64,000 nt of DNA from an uncultured Roseobacter sp. (GTDB taxonomy: Bacteria; Pseudomonadota; Alphaproteobacteria; Rhodobacterales; Rhodobacteraceae). The notes under the pieces were generated by a model, which was given only the letters and a program-made list of their open reading frames with translations, was not told where the DNA came from and made no database searches. Positions 1 to 64,000 of the stretch are shown piece after piece. A program made the position numbers and the translations under genes. The stretch covers positions 62,001 through 126,000 of the forward strand of contig CANKZM010000006.1 of the NCBI GenBank assembly GCA_947488305.1, written 5' to 3'. Each line of letters begins with the position of its first letter. Position 1 is the first letter of the stretch.

Positions 1-1187
1 TCGTCCTGCGCAACTTTCATGTCCTGGGTCACGCCGGTCACAATCGTCGGCTCAAAAAAGGTGCCGCCCAGATCATGGGGTTTGCCGCCCGTCAGAACGG
101 CGCCACCATGTGCCACAACGTCTTCCATGTGCTCGATGACCTTGTCTACCGCCGCCGCATTGATCAGCGGCCCGGTGGTAACACCCGCTTCGAGACCGTC
201 TCCGACCTTGAGCGCTTCGACGGCCGCCTTCAGCTTTTCGGCGAAAGCGTCATAGACCCCAGCCTGAACGTAGATGCGGTTCGCGCATACACAGGTCTGC
301 CCATTGTTGCGGAACTTGCACATCATGGCACCTTCCACGGCGGCATCAAGATCCGCATCATCGAACACGATAAAGGGCGCATTGCCACCGAGTTCCATAG
401 AGCATTTCAGAACCTGATCCGCCGCCTGTTTCAACAGGATGCGGCCTACCTCGGTGCTGCCAGTGAATGTCAGTTTGCGCACAGCTGGGTTTTCGCAGAA
501 CTCGCGGCCGATCTCCGAGGCGGAAGAGGACGTCACGACGTTGAAAACACCGGCAGGTATACCAGCGCGATCCGCGAGTACCGCCATGGCGATGGCCGAG
601 AGCGGTGTCTCTTTTGCCGGGCGGGCCACAAAGCTGCATCCTACCGCGAGGGCAGGGGCGGCCTTGCGGGTGATCATCGCGTTGGGGAAATTCCACGGCG
701 TGATCGACGCTGCGACCCCGATGGGTTGTTTCAGCACGGTGATGCGTTTGTCGCGCTGGTGGCCCGGGATCGTTTCGCCGTACACCCGCTTGGCCTGTTC
801 GCCCATGAATTCGATGAAACTTGCGCCGTATCCAATCTCGCCTTTGGCTTCGGCGTGGGGCTTGCCTTGCTCGGCGGTCAGGATTGTCGCCAGATCGTCG
901 GCGTGTTCCATCATCAGGTCAAACCACTTGCGCATGACGCCGGCCCGTTCCTTGCCTGTCCAGCTTGCCCAGACCTTCTGTGCGGTTTGCGCCTGGGATA
1001 TGGCGCCTGCAACCTGTGCACGGCTTAGATCAGCAACCTCGGCAATGATGTCACCGCGTGCCGGGTTGGCGACCTCAAAGGTGCCGTTGTCGCCCTCAAC
1101 CCATTGCCCTCCGATGTAGCTGCGGGTTTCCAGCAGGGCAGGATCCTTCAGCAATGACTTGAGTTGCGTGGCCGGGAAATCTTTCAT
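1..1187 (-). CDS. gabD: NAD(P)-dependent succinate-semialdehyde dehydrogenase, 3' end cut by window edge
   Basis: This aldehyde dehydrogenase should oxidise succinate semialdehyde to succinate in the cytoplasm, the last step of GABA degradation. About 395 residues are visible of the roughly 485 usual for the family; the C-terminus lies beyond base 1. The glutamate of ELGGNAPF is residue 265 and the nucleophilic cysteine of NNGQTCVCANR is residue 299, the normal 34-residue spacing. The cofactor-region motif TPWNFP is present. The start is fixed by a strong AGGAGGACACGAC ribosome site just before the ATG at 1187. GabD is the best family match by recall; a related semialdehyde or glutarate-semialdehyde dehydrogenase cannot be excluded. 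Confidence 0.88.
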   Translation of the reverse strand, partial: MKDFPATQLKSLLKDPALLETRSYIGGQWVEGDNGTFEVANPARGDIIAEVADLSRAQVAGAISQAQTAQKVWASWTGKERAGVMRKWFDLMMEHADDLATILTAEQGKPHAEAKGEIGYGASFIEFMGEQAKRVYGETIPGHQRDKRITVLKQPIGVAASITPWNFPNAMITRKAAPALAVGCSFVARPAKETPLSAIAMAVLADRAGIPAGVFNVVTSSSASEIGREFCENPAVRKLTFTGSTEVGRILLKQAADQVLKCSMELGGNAPFIVFDDADLDAAVEGAMMCKFRNNGQTCVCANRIYVQAGVYDAFAEKLKAAVEALKVGDGLEAGVTTGPLINAAAVDKVIEHMEDVVAHGGAVLTGGKPHDLGGTFFEPTIVTGVTQDMKVAQD

Positions 1188-1268
1188 GTCGTGTCCTCCT
1201 GAAAATGCTGTTGTCTCCTTTTCAATTCTGGCAGTCTTTGTCCAGTTCGATCGCTTTTGGGGGTAGCC

Positions 1269-2054
1269 ATGCAACTGGATGACGCTTTCGCCAACGCCGC
1301 ATATATTCCACAGGCCGCCGACTTTCCGCCACGCTGGACCAGTGAAGCAGAGGCATTCCGAACCGGGTTAGGCAACCGGGCCGAGCTGGCAATACCATAT
1401 GGATCCAGCCCGCGACAGGCCTATGACTTGTTTCATTGCGAAACCGTTGCTTTGGGAACAGTGGTTTTCGTGCACGGGGGCTACTGGCTGAAATTCGACC
1501 GCAGCGTCTGGTCCCATCTTGCGCAAGGTGCGCTGGCGCGCGGCTGGAATGTTGCCATGCCCTCATATGATCTTTGTCCGCAGGTGCGCATTTCGGAGAT
1601 TACAGATCAGATTGCACGAGCCGTTAGCCATATTGCGGCGGGATCCAAGGGCCCGATCAGCCTGACAGGTCATTCGGCAGGCGGGCATCTGGTATCCCGC
1701 ATGCTCGCACCGGGAATGCTTGCGGCGGATGTTTTGGGACGGATACGCAGCGTGGCACCGATATCTCCGGTGACTGATCTGCGCCCGCTTTTGCAAACAT
1801 CGATGAACGATGCCTTTCAAATGGATATGTCCGATGCGGAAGCAGAAAGCCCTGTATTGCAACCTGCGCCGGATACGGCCGTCGAAATCTGGGTCGGTGC
1901 GGACGAACGTCCGGTCTTTGTCGAGCAGGCTGCGGCACTTGCGATCGCTTGGGGCGTCCCGCACTTTGTTGTCCCTGAGCGGCACCATTTTAATGTGATC
2001 AATGCGCTGGTTGATCCGCGCAGTGATATGGTGCGGTTTTTGACCCCAGACTGA
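1269..2054 (+). CDS. alpha/beta hydrolase, kynurenine-formamidase-like
   Basis: This is a 261-residue soluble hydrolase. The HGGYW oxyanion-hole motif is at residues 69-73 and the nucleophile elbow GHSAGG places the serine at residue 136. A late histidine in the ERHHFNV segment probably completes the triad. HGGxW together with GHSAGG is the pattern of the arylformamidase/esterase group, so N-formylkynurenine or another small ester or amide is a possible substrate; no other kynurenine gene is in the window. The frame also opens at a TTG at 1257, but the ATG at 1269 is preferred. It is transcribed divergently from gabD across an 81-base gap. Confidence 0.72.
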   Translation: MQLDDAFANAAYIPQAADFPPRWTSEAEAFRTGLGNRAELAIPYGSSPRQAYDLFHCETVALGTVVFVHGGYWLKFDRSVWSHLAQGALARGWNVAMPSYDLCPQVRISEITDQIARAVSHIAAGSKGPISLTGHSAGGHLVSRMLAPGMLAADVLGRIRSVAPISPVTDLRPLLQTSMNDAFQMDMSDAEAESPVLQPAPDTAVEIWVGADERPVFVEQAAALAIAWGVPHFVVPERHHFNVINALVDPRSDMVRFLTPD

Positions 2055-2257
2055 ATCGGCATCATTACGCGGTCACGCTCAGACGCTTATTGATGAGGAT
2101 AGGTCCGGGGAACCCGTTGTTTGTGCGCAAACCAGCGTTGGAATAGACAAAGCTGCCATTCTGCCAGTTCTGCGGCATTATCTTTTTTAGCCATACGCAG
2201 GTGCAAGTTACGCGGAGGCTCCTATATCATTAAGGAAATCAGAAGCGAGACGATACC

Positions 2258-2521
2258 ATGTTGTTTGTTCGGTCTATGGCCATGATTTTTGTCGCGCTGA
2301 GCATTGTGTTTGTGTGCTTGTGGTTCTATGCCCGCGCGGCGCGCCGGGAAAAACTCCAGGCGCAATGGGACAGGGATCAAGGCCCGGGCCGACGTGAGAG
2401 CTTTCTGGCCGCCGAGATGGCAAGCTATGAAGAGCGCCTGAAACGAAAGCTGATCTGGGGGGTTTATGTGATCCCCGGAAGTTTGCTGGCGATCTTGATC
2501 TACGTGACCAACATGGGCTGA
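2258..2521 (+). CDS. small membrane protein, unknown function
   Basis: I do not recognise a named family. The 87-residue protein has one hydrophobic segment at about residues 5-26, a basic and acidic central stretch of about 35 residues, and a second hydrophobic segment at about 68-84, so it is likely a two-pass inner-membrane protein. The gene is 13 bases upstream of the DUF1523 gene and in the same direction, suggesting co-transcription. The 203 bases before it, back to the hydrolase stop, hold no gene I can support. Confidence 0.6.
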   Translation: MLFVRSMAMIFVALSIVFVCLWFYARAARREKLQAQWDRDQGPGRRESFLAAEMASYEERLKRKLIWGVYVIPGSLLAILIYVTNMG

Positions 2522-2534
2522 CGGGAGTGGCTTA

Positions 2535-3182
2535 ATGACCTACGTGAAATGGTTTTTTATCGTTGCCTTCTGGGCGCTGGTCGGGGGGTTCTTTCACTAC
2601 ACTCTGCCACAGGTCGACATTGCCCGGATTACCGATACCTATGAGAAACGGGTTATCCCCGGATCGAACGCGCTCTTCTGGTCTCGGGGAGACGCGGGAA
2701 GCGCCTCGGAAGCTACGGAACGCGACGTGTTTTTCATCCAGACACGATTGGTCAGCGACCGTGTGATGGTGTTCCGAAATGAGGACACGGGATGGATCTG
2801 GCCACCCTATTTCAAGTTCGACACCTCTAATCTGCAAGCAGAGGCGGCCGAACTCCGATCAACATCCGCTGAACCACAATACGTCGCAATCCGGCACTAT
2901 GGGTGGCGGCTTGAATTCCTGTCGATCTTTCCAAATGCGTTATCCCTCTGGCCGGTTGACGGTCCTGACGCAAGCAAACCGTTCCCCTGGTTGAACAGCG
3001 TAATTCTGACCCTGTTTGCCGCTTTGGTTTATGGCATCTGGGTGAGATGGCGCAGATTTCGCGCCGCGCGAATAGACCCGGCGCTTGAGGAAATACAGGA
3101 TAGCTGGGAAGCAACCGAAGATGCTGTGGCCGAGAAACGTGGCAAACTGCGCCGCTGGTGGGCACAGCGGCGTGGACACTGA
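2535..3182 (+). CDS. DUF1523 family membrane-anchored protein
   Basis: The 215-residue protein has an N-terminal membrane segment (about residues 5-25), a periplasmic region of about 130 residues and a second membrane segment near residues 155-173. A highly charged cytoplasmic tail rich in Glu, Lys and Arg follows. The order of segments, and phrases such as the tyrosine-rich YVAIRHYGWR region, match the DUF1523 proteins of Rhodobacterales as I remember them. Function is unknown. It follows the 87-residue membrane protein closely and converges on the HIT gene with only 6 bases between stops. Confidence 0.65.
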   Translation: MTYVKWFFIVAFWALVGGFFHYTLPQVDIARITDTYEKRVIPGSNALFWSRGDAGSASEATERDVFFIQTRLVSDRVMVFRNEDTGWIWPPYFKFDTSNLQAEAAELRSTSAEPQYVAIRHYGWRLEFLSIFPNALSLWPVDGPDASKPFPWLNSVILTLFAALVYGIWVRWRRFRAARIDPALEEIQDSWEATEDAVAEKRGKLRRWWAQRRGH

Positions 3183-3188
3183 CTGTCT

Positions 3189-3569
3189 CTAGTCTGCTTT
3201 TGCGACCATGCGACCCATATGCCGTGCACCCAGGATATGCACGTGCAGGTGGGGTACCTCCTGCACACCGTTTGCCCCGGCGTTAGAAATAAGACGATAG
3301 CCGTCACCCGTAGTCAAATCGACACCTTCCAAGCGGCACACCTCACCAACGGCGCGGACATAGTCGACGATTTCCGCGTCGGTCGCTTCGGCGGCGAAAT
3401 GGTCGTAGCTGACATATGATCCTTTGGGGATGACGAGGACATGGGTCGGTGCCTGAGGATAAAGGTCACGAAACGCCAGGCTATGCTCAGTCTCAAGCAC
3501 TGTATTGTTGGGGATCTCGCCTCTCAGGATTTTGGCAAAGATATTCTGGTCGTCGTATGTATATCCCAT
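3189..3569 (-). CDS. HIT family (histidine triad) nucleotide-binding protein
   Basis: This 126-residue HINT-type protein would hydrolyse AMP-lysine or AMP-amine style purine phosphoramidates in the cytoplasm. The histidine triad is in HLHVHIL, with histidines at residues 107, 109 and 111. The N-terminal half carries the usual FAKILRGEIP and the VIPKG strand. Its length is normal for bacterial HinT. It lies directly downstream of the Branch-type glycosyltransferase on the same strand, 7 bases after that gene's stop, so the two may share a transcript although no functional link is known. Confidence 0.9.
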   Translation of the reverse strand: MGYTYDDQNIFAKILRGEIPNNTVLETEHSLAFRDLYPQAPTHVLVIPKGSYVSYDHFAAEATDAEIVDYVRAVGEVCRLEGVDLTTGDGYRLISNAGANGVQEVPHLHVHILGARHMGRMVAKAD

Positions 3570-3576
3570 GGGGCCC

Positions 3577-5154
3577 TCAGTCGAAAAAGAGATCTTGGCT
3601 GCGCACTATGTCTGACGCCATAGCCTGCGACACGGACAGGAATTGCGCAAGAGCCTGCGCATTTGCATCAAGACTGGCTTCCTCGCGCATGCGCGCATAA
3701 TGCTCAAAACCAGCATCCCGGAGGCGGTCTTTTTCAAAAACCATGTCGTTGCGGATCGTCGGCATCAGCCGGTCGAATGTTTCGGAAGTGGTTTGAGCCC
3801 CGGCCAGCCCGACGCGCATGGCGTGGCCCTTGAGGTAATCGTCCGTAAAGCTGCAATCTACTTCCAGAATGCGTGTGGTGGAGCGATCAGCTGCGAAATC
3901 CTGAAGAAGTTCGATATTGGCCGGGTCCATGCAGATGATCAGCCTGTCCGTCTCGAAGTAATCGAACAGCATCCGCACCAGCGCCCGGCGATGACGCATG
4001 CGTTTGCCGAGCGATGATTGTATTCCACCAAGATCAGGCAAGGGAGTGTTCTCTTCGTTAAAGAGATACTCCACCATCGGGACATTCGTGGTTTGCCGGA
4101 TACGATCCAAAAGCCTCTTTGCGACATGCCATTTCTTACACACGACCACCATGAGCTCGCGTTCGCGCCCCAATGTCGATTCCGTTTCCCAGAACCGGGC
4201 AGCAAAGCGGCGGCCAATGCGTCCGCGGCCAGTCAGAAACCTGAAAAGTCCCGGCCCTTCGGCGGATATTGTGAAGGACACATCGGAAGCGGAATAGAGA
4301 AGGCCCAGACGACGCATCAAATCCTGCGCTTCAGGGCTGATTTTGCGGGCAAAGAGGAAATCCTGGCCCAGAAGCATGTCGTAGTGGTCGTTGTAAAATG
4401 TGACCGGCATGCCGTAGTCGGTGAACATGAGGAACGTTAACGTGCGGCTGCGTATCTCGGTCATCGGGACCAGATGAGGCACGATCGTCTGGAAAAACGT
4501 TTCGTCGGGAATCCACGTGGTTGAAAAGAAACGCACGACGTCTCGCCGCTTGCGCGTGAATGCCAGCACCTTTTCCACGGTTTCCCGGCGCAGGCACCAC
4601 CACTGGCTGCCAATCCGCATTTCCAGGTCTGAGGGCGGTGCCCGTGTAAGTCCCAGTTTTTGTTGCAGCGCCATGGCCCGGTAGAACAGTTTTTTTGTTT
4701 TGCGTTCGTTGAAGAAGTGGCGATAGATCAGCCGTTCTTCCCGCATTCCCGTTTTGATCCAGTCGCTTTCGAAAAAATCGAAAGTCTCGATGAAATCATT
4801 GTCATTCTCATCCAGGAAATGATGTGTGTACTCGGCCGTCTTGATGGCCATGCAATCGCCGGAAAGCATATAGAAATGGGTCGCTTGGGGAAAACTCTCT
4901 ATCGCGACATCAAGGGTGTTCAACGTGGCCCTGACCAATGACCATTCGCCCCATCCGCATCTGACACGTTTTTTGGCAAAGCAAACGTTCTGGTTGCCAT
5001 CCAGCGCATTGCGAATTTTGTCATAATGCTCTGGCGCGGAACGGGCATCGAAATGGATCGCCATGAAATCGCCTGCCGCAGTCAGCAATTCCGCCTGCCG
5101 TACAATGGCATCCGGGTCTTTGTGGCACAGCAGGATATAGGCAATCTTGGCCAA
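3577..5154 (-). CDS. Branch-type (core-2/I) beta-1,6-N-acetylglucosaminyltransferase-like protein
   Basis: The first ~270 residues look like the Branch glycosyltransferase domain (GT14 type). It opens with AYILLCHKDPDAI and continues with the HFDARS and YMLSGDCMAIK segments and a WWCLRRETV acceptor-side region. The remaining ~250 residues form a separate domain found in Rhodobacterales homologues, which I recall as a DUF5927/5928-type extension. Length 525 residues. It would transfer a sugar to a glycan or glycoconjugate; donor and acceptor are unknown. It is divergent from a sulfotransferase gene across 144 AT-rich bases, which suggests joint work on one surface glycan. Confidence 0.72.
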   Translation of the reverse strand: MAKIAYILLCHKDPDAIVRQAELLTAAGDFMAIHFDARSAPEHYDKIRNALDGNQNVCFAKKRVRCGWGEWSLVRATLNTLDVAIESFPQATHFYMLSGDCMAIKTAEYTHHFLDENDNDFIETFDFFESDWIKTGMREERLIYRHFFNERKTKKLFYRAMALQQKLGLTRAPPSDLEMRIGSQWWCLRRETVEKVLAFTRKRRDVVRFFSTTWIPDETFFQTIVPHLVPMTEIRSRTLTFLMFTDYGMPVTFYNDHYDMLLGQDFLFARKISPEAQDLMRRLGLLYSASDVSFTISAEGPGLFRFLTGRGRIGRRFAARFWETESTLGRERELMVVVCKKWHVAKRLLDRIRQTTNVPMVEYLFNEENTPLPDLGGIQSSLGKRMRHRRALVRMLFDYFETDRLIICMDPANIELLQDFAADRSTTRILEVDCSFTDDYLKGHAMRVGLAGAQTTSETFDRLMPTIRNDMVFEKDRLRDAGFEHYARMREEASLDANAQALAQFLSVSQAMASDIVRSQDLFFD

Positions 5155-5298
5155 GGTCTCGGTATCTGCTCAGGTTTTATTTCCGCTTACTATGTTGATA
5201 AGGGTGAAGACTGATTGAATAAACAGCATTTTTTTGCTTTTTAAACCTAAACAGGCGATTGAGTGGCAGCGGCAGTGCAGAATCAGGAGTAGTCCTGC

Positions 5299-6117
5299 AT
5301 GGGTTTTCCCGGAACTTGGATGACGGAAAGCGAGAGCGTTGTATATCGCGTTGTCCCGAAGTGTGCCTGCTCGACCATTGGTCAGATCATGTATTATTCC
5401 GATCATGGGTCCTTTTTTGATGGCGATATTCACGATGCGCAGAACGGCCTGCACAAATGGGCGCTGGAGCACAGCAAAGACCCGATCTCCACAAATGTGC
5501 GGACCCATAAATCATTTGCGTTCACCTGCGTACGCAATCCCTACACCCGCATCCTGAGTTCGTTTTTCGACAAGATTTGCGGTATTCAGCGCAATGGAAA
5601 CAGGTATCGCGGTAACCTCGTGCCGCAACTTGTGCAGCAATACGGTATTGAAGTGGGTGGGCCAGATGGCGGGGAGCCGTTTGACCAGATTGCCTCTTTC
5701 CGGAGGTTCCTGCTTTTTGCACGCGACACGATCAGGTTTCGCAAACCCATGGATCCGGATATCCACTGGTCTGCCATGTCAGGGCACATCAGCACCTTCA
5801 TCGTGAACGGTGGCCGCTATGACAGAATTTTCTGGACGGAAAAGTTCAATGACGGCATGCAAACGGTGCTCGACTCCATAGAAACCCCCAAAAAGGTCGC
5901 GCTCAAGGAGGTTCCTCGCTTCAACGAGAGTGAAGGCCATGGCCCGAAACGCGCGCATCCTGTGGAAGCCTATTTCGACGATCTGTCGATGCATTTGGTC
6001 TATGAGATTTACAAGCGTGATTTCGAGTTGTTCAAATACGATTTTGAAGACCCCGGCAACAAGATGCCTGTTGGCGAGATCGACCTTGATGAGGTGCATG
6101 CCAAGCTTGGTGACTGA
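5299..6117 (+). CDS. carbohydrate sulfotransferase family protein
   Basis: This 272-residue protein should move sulfate from PAPS to a hydroxyl of a glycan. VPKCACSTIGQIM near residues 17-29 is the 5'-phosphosulfate-binding loop (lysine followed by a small-residue ST), and TCVRNPYTRILSSF near residues 75-88 is the 3'-phosphate-binding motif of the type-2 carbohydrate sulfotransferases. No signal peptide or membrane segment is visible, so it acts in the cytoplasm on a precursor, unlike Golgi enzymes. It lies head-to-head with the Branch-type glycosyltransferase. The ATG at 5299 is preceded by an AGGAG-like site. Confidence 0.75.
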   Translation: MGFPGTWMTESESVVYRVVPKCACSTIGQIMYYSDHGSFFDGDIHDAQNGLHKWALEHSKDPISTNVRTHKSFAFTCVRNPYTRILSSFFDKICGIQRNGNRYRGNLVPQLVQQYGIEVGGPDGGEPFDQIASFRRFLLFARDTIRFRKPMDPDIHWSAMSGHISTFIVNGGRYDRIFWTEKFNDGMQTVLDSIETPKKVALKEVPRFNESEGHGPKRAHPVEAYFDDLSMHLVYEIYKRDFELFKYDFEDPGNKMPVGEIDLDEVHAKLGD

Positions 6118-6161
6118 TGCGGCTTCTTGCGTGTACGGCCCAAACTGCCTAAATCAGCGCC

Positions 6162-6650
6162 ATGGCACAGGTTAAGTCTTCCTCAAAATCCGACCCGAAC
6201 TACAAGGTTGTCGCCGAAAACCGGCGGGCGCGTTTCGATTATGCGATCGAGGAGGACGTGGAATGCGGGATCATTCTGGAAGGCTCCGAGGTGAAATCCC
6301 TGCGAGAGGGCGGCGCGAACATTGCTGAAAGCTATGCCGCGGTCGAGGATGGGGAACTGTGGCTGGTGAACGGCTACATCGCACCCTACAAACAGGCCAA
6401 GACGTTCCAGCATGAAGAACGCCGCCGTAGAAAGTTGCTCGTCAGTCGCAAGCAGCTGTCGGATTTCTGGAACGCGACTCAGCGCAAGGGTTTGACGCTC
6501 GTTCCGCTGGTGCTCTATTTCAATCATCGCGGTATGGCCAAGATCAAGATCGGCGTTGCCAAAGGTAAAAAACTGCACGACAAACGCGAAACAGCGGCGA
6601 AACGTGATTGGTCGCGTCAAAAATCCCGTCTCATGAAAGACCACGGCTGA
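6162..6650 (+). CDS. smpB: SsrA (tmRNA)-binding protein
   Basis: SmpB binds tmRNA and delivers it to stalled ribosomes for trans-translation. The 162-residue product has the family core [20 protein letters not shown], the [10 protein letters not shown] segment and the basic C-terminal tail [13 protein letters not shown] that enters the mRNA channel. Length is normal. The tmRNA gene itself is not in this window. Confidence 0.96.
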
Positions 6651-6744
6651 CCCCCAAAGCAAACCTGAGCACCGCTAACCGGTCTTGCCAGTCTGCCTTC
6701 GTGGCGTTACCCAGAGTCGATTGCTCACCACAGGGGTATTTGAG

Positions 6745-7599
6745 ATGTCTGATGACCCGAAAACACTGGTCTCCACTGATTGGCTGTCACGGCATCTGAG
6801 TGATCCGGATATGAGGGTGCTGGATGCTTCATGGTACCTGCCCGAAGCCGGTCGCAACGCCAGAGATGAGTACAACGAGGGTCACATTCCGGGCGCACGG
6901 TTCTTCGACATTGACGACATTTCCGACAACCGTTCGGATTTACCTCATATGGCGCCGCCGGTGGAGAAATTCATGTCGCGTCTGCGTGCCATGGGTGTGG
7001 GTGACGGGCATCAAGTGGTCATCTATGACGGTGCTGGTTTGCTGTCGGCGGCACGGGTCTGGTGGCTTTTCAGATTGATGGGGCAGGAGAACGTCGCCGT
7101 ATTGGACGGTGGTTTCCCAAAATGGCAAGCCGAAGGGCATCCGGTCGAAGACTTGCCGCCGATGGTGCGGGACCGGCATATGACCGTCCGATTCCAGAAC
7201 CATTTGGTCCGCGACGTAACACAGGTGTCTGCCGCCTCAAAGCTAAAGGATCACGTCATCGTGGACGCACGTGCCGCAAACCGGTTCCGCGGGGACGCGC
7301 CGGAGCCGCGCGAAGGACTGCGGGCTGGTCACATACCGGGCGCGCGGTCGGTGCCCTTCACGACCCTTTTGAACGACGACAAGACAATGAAATCACCAGA
7401 GGACTGCGCCAAGGTCTTTGAGGCTGCAGGCGTTGATCTGAAGAAACCGATTATCACAAGCTGCGGGTCAGGCATAACGGCTGCGATCCTTGCGCTTGCG
7501 TTGGAGCGTATGGGGCACCGGAATTGGTCGCTCTATGATGGATCATGGGCGGAATGGGGGATGTTTCCAACAGTACCCGTCGAGACGGGAGAAGCCTGA
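6745..7599 (+). CDS. sseA: 3-mercaptopyruvate/thiosulfate sulfurtransferase
   Basis: This is a two-domain rhodanese of 284 residues. The C-terminal active loop is CGSGITA with the catalytic cysteine at residue 240; a loop of this CGSG(V/I)TA form is typical of mercaptopyruvate sulfurtransferase. It would transfer the sulfane sulfur of mercaptopyruvate to a thiol or cyanide. The frame opens further upstream at 6685, but the ATG at 6745 gives the normal N-terminus (MSDDPKTLVSTDWL). Its stop overlaps the aminotransferase start by one base (TGATG), so the two are translationally coupled. An aminotransferase could make mercaptopyruvate from cysteine, which fits the pairing. Confidence 0.88.
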   Translation: MSDDPKTLVSTDWLSRHLSDPDMRVLDASWYLPEAGRNARDEYNEGHIPGARFFDIDDISDNRSDLPHMAPPVEKFMSRLRAMGVGDGHQVVIYDGAGLLSAARVWWLFRLMGQENVAVLDGGFPKWQAEGHPVEDLPPMVRDRHMTVRFQNHLVRDVTQVSAASKLKDHVIVDARAANRFRGDAPEPREGLRAGHIPGARSVPFTTLLNDDKTMKSPEDCAKVFEAAGVDLKKPIITSCGSGITAAILALALERMGHRNWSLYDGSWAEWGMFPTVPVETGEA

Positions 7600-8783
7600 T
7601 GTTTGAGACTTTGGAAGCCCGCCCTGCGGATGGCATTCTCGCATTGATGCAGATGTATCACGATGACCCGCGCGAGACAAAAATCGACCTTGGAGTTGGT
7701 GTTTATAAGGACGCAAACGGGCTCACGCCGGTGATGCGTGCGGTGAAAGCGGCCGAACACAAACTGTGGGAGACGCAAGACACAAAAGTTTATACCGGAC
7801 TTGCGGGTGATCCGGCCTTTGCCGATGCGCTTTTTGATCTGGTGCTGGATGGCGCGGTGCCGCGGGAGACGGTCGCGGCGGTTGCAACACCGGGTGGTAC
7901 GGGCGCTGTCCGGCAAGCGTTTGAGCTTGTTCGGTTGGCGCGCCCGGACGCACGTGTGTTTGTGTCAGACCCGACCTGGCCCAATCACATATCGATCCTC
8001 GGTTATCTGGGCATGAACATCGAAAGGTACAGATACTTCGATGAAGCCACGCGCGCTGTCGATTTCGATGGCATGATGTCAGACCTGAAAACCGCGAAAG
8101 CGGGGGATGTTGTCCTGCTGCATGGCTGCTGTCACAACCCGACTGGGGCCAATCTGAACGCAACGGAGTGGCAAGCAGTTATCAACGTCCTGTTGGAAAC
8201 CGGCGCAGTGCCGATGATCGACATTGCCTACCAGGGATTTGGCGATGGGCTGAAAGAGGATGCTTTGGCAACCCGTTTGGTGGCCGCTTCCGTGCCAGAA
8301 TGCCTGATCGCGGCAAGTTGTTCGAAGAATTTCGGTATTTACCGGGAACGGACGGGATTGCTCATGGCCATCAGTCAGGATGCCGGCGCGCGCAAACTAA
8401 ATCAGGACACACTGGCCTTTCTGAATCGTCAGAACTACAGCTTCCCGCCGGATCACGGGGCGCGGCTTGTGACAATGATCCTGAATGATGAGGCGTTGCG
8501 CGCCGACTGGCAGGCGGAACTGGAGGAGGTTCGTCAAAACATGCTCGGTCTGCGGCAGCAACTGGCTGAGGAACTGCGACGGATTTCCGGATCAGATCGA
8601 TTTGGCTTTCTTGCGCAACACCGTGGTATGTTCTCGCGCCTTGGCACATCGCCGGACAAGGTGGCTGCGATGCGGGAGAAGAACGGCATCTACATGGTCG
8701 CTGACAGTCGAATGAACATCGCTGGTCTGAACGCAAGAACCATACCGATCCTTGCCAAGGCCATTATCGAAGCGGGCGTTTGA
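7599..8783 (+). CDS. aspartate/aromatic amino acid aminotransferase
   Basis: This is a fold-type I PLP aminotransferase of 394 residues in the AspC/TyrB subfamily. It has the NPTGANL loop, the aspartate of DIAYQGFGDG that contacts the PLP ring nitrogen, and the Schiff-base lysine in SCSKNFGIYRERTG. The ATG at 7599 is chosen because it overlaps the sulfurtransferase stop and yields the normal length; an ATG at 7545 in frame would add 18 residues of sequence that encodes sseA. Whether aspartate, an aromatic amino acid or cysteine is the main substrate cannot be read from the sequence. Confidence 0.9.
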   Translation: MFETLEARPADGILALMQMYHDDPRETKIDLGVGVYKDANGLTPVMRAVKAAEHKLWETQDTKVYTGLAGDPAFADALFDLVLDGAVPRETVAAVATPGGTGAVRQAFELVRLARPDARVFVSDPTWPNHISILGYLGMNIERYRYFDEATRAVDFDGMMSDLKTAKAGDVVLLHGCCHNPTGANLNATEWQAVINVLLETGAVPMIDIAYQGFGDGLKEDALATRLVAASVPECLIAASCSKNFGIYRERTGLLMAISQDAGARKLNQDTLAFLNRQNYSFPPDHGARLVTMILNDEALRADWQAELEEVRQNMLGLRQQLAEELRRISGSDRFGFLAQHRGMFSRLGTSPDKVAAMREKNGIYMVADSRMNIAGLNARTIPILAKAIIEAGV

Positions 8784-8833
8784 TCCATTGAATCAGCGAC
8801 AAACGCAACGGTGCTGAAAGGTTGGCAATCTAG

Positions 8834-9265
8834 GTGTCAGTTCTGTTTCAAATTGCCTTGGGGTCCGGAATTCTGATCTTGTGCACGCTGCTCCACATTG
8901 GTGCAGAAGTCAGATTGTCACGCGGGCTTCGCAACAGCGACATGATCAAAGAACAGGCGACGGCGTGGCATACTTTTCTGGTATGTTCGGGCGTGGTCAT
9001 GGTGTTGATGCTTTCCCATACCATCCAGCTATATATCTGGGCAGTATCGCTTTGGATGATGGGCGCGTTGCCCTGGTATGAAGAACCGATTTATTTCGCG
9101 CTGGTGACATACACCACGGTTGGCTATGGCGACGTGACGCTTCCATCTGAGTTCCGGATCTTTGGCGCTATGGCCAGTGTCAATGGTATCCTTGCTTTCG
9201 GATTGACGACAGCGTTTCTGGTAAACTTTTTTCCACGCATTATCAGCGAGTTGCGCAACGATTGA
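8834..9265 (+). CDS. minimal two-TM potassium channel
   Basis: The 143-residue product contains a pore signature TTVGYGDVTLP (TVGYGD at residues 95-100), preceded by a pore helix and flanked by hydrophobic segments. Hydrophobic stretches near residues 2-22, 45-75 and 112-132 suggest three membrane helices with no cytoplasmic RCK or ligand domain, so the subunit would tetramerise into a bare K+ channel. The start is a GTG at 8834 with a weak AGGTTGG region ahead. It follows the aminotransferase by 50 bases on the same strand. Confidence 0.8.
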   Translation: MSVLFQIALGSGILILCTLLHIGAEVRLSRGLRNSDMIKEQATAWHTFLVCSGVVMVLMLSHTIQLYIWAVSLWMMGALPWYEEPIYFALVTYTTVGYGDVTLPSEFRIFGAMASVNGILAFGLTTAFLVNFFPRIISELRND

Positions 9266-9307
9266 GCGTTGTTGAATCAAGATGTGAACCGTCAAAGTGA
9301 GCAAGTG

Positions 9308-9787
9308 ATGCAAAGCGTTGAGCTGAAGCCCGATTGGTCGTTTGTTTCAGATCACGTGATGGGCGGCGTGTCATCAGGCGCAGTGAACCATGAATCAATC
9401 CAAGGACGTGAAGCTGTCCAAATGACAGGGCGCGTCTCATTGAAGAACAATGGTGGATTTGTTCAGATCGCCTTTGATCTGGACGCTGCGGCGGAGGGTA
9501 TTGCGCCCGAAGACTGGACCGGTATCGAGTTTGGTCTTCTGGGGAACGACGAGGCCTATGACGTCAGATTGCGGACAACGCAACTGACCCGGCCATGGCA
9601 ATCCTATCGGTCCGAGATCGTGGTGCCCGCCAGGTGGACAATCACACGCGTCCCTTTTGCAGGTTTTGTGCCACATCGCACCGAAGCACGCTTTGATCCC
9701 TCGTCACTCAGGCGCATCGGACTATTGGCGATCGGACGGGTCTTTGAGGCCGACCTTGCGGTCAGCTACGTCGGTTTCTATCGATAG
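9308..9787 (+). CDS. CIA30 family protein
   Basis: The 159-residue protein begins with the DHVMGGVSSG signature of the CIA30 (complex I intermediate-associated protein 30) family and ends with the beta-rich IGLLAIGRVFEADLAVSYVG region. In mitochondria the family helps to assemble complex I; the bacterial role is not established, and the fold is a carbohydrate-binding-like jelly roll. A TTG at 9269 would give 172 residues, but the ATG at 9308 sits just before the conserved domain and is preferred. It is 42 bases after the channel gene. Confidence 0.75.
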   Translation: MQSVELKPDWSFVSDHVMGGVSSGAVNHESIQGREAVQMTGRVSLKNNGGFVQIAFDLDAAAEGIAPEDWTGIEFGLLGNDEAYDVRLRTTQLTRPWQSYRSEIVVPARWTITRVPFAGFVPHRTEARFDPSSLRRIGLLAIGRVFEADLAVSYVGFYR

Positions 9788-9923
9788 TCGCATCCGGCGC
9801 AGGTTGCCCGATTGTGATCACGGATTGGGCATCTGATGTCTGTTTTTCAGCTGTTTTTCCGTTTGGTAGGAAGCTGTTAAGAAACTTGCTTGCACTGGCT
9901 TTACTGTGCGTTACCCTTAAGGA

Positions 9924-11348
9924 ATGAAGAAAGAAGACAAGCACTTCAGCGAAATGATGCGCCCTGACGGCGTACGGGACCCCTACCAAAACTACGACGC
10001 ATGGTTCTCCAAACAGGACATCAACCGCCTGTCGAAGAAAGCGCAGGAGGCGGAAGCGTTTTTTCGCCGCACCGGCATCACATTCAACGTATATGGTCAG
10101 GCTGACGCCGAAGAACGGTTGATCCCGTTCGATCTGGTGCCCCGGATTTTGTCGAATACGGAGTGGAGCAAACTCTCACGTGGGATCGAACAGCGTGTGC
10201 GGGCCATCAACGCCTTTCTGCATGACATCTACAATCGTCAGGAAATCCTGCGGGCGGGTGTTGTGCCAGTGGATCTGATCGCCAATAACGAAGCTTTCCT
10301 GCCGCAAATGATGGATTTCACGCCTGCCGGTGGCGTCTACACCCATATTGTAGGCACGGACATCGTGCGCACCGGCGAGGATGAATTCTATGTATTGGAG
10401 GACAACGCCCGCACCCCGTCCGGCGTGAGCTACATGCTCGAAAATCGCGAGACGATGCTGCAAATGTTTCCTGAACTCTTCAGCAAGATCCGTGTGCAAC
10501 GCGTCAGCGACTACCCAAAGAACCTACGCCGCTCGCTCGAGGCGTCAGCGCCACCGGGCGTTCAAGGCAGACCCTGCGTCGTAGTGCTCACGCCGGGCAT
10601 CCATAACTCGGCCTACTATGAGCACAGTTTTCTGGCTGACCAGATGGGTGTCGAGCTCGTCGAGGGCCACGATCTGCGCGTCGTCGATGGCAATATCGCA
10701 ATGCGCACGACCCGGGGTTACAAGGTGATCGATGTCATTTACCGGCGTGTGGATGACGAGTTTCTGGATCCGCTGACCTTCAACCCACAGTCCATGCTTG
10801 GTGTGCCGGGCATTATGGATGTCTATCGCGCGGGGAATATCACCATCACCAATGCCCCGGGGACAGGGGTTGCGGATGACAAGGCGATCTACAGCTACGT
10901 ACCCGAGATTGTCGAGTTTTATACGGGTGAGAAAGCAATCCTAAAGAACGTGCAGACTCACCGTTGCTCCCAGCCGGATACGCTCAAATTTGTGCTCGAA
11001 AACCTGAAAGACCTTGTGGTCAAAGAGGTTCATGGGTCTGGAGGGTACGGCATGCTTGTCGGTCCGGCAGCGAGCAAGAAGGAGATTGCGGATTTTGCTG
11101 AAAAGCTGAAGGCGAAGCCTGCGAATTATATTGCTCAGCCAACCTTGTCGCTTTCGACAGTGCCGATCCTGACCGATGCGGGGCTCGCACCGCGCCATGT
11201 GGATTTGCGCCCCTTTGCACTGGTGTCGCCCAACGCGATAGACATTGTTCCCGGCGGATTGACCCGTGTGGCTTTGACCGAGGGCAGTCTGGTGGTCAAT
11301 TCCAGCCAGGGCGGCGGTACGAAAGACACGTGGGTATTGGAGGGCTGA
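9924..11348 (+). CDS. circularly permuted ATP-grasp protein (Anbu operon)
   Basis: The 474-residue protein matches the circularly permuted ATP-grasp type 2 family (formerly DUF404/407/403). It has the LIPFDLVPRIL opening, the EDNARTPSGVSYMLENR segment, the RRVDDEFLDPL motif and the C-terminal KEVHGSGGYGML and RPFALV segments that bind ATP and Mg2+. ATP-grasp enzymes of this type are predicted to ligate amino acids or peptides through an acyl-phosphate. It is the first gene of a tight four-gene operon. The ATG at 9924 follows AAGGA with almost no spacing, so initiation at the ATG at 9954 is possible. Confidence 0.9.
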   Translation: MKKEDKHFSEMMRPDGVRDPYQNYDAWFSKQDINRLSKKAQEAEAFFRRTGITFNVYGQADAEERLIPFDLVPRILSNTEWSKLSRGIEQRVRAINAFLHDIYNRQEILRAGVVPVDLIANNEAFLPQMMDFTPAGGVYTHIVGTDIVRTGEDEFYVLEDNARTPSGVSYMLENRETMLQMFPELFSKIRVQRVSDYPKNLRRSLEASAPPGVQGRPCVVVLTPGIHNSAYYEHSFLADQMGVELVEGHDLRVVDGNIAMRTTRGYKVIDVIYRRVDDEFLDPLTFNPQSMLGVPGIMDVYRAGNITITNAPGTGVADDKAIYSYVPEIVEFYTGEKAILKNVQTHRCSQPDTLKFVLENLKDLVVKEVHGSGGYGMLVGPAASKKEIADFAEKLKAKPANYIAQPTLSLSTVPILTDAGLAPRHVDLRPFALVSPNAIDIVPGGLTRVALTEGSLVVNSSQGGGTKDTWVLEG

Positions 11349-11349
11349 C

Positions 11350-12291
11350 ATGTTAGGTAAGACAGCTGGCGGCCTTTATTGGATGTTTCGCTCTTTGGAG
11401 CGCGCGGGTAATACCGCGCGCCTGATAGAGGCTGGATTTCGCATCGCGCTGACCCGTTCGACCGACCCGGAGTCAGAGTGGAAATCGATCATCGTGACGT
11501 CGGCGGCCCAAGCCGCTTTTGAGGCAAAATACAATGTCTATGATAGTACCAACGTCACCGATTTCCTGCTTCGGGACCCGGACAATCCCAATTCTGTTTT
11601 GTCGGTCATCAAGGTCGCGCGGGACAATGCGCGGCTGGTACGCACCGCACTGACAACCGAGGTCTGGTCGTCTGTTAACGAGACCTGGATGCTCTTTAAC
11701 CACATCCTCAAGGAGCCCGTGCCGGAAACGGATCTGCCGGAGGTATTGGCTGCTATTCGTCAACAGGCGTCTCTCGTCCGTGGCGCGCACAACGGCACCA
11801 TGCTTCGCAATGACATTTACGACTTTTGCCAGCTGGGCACTTTCATCGAACGCATGGACAGCACGTCGCGGATCATCGATGTAAAGTATCACGCTTTGTT
11901 GCCCGCAGCCTCCTTTGTCGGCAGCCGGATGGACAACGTGCAATGGGAGATGATCTTGCGGTCCGTATCAGCTCATGCGGCGTTTCGCTGGGCTGTCGAC
12001 GGTGACTATAACGCACCGAATATTGCGAACTTTCTTATCCTTGATCCGCGGTTGCCGAGATCACTGGCCTATTGCACCTCTCAATTGGTGAGTAATCTGG
12101 AATACCTCGCACAGGATTACGGGGAACCCTCCAAGAGCCTGGAACTGGCGCAAGACCTGCATGCACGGCTCAAGAACCATGACATCGGGTCGATTTTTGA
12201 CGAAGGGCTGCATGAATTTCTGACGCGCTTTATCAGCGACACCTCAGCTCTCGGTTTTCAGGTCGAACAGGATTACAGGTTTAACGCATAA
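11350..12291 (+). CDS. alpha-E domain protein (Anbu operon)
   Basis: This 313-residue, mostly helical protein belongs to the alpha-E family (formerly DUF403). The N-terminus (LGKTAGGLYWMFRSLERAGN) and the downstream FIERMDSTSRIIDVKYH stretch carry the conserved Glu and Arg residues that define it. Biochemical role is unknown; the family is found almost only beside circularly permuted ATP-grasp and transglutaminase genes. It starts one base after the ATP-grasp stop and its own stop overlaps the start of the transglutaminase gene (TAATG), which implies coupled translation. Confidence 0.9.
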   Translation: MLGKTAGGLYWMFRSLERAGNTARLIEAGFRIALTRSTDPESEWKSIIVTSAAQAAFEAKYNVYDSTNVTDFLLRDPDNPNSVLSVIKVARDNARLVRTALTTEVWSSVNETWMLFNHILKEPVPETDLPEVLAAIRQQASLVRGAHNGTMLRNDIYDFCQLGTFIERMDSTSRIIDVKYHALLPAASFVGSRMDNVQWEMILRSVSAHAAFRWAVDGDYNAPNIANFLILDPRLPRSLAYCTSQLVSNLEYLAQDYGEPSKSLELAQDLHARLKNHDIGSIFDEGLHEFLTRFISDTSALGFQVEQDYRFNA

Positions 12292-13088
12292 TGAAACTTT
12301 CCGTACGCCATACAACTGAGTACGCCTATGCTGAGCCAGTGGACTTCGCCTTGCAAAAAGTGCGCCTGCGCCCGCAGGACTCGCCTTTGCAGACCGTGCG
12401 GGAGTGGGACATCTCAATCGATGGTGGGCGGATCGAGGCCGATTATCGGGACCACTACGCCAACCTCGTCGATCTCGTCAGCGCTGAACGAGGGGCACAG
12501 AAACTGACGATCACGGCAAGCGGGACGGTTGAGACGCGGGATACGGCTGGAGTACTTGGCAAGGTCTATGGCCGGGCGCCGCTGTGGCATTTTCAACAGA
12601 GCTCGCCGCTGACACAACCCGGTGAGAGCACGCAGGCGTTTGTCGATGTCATTCGCGCGGCGGATGATACGCTCACCGGATTGCATGATCTGAGCGCCGA
12701 GGTCCTGAAGAAAGTGCCTTATGCTGTGGGTCATACGCAGTCGGATACCACCGCGGAAGAAGCGGTTCAGATCGGCAAGGGCGTGTGTCAGGATCATGCG
12801 AATATTTTTGTTACAGCCGCCCGCGCAGCGGGTATGCCGGCGCGATATGTCAGCGGATATTTGATGATGAATGATCGGGTGGATCAGGATGCGAGCCATG
12901 CCTGGGCTGAAGTGCATCTCGATGATCTCGGCTGGGTGAGTTTTGACGTATCCAACGGCGTTTGCCCGGATGATCGTTACATCCGCATTGCGATTGGTCG
13001 CGATGCCCATGATGCAGCCCCGATGCAGGGATTGCGTGGCGGGGCAGGGGATGAGAGCCTCATTGTATCTTTACAGGTCCAGCAGTAA
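12291..13088 (+). CDS. transglutaminase-like cysteine protease (Anbu operon)
   Basis: The 265-residue protein has an N-terminal bacterial transglutaminase-like domain (LSVRHTTEYAYAEPVDFAL) and a papain-like core with cysteine 166 in KGVCQDHAN, histidine 203 in ASHAWAEV and an aspartate about 15 residues later in the SFDVSNG strand. All three catalytic residues are present. It could hydrolyse or transfer an amide bond, perhaps cutting or re-forming the bond made by the ATP-grasp partner. It overlaps the alpha-E stop by one base. Confidence 0.92.
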   Translation: MKLSVRHTTEYAYAEPVDFALQKVRLRPQDSPLQTVREWDISIDGGRIEADYRDHYANLVDLVSAERGAQKLTITASGTVETRDTAGVLGKVYGRAPLWHFQQSSPLTQPGESTQAFVDVIRAADDTLTGLHDLSAEVLKKVPYAVGHTQSDTTAEEAVQIGKGVCQDHANIFVTAARAAGMPARYVSGYLMMNDRVDQDASHAWAEVHLDDLGWVSFDVSNGVCPDDRYIRIAIGRDAHDAAPMQGLRGGAGDESLIVSLQVQQ

Positions 13089-13123
13089 GGCTAGTCCAGC
13101 GAAACAATTCTAACTGGGTTTAC

Positions 13124-13858
13124 ATGACTTACTGCGTTGGTATGCGCCTTAACTCCGGGCTGGTTTTCATGTCCGATACCCGCACGAACGCGGGCGTGGA
13201 CAATTTTTCCACAAGTCGAAAGCTCTTTACGTGGTCGATCCCGGGGGAGCGTTCCATCACCATCATGACAGCCGGGAACCTTGCGACGACGCAGGCGATG
13301 GTCAGCCTGTTGGACGAACGCTCAGAAGCGGTGGAGGATCGTGATCCCGGTATCCTGAACCAGCCGTCAATGTTTCAGGTTGCCCGTCTGGTCGGGGCGA
13401 CGTTGAAAGAGGTTATTGCCTACAGCACGCCGGCTGGCCCCGAATCCAACAGCGATCAGTTTAGCGCGTCGGTCATTGTCGGCGGGCAGATCAAGGGCGG
13501 GCGCCCGACGATCTTCCTCGTGTATCCGCAGGGGAATTTCATCGAGATCACTGAAGATACACCGTTCTTTCAGATTGGCGAGACGAAGTACGGCAAACCC
13601 ATCCTTGTGCGGGCGTATGACGCCGATATGGCCTTTGAGCAGGCTCTGAAACTGTTGATGGTGTCATTCGATTCGACCACGAAGTCGAATTTGTCGGTCG
13701 GGCTTCCTTTTGACGTACATGTGTACGAGAACGACACGTTCAACGCGGACAAACAGCTTCGCATAGATGAAAATGATGAAATTTATCAGGCGATTTCGTC
13801 ACAGTGGGGGGAAGCGCTTAAGTCCGCTCTTGATGTGTTGCCGGAATATAAAGTCTGA
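13124..13858 (+). CDS. Anbu, proteasome-type peptidase
   Basis: This is a 244-residue proteasome-homologous subunit. It begins MTYCVGMRLNSGLVFMSDTR, so removal of the initiator methionine exposes threonine 2 as N-terminal nucleophile, as in HslV and proteasome beta subunits; the aspartate and lysine positions (SDTRT, SRKLF) are also present. Anbu forms open helical rings and has no dedicated unfoldase. No ATPase such as HslU is nearby. It is the fourth gene of the ATP-grasp operon, 35 bases after the transglutaminase, and converges on the IclR gene with 19 bases between stops. Confidence 0.9.
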   Translation: MTYCVGMRLNSGLVFMSDTRTNAGVDNFSTSRKLFTWSIPGERSITIMTAGNLATTQAMVSLLDERSEAVEDRDPGILNQPSMFQVARLVGATLKEVIAYSTPAGPESNSDQFSASVIVGGQIKGGRPTIFLVYPQGNFIEITEDTPFFQIGETKYGKPILVRAYDADMAFEQALKLLMVSFDSTTKSNLSVGLPFDVHVYENDTFNADKQLRIDENDEIYQAISSQWGEALKSALDVLPEYKV

Positions 13859-13877
13859 AAGACTCTGCCCTTCGTTC

Positions 13878-14663
13878 TCAGGCGTTGATGACTTCTGAAA
13901 GCTCGTCAGCGGCCTCTTTCAGTGTATCTACCTTGGCAATCAGCTCGTTCAGGGTGATGCGTTGTAGAGGGGCGTTAACAGAAAGCGTGGAGACTAGACG
14001 ATTCTGTGCATCATGAACAGGGACAGCCACGGCGGTCATGCCTTCCATGAATTCTTCATCATCCACCGAGAAACCGCGTTTACGTGTCAGCTCCAACTCT
14101 GATTTCAGCTTTGCCCGGTCGGTGATTGTGCCCGGGACGTAGCGATCCAGCGGCAGGTTGTCGAGCAGCCTGTTCAAATAGGATGTCCGCAAGGATGAGA
14201 GGTACATCTTGCCACTTGCCGTGCAATGAAACGGGACTTTTGACCCGATTGGCAATTGAATGCGCAGCGGCCAGTGCGTTTCGACCCTATCGAGATAGAT
14301 CATCCCTTCTCTGTCAGGCGTGGCGATGTTGCAGGTCTCACCAAAAGTATCCGCAACCCGGCTGAGAATAGCCATTCGCAATGTGCGCAGTCGTTGCGAC
14401 GACATTGTGTTTACTGAAAGCTGTCTTAGTCGAGGGCCGGGCCCGTAGGACCGGCCGTCGATGTCGCGTTGCAGGAAGCCTTCCTCCTCAGCCGTGTGAA
14501 ACAGACGATGCAAGGTCGGCTTCGGCAGATTCAGTTGGTCTTTCAACGCAGAAGGCGTCACAGGCACCCCAGCCTTGGCGACCTCCTCCAACAGGACCAG
14601 AAGCCTAAGATTGGTAGGTATCTGGCCCTGCTTGTCAGAGGAGAGGTCGTCCGGCATTTGCAT
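13878..14663 (-). CDS. IclR family transcriptional regulator
   Basis: The 261-residue protein has an N-terminal winged helix (about residues 15-80: LRLLVLLEEVAKAGVPVTPS, LPKPTLHRLFHTAEEEGFL) and a C-terminal IclR effector domain that includes GSKVPFHCTASGKMYLS and the STLSVNAP strand. It is the last gene after the TRAP genes, 15 bases from dctM, and most likely controls them and the divergent GMC oxidoreductase in response to a substrate or metabolite. A matching inverted repeat lies at 18135-18177. Confidence 0.9.
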   Translation of the reverse strand: MQMPDDLSSDKQGQIPTNLRLLVLLEEVAKAGVPVTPSALKDQLNLPKPTLHRLFHTAEEEGFLQRDIDGRSYGPGPRLRQLSVNTMSSQRLRTLRMAILSRVADTFGETCNIATPDREGMIYLDRVETHWPLRIQLPIGSKVPFHCTASGKMYLSSLRTSYLNRLLDNLPLDRYVPGTITDRAKLKSELELTRKRGFSVDDEEFMEGMTAVAVPVHDAQNRLVSTLSVNAPLQRITLNELIAKVDTLKEAADELSEVINA

Positions 14664-14678
14664 ACCTCTTAAGTTTGC

Positions 14679-16037
14679 CTATCTACCAGGCACCAGGAAC
14701 AGCGCCAGATCTGGCACCAATGCTACTAGAATCCAGGTCGCCATCAAGGCAAAGAGATACATTGTTGAGTATCTAAGCAACCTGAAATAAGGCACCCCGG
14801 TTACCCCTGACGCCACGTAAAGGTTCAGCCCGTATGGTGGGGTGATGAACCCGATGGAAGCGCCGACAAGGAAGACCACCGCAAAGTGGATGGGATCGAC
14901 GCCGACACTGGCAGCGATAGGTGCGAGGATTGGCGCCAGGATGATCGTGACAGGCAAGGATTCAAGAACCATACCGGACACAAACACGATGACCATCGCT
15001 GTCGCAAGAACAGCGTAGTAGCCGCCCATCGAGGTTACGAAGTCTCCGATCACCTGCTGGGCTCCCAGCAAGGAAAGGATCTGCTGCATCACAACAGACA
15101 CCGCGATCAGTGGCGCGAGAATGCCAGTGATCTGAGCCGAACGCACAACGATGCTCGGGATTTCGGGCAGTGTGAACCCGTCAACCAGCAACATCTCACC
15201 GTAGCTTTTCTCGTCCCATGACTTGTTGTCCTTGATCCGGAAAAGCCGGCTAAGTGCCCAGCTCACAAGTCCGGCAATCACACCAAAGCCCACGGTCACA
15301 CCAGCAGCTTCGGTCGGCGAGAATTTACCGGTGTAGATGCCCCAGAGAACGAGGAAGATGGCGAAGAAGCCAAGCCAACCGCCCAATGCCGTCTTTGAAA
15401 TACGGGCCGGATTGATGGCGATCAGGTGTCCCCAGCCGTTTTTGGTGCAGACGATCCAGCAGGTTGCCATCATGGCGAGGACCATCAATGTGCCGGGGAT
15501 AATGCCCGCAATAAACAGCTCGCCAACTTCAAGCTGGAGCAGGAAGCCGTAAACGATGAAGATAATCGACGGCGGAATGATGATACCAACCGTACCACCA
15601 GCGGCGGCTGTCGCTGCCGAGAAGCGTTCATCGTAGCCACCTTTGACCATTTCAGGGTGCAGCATTGAACCGATTGTAGCGGTTGTTGCTGAGTTCGACC
15701 CAGAGATGGCAGCAAAGAGTCCGCACGCGCCGATTGACGCCATGGCAAGGCCACCGCGCAACCAGCCCAGACAGGCATAGGCAAAGTCTGATAATCGTTT
15801 CGCAATCCCGGATTTGTTGATGAGGTCACCGGTGAGGATGAACAGCGGCATCGCCAGAAGCGCATAGCCTTTGTTGAAGACGTTCAGCAGTTCCGCGCCC
15901 ATGTTGTCGAGCGTGAGCCCAAGGACAAAAGAACAACCGATGACCCAATATGCGATGACCAGCAAAACCGGTACGCCGAGCATGAAAAGTCCTGTGACGC
16001 CGAGCGATATCAGCGTGATTATGGTGCTGTCAGCCAT
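14679..16037 (-). CDS. dctM: TRAP transporter large permease (DctM)
   Basis: This 452-residue membrane protein has a dozen or so hydrophobic segments and carries the DctM features AISGSNSATTATIGSMLHPEM and GIIIPPSIIFIVYG. With DctQ and the periplasmic binding protein it imports a carboxylate or related solute driven by the sodium gradient. Its start overlaps the last bases of dctQ (both at 16037). The substrate is unknown; the linkage to a GMC oxidoreductase suggests a hydroxylated compound. Confidence 0.93.
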   Translation of the reverse strand: MADSTIITLISLGVTGLFMLGVPVLLVIAYWVIGCSFVLGLTLDNMGAELLNVFNKGYALLAMPLFILTGDLINKSGIAKRLSDFAYACLGWLRGGLAMASIGACGLFAAISGSNSATTATIGSMLHPEMVKGGYDERFSAATAAAGGTVGIIIPPSIIFIVYGFLLQLEVGELFIAGIIPGTLMVLAMMATCWIVCTKNGWGHLIAINPARISKTALGGWLGFFAIFLVLWGIYTGKFSPTEAAGVTVGFGVIAGLVSWALSRLFRIKDNKSWDEKSYGEMLLVDGFTLPEIPSIVVRSAQITGILAPLIAVSVVMQQILSLLGAQQVIGDFVTSMGGYYAVLATAMVIVFVSGMVLESLPVTIILAPILAPIAASVGVDPIHFAVVFLVGASIGFITPPYGLNLYVASGVTGVPYFRLLRYSTMYLFALMATWILVALVPDLALFLVPGR

Positions 16038-16705
16038 TATGTGTCTCCCCCGATCACAGCTTGCTCAATAAGCGGCTCACCAGCGCGGTATTTGCGCAAG
16101 TCGTCTTGAATGTTCTCCATCGCACGTCCTGCGATCAGTACCGCAGCGATAGGTGCCGTCATGAGGAACCACCATTGCATGGTATTGTCGGTGCCCAGCA
16201 CAATCTGAAAGTTGGATGCAGAATTTGCAGTAACGCGCAGGGTCGTGACGAAAAGGATGAGGGCAAAGCCCATCCACAAAAAGAAGTCTAGGGTCAGGCA
16301 TGTAAGCTGCCCGGTCGGCCCCATCTTTGTTCGAAACTCCGAAAAACTCAGGTGCGTGCGCAGCCGAATATTATAGGCAGCTCCGAACCACGCCATGACC
16401 ATAAAGAGGAACGGCGGGATCGTTGTGGACCAAGGCCACTGACTGCTGAAGATGAAGCGGTCGATAACGGCCCAGAAGATGATAAAGCCAATGGCAAGAT
16501 ATGCCGCGACCATGACCGTACGTTCCAGATGACGATCAAGTAAGGGTATTTTGTGATAGATCACAGATAAGAGATATCCACCGAAGAGCATAACGATCAA
16601 ACCCAACGGCCAAATTGCATCGGAACCCATCGCGTTGCTGATCTCAAAGCTATCCTGCGATGCAATAGCTGAGATAATCGCGCCCATTTCAGAAATAGTA
16701 GACAA
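16037..16705 (-). CDS. dctQ: TRAP transporter small permease (DctQ)
   Basis: The 222-residue protein has four main hydrophobic segments and matches the DctQ pattern, including the FMVMAWFGAAYNIRLRTHLS stretch at the second-third helix junction. It forms the membrane complex with DctM. Its N-terminal ~40 residues are longer than usual and could add a segment. It overlaps dctM by one base and lies 158 bases downstream of dctP, separated by a hairpin. Confidence 0.9.
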   Translation of the reverse strand: MSTISEMGAIISAIASQDSFEISNAMGSDAIWPLGLIVMLFGGYLLSVIYHKIPLLDRHLERTVMVAAYLAIGFIIFWAVIDRFIFSSQWPWSTTIPPFLFMVMAWFGAAYNIRLRTHLSFSEFRTKMGPTGQLTCLTLDFFLWMGFALILFVTTLRVTANSASNFQIVLGTDNTMQWWFLMTAPIAAVLIAGRAMENIQDDLRKYRAGEPLIEQAVIGGDT

Positions 16706-16815
16706 ACCCTGTCCCTCCCAAAGGTTTGATCCGCGCTGGAGCCCGAAACTTGGAAAAGCGCGTGTTTGCGCGCGTTTTCAGCGTATTGGCGTTTTTGGTG
16801 CTGCGGATACGATGG

Positions 16816-16839
16816 CCGGCCCCCAAAAGCGGGGACCGG
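16816..16839 (-). promoter_or_regulatory. intercistronic hairpin between dctP and dctQ
   Basis: Arms CCGGCCCCC and GGGGACCGG can pair over about nine positions with one mismatch and a short A-rich loop. On the coding (minus) strand no T-run follows, so it is more likely an mRNA-stabilising or attenuating stem than a full terminator. Such stems often let the binding protein gene be expressed more strongly than the permease genes. Confidence 0.5.
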
Positions 16840-16863
16840 TTCTTTCGTCTGAAAGCGTTTAAC

Positions 16864-18093
16864 TTAGGCTTTCCACCAGCGACGTGGCTCAACGTTTTCA
16901 GCCAGCGCATGTGGGTTGTTCCGGACTTCGTTGTAGATGTCCTGATAGGTGTCGATGCCACCGGCCCAGCCGTTGATCCGCTCCCGCCATTGCTCCCACA
17001 ACTGTGGTTGGAACTCAGGCGAGCACATTTCTTCGGCTTTCTTACGCTCGGCATCCGACAGAGTCGCCATGCGAACGTTGTTTTGCGCGAAGATTGTGTC
17101 TGGCAGCTGTGGATCGGAGAATCCAACGGTGTTCACAAGCGCTGCTTCGTTTGCTGCCTGCACATGAACCTGAGTCAGATATGCTGCTTCCATAACAGCG
17201 TCTTGCAGTTCTCCGCCAAGGCTGTCGAACACAGATGCCGACATGGCTGTGTGCTCTGTGCCGCAGAAGAAGCGCAGATCGACACACTGGCTGACCACCG
17301 GAGACATGTTCGCATATGCCACAGCAGACGCCCATGTTTCCGCACCATCAATCAGGCCTGTTTTCAGACCATCGAGGGTTTCTTCCCAAGCAATCGGCAC
17401 TGGGTTGAGGTTCAGTGCGTTCATCGCAATCCGGCCAAGCTGAGTGCCCGTAACCCGGTTCTTTGTACCCGCAAGCTGTTCGACGCTTGTCACAGTTTCG
17501 GCGTCTTGCCATTTCAGGCCCAACTGGATGCCGCGCAGTTCCGCGTGAGTGAAGAGGAACTTCAGGCCGTGACGTTTCTCGAAGGGCTCACGCAGGATGC
17601 GCTGGGACTCTGGGCTGTACATAAAGTAGTACTGGTCAGCCCGTGTGCGGAACATATACGCGTAGTCCAGAACGTTCAGGTAGGGCGCGCCACCTGCAGA
17701 GTTTTGCGTCGACGCGGCATACATGTCGACGATTCCCTGCTGAGTCTTTTCAACGCAGCTTAGCTGGTTACAGATCTGGTTGTTGCCGATGAACTCTACG
17801 CGAATCTCGCCATCTGTGCGGCTTTCGAGGTCGCGAGCGAACTCCAAAACACCCGCCCGTTCGATCAGAAGGTTTTGTTGGTTGAAGCCTGCAGCGCCAA
17901 ATTTCAGAGTGAATTTTGCTTCTTTGGCAAACCGCTTTTCATAAGTAGATTCAGCGGCTTTGGCCAGATTTGCAACACTCATTGCGCCGCCAAATGTACC
18001 TGCTGCGAGCAGTGTCGAGCTCAGGCCATAGCGCCCGGCGATCTTGAAAAGATCACGGCGGGATATGCCCTTGATATTATTTTGAACTTTCAT
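16864..18093 (-). CDS. dctP: TRAP transporter substrate-binding protein (DctP), Tat-exported
   Basis: The 409-residue periplasmic binding protein starts with a twin-arginine signal (SRRDLFK at residues 11-17, followed by a hydrophobic stretch and a probable cleavage after AKA near residue 46). The DctP-fold segments LRGIQLGLKWQDAETVTSVE and LNLNPVPIAWEETLDGLKTG, with DGAETWASA after them, hold the substrate. It is longer than many DctP proteins (about 330-360 residues), with extra sequence at the C-terminus. Tat export suggests folding before secretion, perhaps with a bound ligand or metal. It is the first gene of the operon. Confidence 0.92.
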   Translation of the reverse strand: MKVQNNIKGISRRDLFKIAGRYGLSSTLLAAGTFGGAMSVANLAKAAESTYEKRFAKEAKFTLKFGAAGFNQQNLLIERAGVLEFARDLESRTDGEIRVEFIGNNQICNQLSCVEKTQQGIVDMYAASTQNSAGGAPYLNVLDYAYMFRTRADQYYFMYSPESQRILREPFEKRHGLKFLFTHAELRGIQLGLKWQDAETVTSVEQLAGTKNRVTGTQLGRIAMNALNLNPVPIAWEETLDGLKTGLIDGAETWASAVAYANMSPVVSQCVDLRFFCGTEHTAMSASVFDSLGGELQDAVMEAAYLTQVHVQAANEAALVNTVGFSDPQLPDTIFAQNNVRMATLSDAERKKAEEMCSPEFQPQLWEQWRERINGWAGGIDTYQDIYNEVRNNPHALAENVEPRRWWKA

Positions 18094-18134
18094 GCGTTCC
18101 TCCCTGAACGTTAATTATTGAGACGTTTAGTCCC

Positions 18135-18177
18135 AAAAAACTCTAGTATGGTTAAGCGATTTTGCATAGAGTTTTTT
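18135..18177. promoter_or_regulatory. perfect inverted repeat in the dctP/GMC divergent promoter region
   Basis: AAAAAACTCTA at 18135-18145 and TAGAGTTTTTT at 18167-18177 are exact reverse complements of 11 bases, separated by 21 bases. Their centres are 32 bases apart, about three helical turns. The site lies between the divergent start codons at 18093 and 18201. It is a good candidate operator for the IclR regulator encoded in the same module; binding is inferred. Confidence 0.6.
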
Positions 18178-18200
18178 TAACCTACATGGAGGATAGTGAC

Positions 18201-19796
18201 TTGGAAGCAGATTTTGTCGTAATTGGCGCAGGTTCTGCTGGTTGTGTGCTGGCGAACCGACTCAGCGCTGATCCAAAGAACAAAGTGATTTTGCTGGAGG
18301 CCGGGGGACGCGATCTGAACCCTTGGATTCACATTCCCGTCGGTTACTTCAAAACGATTCACAATCCTTCGGTTGACTGGTGTTACAAAACCGAACCGGA
18401 TCCCGGGTTGAACGGTCGGTCTATCGAATGGCCCCGCGGCAAGGTTCTTGGCGGGTCGTCGTCGCTCAACGGACTGTTGTACGTCCGTGGTCAGCCACAG
18501 GACTATGACCGGTGGCGGCAAATGGGAAACACAGGCTGGGGATGGGATGACGTTCTGCCGCTTTTCAAACGAGCGGAGCGCAACGAACGGGGCGCAGATG
18601 AGTTCCACGGAGATCAGGGCCCGCTATCAGTCTCGAACATGCGGATCCAGCGCCCGATCACAGATGCCTGGGTCGCGGCGGCGCAATCCGCTGGGTACAA
18701 ATTCAACCCTGACTACAACGGGGCAGAGCAGGAGGGCGTCGGTTTTTTCCAACTTACCGCGAAAAATGGCCGGCGTTGCAGCTCGGCGGTGGCCTACCTC
18801 AATCCGGTAAAATCGAGAACAAACCTGACGATAGTGACCCATGCGCAGGCCGATAAAATTGAAATAACTGACGGTCGTGCAACAGGGGTCACCTATACCG
18901 ATAAGGGTGGGCGAGCGCAGACTGTTACGGCACGGCGCGAAATAATCCTGTGCGGCGGGGCGATCAACTCCCCGCAACTTCTGATGCTTTCGGGTATTGG
19001 TGAGCCTGAGCAATTGGCTGAACACGGGATCGAAGTGAAGAAGGCGTTGCCGGGCGTTGGTAAGAACCTTCAGGACCATTTGCAGGCGCGATTGGTTTAC
19101 AAATGCAATGAACCAACACTCAACGATGAGGTTTCCAGCCTGTTCGGGCAGGCCAAGATTGGTCTGAAGTACGCGCTGTTCCGGGCAGGGCCAATGACCA
19201 TGGCGGCGAGCCTTGCGACCGGTTTTCTGAAAACCCGTGATGATCTGGAAACACCTGATATTCAATTCCACGTGCAGCCCCTGTCGGCGGAGAATCCAGG
19301 CAAGGGCGCTGACAAGTTCTCTGCCTTCACGATGTCAGTTTGCCAGTTGCGCCCGGAAAGCAAGGGAGAGATCCGCCTCGCGTCGTCCCGACCTCGGGAG
19401 TACCCCAAGATCATACCGAACTATCTGTCGACTGAAACGGATTGCCGAACCATTGTCGAAGGTGTGCGGATCGCGCGTAAGATCGCCCGCCATGCACCGC
19501 TAAATACCAAGATCTCGGAAGAATTCCGTCCGAACGCCAGTCTTGATATTGATGACGATGCCGCGATGTTGGACTGGGCGAGGAACAATACTGCTTCAAT
19601 TTATCATCCAACCGGTACCTGCAAGATGGGAGATGGGTCCGAAGCGGTTGTGGATAGCAGGTTGCGTGTGCATGGCATTTCCGGTTTGCGAGTGGCGGAT
19701 TGTTCCATCATGCCGGAAATCGTGTCTGGGAACACCAACGCGCCGGCGATCATGATCGGTGAAAAGGCCTCTGACCTCATTCTCGAAGACGCCTGA
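18201..19796 (+). CDS. GMC family FAD-dependent oxidoreductase (choline-dehydrogenase-like)
   Basis: This 531-residue flavoenzyme has the N-terminal dinucleotide fold VIGAGSAGCVLANRLS, the GMC signature KVLGGSSSLNGLLYVRG, the second signature GAINSPQLLMLSGIG and the C-terminal catalytic region YHPTGTCKMG followed by NTNAPAIMIGEKA. It would oxidise a primary or secondary alcohol to the aldehyde or ketone. The start is taken as the TTG at 18201 because GGAGG lies eight bases ahead; ATG 18186 and TTG 18162 are alternatives without a ribosome site. It is divergent from the TRAP operon, whose solute it may oxidise. Assignment to choline is not justified. Confidence 0.87.
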   Translation: MEADFVVIGAGSAGCVLANRLSADPKNKVILLEAGGRDLNPWIHIPVGYFKTIHNPSVDWCYKTEPDPGLNGRSIEWPRGKVLGGSSSLNGLLYVRGQPQDYDRWRQMGNTGWGWDDVLPLFKRAERNERGADEFHGDQGPLSVSNMRIQRPITDAWVAAAQSAGYKFNPDYNGAEQEGVGFFQLTAKNGRRCSSAVAYLNPVKSRTNLTIVTHAQADKIEITDGRATGVTYTDKGGRAQTVTARREIILCGGAINSPQLLMLSGIGEPEQLAEHGIEVKKALPGVGKNLQDHLQARLVYKCNEPTLNDEVSSLFGQAKIGLKYALFRAGPMTMAASLATGFLKTRDDLETPDIQFHVQPLSAENPGKGADKFSAFTMSVCQLRPESKGEIRLASSRPREYPKIIPNYLSTETDCRTIVEGVRIARKIARHAPLNTKISEEFRPNASLDIDDDAAMLDWARNNTASIYHPTGTCKMGDGSEAVVDSRLRVHGISGLRVADCSIMPEIVSGNTNAPAIMIGEKASDLILEDA

Positions 19797-19812
19797 CTCC
19801 ATATTGTTTTTG

Positions 19813-19853
19813 AAAATCACCGGCGTATCCGCTCACGGTTTGTCGGTGATTTT
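19813..19853 (+). terminator. rho-independent terminator after the GMC gene
   Basis: AAAATCACCG at 19813-19822 pairs perfectly with CGGTGATTTT at 19844-19853 across a 21-base loop and runs into further T residues. It starts 17 bases after the GMC stop codon. Confidence 0.65.
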
Positions 19854-19887
19854 TCGACCCGCACCTTGGTCGGAATAGAGCCTGGCC

Positions 19888-19896
19888 TGTGGATAA
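19888..19896 (-). promoter_or_regulatory. perfect DnaA-box sequence
   Basis: TGTGGATAA reads TTATCCACA on the minus strand, the consensus DnaA box. It lies in the 169-base gap between the GMC terminator and a small gene at 20023. The extended form TTATCCACAGG differs by one base from sequences upstream of uvrC and nrdJ in this window. A single box may be a chance match. Confidence 0.4.
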
Positions 19897-20022
19897 ATAA
19901 CCCACGCTGTGCGAATTTTCAGCACGTTCGCCAAGAACTCCATTCCAAGGAAAATTTGTCGCTGACGAGGGCTTCTGAACCAGTAAACTATTGATGAGAA
20001 TCGGTGGAGCGATGGGGGCGAC

Positions 20023-20229
20023 GTGAAACACGAGACAGCATATGAATTACCAACTGCGACCAACATATTGTCGCTTGAATCCGCTGAAATGCCAGGCTTT
20101 GTTCAAGAGTGTCTTCGTACCCGCTCTTTGAGCTGGGTTGTGGCCGAATTGAATAAATCGATCCTTTCCGGCCCTGAGGAAGAGCGCGACGAAGCGCGTA
20201 AAGCGCTGGAGCACTTGGGCTTTATTTAG
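20023..20229 (+). CDS. small conserved-looking hypothetical protein
   Basis: The 68-residue product is acidic and mostly helical with no membrane segment. I do not recognise a named family, though the LRTRSLSWVVAELNKSILSG and EERDEARKALEHLGF phrases resemble short proteins I associate with Rhodobacterales genomes. The start is a GTG at 20023, preceded by GGAGCG and GGGGGCG. It is isolated from the upstream gene by a terminator and lies 114 bases before the quinone reductase gene. Confidence 0.55.
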   Translation: MKHETAYELPTATNILSLESAEMPGFVQECLRTRSLSWVVAELNKSILSGPEEERDEARKALEHLGFI

Positions 20230-20343
20230 CCTTCTCGATTTTTCCGGCAATATAAGGTTCCACTACTTGGCCAACGGCTCTTGCCAATGCCCAAGCACTC
20301 TGGGCAGATGGCGGCGTCGAAAAAAAGGCTTAGGAATACATTC

Positions 20344-21306
20344 ATGCACGCCATGCAAGTCACCGAACTGGGGCAGCCGTTGCAGTTGCAGGACATACCG
20401 CGTCCCGAGGCAGCCGCGGGGCAGGTTGTCGTTAAGGTACATACTTGCGGTATGAACTTCGGCGATACTTTGGCGATCAAGGGCACGTATCAGGAAAGGC
20501 CTGAATTGCCTTTCACTCTCGGGATGGAATTGTGCGGGACCATCACGGACGTTGGCGAGGGTGTAGAAGGCTTCGAGATCGGACAGCGTATCGCGGCGTA
20601 CTGCGGTTTTGGCGCTCTGGCGGACTACGCGGCGGTTGATGCGGAGGTCTGCGTCCCTATTCCTGACGTCATGACGGACGACGACGCGGCAGCCTTTCTG
20701 ATTGCATACGGGACAAGCCACGTCGCGCTGGATTACAAGGCCCACCTCAAACCAGGCGAGAGATTGTTGGTGCTGGGTGCGTCGGGCGGTGTGGGGCTGA
20801 CGGCGGTAGAACTCGGCAAGCTTATGGGGGCGGAAGTGGTGGCCGTCGCGCGCGGCGCACAAAAGCTCTCTGTGGCAAAAGAGGCTGGAGCAGACCACTT
20901 GATTAACTCTGAAACAGACGACATTCGAGAAAAGGTCAAGGCGTTGGGCGGGGCGGATGTGGTCTATGACCCGATCGGCGGGGATCAGTTCAAGGCCGCT
21001 TTAAGAGCCTGCCGGCCAGAGGCGCGCCTGCTCCCGCTTGGATTTGCTTCTGGTGAAGTGCCGCAGATCCCGGCGAACCATCTGCTGGTGAAAAACCTGA
21101 CTGTGATTGGATTCTACTGGGGCGGCTACACAAGGGTGAACCCAAAGGTGCTGACTGACAGCTTCGAAACGCTGACGCGTTGGTATGAAGAAGGTAAACT
21201 CAAACCACATGTCAGCAATGTGCTCCCGCTTGAAAAGGCAAACGAGGCGCTGGATTTGCTCCGCACACGTAAGGCGACGGGCAAGGTCGTTGTTCGTATC
21301 GACTGA
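20344..21306 (+). CDS. NADPH:quinone oxidoreductase family protein (MDR superfamily)
   Basis: This is a zinc-free medium-chain dehydrogenase/reductase of about 320 residues. The N-terminal GroES-like domain holds VKVHTCGMNFGDTLAIKGTY and the Rossmann fold has LGASGGVGLTAVELGKLMGA. It would reduce quinones or alpha,beta-unsaturated carbonyl compounds with NADPH. The reading frame opens at 20281, but the ATG at 20344 (or the next at 20353) matches the family N-terminus. The YigZ-like gene follows after 12 bases, probably in the same transcript. Confidence 0.87.
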   Translation: MHAMQVTELGQPLQLQDIPRPEAAAGQVVVKVHTCGMNFGDTLAIKGTYQERPELPFTLGMELCGTITDVGEGVEGFEIGQRIAAYCGFGALADYAAVDAEVCVPIPDVMTDDDAAAFLIAYGTSHVALDYKAHLKPGERLLVLGASGGVGLTAVELGKLMGAEVVAVARGAQKLSVAKEAGADHLINSETDDIREKVKALGGADVVYDPIGGDQFKAALRACRPEARLLPLGFASGEVPQIPANHLLVKNLTVIGFYWGGYTRVNPKVLTDSFETLTRWYEEGKLKPHVSNVLPLEKANEALDLLRTRKATGKVVVRID

Positions 21307-21318
21307 TCCTCTCCTATT

Positions 21319-21669
21319 GTGCAGGTCTTTGAAGGCATCATAAGTGATCGTGGGTCAAAGTATGCTGTTTCAGGCGGACCCTGTAGCTGTGAGGCCGATG
21401 CAAAGGCGTTTATCAAAGCCCTCAAGCGCAAGAAGAAGTTCGCGAAGGCGACACATCACAGCTGGGCCGTTTTGACGGCGGACGGGCCTCTCAAGAACGA
21501 CGACGGCGAAACCGGTGCGGGAATGGTCATTCTGCGCATGCTGGAACGCGAAGAGATGCATAATGAGATTGTTGTCGTCACGCGGTGGTATGGGGGCAAG
21601 CATCTTGGAGGCGACAGGTTTCGCCATGTGCAGGAAGCTGTGCGCATCTATCTTGAACGCCGCGGTTAG
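21319..21669 (+). CDS. YigZ/IMPACT N-terminal domain protein (UPF0029)
   Basis: The 116-residue product matches the UPF0029 domain: THHSWAV, KNDDGETGAG and VVVTRWYGGKHLGGDRFRHV are the family's conserved motifs. E. coli YigZ is about 204 residues and has a second ferredoxin-like domain that is absent here, so this is a single-domain form. The family may regulate translation or bind nucleic acid; the bacterial role is unknown. The start is a GTG 12 bases after the quinone reductase stop. Its end overlaps the stop of the convergent DMT gene by four bases. Confidence 0.85.
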   Translation: MQVFEGIISDRGSKYAVSGGPCSCEADAKAFIKALKRKKKFAKATHHSWAVLTADGPLKNDDGETGAGMVILRMLEREEMHNEIVVVTRWYGGKHLGGDRFRHVQEAVRIYLERRG

Positions 21670-22643
21670 CGGCGTTTGACCGGCCCGCGCGCAACAACGC
21701 GGGATTTTTGCTGTTCCCGCAAAAAGACGAACAACCCCGATCCGATGATCAGCACAATGCCAGCCCAAACCTCCCATGCCGGGGACTCACCGAAGATGAG
21801 CCAGCCCCAAAAAACTGCCAGCGGCAGGCCTACATATTCGAATGGAGCGACGGTTGCGGCATCGGCCAACCGGTAGGCCTGACTGAGGCAGTAACCTACA
21901 ATGGCCGCGTTGAAGCCAAGCCCCAGCATGACCCACCAGTCCGACCCGCTTGGCCAAATCCAGGCACGCAGTAAAAACTGTATGGACGGGTTCTGAGAAA
22001 CCGTCGCAAACCGCCCGTCACCTGCAACGATAAAGAACCCCAAGGAGACCACCACAAAAGCCAGATGGATATAGACGGATAAGGCAGAGGCCTTGCTTTC
22101 GACACCAAGCTTGCGGGTCATCAATTGGTTCAAAGCATACATCAAGGCCGCGAACACGGGCAGCAAAAGCACCAGCCGAGATGCATCCAAACTTTGTGAG
22201 TCAGCCCAAGGTCGCTGCATGAGGATCACGCCTGCAAACCCCACGAGAACCGCGCTCAGCCGCACGACGCCGACTTTTTCGCCGAGCACTGGAATAGAAA
22301 GCAGGGTGATGAAGAATGGCGCCGCAAAAAAGAGGGCGGTGGCGTCTGCCAACGGCAGTGCAGCCAGGGCCGCGAAGTAGCTCATGTTCGCGGCGACAAT
22401 CAGTAACCCTCGTATGGCATGCAAAAATGGCCTGCGGGTTTTCAGGATGCGCCACCCCCCTTCCATCCAGACAAAAAGGAGCGAAAACAACAAAGCCAGC
22501 ACGGAGCGAGCAAAAACAATTTCATGCAGCGGGTAGTTTCCCGAAACGCGCTTGATCAGCATATCATTGATGGAAATGGCAAAAATGCCCACCAGAACGA
22601 TGACGATTGCGAGGCCGGCCCGATTTTGTGCGTTCTCAGTCAT
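21666..22643 (-). CDS. DMT superfamily (EamA) transporter
   Basis: The 325-residue protein has ten predicted membrane helices arranged as two EamA repeats; phrases such as IVFARSVLALLFSLLF and PFEYVGLPLAVFWGWLIFGE are typical. It probably exports an amino acid, purine or other metabolite. The last residues are basic (EQQKSRVVARGPVKRR), consistent with a cytoplasmic C-terminus. The final four bases overlap the convergent YigZ-like gene. Confidence 0.87.
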   Translation of the reverse strand: MTENAQNRAGLAIVIVLVGIFAISINDMLIKRVSGNYPLHEIVFARSVLALLFSLLFVWMEGGWRILKTRRPFLHAIRGLLIVAANMSYFAALAALPLADATALFFAAPFFITLLSIPVLGEKVGVVRLSAVLVGFAGVILMQRPWADSQSLDASRLVLLLPVFAALMYALNQLMTRKLGVESKASALSVYIHLAFVVVSLGFFIVAGDGRFATVSQNPSIQFLLRAWIWPSGSDWWVMLGLGFNAAIVGYCLSQAYRLADAATVAPFEYVGLPLAVFWGWLIFGESPAWEVWAGIVLIIGSGLFVFLREQQKSRVVARGPVKRR

Positions 22644-22804
22644 TGATGCTCGGTATCACGCATTTCGCGACATGCGCGTCTGGTTGCGACAAATCCTGCA
22701 CCATGCAAACGCACAGAATTGCCGTGGCTTCGTGCATTTCCGCTCTGTCCTTTTCAAAACAGGGGCATTATTTGTTCCGCCTCTAAAGGGATGGGGGATC
22801 AGAT

Positions 22805-23743
22805 ATGGCGGCAATCCTGGAAGTTGACGGGCTGCGCAAAGCCTACGCCGACGGTTTTGAAGCGCTCAAAAACGTAAGCCTGCAGATCGAACAGGGAGAG
22901 ATCGTTGCGCTGCTGGGGCCAAATGGCGCGGGGAAGACCACGCTGATTTCGACCATCTGTGGGATCACGCAGGCCACCGCAGGATCTGTGCGTGTTGGCG
23001 GTTTCGATATCATTCGCGATTTCCGCGCGGCCCGGTCGATCATCGGGCTGGTGCCGCAAGAGATCAATCTCGAACCCTTCGAGCGGGTCATCAATACGGT
23101 GAATTTTTCCCGTGGGTTGTTCGGCAAACCTCGCGATGACGCGAAGGTCGAAGAGATTTTGCGCCAACTCTCGCTTTGGGACAAAAAAGACAACCAGATT
23201 CGCGAACTGTCGGGGGGTATGAAACGGCGGGTTCTGATCGCCAAGGCATTGAGCCATGAGCCGCGATTGCTGTTCCTCGATGAGCCGACCGCAGGTGTGG
23301 ATGTGGAGTTGCGCAAGGACATGTGGGATGTTGTGGCAAGGCTCAAATCCTCAGGCGTCACGATCGTTCTGACCACCCACTACATCGAGGAAGCGGAAGC
23401 AATTGCGGACCGGGTAGGCGTTATTGCCAAGGGGGAAATGCTTCTGATCGAGGAGAAGGTGCAACTCATGCAGCGCATGGGGCAGAAGCAGCTGGATGTC
23501 CAACTCACCGCTCCTGTCACGCAGCTGCCGGAAACATTGGAAAAATACGACCTTTTGTTGAGCGATGATGGTGCAACGCTGACCTACTCATACGACACCA
23601 GAGCAGATCGCACCGGGATCACCAAACTTTTGTCGGACGTATCTGCATCAGGGCTTGTGCTGCGTGACGTGGTGACACGGCAAAGCAGCCTCGAAGACAT
23701 CTTCGTGGACCTTGTACACACGGAAACAGGAGATGCGGCATGA
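22805..23743 (+). CDS. ABC-2 type exporter ATP-binding protein
   Basis: This is a 312-residue ATPase with Walker [10 protein letters not shown], signature LSGGMKRR, Walker [13 protein letters not shown] and the H-loop [11 protein letters not shown]. The C-terminal ~70 residues form the extra domain common in the YadG/CcmA-like group. With the next gene it forms a two-component ABC-2 exporter. The genes overlap by four bases (ATGA). The exported compound is unknown. Confidence 0.9.
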
Positions 23744-24501
23744 ACCTGATCGCCATTCGCGCCATCTTTGCATTCGAAATGGCCCGTTTTTTCCGCACAA
23801 TCGCGCAAAGCCTGATCTCGCCGGTCTTGTCCACATCGCTTTATTTTGTGGTCTTCGGAGCTGCTATTGGCAGCCGTATCCAGGAAGTCGAGGGCGTAAG
23901 CTATGGGGCGTTCATCGTGCCAGGGCTCATCATGCTATCAGTCATCACGCAATCCATATCCAACGCCTCCTTCGGGATTTACTTCCCAAAATTCATCGGT
24001 ACGACCTATGAGCTTTTGTCGGCACCGGTCAATTTCCTGGAAATCGTTGCAGGCTACGTGGGGGCTGCTGCCACCAAGGCATTGATCATCGGGATCATCA
24101 TCCTCGTGACCGCCTTCTTCTTCGTAGACATCACGATCGCTCACCCGATTGCGATGGTTCTGTTTCTACTGCTAACCTGCCTGAGCTTCTCGCTCTTGGG
24201 GTTCATCATCGGCATCTGGGCCAGCAGTTTCGAGCAGTTACAACTCGTGCCCCTACTGGTCATTACCCCTCTGGTTTTCCTTGGTGGCGCGTTCTACTCG
24301 ATTTCGATGTTGCCACCTGTCTGGCAAACGATTTCTCTGTTCAATCCGGTGGTGTACCTTGTGTCCGGTTTCCGCTGGTCGTTCTTTGGCGCGGCGGATG
24401 TGCCGATTTTCCTGTCTCTGGTGGCAATCGCAGGCTTTACGCTGGCCTGTCTGGTCGTAATTTGGTGGATTTTCAAAACCGGCTGGCGGTTGCGACAATA
24501 A
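23740..24501 (+). CDS. ABC-2 type exporter permease
   Basis: The 253-residue protein has six hydrophobic segments and the ABC-2 motif [20 protein letters not shown] near the fifth helix, which is characteristic of the YadH/NodJ-like permeases. It overlaps the ATP-binding gene by four bases, so the pair is translated together. Possible substrates include lipids, polysaccharides or drugs. Confidence 0.9.
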
Positions 24502-24568
24502 AGGTGCACTCAAAACTCTTATTGCTTGTGCCTTGTTTGAACAGGGCTGCCATTCTACATGAGCATTC

Positions 24569-25366
24569 ATGAAACGCTGGATACCTTTTCTCAAATCTGA
24601 TCCCGTGGTCTCCGTGGTACGCCTGTCGGGCGTGATCACCGCCTCTGGCCGGGGCACCCTGAATGACGCGGGTCTGGCGCCTGTGATCGAAAAGGCCTTC
24701 TCGCGTGGGAAGCCTGCGGCGGTGGTGCTTGAGGTTAACTCGCCTGGCGGTAGCCCTGTACAATCTTCGCTCATCGGTGCGCGCATACGGCGACTGGCCG
24801 AGGAGAAAGACGTGCCAGTCATTGCTTTTGTCGAAGACGTCGCTGCCTCGGGCGGGTACTGGCTCGCGGCAGCGGCCGACGAGATTTATGCCGACAACAG
24901 TTCTGTCATTGGATCGATCGGTGTGATTTCCGCGTCCTTTGGGGCGCATGAGTTTCTCGCCAAACAAGGAATTGAGCGGCGCGTCTATACAGCCGGAAAG
25001 TCGAAATCCATGCTGGATCCGTTCCGACCCGAAAACCCCGAAGACGTGGCGCGGCTCAAGAAACTGCTGGAAGACATCCATGTCAATTTCAAGGATCATG
25101 TGACTTCGCGGCGTAAGGGTAAGCTGCCTGAAGACCGTGATCTGTTTACCGGCGAAGTCTGGCTGGCGCGCGAGGCGGCTGAGATCGGGTTGATTGATGG
25201 TGTCGGGCATCTCAAACCGATGATGAAGGACCGTTTTGGCGACAAGGTTAAGTTCCGCCGCTACGGGGTCCGTAAGCCGCTGCTGGCACGTTTTGGCGCT
25301 CAGGTCTTCGATGATGCATTTCAGACACTTGAAGAACGCAGCGCCTTCGCGCAGTTTGGCTTGTAA
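24569..25366 (+). CDS. sppA: signal peptide peptidase SppA-like S49 protease
   Basis: The 265-residue protein is a short-form S49 peptidase. The catalytic serine is residue 94 in VAASGGYWLAAAADEIYA, and the general-base lysine is 144 or 146 in YTAGKSKSMLDPF. The NSSVIGSIGV segment follows, as in SppA and SohB. It would cut cleaved signal peptides or small membrane fragments. There is no clear N-terminal membrane anchor, which is unlike E. coli SppA, so it may associate peripherally. Confidence 0.88.
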   Translation: MKRWIPFLKSDPVVSVVRLSGVITASGRGTLNDAGLAPVIEKAFSRGKPAAVVLEVNSPGGSPVQSSLIGARIRRLAEEKDVPVIAFVEDVAASGGYWLAAAADEIYADNSSVIGSIGVISASFGAHEFLAKQGIERRVYTAGKSKSMLDPFRPENPEDVARLKKLLEDIHVNFKDHVTSRRKGKLPEDRDLFTGEVWLAREAAEIGLIDGVGHLKPMMKDRFGDKVKFRRYGVRKPLLARFGAQVFDDAFQTLEERSAFAQFGL

Positions 25367-25369
25367 TAC

Positions 25370-25543
25370 ATGATTTTCAAGATCGTCACTCTGTTCCTCG
25401 TGGTCATCGCGGTGTTGGCCATGTTCGGCAAAATGCACTGGCTGGGCGGCAAACGGCTCGCCTCGGCCAAATGCCGGTCTTGTGGGCGCTATCGGATCGG
25501 GCGGGGTCCCTGCGCCTGTGGCGATAAGGGCGGGCAGGCATGA
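25370..25543 (+). CDS. 57-residue membrane-anchored zinc-ribbon microprotein
   Basis: This small gene lies between sppA and the antiporter gene. It encodes an N-terminal hydrophobic helix (about residues 2-19) and a C-terminal four-cysteine cluster of the form CRSCG-x7-CACG, likely a zinc ribbon facing the cytoplasm. It starts three bases after the sppA stop, and its stop overlaps the antiporter start (GCATGATG), so it is embedded in the operon. The tight packing and the cysteine pattern make it a real gene despite its size. Function unknown. Confidence 0.75.
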   Translation: MIFKIVTLFLVVIAVLAMFGKMHWLGGKRLASAKCRSCGRYRIGRGPCACGDKGGQA

Positions 25544-26487
25544 TGCCTTGGCTCCTCTCCGGGCTGGGCTTGCTGATCCTTCTTCTGGCTGGCGACTCGC
25601 TGGTAAAGGGGGCGGTGAACCTGAGCTTGCGGCTCGGGCTTCCGGCTTTGATTGTCAGTCTGACTATCGTTGCTTTTGGGACGTCGGCGCCGGAACTATT
25701 GATTTCGGTCCAAGCCATACTGGAGGACGCGCCGGGGCTGGCACTTGGCAACGTGGTTGGGTCGAATACGGCCAATATTCTACTGGTGCTTGGTATTCCC
25801 GCGTTGCTTGCGACGATGCACACGTCCGAATGCAATACCAGAAAAACCTACCTGCAAATGATCCTGGCGTCGGTCCTGTTCATCGGACTGGCTTTTCGGG
25901 GCATTTTTGACTGGGTTTCCGGCGTGGTGTTGTTGCTGGCGCTTGGCGTTGTTTTATCTGCTGCGTTTCGCGATGCACAAAACCATCGTAATGCCTGCAA
26001 AGAGGATGCGTCGGAGGAGCCAGAGGGCGCGGACCCCGATCTGCCGATGTGGCGCATTCTGATTTTTCTGGGCCTTGGGCTGGTGGGGTTGCCGCTGGGT
26101 GCGGACCTGCTGGTGGACAATGCGACGATCATTGCAAAGCAATACGGTGTGTCCGATGTGGTGATCGGATTGACGCTGGTGGCCATTGGCACGTCCCTAC
26201 CAGAGCTTGCAACCACGGTCATGGCCGCTTTGCGGCGCCAGGCAGATGTCGCCTTGGGCAATGTGATCGGATCGAACATGTTCAACCTGCTGGCAATCAT
26301 TGGCATCGCCAGCCTTGTGGGCCCGATCCCGGTGGATGCCGAATTCCTGCGATTTGATCTGTGGGTGATGTTGGGCGCTTCTGTTCTGCTGGCGCCTTTC
26401 GTGTTCTTCGGATGGAATATCACCCGTATTTGGGGTGTGATCTTGTCTGTCCTTTATGTGAGCTATCTGGTCCTGTTACTGGCGTAG
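25540..26487 (+). CDS. calcium/sodium antiporter (CaCA family)
   Basis: The 315-residue protein has about ten membrane helices in two inverted repeats. Each repeat has the exchanger signature: GTSAPELLIS with GNVVGSNTANILL in the first half and GTSLPELATTV with GNVIGSNMFNLL in the second. The paired glutamates bind cations. It matches the YrbG-type K+-independent Ca2+/Na+ exchangers. A charged cytoplasmic loop of about 30 residues joins the repeats. It overlaps the microprotein by four bases. Confidence 0.92.
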   Translation: MMPWLLSGLGLLILLLAGDSLVKGAVNLSLRLGLPALIVSLTIVAFGTSAPELLISVQAILEDAPGLALGNVVGSNTANILLVLGIPALLATMHTSECNTRKTYLQMILASVLFIGLAFRGIFDWVSGVVLLLALGVVLSAAFRDAQNHRNACKEDASEEPEGADPDLPMWRILIFLGLGLVGLPLGADLLVDNATIIAKQYGVSDVVIGLTLVAIGTSLPELATTVMAALRRQADVALGNVIGSNMFNLLAIIGIASLVGPIPVDAEFLRFDLWVMLGASVLLAPFVFFGWNITRIWGVILSVLYVSYLVLLLA

Positions 26488-26508
26488 AAACTCAGAGAGG
26501 CAGTTGAC

Positions 26509-27288
26509 ATGAAACGGGCACTGGTGACAGGGGCAGGCGGCCGCTTGGGGCGCGCGATGGCAGTCTATCTGGGTAAGCGCGGATACTCGGTTGCGGTGCA
26601 CTATTCCAGTTCGGCTTCGGGCGCACTGGAGACCGTCGAAGCGGTGAAGAATGCAGGCGGGCAAGCAGAAACCTTCCAGGCCGACCTGTTGGAGGACGCG
26701 CAAACCGAAACGCTCTTTCGGGACGCCCGAGATGCTCTGGGCGGAGATATCACATGCCTCGTCAACAACGCCTCAATCTTTCAATACGATACGATCTCAA
26801 CGGCGACCCGCGACCTTTGGGACCGTCACATGCAAAGCAATCTGCGTGCGCCTTTTCTTCTGACGCAAGCCATGGCGGCCCAGCAACTGATGCCAGAGAT
26901 GGATGCAGCTGGTGAACCTCAGGCCTCGGGGGTCATTGTCAACATGGTCGATCAACGCGTCCGCAAACTTACGCCTGAGTTCATGACGTACACGATCGCG
27001 AAGATGGGTCTTTGGGCCATGACACAGACGACAGCACGGGCTTTGGCCCCTGCGATCCGGGTCAATGCGATTGGTCCGGGCCCCACTCTGAAAGGAGGGC
27101 GGCAGACCGATGAGCACTTTGCCAAACAGCGCGCAAACACGGTCCTGAAACGCGGCTCAAACCCTCAGGATATCACCGCCGCTTTGGGCTTTATCCTTGA
27201 TGCGCCCGCATTGACTGGCCAGCTTCTTTGTATCGATGGTGGGCAACATTTGGGCTGGGAAACGCCGGACATACTTGGGGTTGAATAA
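26509..27288 (+). CDS. SDR family oxidoreductase, pteridine-reductase-like
   Basis: This is a 259-residue short-chain dehydrogenase. Its nucleotide motif is TGAGGRLGRAM, with arginine in place of the usual small residue (TGxxxRxG), which marks the FolM/pteridine reductase subgroup and NADPH use. The NNAS motif is LVNNASIF, and the active tyrosine and lysine are in YTIAK. It may reduce dihydrofolate or dihydropterins. Length normal. It is 21 bases after the antiporter gene. Confidence 0.85.
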   Translation: MKRALVTGAGGRLGRAMAVYLGKRGYSVAVHYSSSASGALETVEAVKNAGGQAETFQADLLEDAQTETLFRDARDALGGDITCLVNNASIFQYDTISTATRDLWDRHMQSNLRAPFLLTQAMAAQQLMPEMDAAGEPQASGVIVNMVDQRVRKLTPEFMTYTIAKMGLWAMTQTTARALAPAIRVNAIGPGPTLKGGRQTDEHFAKQRANTVLKRGSNPQDITAALGFILDAPALTGQLLCIDGGQHLGWETPDILGVE

Positions 27289-27576
27289 GGTTGAACGCGA
27301 AAGTTGTACACCTTTGGAGTGATTGTCACAAAACCGTTATAAAATTGTCTTTATTTTCAGTGTCTTGCTTGATGGAAAAGAAAATATCCTTTAAAAACAA
27401 TGGATTAAAATGCTGCCTAAAAATTAGGCAATTCGAAGAAATCCAGAGAAAACAAGGAAAAAACCATTGTGGCTGCGACTTATCTGCAGAGTTGTCCACA
27501 GGTTTGGTGGACACCTTAAGACTTGCACCCGGTTGCGCTACAGTGCAGCCCGGCGGGGAATCATTCAAAGGCGAAT
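27289..27576. other. AT-rich intergenic region with inverted repeats before uvrC
   Basis: This 288-base gap is markedly richer in A and T than its neighbours. It holds TGCCTAA (27414-27420) paired with TTAGGCA (27424-27430) across AAA, and a second inverted repeat closer to uvrC. The overlapping short frames have poor composition and no ribosome site, so I do not call a gene. It probably contains the uvrC promoter. Confidence 0.5.
27492..27513. promoter_or_regulatory. inverted repeat with DnaA-box-like arm upstream of uvrC
   Basis: TGTCCAC at 27493-27499 and GTGGACA at 27507-27513 are exact reverse complements with seven bases between. The left side reads TTGTCCACAGG from 27492, one base from a consensus DnaA box. 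The same 11-mer occurs inverted at 52391-52401 before nrdJ. It ends 63 bases before the uvrC start. Confidence 0.45.
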
Positions 27577-29454
27577 ATGAACACTTCCGATGAGTTGCAT
27601 CCAGAGCGTGTAGAAACGGGCCACGACGTTATTCAAGGGTATCTGAAAACACTGGATTCTTCGCCGGGCGTATACCGCATGTTGGACCAAGAAAGCCGGG
27701 TGCTCTACGTCGGAAAAGCCCGGAACTTGCGCGCACGAGTTTCAAATTACGCACGTCCCAGCGGTCACTCACCCCGTATCGCGCGCATGATCTCGATGAC
27801 AGCTTCGATGATGTTTCTGACCACGAAAACAGAAACCGAAGCGCTTCTTCTGGAACAAAACCTCATCAAGCAACTTAAGCCGAAGTTCAACGTGCTGTTG
27901 CGGGATGACAAAAGCTTTCCGAACATTCTCGTCACCGCGGCACAAGACTTTCCGCAAATCAAGAAACATCGTGGCGCCAAGAAAGAAAAGGGCAGCTACT
28001 ACGGGCCGTTTGCGTCTGCCGGCGCGGTCAACAGGACACTCAACCAGCTCCAGCGGGTCTTTCTGCTGCGAGATTGTTCGGACACAATGTTCGAGTCGCG
28101 CACGCGGCCTTGCCTGCAATATCAGATCAAACGCTGTTCAGCGCCTTGCGTGGGAAAGATCAGCCCGGAGGAATACCGCCAAACCGTAAAAGACGCCGAG
28201 AAGTTCCTGACCGGGCAAACCACGGACATTCAGGCGCGGCTGGCAAGTGAGATGTCACAAGCCTCCGAAGCCATGGAATTCGAGAGGGCCGCGGCCCTGC
28301 GGGACCGGATAAAGGCGTTGACGCAGGTACAGACTGCGCAGGGCATCAACCCAAAGAGTGTTGCTGAAGCAGATATTGTGGCTCTCCATCTGGAGAACGG
28401 ACAAGCTTGCGTGCAGGTGTTTTTCATTCGCGCCAATCAAAACTGGGGTAATCGTGATTATTATCCTCGGGTTGGCGCGGATGTGGATGCGGCAGAAGCG
28501 CTCGAAGCATTTGTCGGCCAGTTCTACGATACCCGCGAACCGCCCAAGCAGATCATTCTCAGCAACGAGATCGAAAACCCTGATCTGATGGCAGAAGCGC
28601 TGACGGGGAAACTCGGGCGCAAGGTTGAGTTGGTTGTGCCAAGACGGGGCGAGAAAGCAGAGTTGATTGACGGCGCGTTACGCAATGCGCGCGAGTCGCT
28701 CGCCCGGAAAATGGCTGAATCGGCCACGCAGGCGAAGCTACTCAAGGGATTGGCAGAAGCCTTTGATCTTTCCAGCCCGCCGGGGCGGGTTGAGGTCTAC
28801 GACAACTCTCACATTCAAGGCGCTTTTGCGGTTGGCGCAATGATTGTCGCCGGCCCTGAGGGTTTCATGAAAAACCAGTACCGCAAGTTCAATATCAAGG
28901 GAGAGGACCTGACCCCGGGGGATGACTTTGGGATGATGAAGGAAGTTCTGACCCGGCGCTTCAAACGTTTGATCAAGGAAGACGCGGAACGGCGCGAAGG
29001 TCATTGGCCGGATTTGTTGCTGATTGACGGTGGGGCCGGGCAGGTGTCTGCGGTGGCATCGATCATGAAGGAATTTGGCGTGGAAGATATTCCGATGGTC
29101 GGCGTCGCAAAGGGACTCGACCGGGATGCGGGGAAGGAAGAATTCCATCGCGTGGGCCAGCGCCCCTTTGCTTTGCGCCACAATGATCCGGTGCTTTATT
29201 TTGTCCAGCGCATGCGCGATGAGGCGCACCGCTTTGCGATCGGGACCCATCGTGCAAAACGATCCAAGGCTGTTGGCGCAACCCCGCTGGACGACGTGCC
29301 GGGCGTCGGCGCCGCCCGTAAGCGCGCCTTGTTGGCACATTTTGGATCGGCCAAAGCCGTTGCTCGCGCCAACCTGAGCGACTTGAAAGCGGTCGAGGGC
29401 GTCTCCGGCGCGTTGGCCGAGAAAATCTACGACTACTTCCATGAGCGGGGGTAA
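27577..29454 (+). CDS. uvrC: excinuclease ABC subunit C
   Basis: UvrC makes the two cuts in nucleotide excision repair. The 625-residue protein carries the GIY-YIG nuclease (SPGVYRMLDQESRVLYVGKA), a cysteine cluster in the following segment (CLQYQIKRCSAPCVGKI), the UVR motif near residues 210-245, the RNase H-like nuclease (VYDNSHIQG, then LLIDGGAGQVSA) and C-terminal helix-hairpin-helix repeats (LDDVPGVGAARKRALL, VEGVSGALAEKIY). The ATG at 27577 gives the normal start; the open frame extends to 27523. A terminator follows. Confidence 0.97.
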   Translation: MNTSDELHPERVETGHDVIQGYLKTLDSSPGVYRMLDQESRVLYVGKARNLRARVSNYARPSGHSPRIARMISMTASMMFLTTKTETEALLLEQNLIKQLKPKFNVLLRDDKSFPNILVTAAQDFPQIKKHRGAKKEKGSYYGPFASAGAVNRTLNQLQRVFLLRDCSDTMFESRTRPCLQYQIKRCSAPCVGKISPEEYRQTVKDAEKFLTGQTTDIQARLASEMSQASEAMEFERAAALRDRIKALTQVQTAQGINPKSVAEADIVALHLENGQACVQVFFIRANQNWGNRDYYPRVGADVDAAEALEAFVGQFYDTREPPKQIILSNEIENPDLMAEALTGKLGRKVELVVPRRGEKAELIDGALRNARESLARKMAESATQAKLLKGLAEAFDLSSPPGRVEVYDNSHIQGAFAVGAMIVAGPEGFMKNQYRKFNIKGEDLTPGDDFGMMKEVLTRRFKRLIKEDAERREGHWPDLLLIDGGAGQVSAVASIMKEFGVEDIPMVGVAKGLDRDAGKEEFHRVGQRPFALRHNDPVLYFVQRMRDEAHRFAIGTHRAKRSKAVGATPLDDVPGVGAARKRALLAHFGSAKAVARANLSDLKAVEGVSGALAEKIYDYFHERG

Positions 29455-29463
29455 TCCGGCGGA

Positions 29464-29486
29464 CGCTCCTTCGGAGCGACATTTTT
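29464..29486 (+). terminator. terminator after uvrC
   Basis: CGCTCC (29464-29469) pairs with GGAGCG (29473-29478) across TTC, and ACATTTTTCATTT follows. The stem starts 10 bases after the uvrC stop. Confidence 0.75.
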
Positions 29487-29580
29487 CATTTGGCTTTTCT
29501 GATGAAAAGCGATCAGGTTGTGGGCGATGTCGTTGCGGATGCAGCTTTCGCCCGGAATCCGGGCGTTGTAAGGTACGTGA

Positions 29581-30249
29581 ATGAGACTGACCTTACCCAA
29601 TATACTGACGATTATTCGTCTTGTTGCCGCGCCGATGGTCGCTGTGATGTTTCTTTACTTCACCCGACCTTACGCAGACTGGTTTGCGCTCATCCTGTTT
29701 GTGACCGCCGCTGTTACTGACTGGTTCGACGGCTACCTTGCGCGCGCGTGGAAACAGGAAACCAAACTCGGGGCAATGCTGGATCCAATTGCCGACAAGG
29801 CGATGGTGGTCATCGCCCTGATGGTAATCATTGGTTTTTCCAGCTGGTCGCCCTGGCTGGTTCTTCCGGCAACCGTAATCCTGTTCCGCGAGGTTTTTGT
29901 CTCAGGGTTGAGAGAGTTCCTTGGCGATACGGCGGGAACCTTGAAGGTGACAAAGCTTGCGAAGTGGAAAACAACTTTTCAGATGGTTGCGATCGCCGTG
30001 CTTTTTGCCCAAGGGGTCTTTGAGCATTACCTTATCATTTCTGCCTGGGGTATGGATCAGGCTATGGTTGATGCCATCTTTGCCGGAACTGAGCAGGATT
30101 TGCAGGGGCTGCGTTGGAAGCAATTTGCAATGCAATGGTCCGGGAAAATCGGGTTGGGATTGCTTTGGGTCGCGGCGACCCTCACATTGATTACCGGTAT
30201 CGACTATCTCCTGAAAGCGATGCCCCATCTCAAGGATGACCAGCGATGA
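29581..30249 (+). CDS. pgsA: CDP-diacylglycerol-glycerol-3-phosphate 3-phosphatidyltransferase
   Basis: PgsA makes phosphatidylglycerophosphate, the committed step to phosphatidylglycerol. The 222-residue membrane protein has the CDP-alcohol phosphotransferase motif DWFDGYLARAWKQ with GAMLDPIADK after it (DG-x2-AR-x8-G-x3-D-x3-D) and about five hydrophobic helices. Its stop overlaps the moaD start by four bases, which is the usual Rhodobacterales order uvrC-pgsA-moaD-moaE. Confidence 0.95.
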   Translation: MRLTLPNILTIIRLVAAPMVAVMFLYFTRPYADWFALILFVTAAVTDWFDGYLARAWKQETKLGAMLDPIADKAMVVIALMVIIGFSSWSPWLVLPATVILFREVFVSGLREFLGDTAGTLKVTKLAKWKTTFQMVAIAVLFAQGVFEHYLIISAWGMDQAMVDAIFAGTEQDLQGLRWKQFAMQWSGKIGLGLLWVAATLTLITGIDYLLKAMPHLKDDQR

Positions 30250-30491
30250 ATGTTCTTTACTTTGCTTGGGTACGCGAACGGATCGGCGTGCCGCGCGAAA
30301 GCATTGAAACCAACGCCGCGACGGTGAATGAACTTGTACAGGAATTGCGGGACAGGGAAGAGCGATATGCGGCAGCATTTGCCGACACTTCGGCGTTGCG
30401 GGTTGCGGTTGACCAAGAACTCACCGGTTTTGATGCTTCGTTGGACGGTGTTCAGGAAGTCGCTTTCTTCCCACCGATGACCGGAGGCTGA
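30246..30491 (+). CDS. moaD: molybdopterin synthase small subunit
   Basis: This 81-residue ubiquitin-like sulfur carrier ends in FFPPMTGG, whose terminal glycine is thiocarboxylated and donates sulfur to precursor Z. With MoaE it makes molybdopterin. It overlaps pgsA by four bases and is followed after three bases by moaE. Confidence 0.93.
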   Translation: MNVLYFAWVRERIGVPRESIETNAATVNELVQELRDREERYAAAFADTSALRVAVDQELTGFDASLDGVQEVAFFPPMTGG

Positions 30492-30494
30492 AGG

Positions 30495-30938
30495 ATGCGC
30501 ATTGTTGTGCAGGAAGAGCCGTTCGATCTCGGTGAGGCGACGACATCTTTTGCGTCGAACCGGAAAGACATGGGGGCGGTGGTTACCTTTACTGGCATCG
30601 TCCGTGACACTGGCGACACCCGTTTGAAATCAATGGAAATCGAACATTATCCAGGCATGACCGAGGCCGCCCTTGGCGAGATTGCCGAAGAAGCAGCAAG
30701 ACGCTGGTCTTTGGGAGATGTTCTGGTCATTCATCGCCATGGCACCCTTGTTCCGGGTGAGATGATCATGATGGTCGCCACTGCGGCACGTCATCGAAAG
30801 CAAGCATTCGAGGCGGCAGAGTTCCTGATGGACTATCTGAAATCGCGGGCGCCCTTCTGGAAACGCGAAGTGACGGAGCAAGGCGCATTCTGGGTGGCTG
30901 CCCGGGATGAAGACGAAGATGCGCTGACCCGCTGGTAG
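30495..30938 (+). CDS. moaE: molybdopterin synthase large subunit
   Basis: The 147-residue protein has the MoaE core GAVVTFTGIVRD, the histidine-containing VLVIHRHGTLVPGE and the active-site lysine region FWKREVTEQGAFWV. It binds two MoaD subunits and converts precursor Z to molybdopterin. It lies three bases after moaD. Confidence 0.95.
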   Translation: MRIVVQEEPFDLGEATTSFASNRKDMGAVVTFTGIVRDTGDTRLKSMEIEHYPGMTEAALGEIAEEAARRWSLGDVLVIHRHGTLVPGEMIMMVATAARHRKQAFEAAEFLMDYLKSRAPFWKREVTEQGAFWVAARDEDEDALTRW

Positions 30939-31028
30939 CATTTCTAAGCTGCGCTTGACCCATATCATGGCGGCAAAAAAGGCAATGATTTATCCTTTTG
31001 CACATCAATAGCAAAGGGAGAGAATGCA

Positions 31029-31475
31029 GTGTTTAAAACGATTTGTGTGGGATACGACGGGTCAGGCCCGTCTGAGAATGCTGTGCGAATGGCGTGTGAT
31101 CTTGCCGGCAAATACCATGGCTCGGTTCATATCGTGCACACACCCCATCCGGAAACCGTTGCCTTTGCGATGGGGGCGGTCGCGGGATACCATGCCGCCG
31201 TCACGATGCCGAGCCCGGATGAAACCAAAAAGGCTGCCGATACCCTGCTTGACAAGGCCAGGGCAACCGCCGCCGCGGCGGGTCAAAACGATGTCAAAAC
31301 CCACATCGGGCAGGGGGATGCTGCCAAGGAGCTCACTGAGTATGCGAAAGGAGTGGATTCCGACCTTATCGTGACAGGACGCCGGGGATTGGGCAATCTG
31401 ACTGCTCTGGTGATGGGAAGTACATCGCAAGCGGTGAGCCATCACGCCACCTGCGCGCATCTGACAGTGACCTGA
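31029..31475 (+). CDS. universal stress protein (UspA family)
   Basis: The 148-residue protein has the UspA fold: an N-terminal ICVGYDGSGPSENAVRMA strand-helix and the ATP-binding loop TGRRGLGNLTALVMGSTSQAV (G-x2-G-x9-GS). It is therefore probably of the nucleotide-binding class. The start is a GTG at 31029, with AAAGGGAGA eight bases upstream. It converges on a small membrane gene. Confidence 0.88.
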   Translation: MFKTICVGYDGSGPSENAVRMACDLAGKYHGSVHIVHTPHPETVAFAMGAVAGYHAAVTMPSPDETKKAADTLLDKARATAAAAGQNDVKTHIGQGDAAKELTEYAKGVDSDLIVTGRRGLGNLTALVMGSTSQAVSHHATCAHLTVT

Positions 31476-31486
31476 GTTCGCGTGCC

Positions 31487-31816
31487 TTAACCTGCCTGCG
31501 AAGGGCGGTTCAGTCTGGCACGAAGCTCTTCCGTTTCGTGCCGGGCGTCCCGTAACCCGTCCATCGCGGCACGCAGTTCCGCTTCAGTCTGGGCCAGTTG
31601 GTTGGTCAGTTCTGCTTCGCGTTGTTGCAAGTATGTAATGGCCTGATCGCGGGTTTCTTCCGCTTCATGCAATTCCTGACTCATGCGATCCAGTTGCGCC
31701 ACGTCATCCGCGGCGACACGCGAAAATCGATGAACCAGCCAGTTTGCAAACCAACCCAGCGAAAATGCAACAAACAGCATTATGGCGGTCGCCACAACAA
31801 ATTGCGGGCTTGTCAT
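31487..31816 (-). CDS. membrane-anchored coiled-coil protein
   Basis: The 109-residue protein has one N-terminal membrane helix (about residues 7-28) followed by a long heptad-rich helix with many Glu, Gln, Arg and Leu residues (about 35-103), so it is a single-pass coiled coil. I do not recognise a family. It lies 38 bases downstream of the OmpA-BON gene on the same strand and may help organise that envelope protein. Confidence 0.65.
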   Translation of the reverse strand: MTSPQFVVATAIMLFVAFSLGWFANWLVHRFSRVAADDVAQLDRMSQELHEAEETRDQAITYLQQREAELTNQLAQTEAELRAAMDGLRDARHETEELRARLNRPSQAG

Positions 31817-31854
31817 CGGGTTTCCCTTTCACACCGGCGCAAATGAGCGCGCGG

Positions 31855-33732
31855 TTACTCCCCATCTGCCTCTATATCGCTCTTTTCAGCGATAGATTCC
31901 AGCGCAGATTCGCCCTCTGGGACGCTGGGTTCGGGGGTAATGAGACGGAATTCGATGCGACGGTTGGCTTCGCGGCCTTCTTCAGTGTCATTCTCTGCAA
32001 TTGGCAGCGCTTCACCGTATCCTTTTGCAATAAAACTGGACGTCAGGACCTTTCGGGCGCGCAACTCGTTGAGAACTGATTCCGCCCGTGCCTGGCTTAG
32101 TGACAGGTTCATTTCTTCGCGCCCCTGACTATCCGTGTGCCCCTGCACTTCGAGACGCAGGCTACCGCAAGTCTGTAGCAGCTCGGCAATCTGATCCATC
32201 GTACTGAGCGCGCTTTCGTCGATTGTCGCGGAGCCCGGTTCGAAGGTGATCTTTTTTGCCGCCAGGATTTCTGCAATTTGCGCCTCGCATTCATCTGCTG
32301 TTGGCAGCGCGGCGATCGGATCGAGGGCTTCGACGTACGCAACGTCAATCTCAAACGTGCTCTCATCGCCGAGCTTTTCCACCATCAGACGTGCGATCAT
32401 TTCCCCGGCGTCAGGATTGCCGGAACGTCCCAACAACTGCACATCTTCTTCGGTGACTGTGACAACGCCATTGCTTGTCAGGCTCAAAGCCTCGATGGCC
32501 GTCAGGACGCGGCTCGACCAATCGGCGGGTAAATCCGGCACGACCCGCGCCGCTGTATAAACACTGTCTGATCCAAACTTCGCCTTGGCAAAACTGCTCG
32601 CGACATCGCGCATGTTCTCACTGCCCAGGCGGCCTCGCAACTGTACCTGACCCTCTGGACTGAGGGTCGCGTAGAACTCGGCCGGGCCGGTGCCTGTCTC
32701 GTCTGCGACGGGGAGCCGCGCTTTCAGGATGAATACCTCTGGCAGGCTTGTTTCCAACTCACCGATCACGCGGTCGAAAAGGCCAGGGTCCGTTCCCTCA
32801 ATTGCTGCAAGGGTGACTTCAGCATCAGAGAATGTCACCGTGCCATGCCCGATCTGATCAAGTGCTCTGATCGCCAGGTCCACTGCTTCTGCCCAGTAGG
32901 GCGTAGGGACCCCCATGCCGATTGCGCAGCGGCCAGGTCCTGTCAGCCCTGCGTGCAAGGCTGCTTCTGTAATCCTGGTCTGTGATTCCGGTGAATCGGC
33001 AGAGCAGGCATCAAAACGTGCGCCATTAGCATCCTTCACGAAACGCAAGGTGAAGGGAGAGATTACCGGACGGGGGGCGGTGATATTGAGCGTGACACGA
33101 AGGGCGGGGGGTGCGCTTCGGCGTAACCGTGCCTCCATCTCTGCTTTGTGTTCTGCGCTGTCGGCTATAGCGGTGATAACGACCCGCCCTGCATCGACAG
33201 ATACTTTTGCGCGCGGAAGGTCATCCATGGCGGTCATTGCAAAGGCCAGCGCATCGTCCCAGCCTGTTGGAGCGGGATAGTTTGCTGTCTCCAGCAGGTC
33301 CGTCACAGGCAGCCCGTCGACTGTTGAAAAACCATCCAGGATCGCCGCGCGGTCACTGCTTTCTGGAATGAGCCCGATGATCGACAGACCCGAGGTATTG
33401 CGCAGCACCTCTGCGGAGAAACGGGGCGGCTCCACTGCTTCGGCGGCGGCGACTTCAATCTCGTCTACCAGTCTGGCGGCGTCGACGACGGACCCTGCGA
33501 TGCTCAGCGCCCGGAAGCGCAACGCCTCGGTGGGTGCAATACCAGCCATCATCACCCGCAGGCCATCGGCTTCGACCTCTGCCCATGTCAGCCCTCTGAG
33601 GTCGAGGGATTGCCGAATTTCGATTTCGGATCGTTCCTCGACGATCTGAACAGAATAGCTGGCAGCAAGCAAAGACGCACCCGCGGCAAGAGCGAATGCA
33701 GAGAGAACCAGATGAGGGCGAGACAGTGGCAT
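31855..33732 (-). CDS. OmpA-family protein with several BON-like repeats
   Basis: The 625-residue envelope protein has an N-terminal hydrophobic anchor (about residues 7-25). Several BON-like modules follow, each with a strand-turn pattern such as VTVTEEDVQLLGRSGNP, VTFSDAEVTLAAIEGTDP and VSVDAGRVVITAIADSAE. The C-terminal OmpA peptidoglycan-binding domain covers about residues 495-610 (ITFEPGSATIDESA, QGHTDSQGREEMNLSLSQAR, ANRRIEF), and an acidic tail ends the protein. It would tie the envelope to peptidoglycan while the BON modules contact membrane or protein. It is 59 bases after ubiA. Confidence 0.82.
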   Translation of the reverse strand: MPLSRPHLVLSAFALAAGASLLAASYSVQIVEERSEIEIRQSLDLRGLTWAEVEADGLRVMMAGIAPTEALRFRALSIAGSVVDAARLVDEIEVAAAEAVEPPRFSAEVLRNTSGLSIIGLIPESSDRAAILDGFSTVDGLPVTDLLETANYPAPTGWDDALAFAMTAMDDLPRAKVSVDAGRVVITAIADSAEHKAEMEARLRRSAPPALRVTLNITAPRPVISPFTLRFVKDANGARFDACSADSPESQTRITEAALHAGLTGPGRCAIGMGVPTPYWAEAVDLAIRALDQIGHGTVTFSDAEVTLAAIEGTDPGLFDRVIGELETSLPEVFILKARLPVADETGTGPAEFYATLSPEGQVQLRGRLGSENMRDVASSFAKAKFGSDSVYTAARVVPDLPADWSSRVLTAIEALSLTSNGVVTVTEEDVQLLGRSGNPDAGEMIARLMVEKLGDESTFEIDVAYVEALDPIAALPTADECEAQIAEILAAKKITFEPGSATIDESALSTMDQIAELLQTCGSLRLEVQGHTDSQGREEMNLSLSQARAESVLNELRARKVLTSSFIAKGYGEALPIAENDTEEGREANRRIEFRLITPEPSVPEGESALESIAEKSDIEADGE

Positions 33733-33791
33733 AAGGCTTTCGGTTCGCTAGGCAACGGTAGAGTGATACGCCTGTGGCAAGACGGTTTCAA

Positions 33792-34754
33792 TCAAAGGAA
33801 CAGAGCCGCCACAAAGAAGACAAGCGGGATCATGCCGGTATCTCGATTGGCACGAAACAGTTGTAACAACTTGGCGTTGTCCTCTGTGTCGAACCCGCGC
33901 AATTGCCAGGTCATATGCCAGCCCATAGCCCACGGACCGCCAAGTGCCACGACCAGCGCCAATACGCTCGCTGCGTCCTTGACGGCAAAAATGACCGCAA
34001 GGCCCATCAGGCCCACCGTGGCCATCAAAAAACGCCGGAGCCAGCTTGGTGTTTTTTCCCCAAACAGTCGCGCAGTGGATTTAATGCCGATCAGGGCATC
34101 GTCTTCAGTGTCCTGGTGGGCATAGATCGTGTCATAGAAAAGGGTCCAGGCAATACCGGCAAAATACAGCAAAACCGCAGGCGCATCGAGTTGGCCGCTG
34201 TGGGCTGTCCATGCCAGCAGTGCACCCCAGTTGAACGCAAGTCCCAGAAAGACCTGGGGCCACCAGGTGAAACGTTTGGCAAATGGGTAGATGGCCACTG
34301 GTAACAAGGCCAACACTCCCAGCGCAATCGCCGCCACGTTAAAGGTCAGGAGAATTCCGAAAGCCAATAGGGATTGGATACACATCCAGATTACAGCGCC
34401 CCGCACCGTGACTTGCCCGGCCGGTATCGGACGCGATCTTGTCCGTTCGACCTTGCCGTCAAAATCCCGATCGGTGATGTCATTCCACGTACAGCCCGCG
34501 CCGCGCATGAGCCATGCCCCCAACGCACAGCCCAGGGCGATCCACGCATCGTGCAGGCTGGCTTGTTGATCATAAAGCATCGAAAGGGTCAGCCCCCACC
34601 AACAAGGGATCAGCAAGAGCCAGGTGCCGATGGGTCGGTCCGCGCGGCTGAGCCGCAGGTAGGGGCGGCTAAAGGCGGGCGCGTAGACGTCGACCCAGTT
34701 GTCAGGCACCGCATCGGCAACCTGACCGTCTGGTGTTGGCGCGGGCTCTTGCAT
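33792..34754 (-). CDS. ubiA: 4-hydroxybenzoate polyprenyltransferase
   Basis: UbiA attaches the polyprenyl chain to 4-hydroxybenzoate in ubiquinone synthesis. The 320-residue membrane protein has the first aspartate motif NDITDRDFDG (from residue 91) with RTRSRPIP after it and the second motif YDTIYAHQDTEDD, plus about eight membrane helices. The start is set at the ATG at 34754; the longer open frame overlaps rsmE in the opposite direction and has no family similarity. Confidence 0.92.
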   Translation of the reverse strand: MQEPAPTPDGQVADAVPDNWVDVYAPAFSRPYLRLSRADRPIGTWLLLIPCWWGLTLSMLYDQQASLHDAWIALGCALGAWLMRGAGCTWNDITDRDFDGKVERTRSRPIPAGQVTVRGAVIWMCIQSLLAFGILLTFNVAAIALGVLALLPVAIYPFAKRFTWWPQVFLGLAFNWGALLAWTAHSGQLDAPAVLLYFAGIAWTLFYDTIYAHQDTEDDALIGIKSTARLFGEKTPSWLRRFLMATVGLMGLAVIFAVKDAASVLALVVALGGPWAMGWHMTWQLRGFDTEDNAKLLQLFRANRDTGMIPLVFFVAALFL

Positions 34755-34778
34755 ATGTATCTCCCCATGGACCGCAAT

Positions 34779-35495
34779 ATGACAGCCAAGATACGCCTTT
34801 ATGTAGATCACCCTTTGGGGCTGGGGCAATCGGTTCCTGTATCCCGAGAGCAAGCGCATTACCTTTTTGGCGTGATGCGCCTTGGGGTTGGCGCGGCGAT
34901 CAAGGTTTTTAACGGGCAGGACGGGGAATGGCGGGCCACCGTTGTTGAGACTGCCAAGCGTGGCGGTGTGCTTGAAATCACGGATCAAACGGCGGCACAA
35001 AAGAACCCACCTGATGTCTGGCTGGTTTTTGCGCCAGTCAAAAAGGCGCGTACTGATTTCATCGTCGAAAAGGCCGTGGAAATGGGCGTGTCGCGCCTTC
35101 TGCCTGTGCAGACGGAATACACCAACTCCGGGCGTATACAGCGCGAGCGCCTGCAAGCTCATGCAGTCGAGGCGGCGGAGCAATGTGGATCGCATTTTGT
35201 GCCGCAGGTGTCCGAGATGGTACGTATGGACCGGCTTCTGACGGACTGGGAAACAAAACGCTCCATCATGTTTTGTGACGAGAGTCTGGCCGGCAGTTCG
35301 CCTGAACTACCGAGCGGTGGCAAAAGTTGGGCTATTTTCATCGGACCGGAGGGCGGTTTTTCGCCTCGTGAACGCCAGCGGTTGCAGACGTTTGATGTGG
35401 CTCACGCGGTTTCATTGGGGCCGCGCATCTTGCGCGCTGACACAGCAGCGGTTGCTGCATTGACCCTTTGGCAATCGCGTTTGGGCGATTGGTGA
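34779..35495 (+). CDS. rsmE: 16S rRNA (uracil-1498-N3) methyltransferase
   Basis: This is a 238-residue SPOUT methyltransferase that modifies U1498 of 16S rRNA with S-adenosylmethionine. The PUA-like N-terminus (RLYVDHPLGLGQSVPV, HYLFGVMRLGVG), the KARTDFIVEKAVEMGVSRL strand, the IFIGPEGGFSPRE loop and the SLGPRILRADTAAVAAL knot are all conserved. The ATG at 34779 gives the normal length; ATG 34767 and ATG 34755 are in frame. If translation began at 34755 the start codon would abut that of ubiA in CATATG. Confidence 0.93.
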   Translation: MTAKIRLYVDHPLGLGQSVPVSREQAHYLFGVMRLGVGAAIKVFNGQDGEWRATVVETAKRGGVLEITDQTAAQKNPPDVWLVFAPVKKARTDFIVEKAVEMGVSRLLPVQTEYTNSGRIQRERLQAHAVEAAEQCGSHFVPQVSEMVRMDRLLTDWETKRSIMFCDESLAGSSPELPSGGKSWAIFIGPEGGFSPRERQRLQTFDVAHAVSLGPRILRADTAAVAALTLWQSRLGDW

Positions 35496-35634
35496 CACAA
35501 AAGTTCTGGCGCAAATACCAAAGCCGACACGAATTCAATCCAAGGTTACCGTTTTTTAACCCTAAATTTGCCAAATCCTGTCACTAGCGATGCGAATAGC
35601 GATCGTTTGACAACAGTGTGCAGGACTATCCCCC

Positions 35635-36270
35635 ATGAAAATAACTTTGGCCGCTTTGCTGGCCCTTACTCTCTCCTTTGCGACGGCAGTAGAAGCTGCA
35701 ACAGTCGCGCCGTCCAGCTACAATATGCGCAACGGAGACCTTGGTTTTTGGGACGACAGCTACTCCGGACGTGGCAACCCTGAAAGAGGTAATTCACGTT
35801 TGCGCCGCGGTCTTGGCGATCTGACGGATGGGATCATTGCAACTGAGAACTGGAACGTGGTCGAGGGTGCGGAAGGTGGGCCCTATGTGGGCTGGACAAA
35901 CAGAACCCAACGGATCGTTTTCCGTTTTGATGCTATCCACTTCTTCCGGTCAGCGACTTTCCATTTTGACAGCAGCGGAGGCGGCAGTGGCGCAAACGCG
36001 CCGCGCCGTGTAATCATTAACGGCCAGAGGGAGCGCGTGATCGCACCGGGCGCAGACCCATTTGCGTTTACCTTTGACCTGTCAGAGGTTGATCCGACCG
36101 ACAGACTGGTCATACGGATCAGGCGGGCGAGATCGTCTGAATTGACATTTTTATCCGAGGTCACTTTTGACGCCTATATCCCCCCGGTACCAATCCCGGC
36201 CTCCGGGATGATGTTGCTCGGCGCGATTGCCGGGTTTGGTTTGATCCGCCGTCGCAAAAGAATAGGCTGA
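35635..36270 (+). CDS. secreted protein with VPLPA-CTERM-type sorting tail
   Basis: The 211-residue protein has a signal peptide (about residues 1-22, ending ATAVEA) and a C-terminal tail of the form PVPIPASGMMLLGAIAGFGL followed by IRRRKRIG. That is a PEP-CTERM-like signal, membrane helix and basic end of the VPLPA-CTERM class of Rhodobacterales. Such tails are cut by an exosortase-type enzyme, and none is encoded here. The middle is beta-rich with no named domain, possibly a carbohydrate-binding-like sandwich. Confidence 0.8.
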   Translation: MKITLAALLALTLSFATAVEAATVAPSSYNMRNGDLGFWDDSYSGRGNPERGNSRLRRGLGDLTDGIIATENWNVVEGAEGGPYVGWTNRTQRIVFRFDAIHFFRSATFHFDSSGGGSGANAPRRVIINGQRERVIAPGADPFAFTFDLSEVDPTDRLVIRIRRARSSELTFLSEVTFDAYIPPVPIPASGMMLLGAIAGFGLIRRRKRIG

Positions 36271-36339
36271 AACGCATTTGCGCTTTACCTCTCTGCCAAG
36301 ACCCGCTTGGATGAACGCCGTCCATGTGAGTAGGTATCA

Positions 36340-36867
36340 ATGCCGTTTATTCGACCTCAGGCCCGGGAAGCTCTCATACGCTGGCGCGAGGCTCTGGTGG
36401 GCGGTGCAGCGAGCGCGTTAGGAATATGGTGGGTGTTTGGAAACGGCCCGCTGTTGCTGCTGCCCGGTGCTGTTTTGGCGATTGGCGGCATCGCTCTGAT
36501 CTGGATCGGTTTCCAGCGCGCACGCTTTCGCAGCGCGGGAGAGGGGCCCGGAACTGTTCAGGTCGACGAAGGGCAGATTACCTACTTCGGCCCTCTGACC
36601 GGTGGTGCTGTTGCCTTGCGTGAACTGACGCATGTGACGCTTGACGCTACTCTTTTCCCGTCTCACTGGCGCTTGAAACAGGGCGGTGCCTCAGAGCTAC
36701 TGGTTCCCGTAAATGCGGCTGGCGCTGAACGCTTGTTTGATGCCTTCAGCACGCTGCCAGGGTTCTCCATGGAACATGCATTAACCGCGCTTCGGTCCGA
36801 CGAAAAGCACTCGATTGTGATCTGGGAGGAGGCGCAATCCAGAGCTGCGCGGGTTTCCTTACATTGA
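36340..36867 (+). CDS. hypothetical membrane protein
   Basis: The 175-residue protein has a basic N-terminus, then two close hydrophobic helices (about residues 22-38 and 40-58), then a cytoplasmic region resembling a PH-like beta domain (VQVDEGQITYFGPLTGGAVA). I do not recognise a family. It lies 63 bases before gshA on the same strand and may share its transcript. Confidence 0.6.
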   Translation: MPFIRPQAREALIRWREALVGGAASALGIWWVFGNGPLLLLPGAVLAIGGIALIWIGFQRARFRSAGEGPGTVQVDEGQITYFGPLTGGAVALRELTHVTLDATLFPSHWRLKQGGASELLVPVNAAGAERLFDAFSTLPGFSMEHALTALRSDEKHSIVIWEEAQSRAARVSLH

Positions 36868-36930
36868 CACGCAGGTGAATTAGGCTCATCCCTGTCACGC
36901 CGAAGATCAGGAGCAAACGGAGCACCCCTT

Positions 36931-38301
36931 ATGTCAATTCCACAATCCGGCGGTGGTCCGATTACATCTTATGAGCAGCTTGTGGGCTATCTGGAGAGCG
37001 GCTGCAAACCAGTCGCTGACTGGCGGATCGGCACCGAGCATGAGAAATTCGGCTATTGCAAGGATAGCCTGCTACCGCTGCCCTACGAGGGTGACAGATC
37101 CATCCGCGTGATGCTGGAAGGTTTGCGGGACACGTTCAATTGGGCCCCGGTGCTGGAAGACGGCAAGATCATCGGGCTTGAGAAAGACGGCGCAAACGTC
37201 AGCCTGGAGCCGGGCGGTGCGTTGGAGCTTTCGGGTGCCCCCCTGGAGACGATCCACGAGACATGTGACGAGGTGAACGTTCACCTGCGTGAAGTCCAGG
37301 AAGTTGCGGACCGGATTGGCGCAGGGTTCATCGGACTTGGGGCGGCACCGATCTGGACACATGACCAGATGGATTTGATGCCCAAGGGCCGCTACAAACT
37401 GATGAATGACTACATGGCGCGCGTCGGTTCCATGGGGCGGATCATGATGCGCCGCACTTGTACGGTGCAGGTCAACCTCGATTTTGGATCCGAAGCGGAT
37501 ATGGTTCAGAAGATGCGCGTCGCACTGGCGCTGCAACCAGTGGCCACCGCGTTGTTTGCCAACTCTCCGTTCTTTGAAGGTAAACCAAACGGTCATAAGT
37601 CATGGCGCTCGCGGTCCTGGCGGGAGTTGGATGCCGCGCGAACCGGCATGTTGCCCTTCGTTTTCGAAGATGGTTTCGGGTTCGAGCGTTGGGTAGACTA
37701 TGCATTGGATGTGCCAATGTATTTTGTCTACCGCGATGGCACTTATGTAAATGCACTTGGTATGTCGTTTCGTGATTTCCTTGATGGGAAATTGCCTGCG
37801 CTTCCAGGCGAGGTGCCGACACTTTCGGATTGGGCGGATCATCTGACGACCGCCTTCCCCGAGGCACGGATGAAAAAGTTTATCGAGATGCGCGGTGCGG
37901 ATGGCGGTCCGTGGCGCAGGCTCTGCGCCCTGCCGGCGTTCTGGGTCGGGTTGATGTATCATCAAGGAGCGCTGGATGCAGCTTGGGATCTTGTGAAGGA
38001 TCTTGATGCAGGAACCAGGGATGCCTTGCGCGTCGTGGCGTCGTCGCATGGGTTGCAGGGGACCGTAAACGGCGTGAACCTGCATGACCTGGCGCGCGAA
38101 GCCGTTGCAATCAGCCAGTCAGGGCTGGCAGCCCGTGCACGCCCGGGCGCAGGTGGCATGGTGCCGGATGAGACACATTTCCTCAATGCGTTGCACGAGA
38201 CGGTCGAGACGGGGATGACACCTGCGGACGAGCTGTTGGCGCGTTACCATGGCGACTGGAAGGGTGATCTGACCCGCATTTACGCGGAATACTCTTACTA
38301 A
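36931..38301 (+). CDS. gshA: glutamate-cysteine ligase (plant/alphaproteobacterial type)
   Basis: GshA ligates glutamate and cysteine in the first step of glutathione synthesis. The 456-residue protein is of the class shared by plants and alphaproteobacteria. It has GTEHEKFGY near residue 34, VSLEPGGALELSG, MRRTCTVQVNLDFGSEADM and FEDGFGFERWVDYALDVPMY. Length is normal for this class. The SD-like GGAGCAAACGGAG precedes the ATG. Confidence 0.95.
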   Translation: MSIPQSGGGPITSYEQLVGYLESGCKPVADWRIGTEHEKFGYCKDSLLPLPYEGDRSIRVMLEGLRDTFNWAPVLEDGKIIGLEKDGANVSLEPGGALELSGAPLETIHETCDEVNVHLREVQEVADRIGAGFIGLGAAPIWTHDQMDLMPKGRYKLMNDYMARVGSMGRIMMRRTCTVQVNLDFGSEADMVQKMRVALALQPVATALFANSPFFEGKPNGHKSWRSRSWRELDAARTGMLPFVFEDGFGFERWVDYALDVPMYFVYRDGTYVNALGMSFRDFLDGKLPALPGEVPTLSDWADHLTTAFPEARMKKFIEMRGADGGPWRRLCALPAFWVGLMYHQGALDAAWDLVKDLDAGTRDALRVVASSHGLQGTVNGVNLHDLAREAVAISQSGLAARARPGAGGMVPDETHFLNALHETVETGMTPADELLARYHGDWKGDLTRIYAEYSY

Positions 38302-38399
38302 ACCGCTGCGTATCGCGCTTCGCCTGCAGATTGCGAGGTTGTGTATGGACCGCGCCCGAAATACCCTCGCGCAGCGTTGAAATTCCGGGGTCGTACACG

Positions 38400-38999
38400 A
38401 TGTTGAAGCAGTTTGTTGCCATGCTTTCCGCGCTTGTTTTGGCTGGCTGCGCAATTGATTATACGCCGCTCCAACTCGAGCGCGCGGGAAACGCCGTTGT
38501 TCTTCGGGGCGAAATTGATGGAAGCTCCCAGCAATTGTTGGAAGACTTCTTGTCTGAGAATTCGGACATCACAACGCTCGTTCTGCAAAACATTGGCGGG
38601 TCGGTGGACGATGATGCCAACCTGCAATTTGGGCAGGCTGTCCGGGATCTTGGCCTCAATACCCGCGTCCCCTCAAACGGGCTGGTGGCGTCAGGTGGGA
38701 CGGATCTGTTTCTGGCGGGCGTCGAACGCACACTGGAACCTGGCGCGTGTATAGGCGTTCATGAATGGGCTGCATTCAGTTTTACAGCACGCGACATCCC
38801 GCGCGATGACCCGTTACATGATGTGTATTTGGCCTATTTTGACGCGGTTGGCATTGACCAAGAGTTCTACTGGTTCACGCTACGTGCTGCACCTGCCGAG
38901 AGCATGTATTGGATGACCGCAAAGGACGCGGAGCGTTTTGGCGTTTCCACCAAACGAACACCCCCTCTTGGAACGCCGTCCAGCTGTGACGGGCGCTAG
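38400..38999 (+). CDS. crotonase/ClpP-like periplasmic lipoprotein (COG3904-like)
   Basis: The 199-residue product has a lipoprotein signal with lipobox LAGC, so cysteine 16 would be lipidated. The mature part resembles the ClpP/crotonase-like predicted periplasmic proteins: VVLRGEIDGSS, the LVLQNIGGSVDDDANL glycine-rich strand and GLVASGGTDLFLAG. The serine of the VASGG stretch is in the position of an S14/S49-type nucleophile. It probably recognises peptides; activity is unproved. A convergent-gene terminator follows. Confidence 0.7.
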   Translation: MLKQFVAMLSALVLAGCAIDYTPLQLERAGNAVVLRGEIDGSSQQLLEDFLSENSDITTLVLQNIGGSVDDDANLQFGQAVRDLGLNTRVPSNGLVASGGTDLFLAGVERTLEPGACIGVHEWAAFSFTARDIPRDDPLHDVYLAYFDAVGIDQEFYWFTLRAAPAESMYWMTAKDAERFGVSTKRTPPLGTPSSCDGR

Positions 39000-39102
39000 A
39001 ACGACTACCCCAACCTAAGTCAAAGTCGGGATTTCCGAGGCGGACGCAATGATAGGTTGGTCCTTACTCCCCCGGAATCTCCGTCGGCTTAGGCAAATAA
39101 AA

Positions 39103-39131
39103 AGGCGCAGCCCCAAGACATGACCGCGCCT
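39103..39131. terminator. bidirectional terminator-like hairpin
   Basis: AGGCGC (39103-39108) pairs with GCGCCT (39126-39131) with a 17-base loop. A-rich sequence precedes it and AATTT follows, so it could end both convergent genes (the lipoprotein gene and the UspA gene at 39150). Confidence 0.55.
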
Positions 39132-39149
39132 AATTTGATCGGGCTCGTG

Positions 39150-39560
39150 CTAGCGTAGGATATGCACACCACACTTAGCGTGACGCACAACGCGCGCAGC
39201 GGTTGAGCCCAGAAAATAGTCTTCAAAACCCGGTTTGTGGGAGGCGATTACAATACAATCACAACCGTTCTTTTCGCAGTAGGCCAGTATGGTGGAATAT
39301 CCATGACCATGCGCAACCGCGGCCTTACACGAAACGCCATTCTGCCTAGCGATGTCATTTAGCCCATCAAGTGCTTCCTGATGGCGGCTTTCAGCCAGAC
39401 CTTCGGGGAGGTAATTGCTGGCGTAAGTCGGGACTTCTTCCAATACGTGAAGCAAGGTGATCTGCCCGCCGTCGCTTAGCAAAGCTTGCGCGGCTTTCAG
39501 CGAATTTTCGCTATGTGCGCCGTGATCGAATACGACCGGTACAAGGATGTTGGTGTACAT
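39150..39560 (-). CDS. universal stress protein (UspA family)
   Basis: The 136-residue protein has the UspA fold with N-terminal ILVPVVFDHGAHSENSLKAA and C-terminal HKPGFEDYFLGSTAARVVRHA, the ATP-loop region of nucleotide-binding Usp proteins. The start at 39560 is set by an AAGGAGAAG ribosome site; the frame opens at 39668 but that region is the preceding terminator. It has no sequence link to the other Usp at 31029 beyond the fold. Confidence 0.88.
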   Translation of the reverse strand: MYTNILVPVVFDHGAHSENSLKAAQALLSDGGQITLLHVLEEVPTYASNYLPEGLAESRHQEALDGLNDIARQNGVSCKAAVAHGHGYSTILAYCEKNGCDCIVIASHKPGFEDYFLGSTAARVVRHAKCGVHILR

Positions 39561-39657
39561 GGTGACTTCTCCTTCATGTTTCCCGCAGGGTAGCAAATGC
39601 CCGGCATCGGCGCTTTGATTAGGATCAGCTAAGGGACACTGAGTGACCAAATAAATA

Positions 39658-39682
39658 GGGCCTGTCACATGATGACAGGCCC
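39658..39682 (-). terminator. strong terminator after the BMP importer operon
   Basis: GGGCCTGTCA (39658-39667) and TGACAGGCCC (39673-39682) form a perfect 10-bp stem with a CATGA loop. On the minus strand it is followed by TATTTATTTGG. It begins 29 bases after the stop of the binding-protein gene, the last gene of the operon. Confidence 0.85.
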
Positions 39683-39710
39683 CAGACCGCGTCGTTTTAC
39701 ACGTTGCCGG

Positions 39711-40787
39711 TTATTGCGGAATCTCTCCGGTAATTCCTTCGACATAGAAATTCATACCGGCCAGCGTTCCGTCATCGGCTGTTTCACCTTCCGCCAACCA
39801 AGCCGATCCATCCTGCTTGTTCAACGGGCCAGTGAAGGCGTGATAGGAGCCATCCGCCAAAGCTGCCTTCATGGCGAGCGCTTCTTCTTTCACCTCGGCA
39901 GGCACTGCGTCGGAAATCTCACCGATGCCAACCATGCCCGGGCCGATGCCGTCCCATGTGTCCATGCTCTCCCATGTGCCATCCATGACCGCCCGGGTGC
40001 GAGCGATATAGTAGGGCGCCCAGTCGTCGATGATGGAGGAAACACGTGGGAAGGGTGCGTATTGACCCATGTCTGATGCCTGACCGAAGGTCACCACATT
40101 ACCTGCCTCTTGTGCTGCGGCTTGTGGTGCCGTGGAATCAGTGTGTTGCAGCACCACGTCGGCGCCCTGTTCGATCAGCGCCTTTGCAGCGTCAGCCTCT
40201 TTGGCAGGATCAAACCATGTGTAGACCCAGATGATTTTGAACTCGACATCCGGATTTACTTTGGCCGCGTGGATATAGGCAGAGTTGATGCCGCGAATAA
40301 CTTCCGGGATTGGGAAGGACGCAATGTAGCCGATGATATTCGACTTGGTCATGTTGCCCGCAATATGCCCTTGAATTGCACGGCCTTCGTAAAAACGAGC
40401 CGAATATGTGGAGACATTCGGGTGCAAACGCTTGTAACCAGTCGCATGTTCGAACTTCACCTTCGGGAATTTTGCGGCCACATTGTTGGTGGCATCCATA
40501 TAGCCGAAAGAGGTGGTGAAAATCAGGTCAGCGCCGTCCAGCGCCATCTGGGTCATCACGCGTTCGGCGTCCGGGCCTTCGGCTACGTTCTCGACATAGA
40601 CAGTTTCGACCTTGTCGCCGAACTCAGCCTCGACCGCTTCGCGGCCTTTGTTGTGTTCATATGTCCAGCCACCGTCGCCGATTGGCCCGACGAAAACAAA
40701 GCCGACCTTTGTTTTGTCCTCTGCCATGGCGGTCGTGGCCAATCCCAGCGCGACAGCCGCACTGGCAAAAAGGGTTGTTAGTTTCAT
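39711..40787 (-). CDS. BMP family ABC transporter substrate-binding protein (nucleoside type)
   Basis: The 358-residue periplasmic protein has a Sec signal peptide (residues 1-22, ending TAMA) and the PnrA/BMP fold: KVGFVFVGPIGDGGWTYEHN, LIFTTSFGYMDATNNVAAKF and IIWVYTWFDPAKEADAAKAL. The family binds purine nucleosides or related ligands. It is the last gene of the minus-strand operon (ATP-binding, two permeases, binding protein), an order opposite to many importers. Confidence 0.92.
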   Translation of the reverse strand: MKLTTLFASAAVALGLATTAMAEDKTKVGFVFVGPIGDGGWTYEHNKGREAVEAEFGDKVETVYVENVAEGPDAERVMTQMALDGADLIFTTSFGYMDATNNVAAKFPKVKFEHATGYKRLHPNVSTYSARFYEGRAIQGHIAGNMTKSNIIGYIASFPIPEVIRGINSAYIHAAKVNPDVEFKIIWVYTWFDPAKEADAAKALIEQGADVVLQHTDSTAPQAAAQEAGNVVTFGQASDMGQYAPFPRVSSIIDDWAPYYIARTRAVMDGTWESMDTWDGIGPGMVGIGEISDAVPAEVKEEALAMKAALADGSYHAFTGPLNKQDGSAWLAEGETADDGTLAGMNFYVEGITGEIPQ

Positions 40788-40836
40788 GTCAGGTCTTCCC
40801 CATATTGATGCACCCCTGTTCCGGGGCTTTTTGCCT

Positions 40837-41757
40837 CTAGTGCGAGGCGTGGAATGTCCGACCCAGAGAGCCGGGGGCTGCGCTCTTATCCGCAGACAGG
40901 ATAACGAGCACGATGATTGTGATTACGTAGGGCGACATTGCCAGATACTCTACAGGAATGGCAACGCCGGCGCCCTGTAAATTAAGCTGTAACTGGGTGA
41001 TCCCGCCAAAAAGATAGGCGCCCAAAAGGACGCGCCATGGCTTCCAGCTGGCAAAAACAACCAGAGCGAGCGCAATCCATCCGACACCGGCTGTCATGCC
41101 CTCGGTCCATTGCGGGACGCGGATCAGGCTGATGTAGGCGCCCCCAAGGCCTGCCAATGCACCCCCGAACATGATGGCCATGGTCCGGATGCGCACAACC
41201 TTGTACCCCAGCGCGTGGGCTGCATCATGGTTTTCGCCCACCGCGCGGAGCACCAGCCCGATACGGCTGAACTTGAGGATACCCCAGACCAATGCCACGA
41301 GTGCGATCCCAAGATAAAGCACCGGATCATGGGAAAATAGTATGGGTCCGACCACGGGTATATCGGCGAGCGGGCCAAAATTGATATCACCCATACGGGG
41401 CGGCTTGATACCCACATAGCTCTGTCCCAGTAGCGCCGAGAGGCCCAACCCAAAGAGCGTGAGCGCCAATCCTGAGGCGACCTGGTTGGCTAAGGTGATC
41501 TGGGTCAGAAAGGCAAAGAGCAAGCTCAGCAATGCGCCCCCCGCAGCCGCGGCGAGAAAGCCGAAAACGGGCGAATTTGTTTCGACCGCAATGGCAAACC
41601 CGCAAATGGCACCGATGATCATCATGCCTTCGACGCCGAGGTTTAGAACGCCAGCGCGCTCAACCACCAACTCGCCGGTGGCGGCCAGAAGGATCGGTGT
41701 CGCGGCACTCATCAGGGCGGCAACTAGCAAGATCGGATTGATTGCAGAAAGATCCAT
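40837..41757 (-). CDS. ABC transporter permease (BMP/nucleoside type)
   Basis: The 306-residue protein has eight to nine membrane helices and the BPD_transp_2 permease pattern (VVERAGVLNLGVEGMMIIGA, GENHDAAHALGYKVVRIRT). It forms the channel with the preceding permease; the start overlaps the previous gene's stop at 41757. The 50-base gap to the binding-protein gene is the largest inside the operon apart from that after the ATPase gene. Confidence 0.92.
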   Translation of the reverse strand: MDLSAINPILLVAALMSAATPILLAATGELVVERAGVLNLGVEGMMIIGAICGFAIAVETNSPVFGFLAAAAGGALLSLLFAFLTQITLANQVASGLALTLFGLGLSALLGQSYVGIKPPRMGDINFGPLADIPVVGPILFSHDPVLYLGIALVALVWGILKFSRIGLVLRAVGENHDAAHALGYKVVRIRTMAIMFGGALAGLGGAYISLIRVPQWTEGMTAGVGWIALALVVFASWKPWRVLLGAYLFGGITQLQLNLQGAGVAIPVEYLAMSPYVITIIVLVILSADKSAAPGSLGRTFHASH

Positions 41758-42839
41758 TACGCCGTCTCCGTCCGACCGAAACGCAGCCGGTAGTTGGTGA
41801 ATAGGTCAAACGCCAGTAGGAAAAAGAGGAGCATGCCTTGAAAGACCTGAATGGCTGCAGCGGGCAGGCCCAGCTGGCTTTGCGCAATGTCGCCACCGAT
41901 ATAGGTAAGGGCCATGAGTAGACCAGCGAGCACGATGCCGACGGGGTGCAAACGACCAAGGAAAGCGACAATGATCGCTGTGAACCCATAGCCCACGTTA
42001 AAATCAATGGTGATCTGACCAGCCGGGCCAGCAGCTTCAAAAAGCCCGGCTAGGCCAGCCAGCATGCCCGACGTGCCGAGACAGAACAGGACAAGGCGAG
42101 ACGGGTTTACACCCGAGAATTTCGCCGCGCGCGGTGCTTCGCCGGTTACTCGAATGGCAAATCCGAGCCGGTGCCGTTCAAACAGGACGTAGGCAAAAAT
42201 CACGGCGATCAGCGCCATTACCACTCCCCAATGCATACCGGACCCGGTGATAAGTTCGGCGTTATGCGCGGATGGATACTGTTGCAGATTGCGGCTACCG
42301 GGAAATCCAAAGCCTTCGGGGTTTTTCAGCAAACCCAACGACATAGACGCCAGAAATTGCTCGGCGACATATACCAGCATCAAGGAGACGAGGATTTCGT
42401 TTGTGCCGAATTTGACCTTGAGCACGGCAGGTATCATCGCCCAGATCCAGCCGCCAAAAGCGCCAGCCAGAACCATGGCGGGAAAGATGAACATGCTTTC
42501 GGTCGGATAGAACGCAAGGCCGACGCCAGCACCGAACAACGCACCCATGATGTATTGCCCTTCGGCACCGATGTTCCAGATCCCGGCCTTGAATCCGAGG
42601 CTGAGACCAATAGCGATGAGTACCAACGGGGCACCTTTGATCAGGAGCTGTGGGCGATAGAAGAACGAAAACTCGCCAAAAAGCGGCTCCCAGAAGATTG
42701 TCAGGATTGACGCAATCGGGTCTTTTCCCAAGGCTGCAAAGAGCAAGCCGCCGAAGAAAAAGGTGGCCAGTACGGCCAGCAAGGGCGTTGCATAGGAAAA
42801 CGCGCGACTGGGCTGTGGTCGTTTTTCCAGCCGGATCAT
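41757..42839 (-). CDS. ABC transporter permease (BMP/nucleoside type)
   Basis: The 360-residue protein has about nine to ten membrane helices and the motifs SLGFKAGIWNIGAEGQYIMG and VTGEAPRAAKFSGVNPSRLV of the BPD_transp_2 permeases. It partners the shorter permease downstream. The start at 42839 is chosen for a GGAGAACGG site before the ATG; the frame opens further at 42884. Confidence 0.92.
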   Translation of the reverse strand: MIRLEKRPQPSRAFSYATPLLAVLATFFFGGLLFAALGKDPIASILTIFWEPLFGEFSFFYRPQLLIKGAPLVLIAIGLSLGFKAGIWNIGAEGQYIMGALFGAGVGLAFYPTESMFIFPAMVLAGAFGGWIWAMIPAVLKVKFGTNEILVSLMLVYVAEQFLASMSLGLLKNPEGFGFPGSRNLQQYPSAHNAELITGSGMHWGVVMALIAVIFAYVLFERHRLGFAIRVTGEAPRAAKFSGVNPSRLVLFCLGTSGMLAGLAGLFEAAGPAGQITIDFNVGYGFTAIIVAFLGRLHPVGIVLAGLLMALTYIGGDIAQSQLGLPAAAIQVFQGMLLFFLLAFDLFTNYRLRFGRTETA

Positions 42840-42920
42840 GGTGCCGTTCTCCTTCCGGACTGCCCGGTAACCTGTCCAAAGCAACCTCGGACACGGGCGG
42901 AAGTGTTTTTAATCGAAGGG

Positions 42921-44435
42921 TTAAACATGCGCCACCTCCATGCCATGTGCTCCGCCCATCATCAGACCAATCTGTTCCACCGTCAGTCCTTCGGTCGGGC
43001 ACGGCATCGACAATCGCCCTTCGTTCAGGGCTGCGAAGCGGTCCGAAATCTCCATCAATTCGTCCAGGTCCTGGCTGATCACGATGAGGGCCGCACCGGC
43101 CTGTGCGAGATCAAGCAACGCCTGCCGGATCGCAGCAGCGGCAGAGGCATCCACCCCCCAGGTGGGCTGGTTGACCACCAAAACTTCTGGTCTTTGAAGC
43201 ACTTCGCGGCCAATTACGAATTTTTGCAGGTTCCCGCCTGACAGCGAACGGGCTGCATTTGCGGGCCCTGGCGTTCGCACATCGAACTCTTCAATGATAC
43301 GTTCGGCAAAGCTGCGCGCTGAAGTCCAGTTCAGAAAACCGTTTCGTTCCAGTTTCTCTCGGGCCGCGCCCGTAAGCATGGCGTTTTCAGTGAGAGACAT
43401 ATCTGGAACTGCGGCATGACCCAAGCGCTCTTCCGGGGCGGCGAGCAGCCCCAGATCCCGACGCTGGACTGGGCCGAGCTTGCCAATATCGACGCCGTTG
43501 AACATCAACATGCCCTCGGGCGCCCGCATCTCGCCGGACAAAGCGCCCAGCAACTCGTCTTGCCCGTTACCGGCGACCCCTCCGATCCCCAATATCTCAC
43601 CTTGGCGAAGGGTCATCGATACATTTCGCAGCGGCATTCCGAACGCCGAAGGAGATGGCAGCGACATCTCTCTCAGTTCAAGCACTCCTTTGCCGAGCTC
43701 GGTCGTAGTGCGTTTCGGGGTCGTCAGCACCTTACCAACCATCATCTCGGCCATATCACGCGCAGTGGTATCGCGAGGGGTGCAGGTGCCAACGACCTTG
43801 CCGAGACGCAGGATTGTAGCGGCATCACAAAGGGCTCTGATCTCTTCGAGTTTGTGCGAGATGTAGAGGATCGACGTTCCCTCGGCGCTGAGCTTGCGCA
43901 GGGTTTCGAACAAAATATCAACCTCTTGCGGTGTCAGCACCGAGGTCGGCTCGTCCATAATCAGGAGCTTTGGCGCTTGTAGCAAACATCTAATAATTTC
44001 AACACGCTGACGTTCGCCAGCCGACAAATCGCCAACCACGCGATCCGGGGACAACGGCAGACCATATGTATCCGAGACCTTTCGGATCTGCTCTGAGAGA
44101 GCGCTCATTTTTGGCGCGTCTTCCATTCCCAGCGCAATGTTCTCGGCTACGGTGAGAGCGTCAAAAAGAGAGAAATGCTGAAACACCATGCCCACGCCCG
44201 CCGCTCGTGCGGCACGGGGCTCAGGTGGAGTGTAGGGCGCGCCGTGCAGTGTCATTTCGCCACTATCAGGTTTGACCAGGCCGTAGATCATCTTGACCAG
44301 TGTCGACTTACCTGCACCGTTCTCACCTAATAGCGCGTGTACTTCGCCGGGTTGTATATCCAGAGACACGTGGTCGTTCGCGACAACACCGGGATAGGCT
44401 TTGGTCAGACCGTTCAGGGAAAGCAGTGAAGTCAT
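42921..44435 (-). CDS. ABC transporter ATP-binding protein with two ATPase domains (BMP/nucleoside type)
   Basis: The 504-residue protein has two tandem ATPase modules like those of sugar and nucleoside importers. The first has Walker A GENGAGKST, signature LSAGERQRVEIIR and Walker B LLIMDEPTSVLT. The second has a degenerate Walker A (GIGGVAGNGQDE) and the signature LSGGNLQKFVIGREVLQ. The start at 44435 (MTSLLSLNGLTKAYPG) fits the family; the frame opens at 44543. It is the first gene of the importer operon. Confidence 0.93.
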   Translation of the reverse strand: MTSLLSLNGLTKAYPGVVANDHVSLDIQPGEVHALLGENGAGKSTLVKMIYGLVKPDSGEMTLHGAPYTPPEPRAARAAGVGMVFQHFSLFDALTVAENIALGMEDAPKMSALSEQIRKVSDTYGLPLSPDRVVGDLSAGERQRVEIIRCLLQAPKLLIMDEPTSVLTPQEVDILFETLRKLSAEGTSILYISHKLEEIRALCDAATILRLGKVVGTCTPRDTTARDMAEMMVGKVLTTPKRTTTELGKGVLELREMSLPSPSAFGMPLRNVSMTLRQGEILGIGGVAGNGQDELLGALSGEMRAPEGMLMFNGVDIGKLGPVQRRDLGLLAAPEERLGHAAVPDMSLTENAMLTGAAREKLERNGFLNWTSARSFAERIIEEFDVRTPGPANAARSLSGGNLQKFVIGREVLQRPEVLVVNQPTWGVDASAAAAIRQALLDLAQAGAALIVISQDLDELMEISDRFAALNEGRLSMPCPTEGLTVEQIGLMMGGAHGMEVAHV

Positions 44436-44750
44436 GCGGCGTCTTCCAAAGGTTTTTTTCTTCGATCTTAAGGCCAATAATGCAGCACGGTCCCCTAAAG
44501 CAATGGCCTTGGAGGCGTTTTCCAAGGTTGCTTGACCGGCCAAGTATTCGATGCCGGTGATTGAAACTCAATGCGACCGGCGTTTTGAGGCGTGCGTTGA
44601 CATGCGCTTATGTTGCACAGCAACCGTGGATGCATCACAGGAGGCAACGCGTCGGATGGATTGGCGGTCTCCCTCGGCAGCTACCAAAAAATGCACGTCA
44701 CGATACGATCTGAACTGGCGGGAGCGGTACTGCTCGCTTAGGCTCTCCTC
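44436..44750. other. 315-base intergenic region upstream of dnaE
   Basis: Between the divergent ATPase and dnaE genes I see no convincing gene. Short frames here run into dnaE or across the ATPase start and lack family features. It must hold the promoters for both directions. A TTGACA at about 44596 has no clear -10 partner at the usual spacing, so I do not call a promoter. Confidence 0.5.
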
Positions 44751-48275
<3,525 letters not shown>

Positions 48276-48470
48276 TCAGTAATGGGGCGGGCGTTCGTCC
48301 CCAAGGACCACACCACCTGTGCCCTGTGCATCGCGTTCGCCCTCGCGCTGCATGAGCATGAACACGCGGCGGTTCAGGGTGGCGATCTCGGCTTCCTGAC
48401 GAGCAACCACATCGGACAGCTCCTCAACCGTGCGGGTCAGATGCGCGATTTTCTCTTCCAGCTCTTGCAT
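48276..48470 (-). CDS. slyX: SlyX family protein
   Basis: The 64-residue protein is a coiled coil (LEEKIAHLTRTVEELSDVVA, then RQEAEIATLNRR) with the family's terminal GDERPPHY. Its function is unknown; in enterobacteria it is near slyD. The start at 48470 is chosen because the coiled coil begins there; the longer frame starting at 48560 adds 30 unrelated basic residues. It converges on dnaE with no bases between stops and is divergent from hisS. Confidence 0.85.
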   Translation of the reverse strand: MQELEEKIAHLTRTVEELSDVVARQEAEIATLNRRVFMLMQREGERDAQGTGGVVLGDERPPHY

Positions 48471-48600
48471 GCAGGTCCTCCGGGACGTCGCAAAGCTCCT
48501 ACCATGGCGGGCGGAGGCGCGAAAGAGCCCGCAGCGGTGCCTTGTCTGTCGCCAGCACATCCGCTAGACCGCGCCCGACACGAAAAGCCAGAGGGACACC

Positions 48601-50106
48601 ATGGCCAAGCCCAAGAAAACTCCCCGCCCCAAGGCGCAGACGCCCAAGGGGTTCCGTGACTATTTCGGTGCAGAAGTAACTCAGCGCGCCGATATGCTCT
48701 CGAAGATTGCCGGAGTTTATCATCGTTACGGGTTTGACGCTTTGGAAAGCTCCGCCGTGGAAACGGTCGAAGCGCTTGGCAAATTCCTGCCTGATGTGGA
48801 CCGCCCGAACGAGGGGGTTTTTGCCTGGCAGGAGGACGCAGACGACGACAAAACCGGCGATTGGCTGGCGCTGCGCTACGATCTGACCGCACCACTCGCG
48901 CGCGTCTACGCCCAACACCGGAACGATCTGCCGACACCTTACCGCCGCTATGCAATGGGACCTGTCTGGCGCAATGAAAAGCCCGGACCTGGGCGGTTTC
49001 GTCAGTTCTATCAATGCGATGCGGATACGGTCGGCACGGCGTCCATGGCCGCTGATGCAGAGATTTGCGCAATGCTGGCCGATTGTCTCGAAGAGGTCGG
49101 CATTCCGCGTGGCGACTATGTCATCCGCGTGAACAACCGCAAGGTGTTGAACGGAGTGCTGGAGGTTGCAGGCCTCGCGGGCGACGACAAGGAAACCGAA
49201 CGTGGCATTGTGCTGCGCGCCATCGACAAGCTGGACCGGTTGGGGCAGCAGGGTGTGCGAGCGCTTTTGGGCGAGGGCCGCAAGGACGAGAGCGGGGATT
49301 TCACCGACGGTGCGGGGCTGAGCAACGCCCAAGCCGATGTGGTCATGGGATTTATGCAAGCCAAGCGGAACTCCGGTGCGGAGACAGTCGCTCGGCTGCG
49401 TGAACTTGTGAGCGGTTCTGATGCCGGGGAGCAAGGTGTAGACGAGCTGGAGAGCATCGCCAGTCTGCTTTCAGCCGGAGGGTACGGCGCTGATCGGATC
49501 GAGATCGATCCCTCCGTCGTGCGCGGCTTGGGCTACTACACAGGCCCTGTCTATGAGGCCGAACTGACCTTTGACATCCAGGACGAAAAGGGGCGCACGC
49601 GCAACTTTGGATCTGTCGCCGGTGGTGGGCGCTACGACGATCTGGTCAAACGCTTCACCGGGCAGGAAGTCCCCGCAACCGGCGTCTCTATCGGGGTGGA
49701 TCGGTTGCTGGCGGCTTTGGATGCCAAAGGGCGGCTGGAGCGTTCGGCACAAGGCCCTGTTGTTGTCACGGTCATGGACCGTGATCGGATGGCCGGCTAT
49801 CAGGCGATGGTGGCCGAGCTTCGGCAGGCGGGCATCCGGGCTGAGGTTTATCTGGGCAACCCCAGGAACTTTGGCAACCAGCTCAAATATGCCGACAAGC
49901 GGGCCAGCCCAATCGCTGTGATCGAAGGAGGGGACGAGAAGGCCAATGGCGTCGTGCAGATCAAGGACCTGATCCTCGGGGCGGAGATTGCCAAATCGGC
50001 CACATTGGAAGAATGGAAAGACCGTCCCAGCCAGTTCGAAGTGCCGCGCGACCAGCTGGTGGCAAAAGTGCGCGAAATCCTTGCCCAGCAAGAGGGTGGG
50101 AAATGA
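48601..50106 (+). CDS. hisS: histidine-tRNA ligase
   Basis: HisRS charges tRNA-His. The 501-residue protein carries the class II motifs: motif 2 region [34 protein letters not shown] and the histidine-binding [16 protein letters not shown] with [10 protein letters not shown], then a C-terminal anticodon-binding domain. At 501 residues it is longer than the ~420 of E. coli. It overlaps hisZ by four bases, and the operon continues with hisG. Confidence 0.96.
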
Positions 50107-51185
50107 CCACCCGCCGGGACGTCTTGGCTCGGGCGGCTGCGCTGCGCCGGGCGTTCGAGGATGCGGGCGCGCAAGTCGTCGAGACACCAATATTACAACC
50201 GGCAGAGACCTTGCTTGATCTTTATGGCGAGGATATCCGTGCACGGGCCTATGTGACCTCCGATGCTTTGCGGGGCGAGCAGATGCTTCGCCCGGATTTC
50301 ACGGTGCCCGTGGTGCAAATGCATACGGCAGAGGGGGCGGAGCCGGCTCGTTACACGTATTCTGGTGAGGTCTTTCGGCGTCAGGAACAGGACCCGACCC
50401 GCGCAAATGAATACCTTCAGGTCGGCTTCGAGGTGTTTGATCGGGAAAACCCGGCTGCTGCGGATGCGGAAGTGTTTGCCTTGCTGGCGCATGCTGTCGC
50501 ACCGCTGAACCTGCGTCCTGCGACGGGTGATATCGGTATTCTGATGGCGGCCGTGCGTGGGCTTGAGACGACGACCGCTCGTAAGGCTGCGCTGTTGCGG
50601 CATATCTGGCGGCCACGCCGGTTTCGCGCACTGCTGGACCGTTATGCGGGCAGGACCGCGCCTTCCAAACAACGCCTGGCGCTGCTTGAAGGCGCCACGC
50701 CTCAGTCTGCCGGTGTGTTAATCGGTTGTCGTTCGCAGGCAGAGATTGATGCAAGGGTGGCATTGTTGCGTGAAGACGCACAAGCGCCGACAATAAGCAT
50801 CGCGGAAGTTGAGCTGCTCGATGCCTTGCTGAATGTCCGTGAGACCCTGCCTTACGCTTTGCAAAATCTCAAAGATCTGAGTGTTGATATGCCCAGCATA
50901 GCCCAGGCAGTTGAGCGGTTGGCGCAACGGGCGGATGCCCTGTCTGCACGCGGTATTGCCGTTGAGGATTTGCCATTTGAGGCAAGCTACGGCCGGACGT
51001 CCATGGAATACTATGACGGGTTTGTCTTTGGGTTTCACAGCCCTGATCGTGCTGATTTGCCGCCCATCGCGACAGGTGGCCGATATGATGCGCTGACGCA
51101 ACGATTGGGTGGTGGCAGTGCTATTCCTGCCGTGGGCGGCGTGTTGCGCCCCGACTTGATGGCCCTGCTGGAGACGGACGCATGA
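50103..51185 (+). CDS. hisZ: ATP phosphoribosyltransferase regulatory subunit
   Basis: HisZ is a catalytically dead histidyl-tRNA-synthetase paralogue that binds histidine and regulates the short HisG. The 360-residue protein retains [20 protein letters not shown] and the [14 protein letters not shown] loop but lacks the anticodon-binding domain. The start at 50103 overlaps the hisS stop. Its own stop overlaps hisG by four bases. Confidence 0.93.
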
Positions 51186-51874
51186 CGATCAAGCTCGGGG
51201 TGCCCTCCAAGGGCCGGTTGATGGAAAAGACAATTGACTGGTTCGGTGCACGGGGCGTGACCCTGTCACGTACTGGGTCTGACCGGGAATATGCCGGTGC
51301 CGTTGAAGGGGTGGAAGGTGTTTCTCTTGTCCTGTTGTCGGCGGGTGAAGTGCCCCGTGAACTGGCCGCTGGCCGGATTCATTTTGGGGTGACGGGCACG
51401 GATCTAGTGCAGGAAAAGCTGCCGCTTTGGGAACAGCAGGTGGCGCCGGTGCAGGAACTGGGGTTTGGCTTCGCTGACCTGGTGATCGCGGTCCCGCAGG
51501 CGTGGGTCGATGTGGAAACCCTGGATGATCTGGATGCGGTGGCGACGGCTTTCCGTCAGGCCCATGGTATGCGCCTGCGGATCGCCACAAAGTATCACCG
51601 GTTGGTGCGGGAGTGCCTGCGTCAAGCGGGTGTTGCGGATTACGCGCTGGTGGACAGCCAGGGCGCGACGGAGGGCACCGTTGCGAATGAGACCGCCGAG
51701 GCCATTGCTGACATTACATCAAGCGGAGAAACCCTTCGGGCCAACCACCTCAAGATTCTTGAGGATGGGCCGCTTCTGCGGTCTCAGGCGACTCTATGGC
51801 GAAGCCGGATAGCCGCAGCGACAGATGAAGAACGGCAGCTCTGTGCGGGATTCGTTGACGCGGTGACGCGCTGA
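51182..51874 (+). CDS. hisG: ATP phosphoribosyltransferase, short form
   Basis: HisG catalyses the first step of histidine synthesis, joining ATP and PRPP. The 230-residue length is the short form without the C-terminal regulatory domain, so it needs HisZ. Motifs include LGVPSKGRLMEKTIDWF, HFGVTGTDLVQEK and the PRPP-binding-type segment DSQGATEGTVANE. It overlaps hisZ by four bases. It converges on the DUF1489 gene with 7 bases between stops. Confidence 0.95.
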   Translation: MTIKLGVPSKGRLMEKTIDWFGARGVTLSRTGSDREYAGAVEGVEGVSLVLLSAGEVPRELAAGRIHFGVTGTDLVQEKLPLWEQQVAPVQELGFGFADLVIAVPQAWVDVETLDDLDAVATAFRQAHGMRLRIATKYHRLVRECLRQAGVADYALVDSQGATEGTVANETAEAIADITSSGETLRANHLKILEDGPLLRSQATLWRSRIAAATDEERQLCAGFVDAVTR

Positions 51875-51881
51875 CCAGACG

Positions 51882-52331
51882 TCAGAGGACGCCGATTTCA
51901 GCCAATGCGCGGTTCAGCTCAATCGGAAGAGGGTCTTCGCTGGCCCGGCCTTTTGGCAGATCAGGCGGCGCATCTGAAAAGGCGAGGTACCGCCACCCCT
52001 GGAAGGGGCGCTTGAGGCTGGACTGGGTCCTGACAACCTCCGGATTCAGCACGATGGCACAGCGCCGTATGCCGTCCTGTCCAATGTACTCGTCCAGCCG
52101 TTCGACGCGCTGGCGGCATTGGATTGACCCTTTGATCACCCAGAAAATTGAGCCGCCATTCAGTACCTCTGCCTCTCGCCGGGGCCACATGCGGGTGACA
52201 TGGCGCGGCAATCCGTCAGGAGCCTGCGCGCGTTTTGTAGCCTGCCAGGCCGCCAGATCGTCGACGGATTCCGTGCCGACAGACAGTTTTATCAGATGGA
52301 CTGAATTGCGACTTTGATTCTTTGTGCTCAT
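51882..52331 (-). CDS. DUF1489 family protein
   Basis: The 149-residue protein matches the DUF1489 family of alphaproteobacteria as I recall it: LIKLSVGTESVDDLAAWQ, GSIFWVIKGSIQCRQRV and HVTRMWPRR are conserved-looking stretches. Function is unknown. The start is the ATG at 52331; upstream frames run into the nrdJ promoter region. It is divergent from nrdJ across 85 bases. Confidence 0.8.
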   Translation of the reverse strand: MSTKNQSRNSVHLIKLSVGTESVDDLAAWQATKRAQAPDGLPRHVTRMWPRREAEVLNGGSIFWVIKGSIQCRQRVERLDEYIGQDGIRRCAIVLNPEVVRTQSSLKRPFQGWRYLAFSDAPPDLPKGRASEDPLPIELNRALAEIGVL

Positions 52332-52377
52332 GCCGTATATTGTAGTTCCGTTTTTCAAACCCTCAATGGTTAGTGTT

Positions 52378-52401
52378 TTCTCCACAAACGCCTGTGGACA
52401 A
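52378..52401. promoter_or_regulatory. inverted repeat with DnaA-box-like arms upstream of nrdJ
   Basis: TCCACA (52381-52386) and TGTGGA (52393-52398) are exact reverse complements with six bases between. Extended outward the arms read TTCTCCACA on the plus strand and TTGTCCACA on the minus strand, each one base from the consensus DnaA box TTATCCACA. The repeat ends 18 bases before the nrdJ start codon. It could be a DnaA site or the operator for the helix-turn-helix inside NrdJ; binding is inferred. Confidence 0.5.
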
Positions 52402-52416
52402 AATGGACAGGAGACA

Positions 52417-54921
52417 ATGCCAGTGTCAGCCTTTGCAGCGCCTATCGCCGAACAGATCTGGGATATGAAGTATCGTTTCAAGGATGCCGAGGGTGACCCG
52501 ATTGACCATTCGGTGGAAGACACCTGGCGCCGGATCGCACGGGATCTGGCGCGGGTCGAGAAAGAGCCAGAAGTTTGGGAAGACAGGTTCTATGAAGCGC
52601 TGGAAGGTTTCAAATATCTTCCGGCCGGGCGGATTACAGCGGGCGCTGGCACAGCGCGATCCGTTACGTTGTTCAATTGCTTTGTAATGGGCACGGTCCC
52701 CGACAGCATGGGCGGCATTTTCGACATGTTGAAGGAAGCGGCTCTGACCATGCAGCAGGGCGGGGGGATAGGTTACGACTTCTCGACCATTCGACCGAAG
52801 GGGGCAGATGTGAAAGGCGTTGCGGCGGATGCGTCAGGGCCTTTGTCTTTCATGGATGTCTGGGATGCCATGTGCCGCACCATCATGTCGGCTGGCAGCC
52901 GTCGCGGGGCGATGATGGCGACGATGCGGTGCGATCATCCGGATGTCGAAGATTTCATCGCCGCAAAATCTGATCCCGCCCGATTGCGCATGTTCAACAT
53001 GTCCGTGCTGGTGACGGATGCTTTTATGGAAGCGGTCAAATCGGACGCTTCGTGGGAGTTGAAGTTTGGCGATAAAACCTATCGCACGGTGCAGGCGCGG
53101 GACCTATGGAACAAGATCATGCAGGCAACCTACGACTATGCGGAGCCTGGCGTCATTTTCATTGATCGGATCAATCAGGCCAACAACCTGAGCTATTGTG
53201 AAACGATTGCGGCAACCAACCCTTGTGGGGAACAGCCATTGCCGCCCTATGGTGCGTGTCTGTTGGGGTCCATCAATCTCGCGCGGTTGGTGACGGATCC
53301 TTTTGAATCTGGCGCGGCGCTCAATGAGGCAGCCTTGAACGAGCTTGTCGCCACGGCGGTTCGGATGATGGACAACGTGGTGGACGCATCGAAGTTTCCG
53401 CTGGACGAACAGGCACGCGAAGCCAAAGCGAAGCGCCGGATCGGGCTTGGCGTGACAGGTCTGGCAGATGCGCTTTTGATGGTTGGGCTGCGTTATGGTT
53501 CAGACGAGGCGGCGCATCAGACCGACAGCTGGTTGCGCGCCATCGCCCGCGCCGCGTACCTGGCGTCTGTGCAATTGGCGAAGGAGAAGGGCGCTTTTCC
53601 GCTGTTTGATGCTGATGCCTTCCTGGCCTCGGGGACCATGCAGGCGATGGACGAGGATGTGCGTGAAGCGGTGCGCAAACACGGCATTCGCAACGCGCTG
53701 CTGACCTCCATCGCGCCAACGGGCACCATCAGTCTTTATGCCGGTAATGTGTCATCAGGGATCGAGCCGGTCTTTGCTTATGCCTACACGCGGAAAGTCC
53801 TGCAGAAGGACGGGTCGCGCACCGAAGAGGAGGTTGTCGATTATGCTGTTCAGCTTTGGCGCGAGAAATTCGGCGACAAGGAGCTTCCCGACTACTTCGT
53901 GAATGCGCAGACACTGGCACCTCTGGAGCACGTCAAGATGCAGGCGGCGGCACAGAAGTGGGTGGATTCGTCGATTTCAAAGACCATCAACTGCCCGGAG
54001 GATATCAGTTTTGAGGCCTTCAAGGATGTCTACATGGAGGCTTGGGATACGGGGTGCAAAGGCTGCACGACCTACCGGCCCAACGCGGTAACCGGGTCGG
54101 TTTTGAGTGTTTCTGAAGAACACAGCAGCGTTTCGGGCAAGTCGATTGCTGCGCGATTGGATAGTGCGCTCAAGTTGCGAAAAACAAATGCCGTGCAGGT
54201 CGCTGAACAGGCTGGCCTGTCCCGGACTTCTGTCTATGCGATTATCAAAGAAGAAGTTAAGTCACCCAGATTCGATACTCTCCAAAAAATCGCGAAAGTG
54301 CTCGACCTGTCGGTGACGAAGCTTACTGGTGAGGAGACTGCTCCGGAAGTCATCACCAACGACGCCGCCGAGCCGCAGCAGCCCCATGGCGATGTGATCT
54401 ACATGTCAGAGCCATTAGACCGACCGTCGGAGTTGGAGGGCAACACCTACAAGGTGAAATGGCCCGACAGCGAGCATGCGCTCTACATCACGATCAACGA
54501 TATCGTGCTGAACGGGCATCGCAGGCCGTTTGAGGTCTTCATCAACTCCAAGAACATGGAACATTTCGCCTGGACCGTCGCCCTGACCCGGATGATTTCG
54601 GCGGTTTTCCGACGGGGCGGGGATGTCTCTTTTGTCGTTGAGGAGCTCAAGGCGGTTTTTGACCCGCGCGGTGGTGCGTGGATGCAGGGCAAATATATTC
54701 CGTCAATCCTTGCGGCGATCGGTGGCGTGATTGAACAGCATATGATTGCAACCGGCTTTATCGCTGGCGAGGGCATGGGCCTCAAGTCGGACCCGCAAGC
54801 TGAGGTTGTTGGTTTGGAAAACCAACGTGGCCAAGCGTGCTCAAGCTGTGGGCAGTATGACTTGCGTATGATTGAAGGCTGCATGACCTGTGGGTCTTGC
54901 GGCTATTCAAAGTGCGGTTGA
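52417..54921 (+). CDS. nrdJ: adenosylcobalamin-dependent ribonucleotide reductase (class II) with an internal XRE helix-turn-helix domain
   Basis: NrdJ reduces ribonucleotides to deoxyribonucleotides using a B12 radical. The 834-residue protein has the catalytic barrel with LFNCFVMGTV, AATNPCGEQPLPPYGAC, SIAPTGTISLYAG and GCKGCTTYRPNAVTGS. It also has a C-terminal TSCPD-like domain (RPSELEGNTYKVKWP) and a cysteine-rich tail (CSSCGQ, CMTCGSCGYSKCG) that likely passes reducing power. There is no N-terminal ATP-cone. Residues 575-638 (54139-54330), in the linker, form a complete XRE helix-turn-helix (NAVQVAEQAGLSRTSVYAI, SPRFDTLQKIAKVLDLSVTK). By my count this insert is about 50% GC, against about 58% just upstream. 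The start follows an AGGAGA site. Confidence 0.93.
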   Translation: MPVSAFAAPIAEQIWDMKYRFKDAEGDPIDHSVEDTWRRIARDLARVEKEPEVWEDRFYEALEGFKYLPAGRITAGAGTARSVTLFNCFVMGTVPDSMGGIFDMLKEAALTMQQGGGIGYDFSTIRPKGADVKGVAADASGPLSFMDVWDAMCRTIMSAGSRRGAMMATMRCDHPDVEDFIAAKSDPARLRMFNMSVLVTDAFMEAVKSDASWELKFGDKTYRTVQARDLWNKIMQATYDYAEPGVIFIDRINQANNLSYCETIAATNPCGEQPLPPYGACLLGSINLARLVTDPFESGAALNEAALNELVATAVRMMDNVVDASKFPLDEQAREAKAKRRIGLGVTGLADALLMVGLRYGSDEAAHQTDSWLRAIARAAYLASVQLAKEKGAFPLFDADAFLASGTMQAMDEDVREAVRKHGIRNALLTSIAPTGTISLYAGNVSSGIEPVFAYAYTRKVLQKDGSRTEEEVVDYAVQLWREKFGDKELPDYFVNAQTLAPLEHVKMQAAAQKWVDSSISKTINCPEDISFEAFKDVYMEAWDTGCKGCTTYRPNAVTGSVLSVSEEHSSVSGKSIAARLDSALKLRKTNAVQVAEQAGLSRTSVYAIIKEEVKSPRFDTLQKIAKVLDLSVTKLTGEETAPEVITNDAAEPQQPHGDVIYMSEPLDRPSELEGNTYKVKWPDSEHALYITINDIVLNGHRRPFEVFINSKNMEHFAWTVALTRMISAVFRRGGDVSFVVEELKAVFDPRGGAWMQGKYIPSILAAIGGVIEQHMIATGFIAGEGMGLKSDPQAEVVGLENQRGQACSSCGQYDLRMIEGCMTCGSCGYSKCG

Positions 54922-55039
54922 TTTTGGGGAAAGTCTTGGTGGATGCGCCTGTCGTCCAACTGTTTTGACCCCTGCAACTGCAATGACGGTCTTGCAACTT
55001 CGGTTTGGGCTGCCGAAACGAGTTTTCCCATTCGCTAGG

Positions 55040-55750
55040 TTAACCTGAAATCCGAGCCTCATTTCCGACGGCACGCGGGAAAGGTGCCAGGGCACTTAGC
55101 ATCAGCCAATCGGGCAGGCATTGTTTCAGCTCTTTGGGACCTTCTACACGAATTTGGCCAGCCGAAATTTCATCGCGGAGATCTCGGAAACCGCGCCAGG
55201 CTTCGACAAACCTTCGGATTTCGGCATGTATGATCAAGTCCGGGTCAAAGCCCGGATACTTCAAACACATATCCGCCTGACCTTTTTCGACCACGAGCCA
55301 AAACCGAAAGATCCCTTTCTGGTATCCTGTAAACGCGAACTCCATGACGGTTCTCTCTTCAGGCATGGCTTCGACGTTCAGTCGAGTATGCATGCTCCAT
55401 GCCAGAAACGCAGGATCCAGATCTTCATGTTCCATGTCGCGCGACCACTTTTGTCCCCATACCGCAAGGCTCATGATGATCGGGTCCAGATCGCGCCCAG
55501 CATTTGTCAGCATGTAAGAGTAGCCCCGTTCGTTTTCCAGCGGTTGACGGGTTATCAATCCGGCCCGTTCCAGTTGCTTCAGGCGTTGGCTCAGCAGCGT
55601 TGCTGATATCTTGGGCACACCGCGATGAATTTCATTAAAGCGTTCGCAACCGTCAATAATCCGACTGATGACGAGCAGGGTCCACCTTTCGCAAAGCAAC
55701 TCGGCGGCAAGGGCGAAAGGGCAATACTGTCCATATCCTTTGTAAGGCAT
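55040..55750 (-). CDS. HxlR family transcriptional regulator with C-terminal extension
   Basis: The 236-residue protein has a winged-helix HxlR domain in its first ~110 residues (YCPFALAAELLCERWTLLVI, FNEIHRGVPKISATLLSQRL, LEYxLTxxGRDL-like strand) with the conserved N-terminal cysteine. A C-terminal domain of about 120 residues resembles a SCP-2/START-like ligand pocket. The longer frame begins at a GTG at 55762, but the ATG at 55750 has GGTGGA seven bases ahead. It is divergent from the FAD oxidoreductase, and an inverted repeat lies between. Confidence 0.82.
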   Translation of the reverse strand: MPYKGYGQYCPFALAAELLCERWTLLVISRIIDGCERFNEIHRGVPKISATLLSQRLKQLERAGLITRQPLENERGYSYMLTNAGRDLDPIIMSLAVWGQKWSRDMEHEDLDPAFLAWSMHTRLNVEAMPEERTVMEFAFTGYQKGIFRFWLVVEKGQADMCLKYPGFDPDLIIHAEIRRFVEAWRGFRDLRDEISAGQIRVEGPKELKQCLPDWLMLSALAPFPRAVGNEARISG

Positions 55751-55810
55751 CTGAGCGTCCACCGTTGTAGGTTATGCACCCCAAAATCGGACAATGTCCC
55801 GCCCAGATCA

Positions 55811-55827
55811 ACTACAGAATTTGTAGT
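55811..55827. promoter_or_regulatory. candidate HxlR operator
   Basis: ACTACA (55811-55816) and TGTAGT (55822-55827) are a perfect inverted repeat around GAATT, and a further TTGTAG half-site occurs at 55765-55770. Inverted repeats of this ACTACA-type are common for HxlR/MarR-like dimers. It sits between the divergent regulator and FAD oxidoreductase genes. Binding is inferred. Confidence 0.55.
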
Positions 55828-55905
55828 GCTATAAATTTCTTAGTTTAAAAATTTGGACGAAGTTGGGATTTTAGTCACGAACACAACCGATCGCGGGAAA
55901 GCACC

Positions 55906-57291
55906 ATGGCTTTGAAGGACGAAAACCAACTCTCACATGCCTTGGGAGATTGGGTATTTCAAAGAGGGTCAGAAGAGTACGACAGGCGCAGGACAGTCTG
56001 GAACGACACCATTGATCGGTACCCCGTTCTGGTTTGTGCGTGCAGATCTGCCGCTGATGTATCCCGCGCGGTTCAGCACGCGTCACGTCAAAATGCCGCT
56101 GTCTCCGTACGTGGTGGAGGGCATAACATCGCCGGGACCGCCGTGGGTGACGGTGCCGTTATGCTTGATCTGTCTGACATGCGCCAAGTTCAGGTGGATG
56201 CGGACGCGCGGATCGTAAAGGTCGCGGGGGGCGCGACATTTGCGGAAATAGATAAAGCCACCCAGGCCTATGGCCTCGCCATTGCAGGCGGTGTCGTCTC
56301 GTCGACGGGTGTAGGTGGTCTTACCTTGGGCGGCGGCATCGGATGGCTGGCCCGTCGCCATGGGCTCAGCATCGACAACCTTGTCTCTGCAGAGATTGTC
56401 TTGGCTGATGGGCGGATCGTGCGGGCTGCTGGAGATGAACACGCCGATTTGTTCTGGGCCTTACGTGGTGGAGGGGGCAATTTTGGTGTTGTGACCGAAT
56501 TTGAATTTCGCGCACACCCTGTTGGGCCTGAGATTTCATTTGGTCCAACATTCTTTGATCTTGAGAGCGCAGAGACGGTACTCAATGCCTATAGTGACCA
56601 ATCGCAAAACCTGACGCGAGATGCATGTGTCTGGGCGAACCTTATGACTGATCCACCCTCACCAGTTTTGCCCGCACAATGGCACGGGGAAAAAGTTCTG
56701 ACGTTGATGCAGTTTCATACAGGCTCCCCGGAACAAGCTCGGGCGGACCTGAGCCCGCTTTATGGCGGCGCCAAGCCACTGGGCAGCGCATTTGAGCGGC
56801 GGCCATATATCGAGGCGCAGTGCTTTCTTGATCAGGCTTATTCCTTCGGTGCACGGAACTATTGGCGATCCCACAATCATACTCGGCTTACTTCAGGGCT
56901 GATCTCGGATTTGCTTGAGCTGGCAAAAGACCTGCCATCACCGGAGTCTGAACTGTTGATCTGCCAAACAGGCGGCGCGGTCGGAGACGTGCCGCCTGAA
57001 GCGACGGCCTTTGCCCACCGCCACGTTCAGTTCATGTCGACGCCGGGCGTGCGCTGGCGTGACGCGCAGGATGATGCCCAGATGATTGGCTGGCTCAGAC
57101 GCGCCTCCGACAGGATTGCTGAGCATTCCGTACCCGGTGCCTACGTGAACTTCATAGCGGAGCAGGACGAAGCACCGAAAGCATATCAGCAACACCTGAG
57201 CAGGCTTCGTGAGGTCAAGAGGCGTTACGATCCAAACAACTTGTTCCGGTTGAACCAAAACATCGCACCGCTGCCCCCACCCGGATCGTAG
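55906..57291 (+). CDS. FAD-binding oxidoreductase (berberine-bridge/PCMH type)
   Basis: The 461-residue protein has a PCMH FAD domain with SVRGGGHNIAGTAVGDGAVM, whose histidine is the usual covalent flavin attachment site, and GGVVSSTGVGGLTLGGGIGW. The C-terminal BBE motif is YDPNNLFRLNQNI. A cysteine for a second flavin bond is not seen in the GGGIGWLARRHG segment, so attachment would be single. It would oxidise an alcohol, sugar or phenolic compound with oxygen. No signal peptide is seen. Next to it lie a secreted protein and the HxlR regulator. Confidence 0.88.
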   Translation: MALKDENQLSHALGDWVFQRGSEEYDRRRTVWNDTIDRYPVLVCACRSAADVSRAVQHASRQNAAVSVRGGGHNIAGTAVGDGAVMLDLSDMRQVQVDADARIVKVAGGATFAEIDKATQAYGLAIAGGVVSSTGVGGLTLGGGIGWLARRHGLSIDNLVSAEIVLADGRIVRAAGDEHADLFWALRGGGGNFGVVTEFEFRAHPVGPEISFGPTFFDLESAETVLNAYSDQSQNLTRDACVWANLMTDPPSPVLPAQWHGEKVLTLMQFHTGSPEQARADLSPLYGGAKPLGSAFERRPYIEAQCFLDQAYSFGARNYWRSHNHTRLTSGLISDLLELAKDLPSPESELLICQTGGAVGDVPPEATAFAHRHVQFMSTPGVRWRDAQDDAQMIGWLRRASDRIAEHSVPGAYVNFIAEQDEAPKAYQQHLSRLREVKRRYDPNNLFRLNQNIAPLPPPGS

Positions 57292-57328
57292 CGGTTCAAG
57301 ACAACTCAACTGAAAACGGGAAATTAAC

Positions 57329-57973
57329 ATGTTTACTCATTCATATCCCGCCAGATTTGCTCTGGCGGCAATGCTCGCGGCTGGCTCGATGACGGGTCAA
57401 ACCAGTGCTGCAGAGATGTCACGTGGTGTCGAGCACATGGCCACTGAGGCGCAGCAGGCGCGACCGATCGAGGGTGCATTGGCCACACTTGATATCACCG
57501 AAAAAGGCGTCTGGATGTCGATGCATACGGCTGAACTTACCCCTGGCCATGTTACCACGGCCTGGTGGGTCATCATGACGAATGCTCAGGCCTGCAGCCA
57601 AACGCCCTGCACCGCGGAAGACGTGATAGGACGCGCAGCCGACGTGGGGACACAGATTGTTTACGCGGATGGTGTCGTCAACGCGCCAGATGGATCGGCA
57701 AGTTTCGCCTCATACCTGCCCGCTGGTCAGGTTGAACGGGGCTGGTATGAGCAGGATTTTTCCGACCCGACGACGGCGGAAATCCATCTGGTTCTGAATG
57801 ACCACGGCCCCCTCATTCCTGAGATCGCTGCATCCATGCTGATGTCTTACCGGGGTGGCTGTTCGGACGACAGTTTGCCGCCGCCTTTCCCGGAAAAAGC
57901 CAAGGCCGACGGTGTCGCCGGACCCAACCAATGTCGGCTCATACAAGACGCAATCTTTGTTCAATCCAAATGA
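57329..57973 (+). CDS. secreted hypothetical protein
   Basis: The 214-residue protein has a Sec signal peptide (about residues 1-29, ending TSAAE). The mature part is beta-rich with four cysteines (ACSQTPC, GGCSDD, NQCRL) that could form two disulfides. I do not recognise a family; the MHTAELTPGHVTTAWWV stretch suggests a single globular domain. It follows the FAD oxidoreductase by 37 bases, probably in the same transcript, with an ATG preceded by a GGGAA site. Confidence 0.65.
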   Translation: MFTHSYPARFALAAMLAAGSMTGQTSAAEMSRGVEHMATEAQQARPIEGALATLDITEKGVWMSMHTAELTPGHVTTAWWVIMTNAQACSQTPCTAEDVIGRAADVGTQIVYADGVVNAPDGSASFASYLPAGQVERGWYEQDFSDPTTAEIHLVLNDHGPLIPEIAASMLMSYRGGCSDDSLPPPFPEKAKADGVAGPNQCRLIQDAIFVQSK

Positions 57974-57997
57974 ATTTGACTTGAAAGGAGCTAGATT

Positions 57998-58564
57998 ATG
58001 AAAATTCGATTTGCTGTCGTTCTCGCCTGTTTGGTGGTTCAGACCGAACCGCTCGCGGCCATCACCTTGGATCAAGGTGAGGTTATCCGGGGCGCTTATG
58101 CGTTCCCGACTTTCGGTTCCGCGACGGTTGAGCCCACGTCTTTCCTGCTGCGTCTTTCGCCGCTTGATCTCTTTGGCAATGGAGACTCGGTTGGAATTCG
58201 ATACCTTGATGCTGCGCAGAGGCCCCTGTCTTTTTCCCGGTTTGACAGCGTCGGCACCGCTCTCGACCCAACCGTGGGTATCTTGTTCGAAGCGAATGAC
58301 ATGTTGCCTCCAGTCTTGGTGCCGTCAGTACCCAGTTCGGGGTTCATTGAGATCAGCGCTCTTGCCGGATCTTTTGATGTCAACTCGATCAACCTGTTTG
58401 CAACGGAGATGAACATCCTACGGGGTGTGATCGTGCGCGACTTTGAACGTATCAAACAAGCTCAGGCGCCTGTCCCGTTGCCGTCGGCTGGAGGTTTGAT
58501 GCTGCTCGCTCTGGCGGGAGCCTCGGGGCTGGCGCGTTTCGTTCGACGGAAGGGCACGGCATAG
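57998..58564 (+). CDS. secreted protein with VPLPA-CTERM-type sorting tail
   Basis: The 188-residue protein has a signal peptide (about residues 1-20) and ends in PVPLPSAGGLMLLALAGASG followed by ARFVRRKGTA. That is the VPLPA-CTERM signal, hydrophobic helix and basic end expected for exosortase-type processing. The middle is a beta-rich domain. It lies 24 bases after the preceding secreted protein, with an AAAGGAG site. Only the last 25 residues resemble the other such protein at 35635. Confidence 0.8.
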   Translation: MKIRFAVVLACLVVQTEPLAAITLDQGEVIRGAYAFPTFGSATVEPTSFLLRLSPLDLFGNGDSVGIRYLDAAQRPLSFSRFDSVGTALDPTVGILFEANDMLPPVLVPSVPSSGFIEISALAGSFDVNSINLFATEMNILRGVIVRDFERIKQAQAPVPLPSAGGLMLLALAGASGLARFVRRKGTA

Positions 58565-58757
58565 TGGCAGTTTCCTGGCCACTTCAAGCTAAGAGCTGGT
58601 GATACGGGACGGTGGGACCCTGAATGGTTTTACCTATGCCGGTTTTCCTCATTGGACGACGCTAAACACTTTAGGGGACTCAAAACCTGTGCCGGTTGTG
58701 GCGGGCACATCCCAAAATATGATAGGTGAATGACAACAAACAGCAGGAGAGTTGCAG

Positions 58758-59528
58758 ATGACACGCGACCACCTTTCGATCAACCGGGATATCTGGGATG
58801 CGGATGCGACCAACTGGGTATCCCTTGGCGAACGTCTCTGGAGCCTTGAAGAGTCGGAGTGGGGTTGCTGGGGAAATCCGGACGGGGAATTGAAATTGCT
58901 CCCTCCGGACATGACCGGGCTAGATGCGATCGAACTTGGGTGCGGCACAGGCTATGTTTCGGGGTGGATGACCCGCAGGGGCGCGAATGTCACAGCGATT
59001 GATCTCTCTAAGGAACAGTTATCCACCGCGCGTCGCTTCGCGGCGGACCACGGCACAGATATCGCTTTCATGGAAGGAAATGCGGAAGAGACAGGCCTGC
59101 CCGACGCATCCTTTGACTTTGCAATCTCCGAATACGGTGCATCGATCTGGTGTCCACCGAACAAGTGGCTGCCAGAAGCATGGCGGTTGTTGCGTCCGGG
59201 TGGGCGGTTGGTGTTCTTGGGGAACCATCCGCTGTCGTTGATCTGCTCACCTCTCGACGGATCAAACTGTGACTGGACGCTTCATCGCCCTTACCGTGAT
59301 ATGTGGGGCGCGGACTGGACCGAAGTGGAGTACGAGCCAACTGGTGTTTGTTTCAACCTGACCATGTCAGCCTGGATGGAGCTTTTTGCCGAGATCGGAT
59401 TCGCGGTCACGAAATACCAGGAGGTCTACGCACCGGATCAGGCGGGGGGAATACGCGCGACAATCCCTGCAGAATGGGCCAAGGCCTATCCGGTCGAGCA
59501 GGTTTGGCACCTCAGCAAACCACAGTGA
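58758..59528 (+). CDS. class I SAM-dependent methyltransferase
   Basis: The 256-residue protein has the methyltransferase nucleotide motif AIELGCGTGYVSGWMTRRGA followed by the acidic strand VTAIDLS, motif II-like FDFAISEYGASIWC and motif III-like RLLRPGGRLVFLG. It probably methylates a small molecule; substrate unknown. The ATG at 58758 follows an AGGAGAG site; a TTG at 58752 is less likely. It is 193 bases after the VPLPA-CTERM gene and probably has its own promoter. Confidence 0.88.
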   Translation: MTRDHLSINRDIWDADATNWVSLGERLWSLEESEWGCWGNPDGELKLLPPDMTGLDAIELGCGTGYVSGWMTRRGANVTAIDLSKEQLSTARRFAADHGTDIAFMEGNAEETGLPDASFDFAISEYGASIWCPPNKWLPEAWRLLRPGGRLVFLGNHPLSLICSPLDGSNCDWTLHRPYRDMWGADWTEVEYEPTGVCFNLTMSAWMELFAEIGFAVTKYQEVYAPDQAGGIRATIPAEWAKAYPVEQVWHLSKPQ

Positions 59529-59649
59529 AAGTGACCAGCCGCCGTGCTGCAGCTATTTACCATTGGTTTTTCGCTTTCATCACTGAACTGTCCGGGATGT
59601 TTGATGAATTCGGAGCACAACGCCTAAACGCTGCAGGCAGACAGGTCGC

Positions 59650-60774
59650 TCAACCGACGTGTTGGCGGAAGTATTCTGACACCTTTTCCAAGCCTTCCCG
59701 AAGCACTTGGGTATCATTTGCAAAGCCAATTCGAACGTAGCCTTCCATCTCGAATGCATCGCCGGGGGTCAGCATAACGCTGGTTTTTTCCAGGAGGTCG
59801 ACGCAGAGCTCACGCGAGGACATTGGCGTGTCGATTTGCAGCATGGCGGTTGTACCTGCTTGGGGCTCCACCCAGGATACGCGATCTTGCGCTTCGACCC
59901 AATCTCTCAAAAGGGTAAGATTCTCTCGCGTTATCCGGCGGCTTCGCGCAAGCAGTTTATCCGCGTTTTCAAGGGCGATGGCGGCGAAATGGTCGTTGAT
60001 CATCCCCACTGAAATCGTGTCGTAGTCCCGGTGGATCAGGACCTTCTCTGTCACTTCTTTAGGAGCGACTAGCCAGCCAACCCGCAGGCCGGCAAGGGAA
60101 AAGGCTTTGGACGTGCTCGCGGTGCTGATCCCTTTCTCATAGATGTCGACGATAGAAGCTGACATGCCATCCCCAACCTGCCCGGTGCCGCGATAAACTT
60201 CGTCACAGAGAATGTAGGCTCCAACGTCCCGCGCGATCTCTGCAATTTCTTCTAACATCGGACGCGAAATGAGCGCGCCCGTGGGGTTGTTTGGGTTGGT
60301 CAGGGCGATAAGCTTGGTGTCTCGCGTCACCAAGGCGCGCAACTGATCAAGGTCCGGAAGGAAGCCGTTCTCTTTTCTCAGGTGCAATTGATGCAGGTCC
60401 GCGCCGATACATTCAGGGATGGAATAGTGTTGTTGATAGGTGGGCACGATCGACACAACCCGGTCGCCCCGTGACACAATGGCTTTGTGCACCAACATGT
60501 TGGCGGCAATGGTGCCATGGGTCACGGTAACATTTTCGATGTCTTGGATGCCGTAGAGCGCTGCAATCGCCTTTCGCAGACGGCTTGAGCCTTCGATTGC
60601 ACCATAGGTCATCTTCATCGCGAGCAAGTCGGAGAGGGCATCGTGGTTTTGACCCGAGATGCGGAGCAGTTCTTCGATCGTTATGCTGGCGACACATGTT
60701 TCTGCGAGGTTATAGGCACATCGCGTTTCCCATTCATTCATCCAGATTTCGACTTTGAAGGGCTCAATAATCAT
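59650..60774 (-). CDS. class I/II PLP-dependent aminotransferase
   Basis: This is a 374-residue fold-type I aminotransferase. The loop TNPNNPTGALIS, the aspartate in LCDEVYRGTGQ and the Schiff-base lysine in STSKAFSLAGLRVGWLVAP are present. It differs from the AspC-type gene at 7599 and resembles the branch that includes amino-acid and capreomycidine-synthase-like enzymes, so the substrate is open. A BCCT transporter gene ends upstream behind a terminator. Confidence 0.88.
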   Translation of the reverse strand: MIIEPFKVEIWMNEWETRCAYNLAETCVASITIEELLRISGQNHDALSDLLAMKMTYGAIEGSSRLRKAIAALYGIQDIENVTVTHGTIAANMLVHKAIVSRGDRVVSIVPTYQQHYSIPECIGADLHQLHLRKENGFLPDLDQLRALVTRDTKLIALTNPNNPTGALISRPMLEEIAEIARDVGAYILCDEVYRGTGQVGDGMSASIVDIYEKGISTASTSKAFSLAGLRVGWLVAPKEVTEKVLIHRDYDTISVGMINDHFAAIALENADKLLARSRRITRENLTLLRDWVEAQDRVSWVEPQAGTTAMLQIDTPMSSRELCVDLLEKTSVMLTPGDAFEMEGYVRIGFANDTQVLREGLEKVSEYFRQHVG

Positions 60775-60936
60775 GTGTGGCGTTCCTGGTATCGATCTTG
60801 GGAATATGTCCTGTCACCCATTCCTTCTATCTCGAAAGATGTCGTTTTTGCCAACATTGGATTTGGACAAGGATTGGCGACGGGACCTTATGACCTCGGA
60901 AAACGCTGTGCCCAGATGTCGGATGGCACAAAGAAA

Positions 60937-60961
60937 ATGGCCCCGGAAAAACCGGGGCCAT
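60937..60961 (-). terminator. strong terminator after the BCCT gene
   Basis: ATGGCCCCGG (60937-60946) and CCGGGGCCAT (60952-60961) form a perfect 10-bp stem with an AAAAA loop. On the minus strand it is followed by TTTTCTTTG. It begins 24 bases after the BCCT stop at 60986. Confidence 0.88.
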
Positions 60962-60985
60962 CTTTGGTTTACAGAGAGTGGTTGC

Positions 60986-62665
60986 CTATTCTCCGGGCAT
61001 CACTGCGGTCTCAGGGTCAATCGTTGTCGCGACACCTGCGGCCTCGCGACGTCCATCGTTCCAGATGGCCTTGATCAACGCGATGCACATGAGCGCCATC
61101 ACCACCGAGAAGGGGAGGGCACCGATCACCATGGCGGTTTGAATGGCACCTGTACCGCCCGATATCAGCAGGCCGCCAACCACAAGCGCCAATGCAGCGC
61201 CCCAGAACATGATGTGAGGGCGCGCTTTGGGGCCTTCGTCGCCAGCCGCGTTGATCGTGTTCACGATCAGAACCGCAGAGTCAGCCGAAGTGACAAGGAA
61301 CGTCATCAGTAGAATAACGATGATGACCGCCATACCCCAGGCCAAAGCCTGCGCGATTGGTGCCAGCATGAACTCTGTCATGGCGAAGATCTTGTCGCCG
61401 TTGGCGGCATCAAGGATCAGCCCGTTTGCCTCACCATTGAGTTCAAGATCGATCGCTGTGCCACCGGCCCATGCGAACCAGACAAAGCACATCAGCGACG
61501 GCACGATCATCGCGCCAAGCACGAATTCGCGAATGCTCCGACCACGCGAAATACGCGCCAGGAACAGACCCACGAAGGGTGCAAATGCGATCCACCAGGC
61601 CCAGTAGAAGACCGGCCACCAACCCTGCCACTGTGTCAGCAGGAAGGCTTCGGATCCTTCGACACCATCAGAACTGTAGACGTTGAAGCTCAGCCATGGC
61701 AGCGCGACCAGATAGTCCCAGATGCCAACGAAGAAAGCTGACGCACCAAAGAAAGTTGCCCCAAAAATAATGAAGAAGCTCAACAGGAAGATCGATAGCA
61801 CCATGTTGATGTTCGATAGCCATTTAATGCCCTTCCCAACGCCGGAGAGCGCGGAAAGTGTTGATGCCCCCATGATGACGAGCAGCGCCACGACAATACC
61901 CATCGTCGTTGCCGATCCGTCCTCCAAGGCAAGACCACCAATGCCAATGCGGGTGAGGCCCGCCACAAACTGCTCAACGCCAAAGCCCAATGTCTGGGCA
62001 ACGCCGAGGATAGTCGCGACAACGGCTACAATGTCAATCACGTGGCCAAGAGTGCCCGAAAGTGACTTGCCAAAAAGGGGTGTCAGCGAGGACCGGATCG
62101 TCAGCGGAAGGCCGCGCCGATAGCTGAAGAACGCGAGCGCCAAACCGGCGACTGCATAGCATGCCCAGGCGCCCAGACCCCAGTGCAGATAGGACCAGAC
62201 GTAGGCAGTCCGCACATTGTCCGCGTCAAGCGCGGTTGTGACGCCCTGGATCACAGAAGGGTTGTTCTTGAAGTGCGCGACCGGTTCAGCAACCGCCCAG
62301 GTCAACATGCCCACGCCGATACCGGCGCCGAACATCATCGAGAACCATGAGAAATTTGAAAACTCTGGTTTTTCGCCGTCGGTGCCAAGGTTCAGGCGCC
62401 CAGCAGTAGGCCAAATCGCCAAACCGATACACACAATAACAAAGGCTGTTACGACCCAGATATACCAAGCTGCAAATTGCGCCAGAATGGCTGTATTCCA
62501 GTTTCCTAGGACCGTTCCGGCCTCGGTCGGCCAAACGATACACCATACGACGAGTAAGCTGATGATGATCTTACTTACCACCGTCACGTTGACGCTGAAC
62601 CCTCGATAAAAACCGCTGTCAGCGGTCTTGATCGGAAGTTCCGATAAAGGAGGCTTAAGTGCCAT
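60986..62665 (-). CDS. BCCT family (betaine/choline/carnitine-type) transporter
   Basis: The 559-residue protein has twelve membrane helices and the BCCT signature AWWIAFAPFVGLFLARISRG. Other family segments are MMFGAGIGVGMLTWAVAEPV and the first-helix VNVTVVSKIIISLLVVWCIV. It would bring in a quaternary or other zwitterionic compound with Na+ or protons, as osmoprotectant or nutrient. It is divergent from a LysR regulator that presumably controls it. It has no long C-terminal osmosensor. Confidence 0.9.
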   Translation of the reverse strand: MALKPPLSELPIKTADSGFYRGFSVNVTVVSKIIISLLVVWCIVWPTEAGTVLGNWNTAILAQFAAWYIWVVTAFVIVCIGLAIWPTAGRLNLGTDGEKPEFSNFSWFSMMFGAGIGVGMLTWAVAEPVAHFKNNPSVIQGVTTALDADNVRTAYVWSYLHWGLGAWACYAVAGLALAFFSYRRGLPLTIRSSLTPLFGKSLSGTLGHVIDIVAVVATILGVAQTLGFGVEQFVAGLTRIGIGGLALEDGSATTMGIVVALLVIMGASTLSALSGVGKGIKWLSNINMVLSIFLLSFFIIFGATFFGASAFFVGIWDYLVALPWLSFNVYSSDGVEGSEAFLLTQWQGWWPVFYWAWWIAFAPFVGLFLARISRGRSIREFVLGAMIVPSLMCFVWFAWAGGTAIDLELNGEANGLILDAANGDKIFAMTEFMLAPIAQALAWGMAVIIVILLMTFLVTSADSAVLIVNTINAAGDEGPKARPHIMFWGAALALVVGGLLISGGTGAIQTAMVIGALPFSVVMALMCIALIKAIWNDGRREAAGVATTIDPETAVMPGE

Positions 62666-62761
62666 GTATTACTTCTCCCTGGTTTGAGCGCACGTCGCGC
62701 ATGCTTATTGTTTTGTCAGGCTACCCTTAAAACGCCTGGTTTGATAAGCTAGAACATCTTT

Positions 62762-62771
62762 AACTATAGTT
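62762..62771. promoter_or_regulatory. palindrome in the BCCT/LysR divergent region
   Basis: AACTATAGTT is a perfect 10-base palindrome, 20 bases before the LysR start. A LysR-type box has the form T-N11-A with dyad symmetry, so it may be part of the regulator's binding site. Not proven. Confidence 0.4.
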
Positions 62772-62791
62772 TCATAAACAGGAAACCTTAG

Positions 62792-63712
62792 ATGGCGAAA
62801 CGTGCACTCATTCAAAACTTGAGCGACGTCGATGTCAGGCTTCTGCGGATTTTCATGACGGTCACAGAATGCGGCGGCTTTGCAGCCTCCGAGCTGGAGT
62901 TGAACATTGGCCGCTCTACGATCTCCAAGCATATCTCAGACCTTGAGTTGCGGATCGGGCTTACGCTCTGCAATCGAGGGCCTTCCGGATTTTCACTTAC
63001 ACCGGAAGGTGAACACGTTTTGGAAGCAGCGCAAAACCTTTTTTCTTCGATTAACAACTTCCAGGCCAAAATTGATGATATCCATGCGCACCTTACGGGA
63101 ACTCTGAGACTTGGCGTTTTCGACCAGTCATCGACAAATCCGAATGCGAAAGTCCATGAAGCAATCAACGCCTTTGACCAGATCGCGCCTGAAGTGACTC
63201 TAGAAATTGCGCTGGCGACACCGAGCACGCTCGAAAGTCGGGTCACAGATGGCACTTTGGATCTGGCGATTGTGCCACTTTACAAGAAGTCGACAATGCT
63301 GCGGTATGTCGAACTTTACGATGAACACATGACGCTTTATTGCGGTCGAGGGCATCCGCTTTTTGATGCGAAATGGGACAATGCGAGCCAGTTTGACCTG
63401 TCGGGTTACAAATATGCAGGGTATGCGTTCAATTCGCCGAATATGAGTGCGGGCAGATCTTTGGGCATTCGACGTGCGGCGCGTGTACAGGAAGAAGAAG
63501 CGTTGTCGCTACTCATCCTATCTGGCCGCTATCTCGGCTATCTCGCGGATCATGTTGCAGGGAGCTTAACAGGCGAAGAAGAAGCTGTCCGGCCAGTGGC
63601 GCCGGACCAGACCCGTTACGTAAGCACATTTGCTGCCATCACGCGAAAAAAGCCGAACCCGGATCGTAAAACCCTTGGGTTTCTGGACTGCCTCATCGAG
63701 GCGCATTCATAA
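62792..63712 (+). CDS. LysR family transcriptional regulator
   Basis: The 306-residue regulator has an N-terminal winged helix (LRIFMTVTECGGFAASELEL, IGRSTISKHISDLELRIGL, then GFSLTPEG) and a two-lobed effector domain (LRLGVFDQSSTNPNAK, LDLAIVPLYKKSTMLRYVEL). The start at 62792 fits the family. It is divergent from the BCCT gene and likely activates it. The effector is not known. Confidence 0.9.
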   Translation: MAKRALIQNLSDVDVRLLRIFMTVTECGGFAASELELNIGRSTISKHISDLELRIGLTLCNRGPSGFSLTPEGEHVLEAAQNLFSSINNFQAKIDDIHAHLTGTLRLGVFDQSSTNPNAKVHEAINAFDQIAPEVTLEIALATPSTLESRVTDGTLDLAIVPLYKKSTMLRYVELYDEHMTLYCGRGHPLFDAKWDNASQFDLSGYKYAGYAFNSPNMSAGRSLGIRRAARVQEEEALSLLILSGRYLGYLADHVAGSLTGEEEAVRPVAPDQTRYVSTFAAITRKKPNPDRKTLGFLDCLIEAHS

Positions 63713-63870
63713 GGGTTCAGAGGATTGCCTTCGCGGTGCGTTCCGATGAAGTGCCCTTTTTCGACGCAGGGCTCGTGGCTAGTTGAATTGGCACAAAAGA
63801 ATACGGTCGCGGGTACAAGGGACGGGTCGGGCGCTTGCTCATCAGGCCGCGATTGGTAGCAAAATTGAGG

Positions 63871-64000
63871 CTATTGGGCTATTGTCATCTCGTTCCACAG
63901 CAGGATTGAGTTTTCAGCCTTGGTGCGTACGTGAGAGTGAATCCACCCCACAGATGCCCGACCGGCGTCAATACCCCGCAATTGGTCCGCGCGCGAAAAA
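63871..64000 (-). CDS. C-terminal end of an unidentified protein, cut by the window edge
   Basis: A minus-strand frame is open from the window end and stops with TAG at 63873-63871, giving 42 residues that begin FSRADQLRGIDAGRASVGWI and end LLWNEMTIAQ. Codon use looks like the neighbours, with GC-rich third positions. I do not recognise it; a hotdog-fold dehydratase end is possible but not supported. Bases 63713-63870 hold no gene I can support. Confidence 0.35.
   Translation of the reverse strand, partial: FSRADQLRGIDAGRASVGWIHSHVRTKAENSILLWNEMTIAQ

Follow-up and report, generated by a model that had tools for sequence, protein, structure and literature searches.

The nrdJ gene of the window, the stretch of 64,000 nucleotides that was analysed, encodes a class II ribonucleotide reductase (RNR) with a helix-turn-helix (HTH) domain of the phage-repressor (XRE) type built into its linker. 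Sequence comparison with related genes shows that this domain is a module, a cassette that was repeatedly gained, lost or replaced by another type at a single syntenic locus without regard to the surrounding enzyme. That class II RNR can carry an exchangeable domain of the phage-repressor type is a real, repeated and, to our knowledge, undescribed feature. Our overall reading is that of an exchangeable DNA-targeting cassette in the tether slot of the housekeeping enzyme NrdJ. The DNA binding is putative, and judged from sequence comparison the reading stands at about an even chance of being correct.

Identification of NrdJ and of the inserted domain

The gene is one unbroken frame and encodes a complete class II RNR (Table 1). 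Pfam detected Ribonuc_red_lgN at residues 10–81 and Ribonuc_red_lgC in the barrel (E 4.9e-130), and the score with TIGR02504 was 598.8 bits (cut-off 399.95). The domains followed in the order all-alpha domain, barrel, XRE HTH, TSCPD and cysteine-rich tail. The barrel, the equivalog score, the NPCGE motif and the cysteine tail were all present, and by these sequence features the gene product is the class II RNR NrdJ. As noted in the original prediction, the enzyme had no ATP-cone among its Pfam matches at E ≤ 1. On another contig, the same genome had one more RNR-like open frame, which was 1230 aa long (32–45% identity, in pieces). Matches to the window gene were also present in plasmid records, from Ruegeria (84.8%) and also from Paracoccus and Cereibacter.

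The original prediction had placed a full XRE-type HTH at residues 575–638 of NrdJ, as an in-frame domain insertion between the barrel and the TSCPD/zinc tail. Two Pfam profiles matched the linker above their cut-offs, HTH_26 (E 1.5e-8; 35.2 bits, cut-off 22) and HTH_3 (residues 584–635; 31 bits, cut-off 23). The frame was continuous and the flanks were normal NrdJ sequence, and both points of the prediction were borne out. The HTH lay where it had been predicted; the extra piece itself was wider than the predicted span, with borders set by comparison with the empty site of insert-less relatives from the same genus. The G+C content was 0.51 in the insert and 0.59 in an upstream stretch of the barrel, close to the earlier estimate of 50% and 58%.

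Among the 48 inserts of the family described below, HTH_3 was matched by 45 at E ≤ 0.01, the PHROG transcriptional regulator/repressor families phrog_8 and phrog_4 by 44 and 42, and phage_RstR by 33; the window insert stayed below the cut-off of this last NCBIfam model. In structure predictions from single sequences, helices were predicted in place for both the whole protein (mean pLDDT 38.8) and the insert (mean pLDDT 63.9), but the models were of too low quality to be informative, and Foldseek gave no significant match for them.

Table 1. Features of the nrdJ locus (positions in the window)
Feature	Position	Strand	Basis or remark
DUF1489-family neighbour, divergent	51882..52331	-	name from the annotation of matching loci
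Half-site, presumably NrdR-box-like (GTATATTGTAG)	52335..52345	.	pattern scan
Inverted repeat TCCACA-(6)-TGTGGA, before the ribosome site	52381..52398	.	
nrdJ, class II (adenosylcobalamin-dependent) RNR with XRE insert	52417..54921	+	834 aa; Pfam, TIGR02504
Catalytic barrel (Ribonuc_red_lgC, residues 87–553) with NPCGE finger-loop motif	52675..54075	+	
Inserted cassette, approximately residues 568–641	54118..54339	+	missing from empty-site genes of the same genus (L211–L223)
XRE/Cro-CI helix-turn-helix, residues 580–633	54154..54315	+	HTH_26; PHROG families; phage_RstR (NCBIfam) below cut-off
TSCPD tail domain, residues 678–776	54448..54744	+	Pfam
C-terminal zinc/redox tail, cysteine-rich	54838..54918	+	sequence

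Distribution of the insert

A profile of 33 insert-bearing linkers was searched against 394 genomes of the family (393 genera), of which 355 had the gene. An insert was found at the identical position in at least 48 of these 355 genomes, the window included. This count is a lower bound and consists of 45 insert-spanning profile matches and three genomes (G346, G009 and G118) with partial matches, in which the insert was recognized on reading. Since 47 further genomes of the family had an insert at the same place, an assembly error joining two genes was excluded. The other 307 genomes had no insert-spanning match among the matches listed. Most relatives have an empty slot, and the insert is not a feature common to all NrdJ of the clade.

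The NPCGE motif was kept in 47 of the 48 carriers and the cysteine-tail pattern in 46; the carriers with a missing motif were a gene at a contig edge (L103) and two broken frames (L040 and L096). One carrier, G118, had two unlike XRE domains of different types in tandem in one nrdJ. In genome G184, outside the 48 carriers, the nrdJ frame ended within the linker (L107).

The DUF1489-family neighbour was present in the fetched flank of 42 of the 48 carriers and of 42 of the 45 insert-less loci, so the two forms of the gene occupy one syntenic locus. No alternative domain was found in the slot of the 44 insert-less genes that were read, or of 12 more in the genus.

Occurrence of the insertion outside the family was investigated with a sample of 385 genomes of the class. 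The gene region was matched in 152 genomes, 147 of which belonged to other families; among the matches listed, the insert was seen in the window genome and in no other of the 152. No insert-spanning match was among the matches listed for these 147 gene-bearing genomes, in a search that would overlook inserts too unlike the profile, and an occurrence outside the family was rejected on this sample. A phage-borne origin of insert-bearing nrdJ was also rejected on the genes that were read. The phage genes L055, L056, L057 and L061, the four read out of 3,623 matching phage records, had no XRE domain by eye. The plasmid or chromid genes L058, L060, L062 and L063 were likewise without an XRE domain by eye; L059 yielded no linker.

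Insert types and enzyme relationships

In the genus of the window, 18 of 19 species had nrdJ, five with an insert and 13 with a clean and precise empty site. The five inserts represented four types; only L208 and L209 shared one (63% identical). The flanking DNA (300 bp per side) was 80–89% identical among the five carriers. For L207 and L209, the identity was 0.96 in the barrel, 0.96 in the tail and 0.21 in the insert. The inserts nearest to that of L207 were of type B (defined below). The insert of L208 had near-equal scores with NrdJ inserts and stand-alone XREs (81 and 76). For L209 and L210, a stand-alone XRE outscored every one of the 48 inserts, which fits fresh captures.

The same disparity was found across the family. 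The median pairwise identity among 46 carriers was 0.83 in the barrel (last 250 aa), 0.83 in the tail and 0.29 in the insert, and the similarity of inserts did not follow that of the enzymes (Spearman 0.03, p = 0.36). The barrels of L011 and L028 were 92% identical and their tails 93%, with inserts 18% identical. At an alignment score of 120 or more, the 49 XRE units were grouped into five recurring types (A–E) and eight singletons. The types were placed on an enzyme tree built from 46 of the 48 carriers, without L040 and L103. In their number of changes, types A, B, D and E behaved like shuffled labels. Type C was mildly clustered (3 changes against 4.8 when shuffled, with so few in 8 of 500 shuffles), and the five types taken jointly were slightly clustered (20 changes, where shuffling gave 22.6 on average and 20 or fewer in 12 of 200 trials).

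Presence and absence were investigated on a tree of 93 genes, a sample picked roughly half and half. The tree required 19 changes of state, at least nine of them forced by strongly supported branches; this tree and the type tree were both quick trees, in which strong support was limited to 17 of 90 and 10 of 43 branches, respectively. The 93 genes were taken from 98 parsed genes after removal of L103 and L128 (N-terminal motif not found) and of the phage genes L055, L056 and L061; L096 and L108 were kept despite a missing motif. The results indicate that the inserts are not inherited with the enzyme as a single domain. The pattern that marks specificity-cassette exchange was found: modules unrelated to each other occupy a single site with conserved sequence on both sides.

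DNA-binding potential of the inserts

Stand-alone XREs had a mean net charge of +1.2; the mean was −4 for type C and mildly positive for the other four types. By eye, types A, B and E had canonical recognition helices, and the first presumed contact positions of type C were occupied by proline, alanine or acidic residues. Within types, the positions that we take to contact DNA showed no higher conservation than the rest, and in five of six groups a lower one (type E split in two, L013 joined to A, and L100 and L102 outside B). One conserved target per type was therefore unsupported. The variability of these positions is compatible with a specificity that changes as well as with a lack of DNA binding.

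The second possibility leads to a structural or assembly domain, an XRE fold without DNA binding that would modulate the oligomerisation or stability of the enzyme or the swinging of its cysteine tail, and whose sequence would be free to vary. XRE-like domains of solved phosphonate enzymes (HEPD, HppE and methylphosphonate synthase) were found by the insert profile, and the acidic type C, the unconserved contact positions and the location of the slot in the tether that bears the reducing cysteines are all consistent with such a role. However, most relatives do without the insert (307 of 355 genomes among the matches listed; 13 of 18 in the genus). A spacer also need not be an XRE domain, yet the slot of the 44 and 12 insert-less genes held no other domain, and the canonical look of the recognition helices in three types (A, B and E) points away from a purely structural part. 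This explanation is possible, but we consider it rather unlikely.

Analysis of the upstream region

The inverted repeat that had been predicted just before the ribosome site was found (Table 1). By eye, the repeat recurred before the insert-less genes L038, of the same genus, and L113, and is thus not insert-specific. The upstream regions of 46 carriers and 41 insert-less genes were compared. DnaA-like patterns were present in 18 and 14 of these regions, respectively, NrdR box-1-like patterns in 13 and 16, and NrdR box-2-like patterns in 14 and 13. Perfect 7+7 palindromes occurred at 0.087 per 150 bp with the insert and 0.098 without. Some 8-mers were commoner upstream of one type (C, 3/5 vs. 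1/83; D, 3/6 vs. 2/82; E, 3/6 vs. 2/82), as raw counts with no significance test. They were GC-rich or partly overlapped a DnaA-like element, none was operator-like, and they may be due to chance. No clear upstream element tied to the insert or its type was found in the 46 and 41 regions. Replacement of a missing NrdR by the insert was rejected, since NrdR was found in all 80 genomes searched (45 carriers and 35 non-carriers).

These results bear on the proposal in the original prediction that the enzyme may bind its own promoter. As a trigger enzyme with autoregulation, NrdJ would bind its own or other nrd promoters through the XRE domain and so link the enzyme level or the dNTP state to transcription. 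An enzyme and a DNA-binding repressor in one chain are a known design (NadR, PutA and BirA), and the inverted repeat ahead of the gene and the 8-mers commoner upstream of type C would agree with it. But the repeat is shared with insert-less genes, the palindromes and the DnaA- and NrdR-like patterns are about as frequent without the insert, and NrdR is present in carriers. Binding to the own promoter was not upheld, autoregulation via the inverted repeat was unsupported, and we regard the trigger-enzyme explanation as quite improbable.

Origin of the inserts and selection

For 44 of the 49 XRE units, the nearest relative was another NrdJ insert and not one of 53 stand-alone XREs (53 of 55 loci from 14 family genomes, with L146 and L158 dropped; the best-scoring part of the XREs alone, with at least two genes entered twice, L145/L192 and L149/L200). 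For the remaining five units, a stand-alone XRE scored equal or higher. A search of 129 genomes with a single insert gave three matches, all NrdJ frames; another single-insert search gave seven, namely four NrdJ frames and three stand-alone genes (41–44%). With the same-genus insert L208, both matches in 248 genomes were stand-alone (36–40%).

No donor gene for the window insert was found in the genus, with no match above 38% elsewhere in it. In its own genome the second-best match of the window insert was 37% identical, and no close second copy that could serve as a silent cassette was found in this genome or in the genus. A scan of genome contigs with the window insert gave one match (36%), and a viral scan gave two (34%). 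The viral scan with 11 type-B inserts gave seven matches of 35–61% over short stretches. Two of the type-B viral matches (L226 and L228) were XRE proteins whose tail resembled S24 by eye. The nearest stand-alone relatives of type A were XRE proteins with an S24-looking tail by eye (L144 and L192). The identity between inserts and XRE proteins of phage records was approximately 31–42%, and some of these proteins were annotated as hypothetical.

The GC3 was 0.62 in the inserts and 0.83 in the barrel and tail, and 44 of the 48 carriers had a lower GC3 in the insert than in the barrel (p = 4e-9). Together with the empty slot of most relatives, this supported the separate origin that the original prediction had suggested from G+C content. 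The linkers of insert-less genes also had a lowish GC3 (0.68 vs. 0.75; 44 genes), and the low GC3 of the inserts may belong in part to linkers as such.

Ten same-type pairs were compared. A finite dS was obtained for five of them, with a dN/dS of 0.09–0.32; synonymous sites of the insert were saturated in the remaining five. Insert and barrel had equal proportions of synonymous differences in one pair, and in the other nine the insert had the higher proportion; in L012/L094 the dS was 2.98 in the insert and 0.59 in the barrel. The dN/dS values show that purifying selection acts on the inserts within types, and the cassette is nearly always kept in frame. The modules are thus maintained as protein, and their larger synonymous divergence reflects a history of their own. 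The right-flank DNA was not detectably more alike within insert type (permutation p = 0.31), so recombination is a proposed route.

A single ancestral insert that evolved very rapidly under weak constraint and was lost many times, with no swapping, would also leave 44 of the 49 units nearest to other NrdJ inserts. This explanation is very unlikely. It does not agree with inserts 18% identical between barrels and tails 92 and 93% identical, with the different types in genes of the same genus, or with the two types in tandem in G118. Four of the five types were random on the tree, the excess of dS in L012/L094 lies in the insert, and L209 and L210, two of the four new inserts of the genus, score higher with a stand-alone XRE than with any of the 48 other inserts. 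It is hardly credible that the insert is a neutral remnant of prophage or mobile-element DNA that entered a tolerant linker repeatedly by illegitimate insertion: the low GC3, the XRE genes common in mobile elements and the broken frames of three genes (L040, L096 and L107) would fit it, but the inserts are under purifying selection within types and are nearly always XRE and in frame, and the empty sites are precise.

Comparison with known systems

A survey of insertions in RNR (PMC9669993) includes class II enzymes with IscU-like and zinc-finger tails. The present enzyme has the barrel, the NPCGE motif, the TSCPD domain and the cysteine tail in common with the class II NrdJ of that survey; TSCPD, a name that does not occur in the survey, is taken to be its IscU-like domain. 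The difference is the exchangeable XRE domain between barrel and TSCPD, and HTH, XRE and DNA binding are absent from the main text of the survey. No description of an HTH in NrdJ was found in the literature, as covered mainly by titles and abstracts and, for subscription papers, thinly.

The trigger enzymes NadR, PutA and BirA resemble the insert-bearing NrdJ, in the descriptions available, in that an enzyme and a DNA-binding domain share one chain. The DNA-binding domain of these trigger enzymes is a fixed part, whereas that of NrdJ occurs in a minority, in unrelated types and with own-promoter binding unsupported. The insert matched the NadR model far below the cut-off (E 0.0098–0.016).

The repressors CI, RstR and S24 of phages have the same kind of DNA-binding domain, with an identity of approximately 31–42%. 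In NrdJ, the HTH is followed by TSCPD and the cysteine tail and not by an S24 or oligomerisation domain. NrdJ is therefore not a CI repressor, though it may act like one. The nrdJ locus, unlike that of phage repressors, keeps its ordinary neighbour gene.

Exchange of specificity domains occurs in the target domains of type I restriction HsdS and in the mosaicism of phage immunity regions. Those systems and nrdJ have conserved flanks and unrelated recognition modules at one site. NrdJ differs in that the carrier is a housekeeping enzyme, and no silent cassette was seen for the window insert. The phosphonate enzymes HEPD and HppE also have an XRE-like domain within a metabolic enzyme, of another enzyme class than NrdJ. 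We know of no presence/absence polymorphism or type exchange in HEPD and HppE.

Proposed function and significance

The preferred explanation remains the exchangeable, putatively DNA-targeting cassette; we infer its exchange route, its DNA binding, its target and its benefit from comparison. The tether of NrdJ between the catalytic barrel and the TSCPD/zinc tail provides a permissive slot, which in a minority of lineages holds a Cro/CI-type (XRE) domain. The modules would pass between nrdJ alleles when the conserved flanks undergo homologous recombination, and new XRE domains would be captured now and then. The NrdJ dimer would thus bear paired DNA-binding heads of lineage-specific specificity. 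These heads could bind variable operators of foreign or mobile elements, as a surrogate SOS-insensitive repressor, or lineage-specific host sites. Such a role is ranked above repression of the own promoter and is well short of proof.

In its most specific form, captured immunity, phage-type repressor heads on the dimeric RNR would act as an SOS-insensitive repressor against invading or resident mobile DNA, and the heads would be swapped between species by recombination of nrdJ. This idea is tentative and, taken by itself, unlikely to be right. Captured immunity with head exchange would explain why the insert is nearly constant in being XRE, frequently different and frequently absent.

The cassette adds a kind of insertion that is unnamed in the main text of the RNR-insertion survey (PMC9669993). 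Should the cassettes bind DNA, an enzyme central to DNA precursor synthesis would be physically addressed to particular DNA sites, with an address that differs between close relatives. This would be a new link of dNTP supply to gene control, replication or mobile DNA. Since genes of the same genus with barrels 87–96% identical have different or empty cassettes, the function may be tested by simple swaps and deletions. Whatever its role, an XRE module that is both replaceable and under selection, at a single position of such an enzyme, amounts to a natural experiment.

Additional and Disrupted nrdJ Genes

Two nrdJ genes, L020 and L130 (contigs C223 and C147), were found in the assembly of genome G180, and only one of them carried the XRE insert. 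The insert-less gene was nearly identical to L110 of genome G249 in the quick 93-gene tree of NrdJ enzymes with and without the insert. The two genes may represent a second allele or contamination, which was estimated at 2%.

Further frames resembling ribonucleotide reductase (RNR) were present in the genome of the window and in 10 other members of its genus. The frame in the window's genome was the second of its kind there, and its identity was 32–45%, in a piecewise match. The extra frames of the genus members had a stop codon within the matched stretch.

Further RNR-like frames in the window's genome and genus
Frame	Length (aa)	Genome	Position	Loci
Second RNR-like frame	1230	G000 (window's genome)	G000:C3 294028-296250	L002-L005
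Extra NrdJ-like frame	about 576-616	G394, G397, G400, G401, G403-G407, G409		

The nrdJ frame was disrupted at three loci: L040 (G009), L096 (G119), and L107 (G184). In L040, the tail motifs beyond the insert lay in a different frame. L096 has its start and its tail motifs outside the frame of the middle part. The frame of L107 terminated within the linker, and the tail motifs sought were not found in the stretch. These broken frames may reflect decay or sequencing errors.

Phage NrdJ and Linker Variation

L055 encodes the NrdJ of a phage whose recorded source is Synechococcus (Synechococcus virus S-ESS1). It was 55% identical to the window's NrdJ over 99% of its length, and no XRE domain was seen in it by eye. 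Its annotation divides NrdJ into a misc_feature and a CDS.

In the linker of L101 (G116), a run of Gly-Glu repeats followed the XRE domain. The tether thus also varies by simple repeats.
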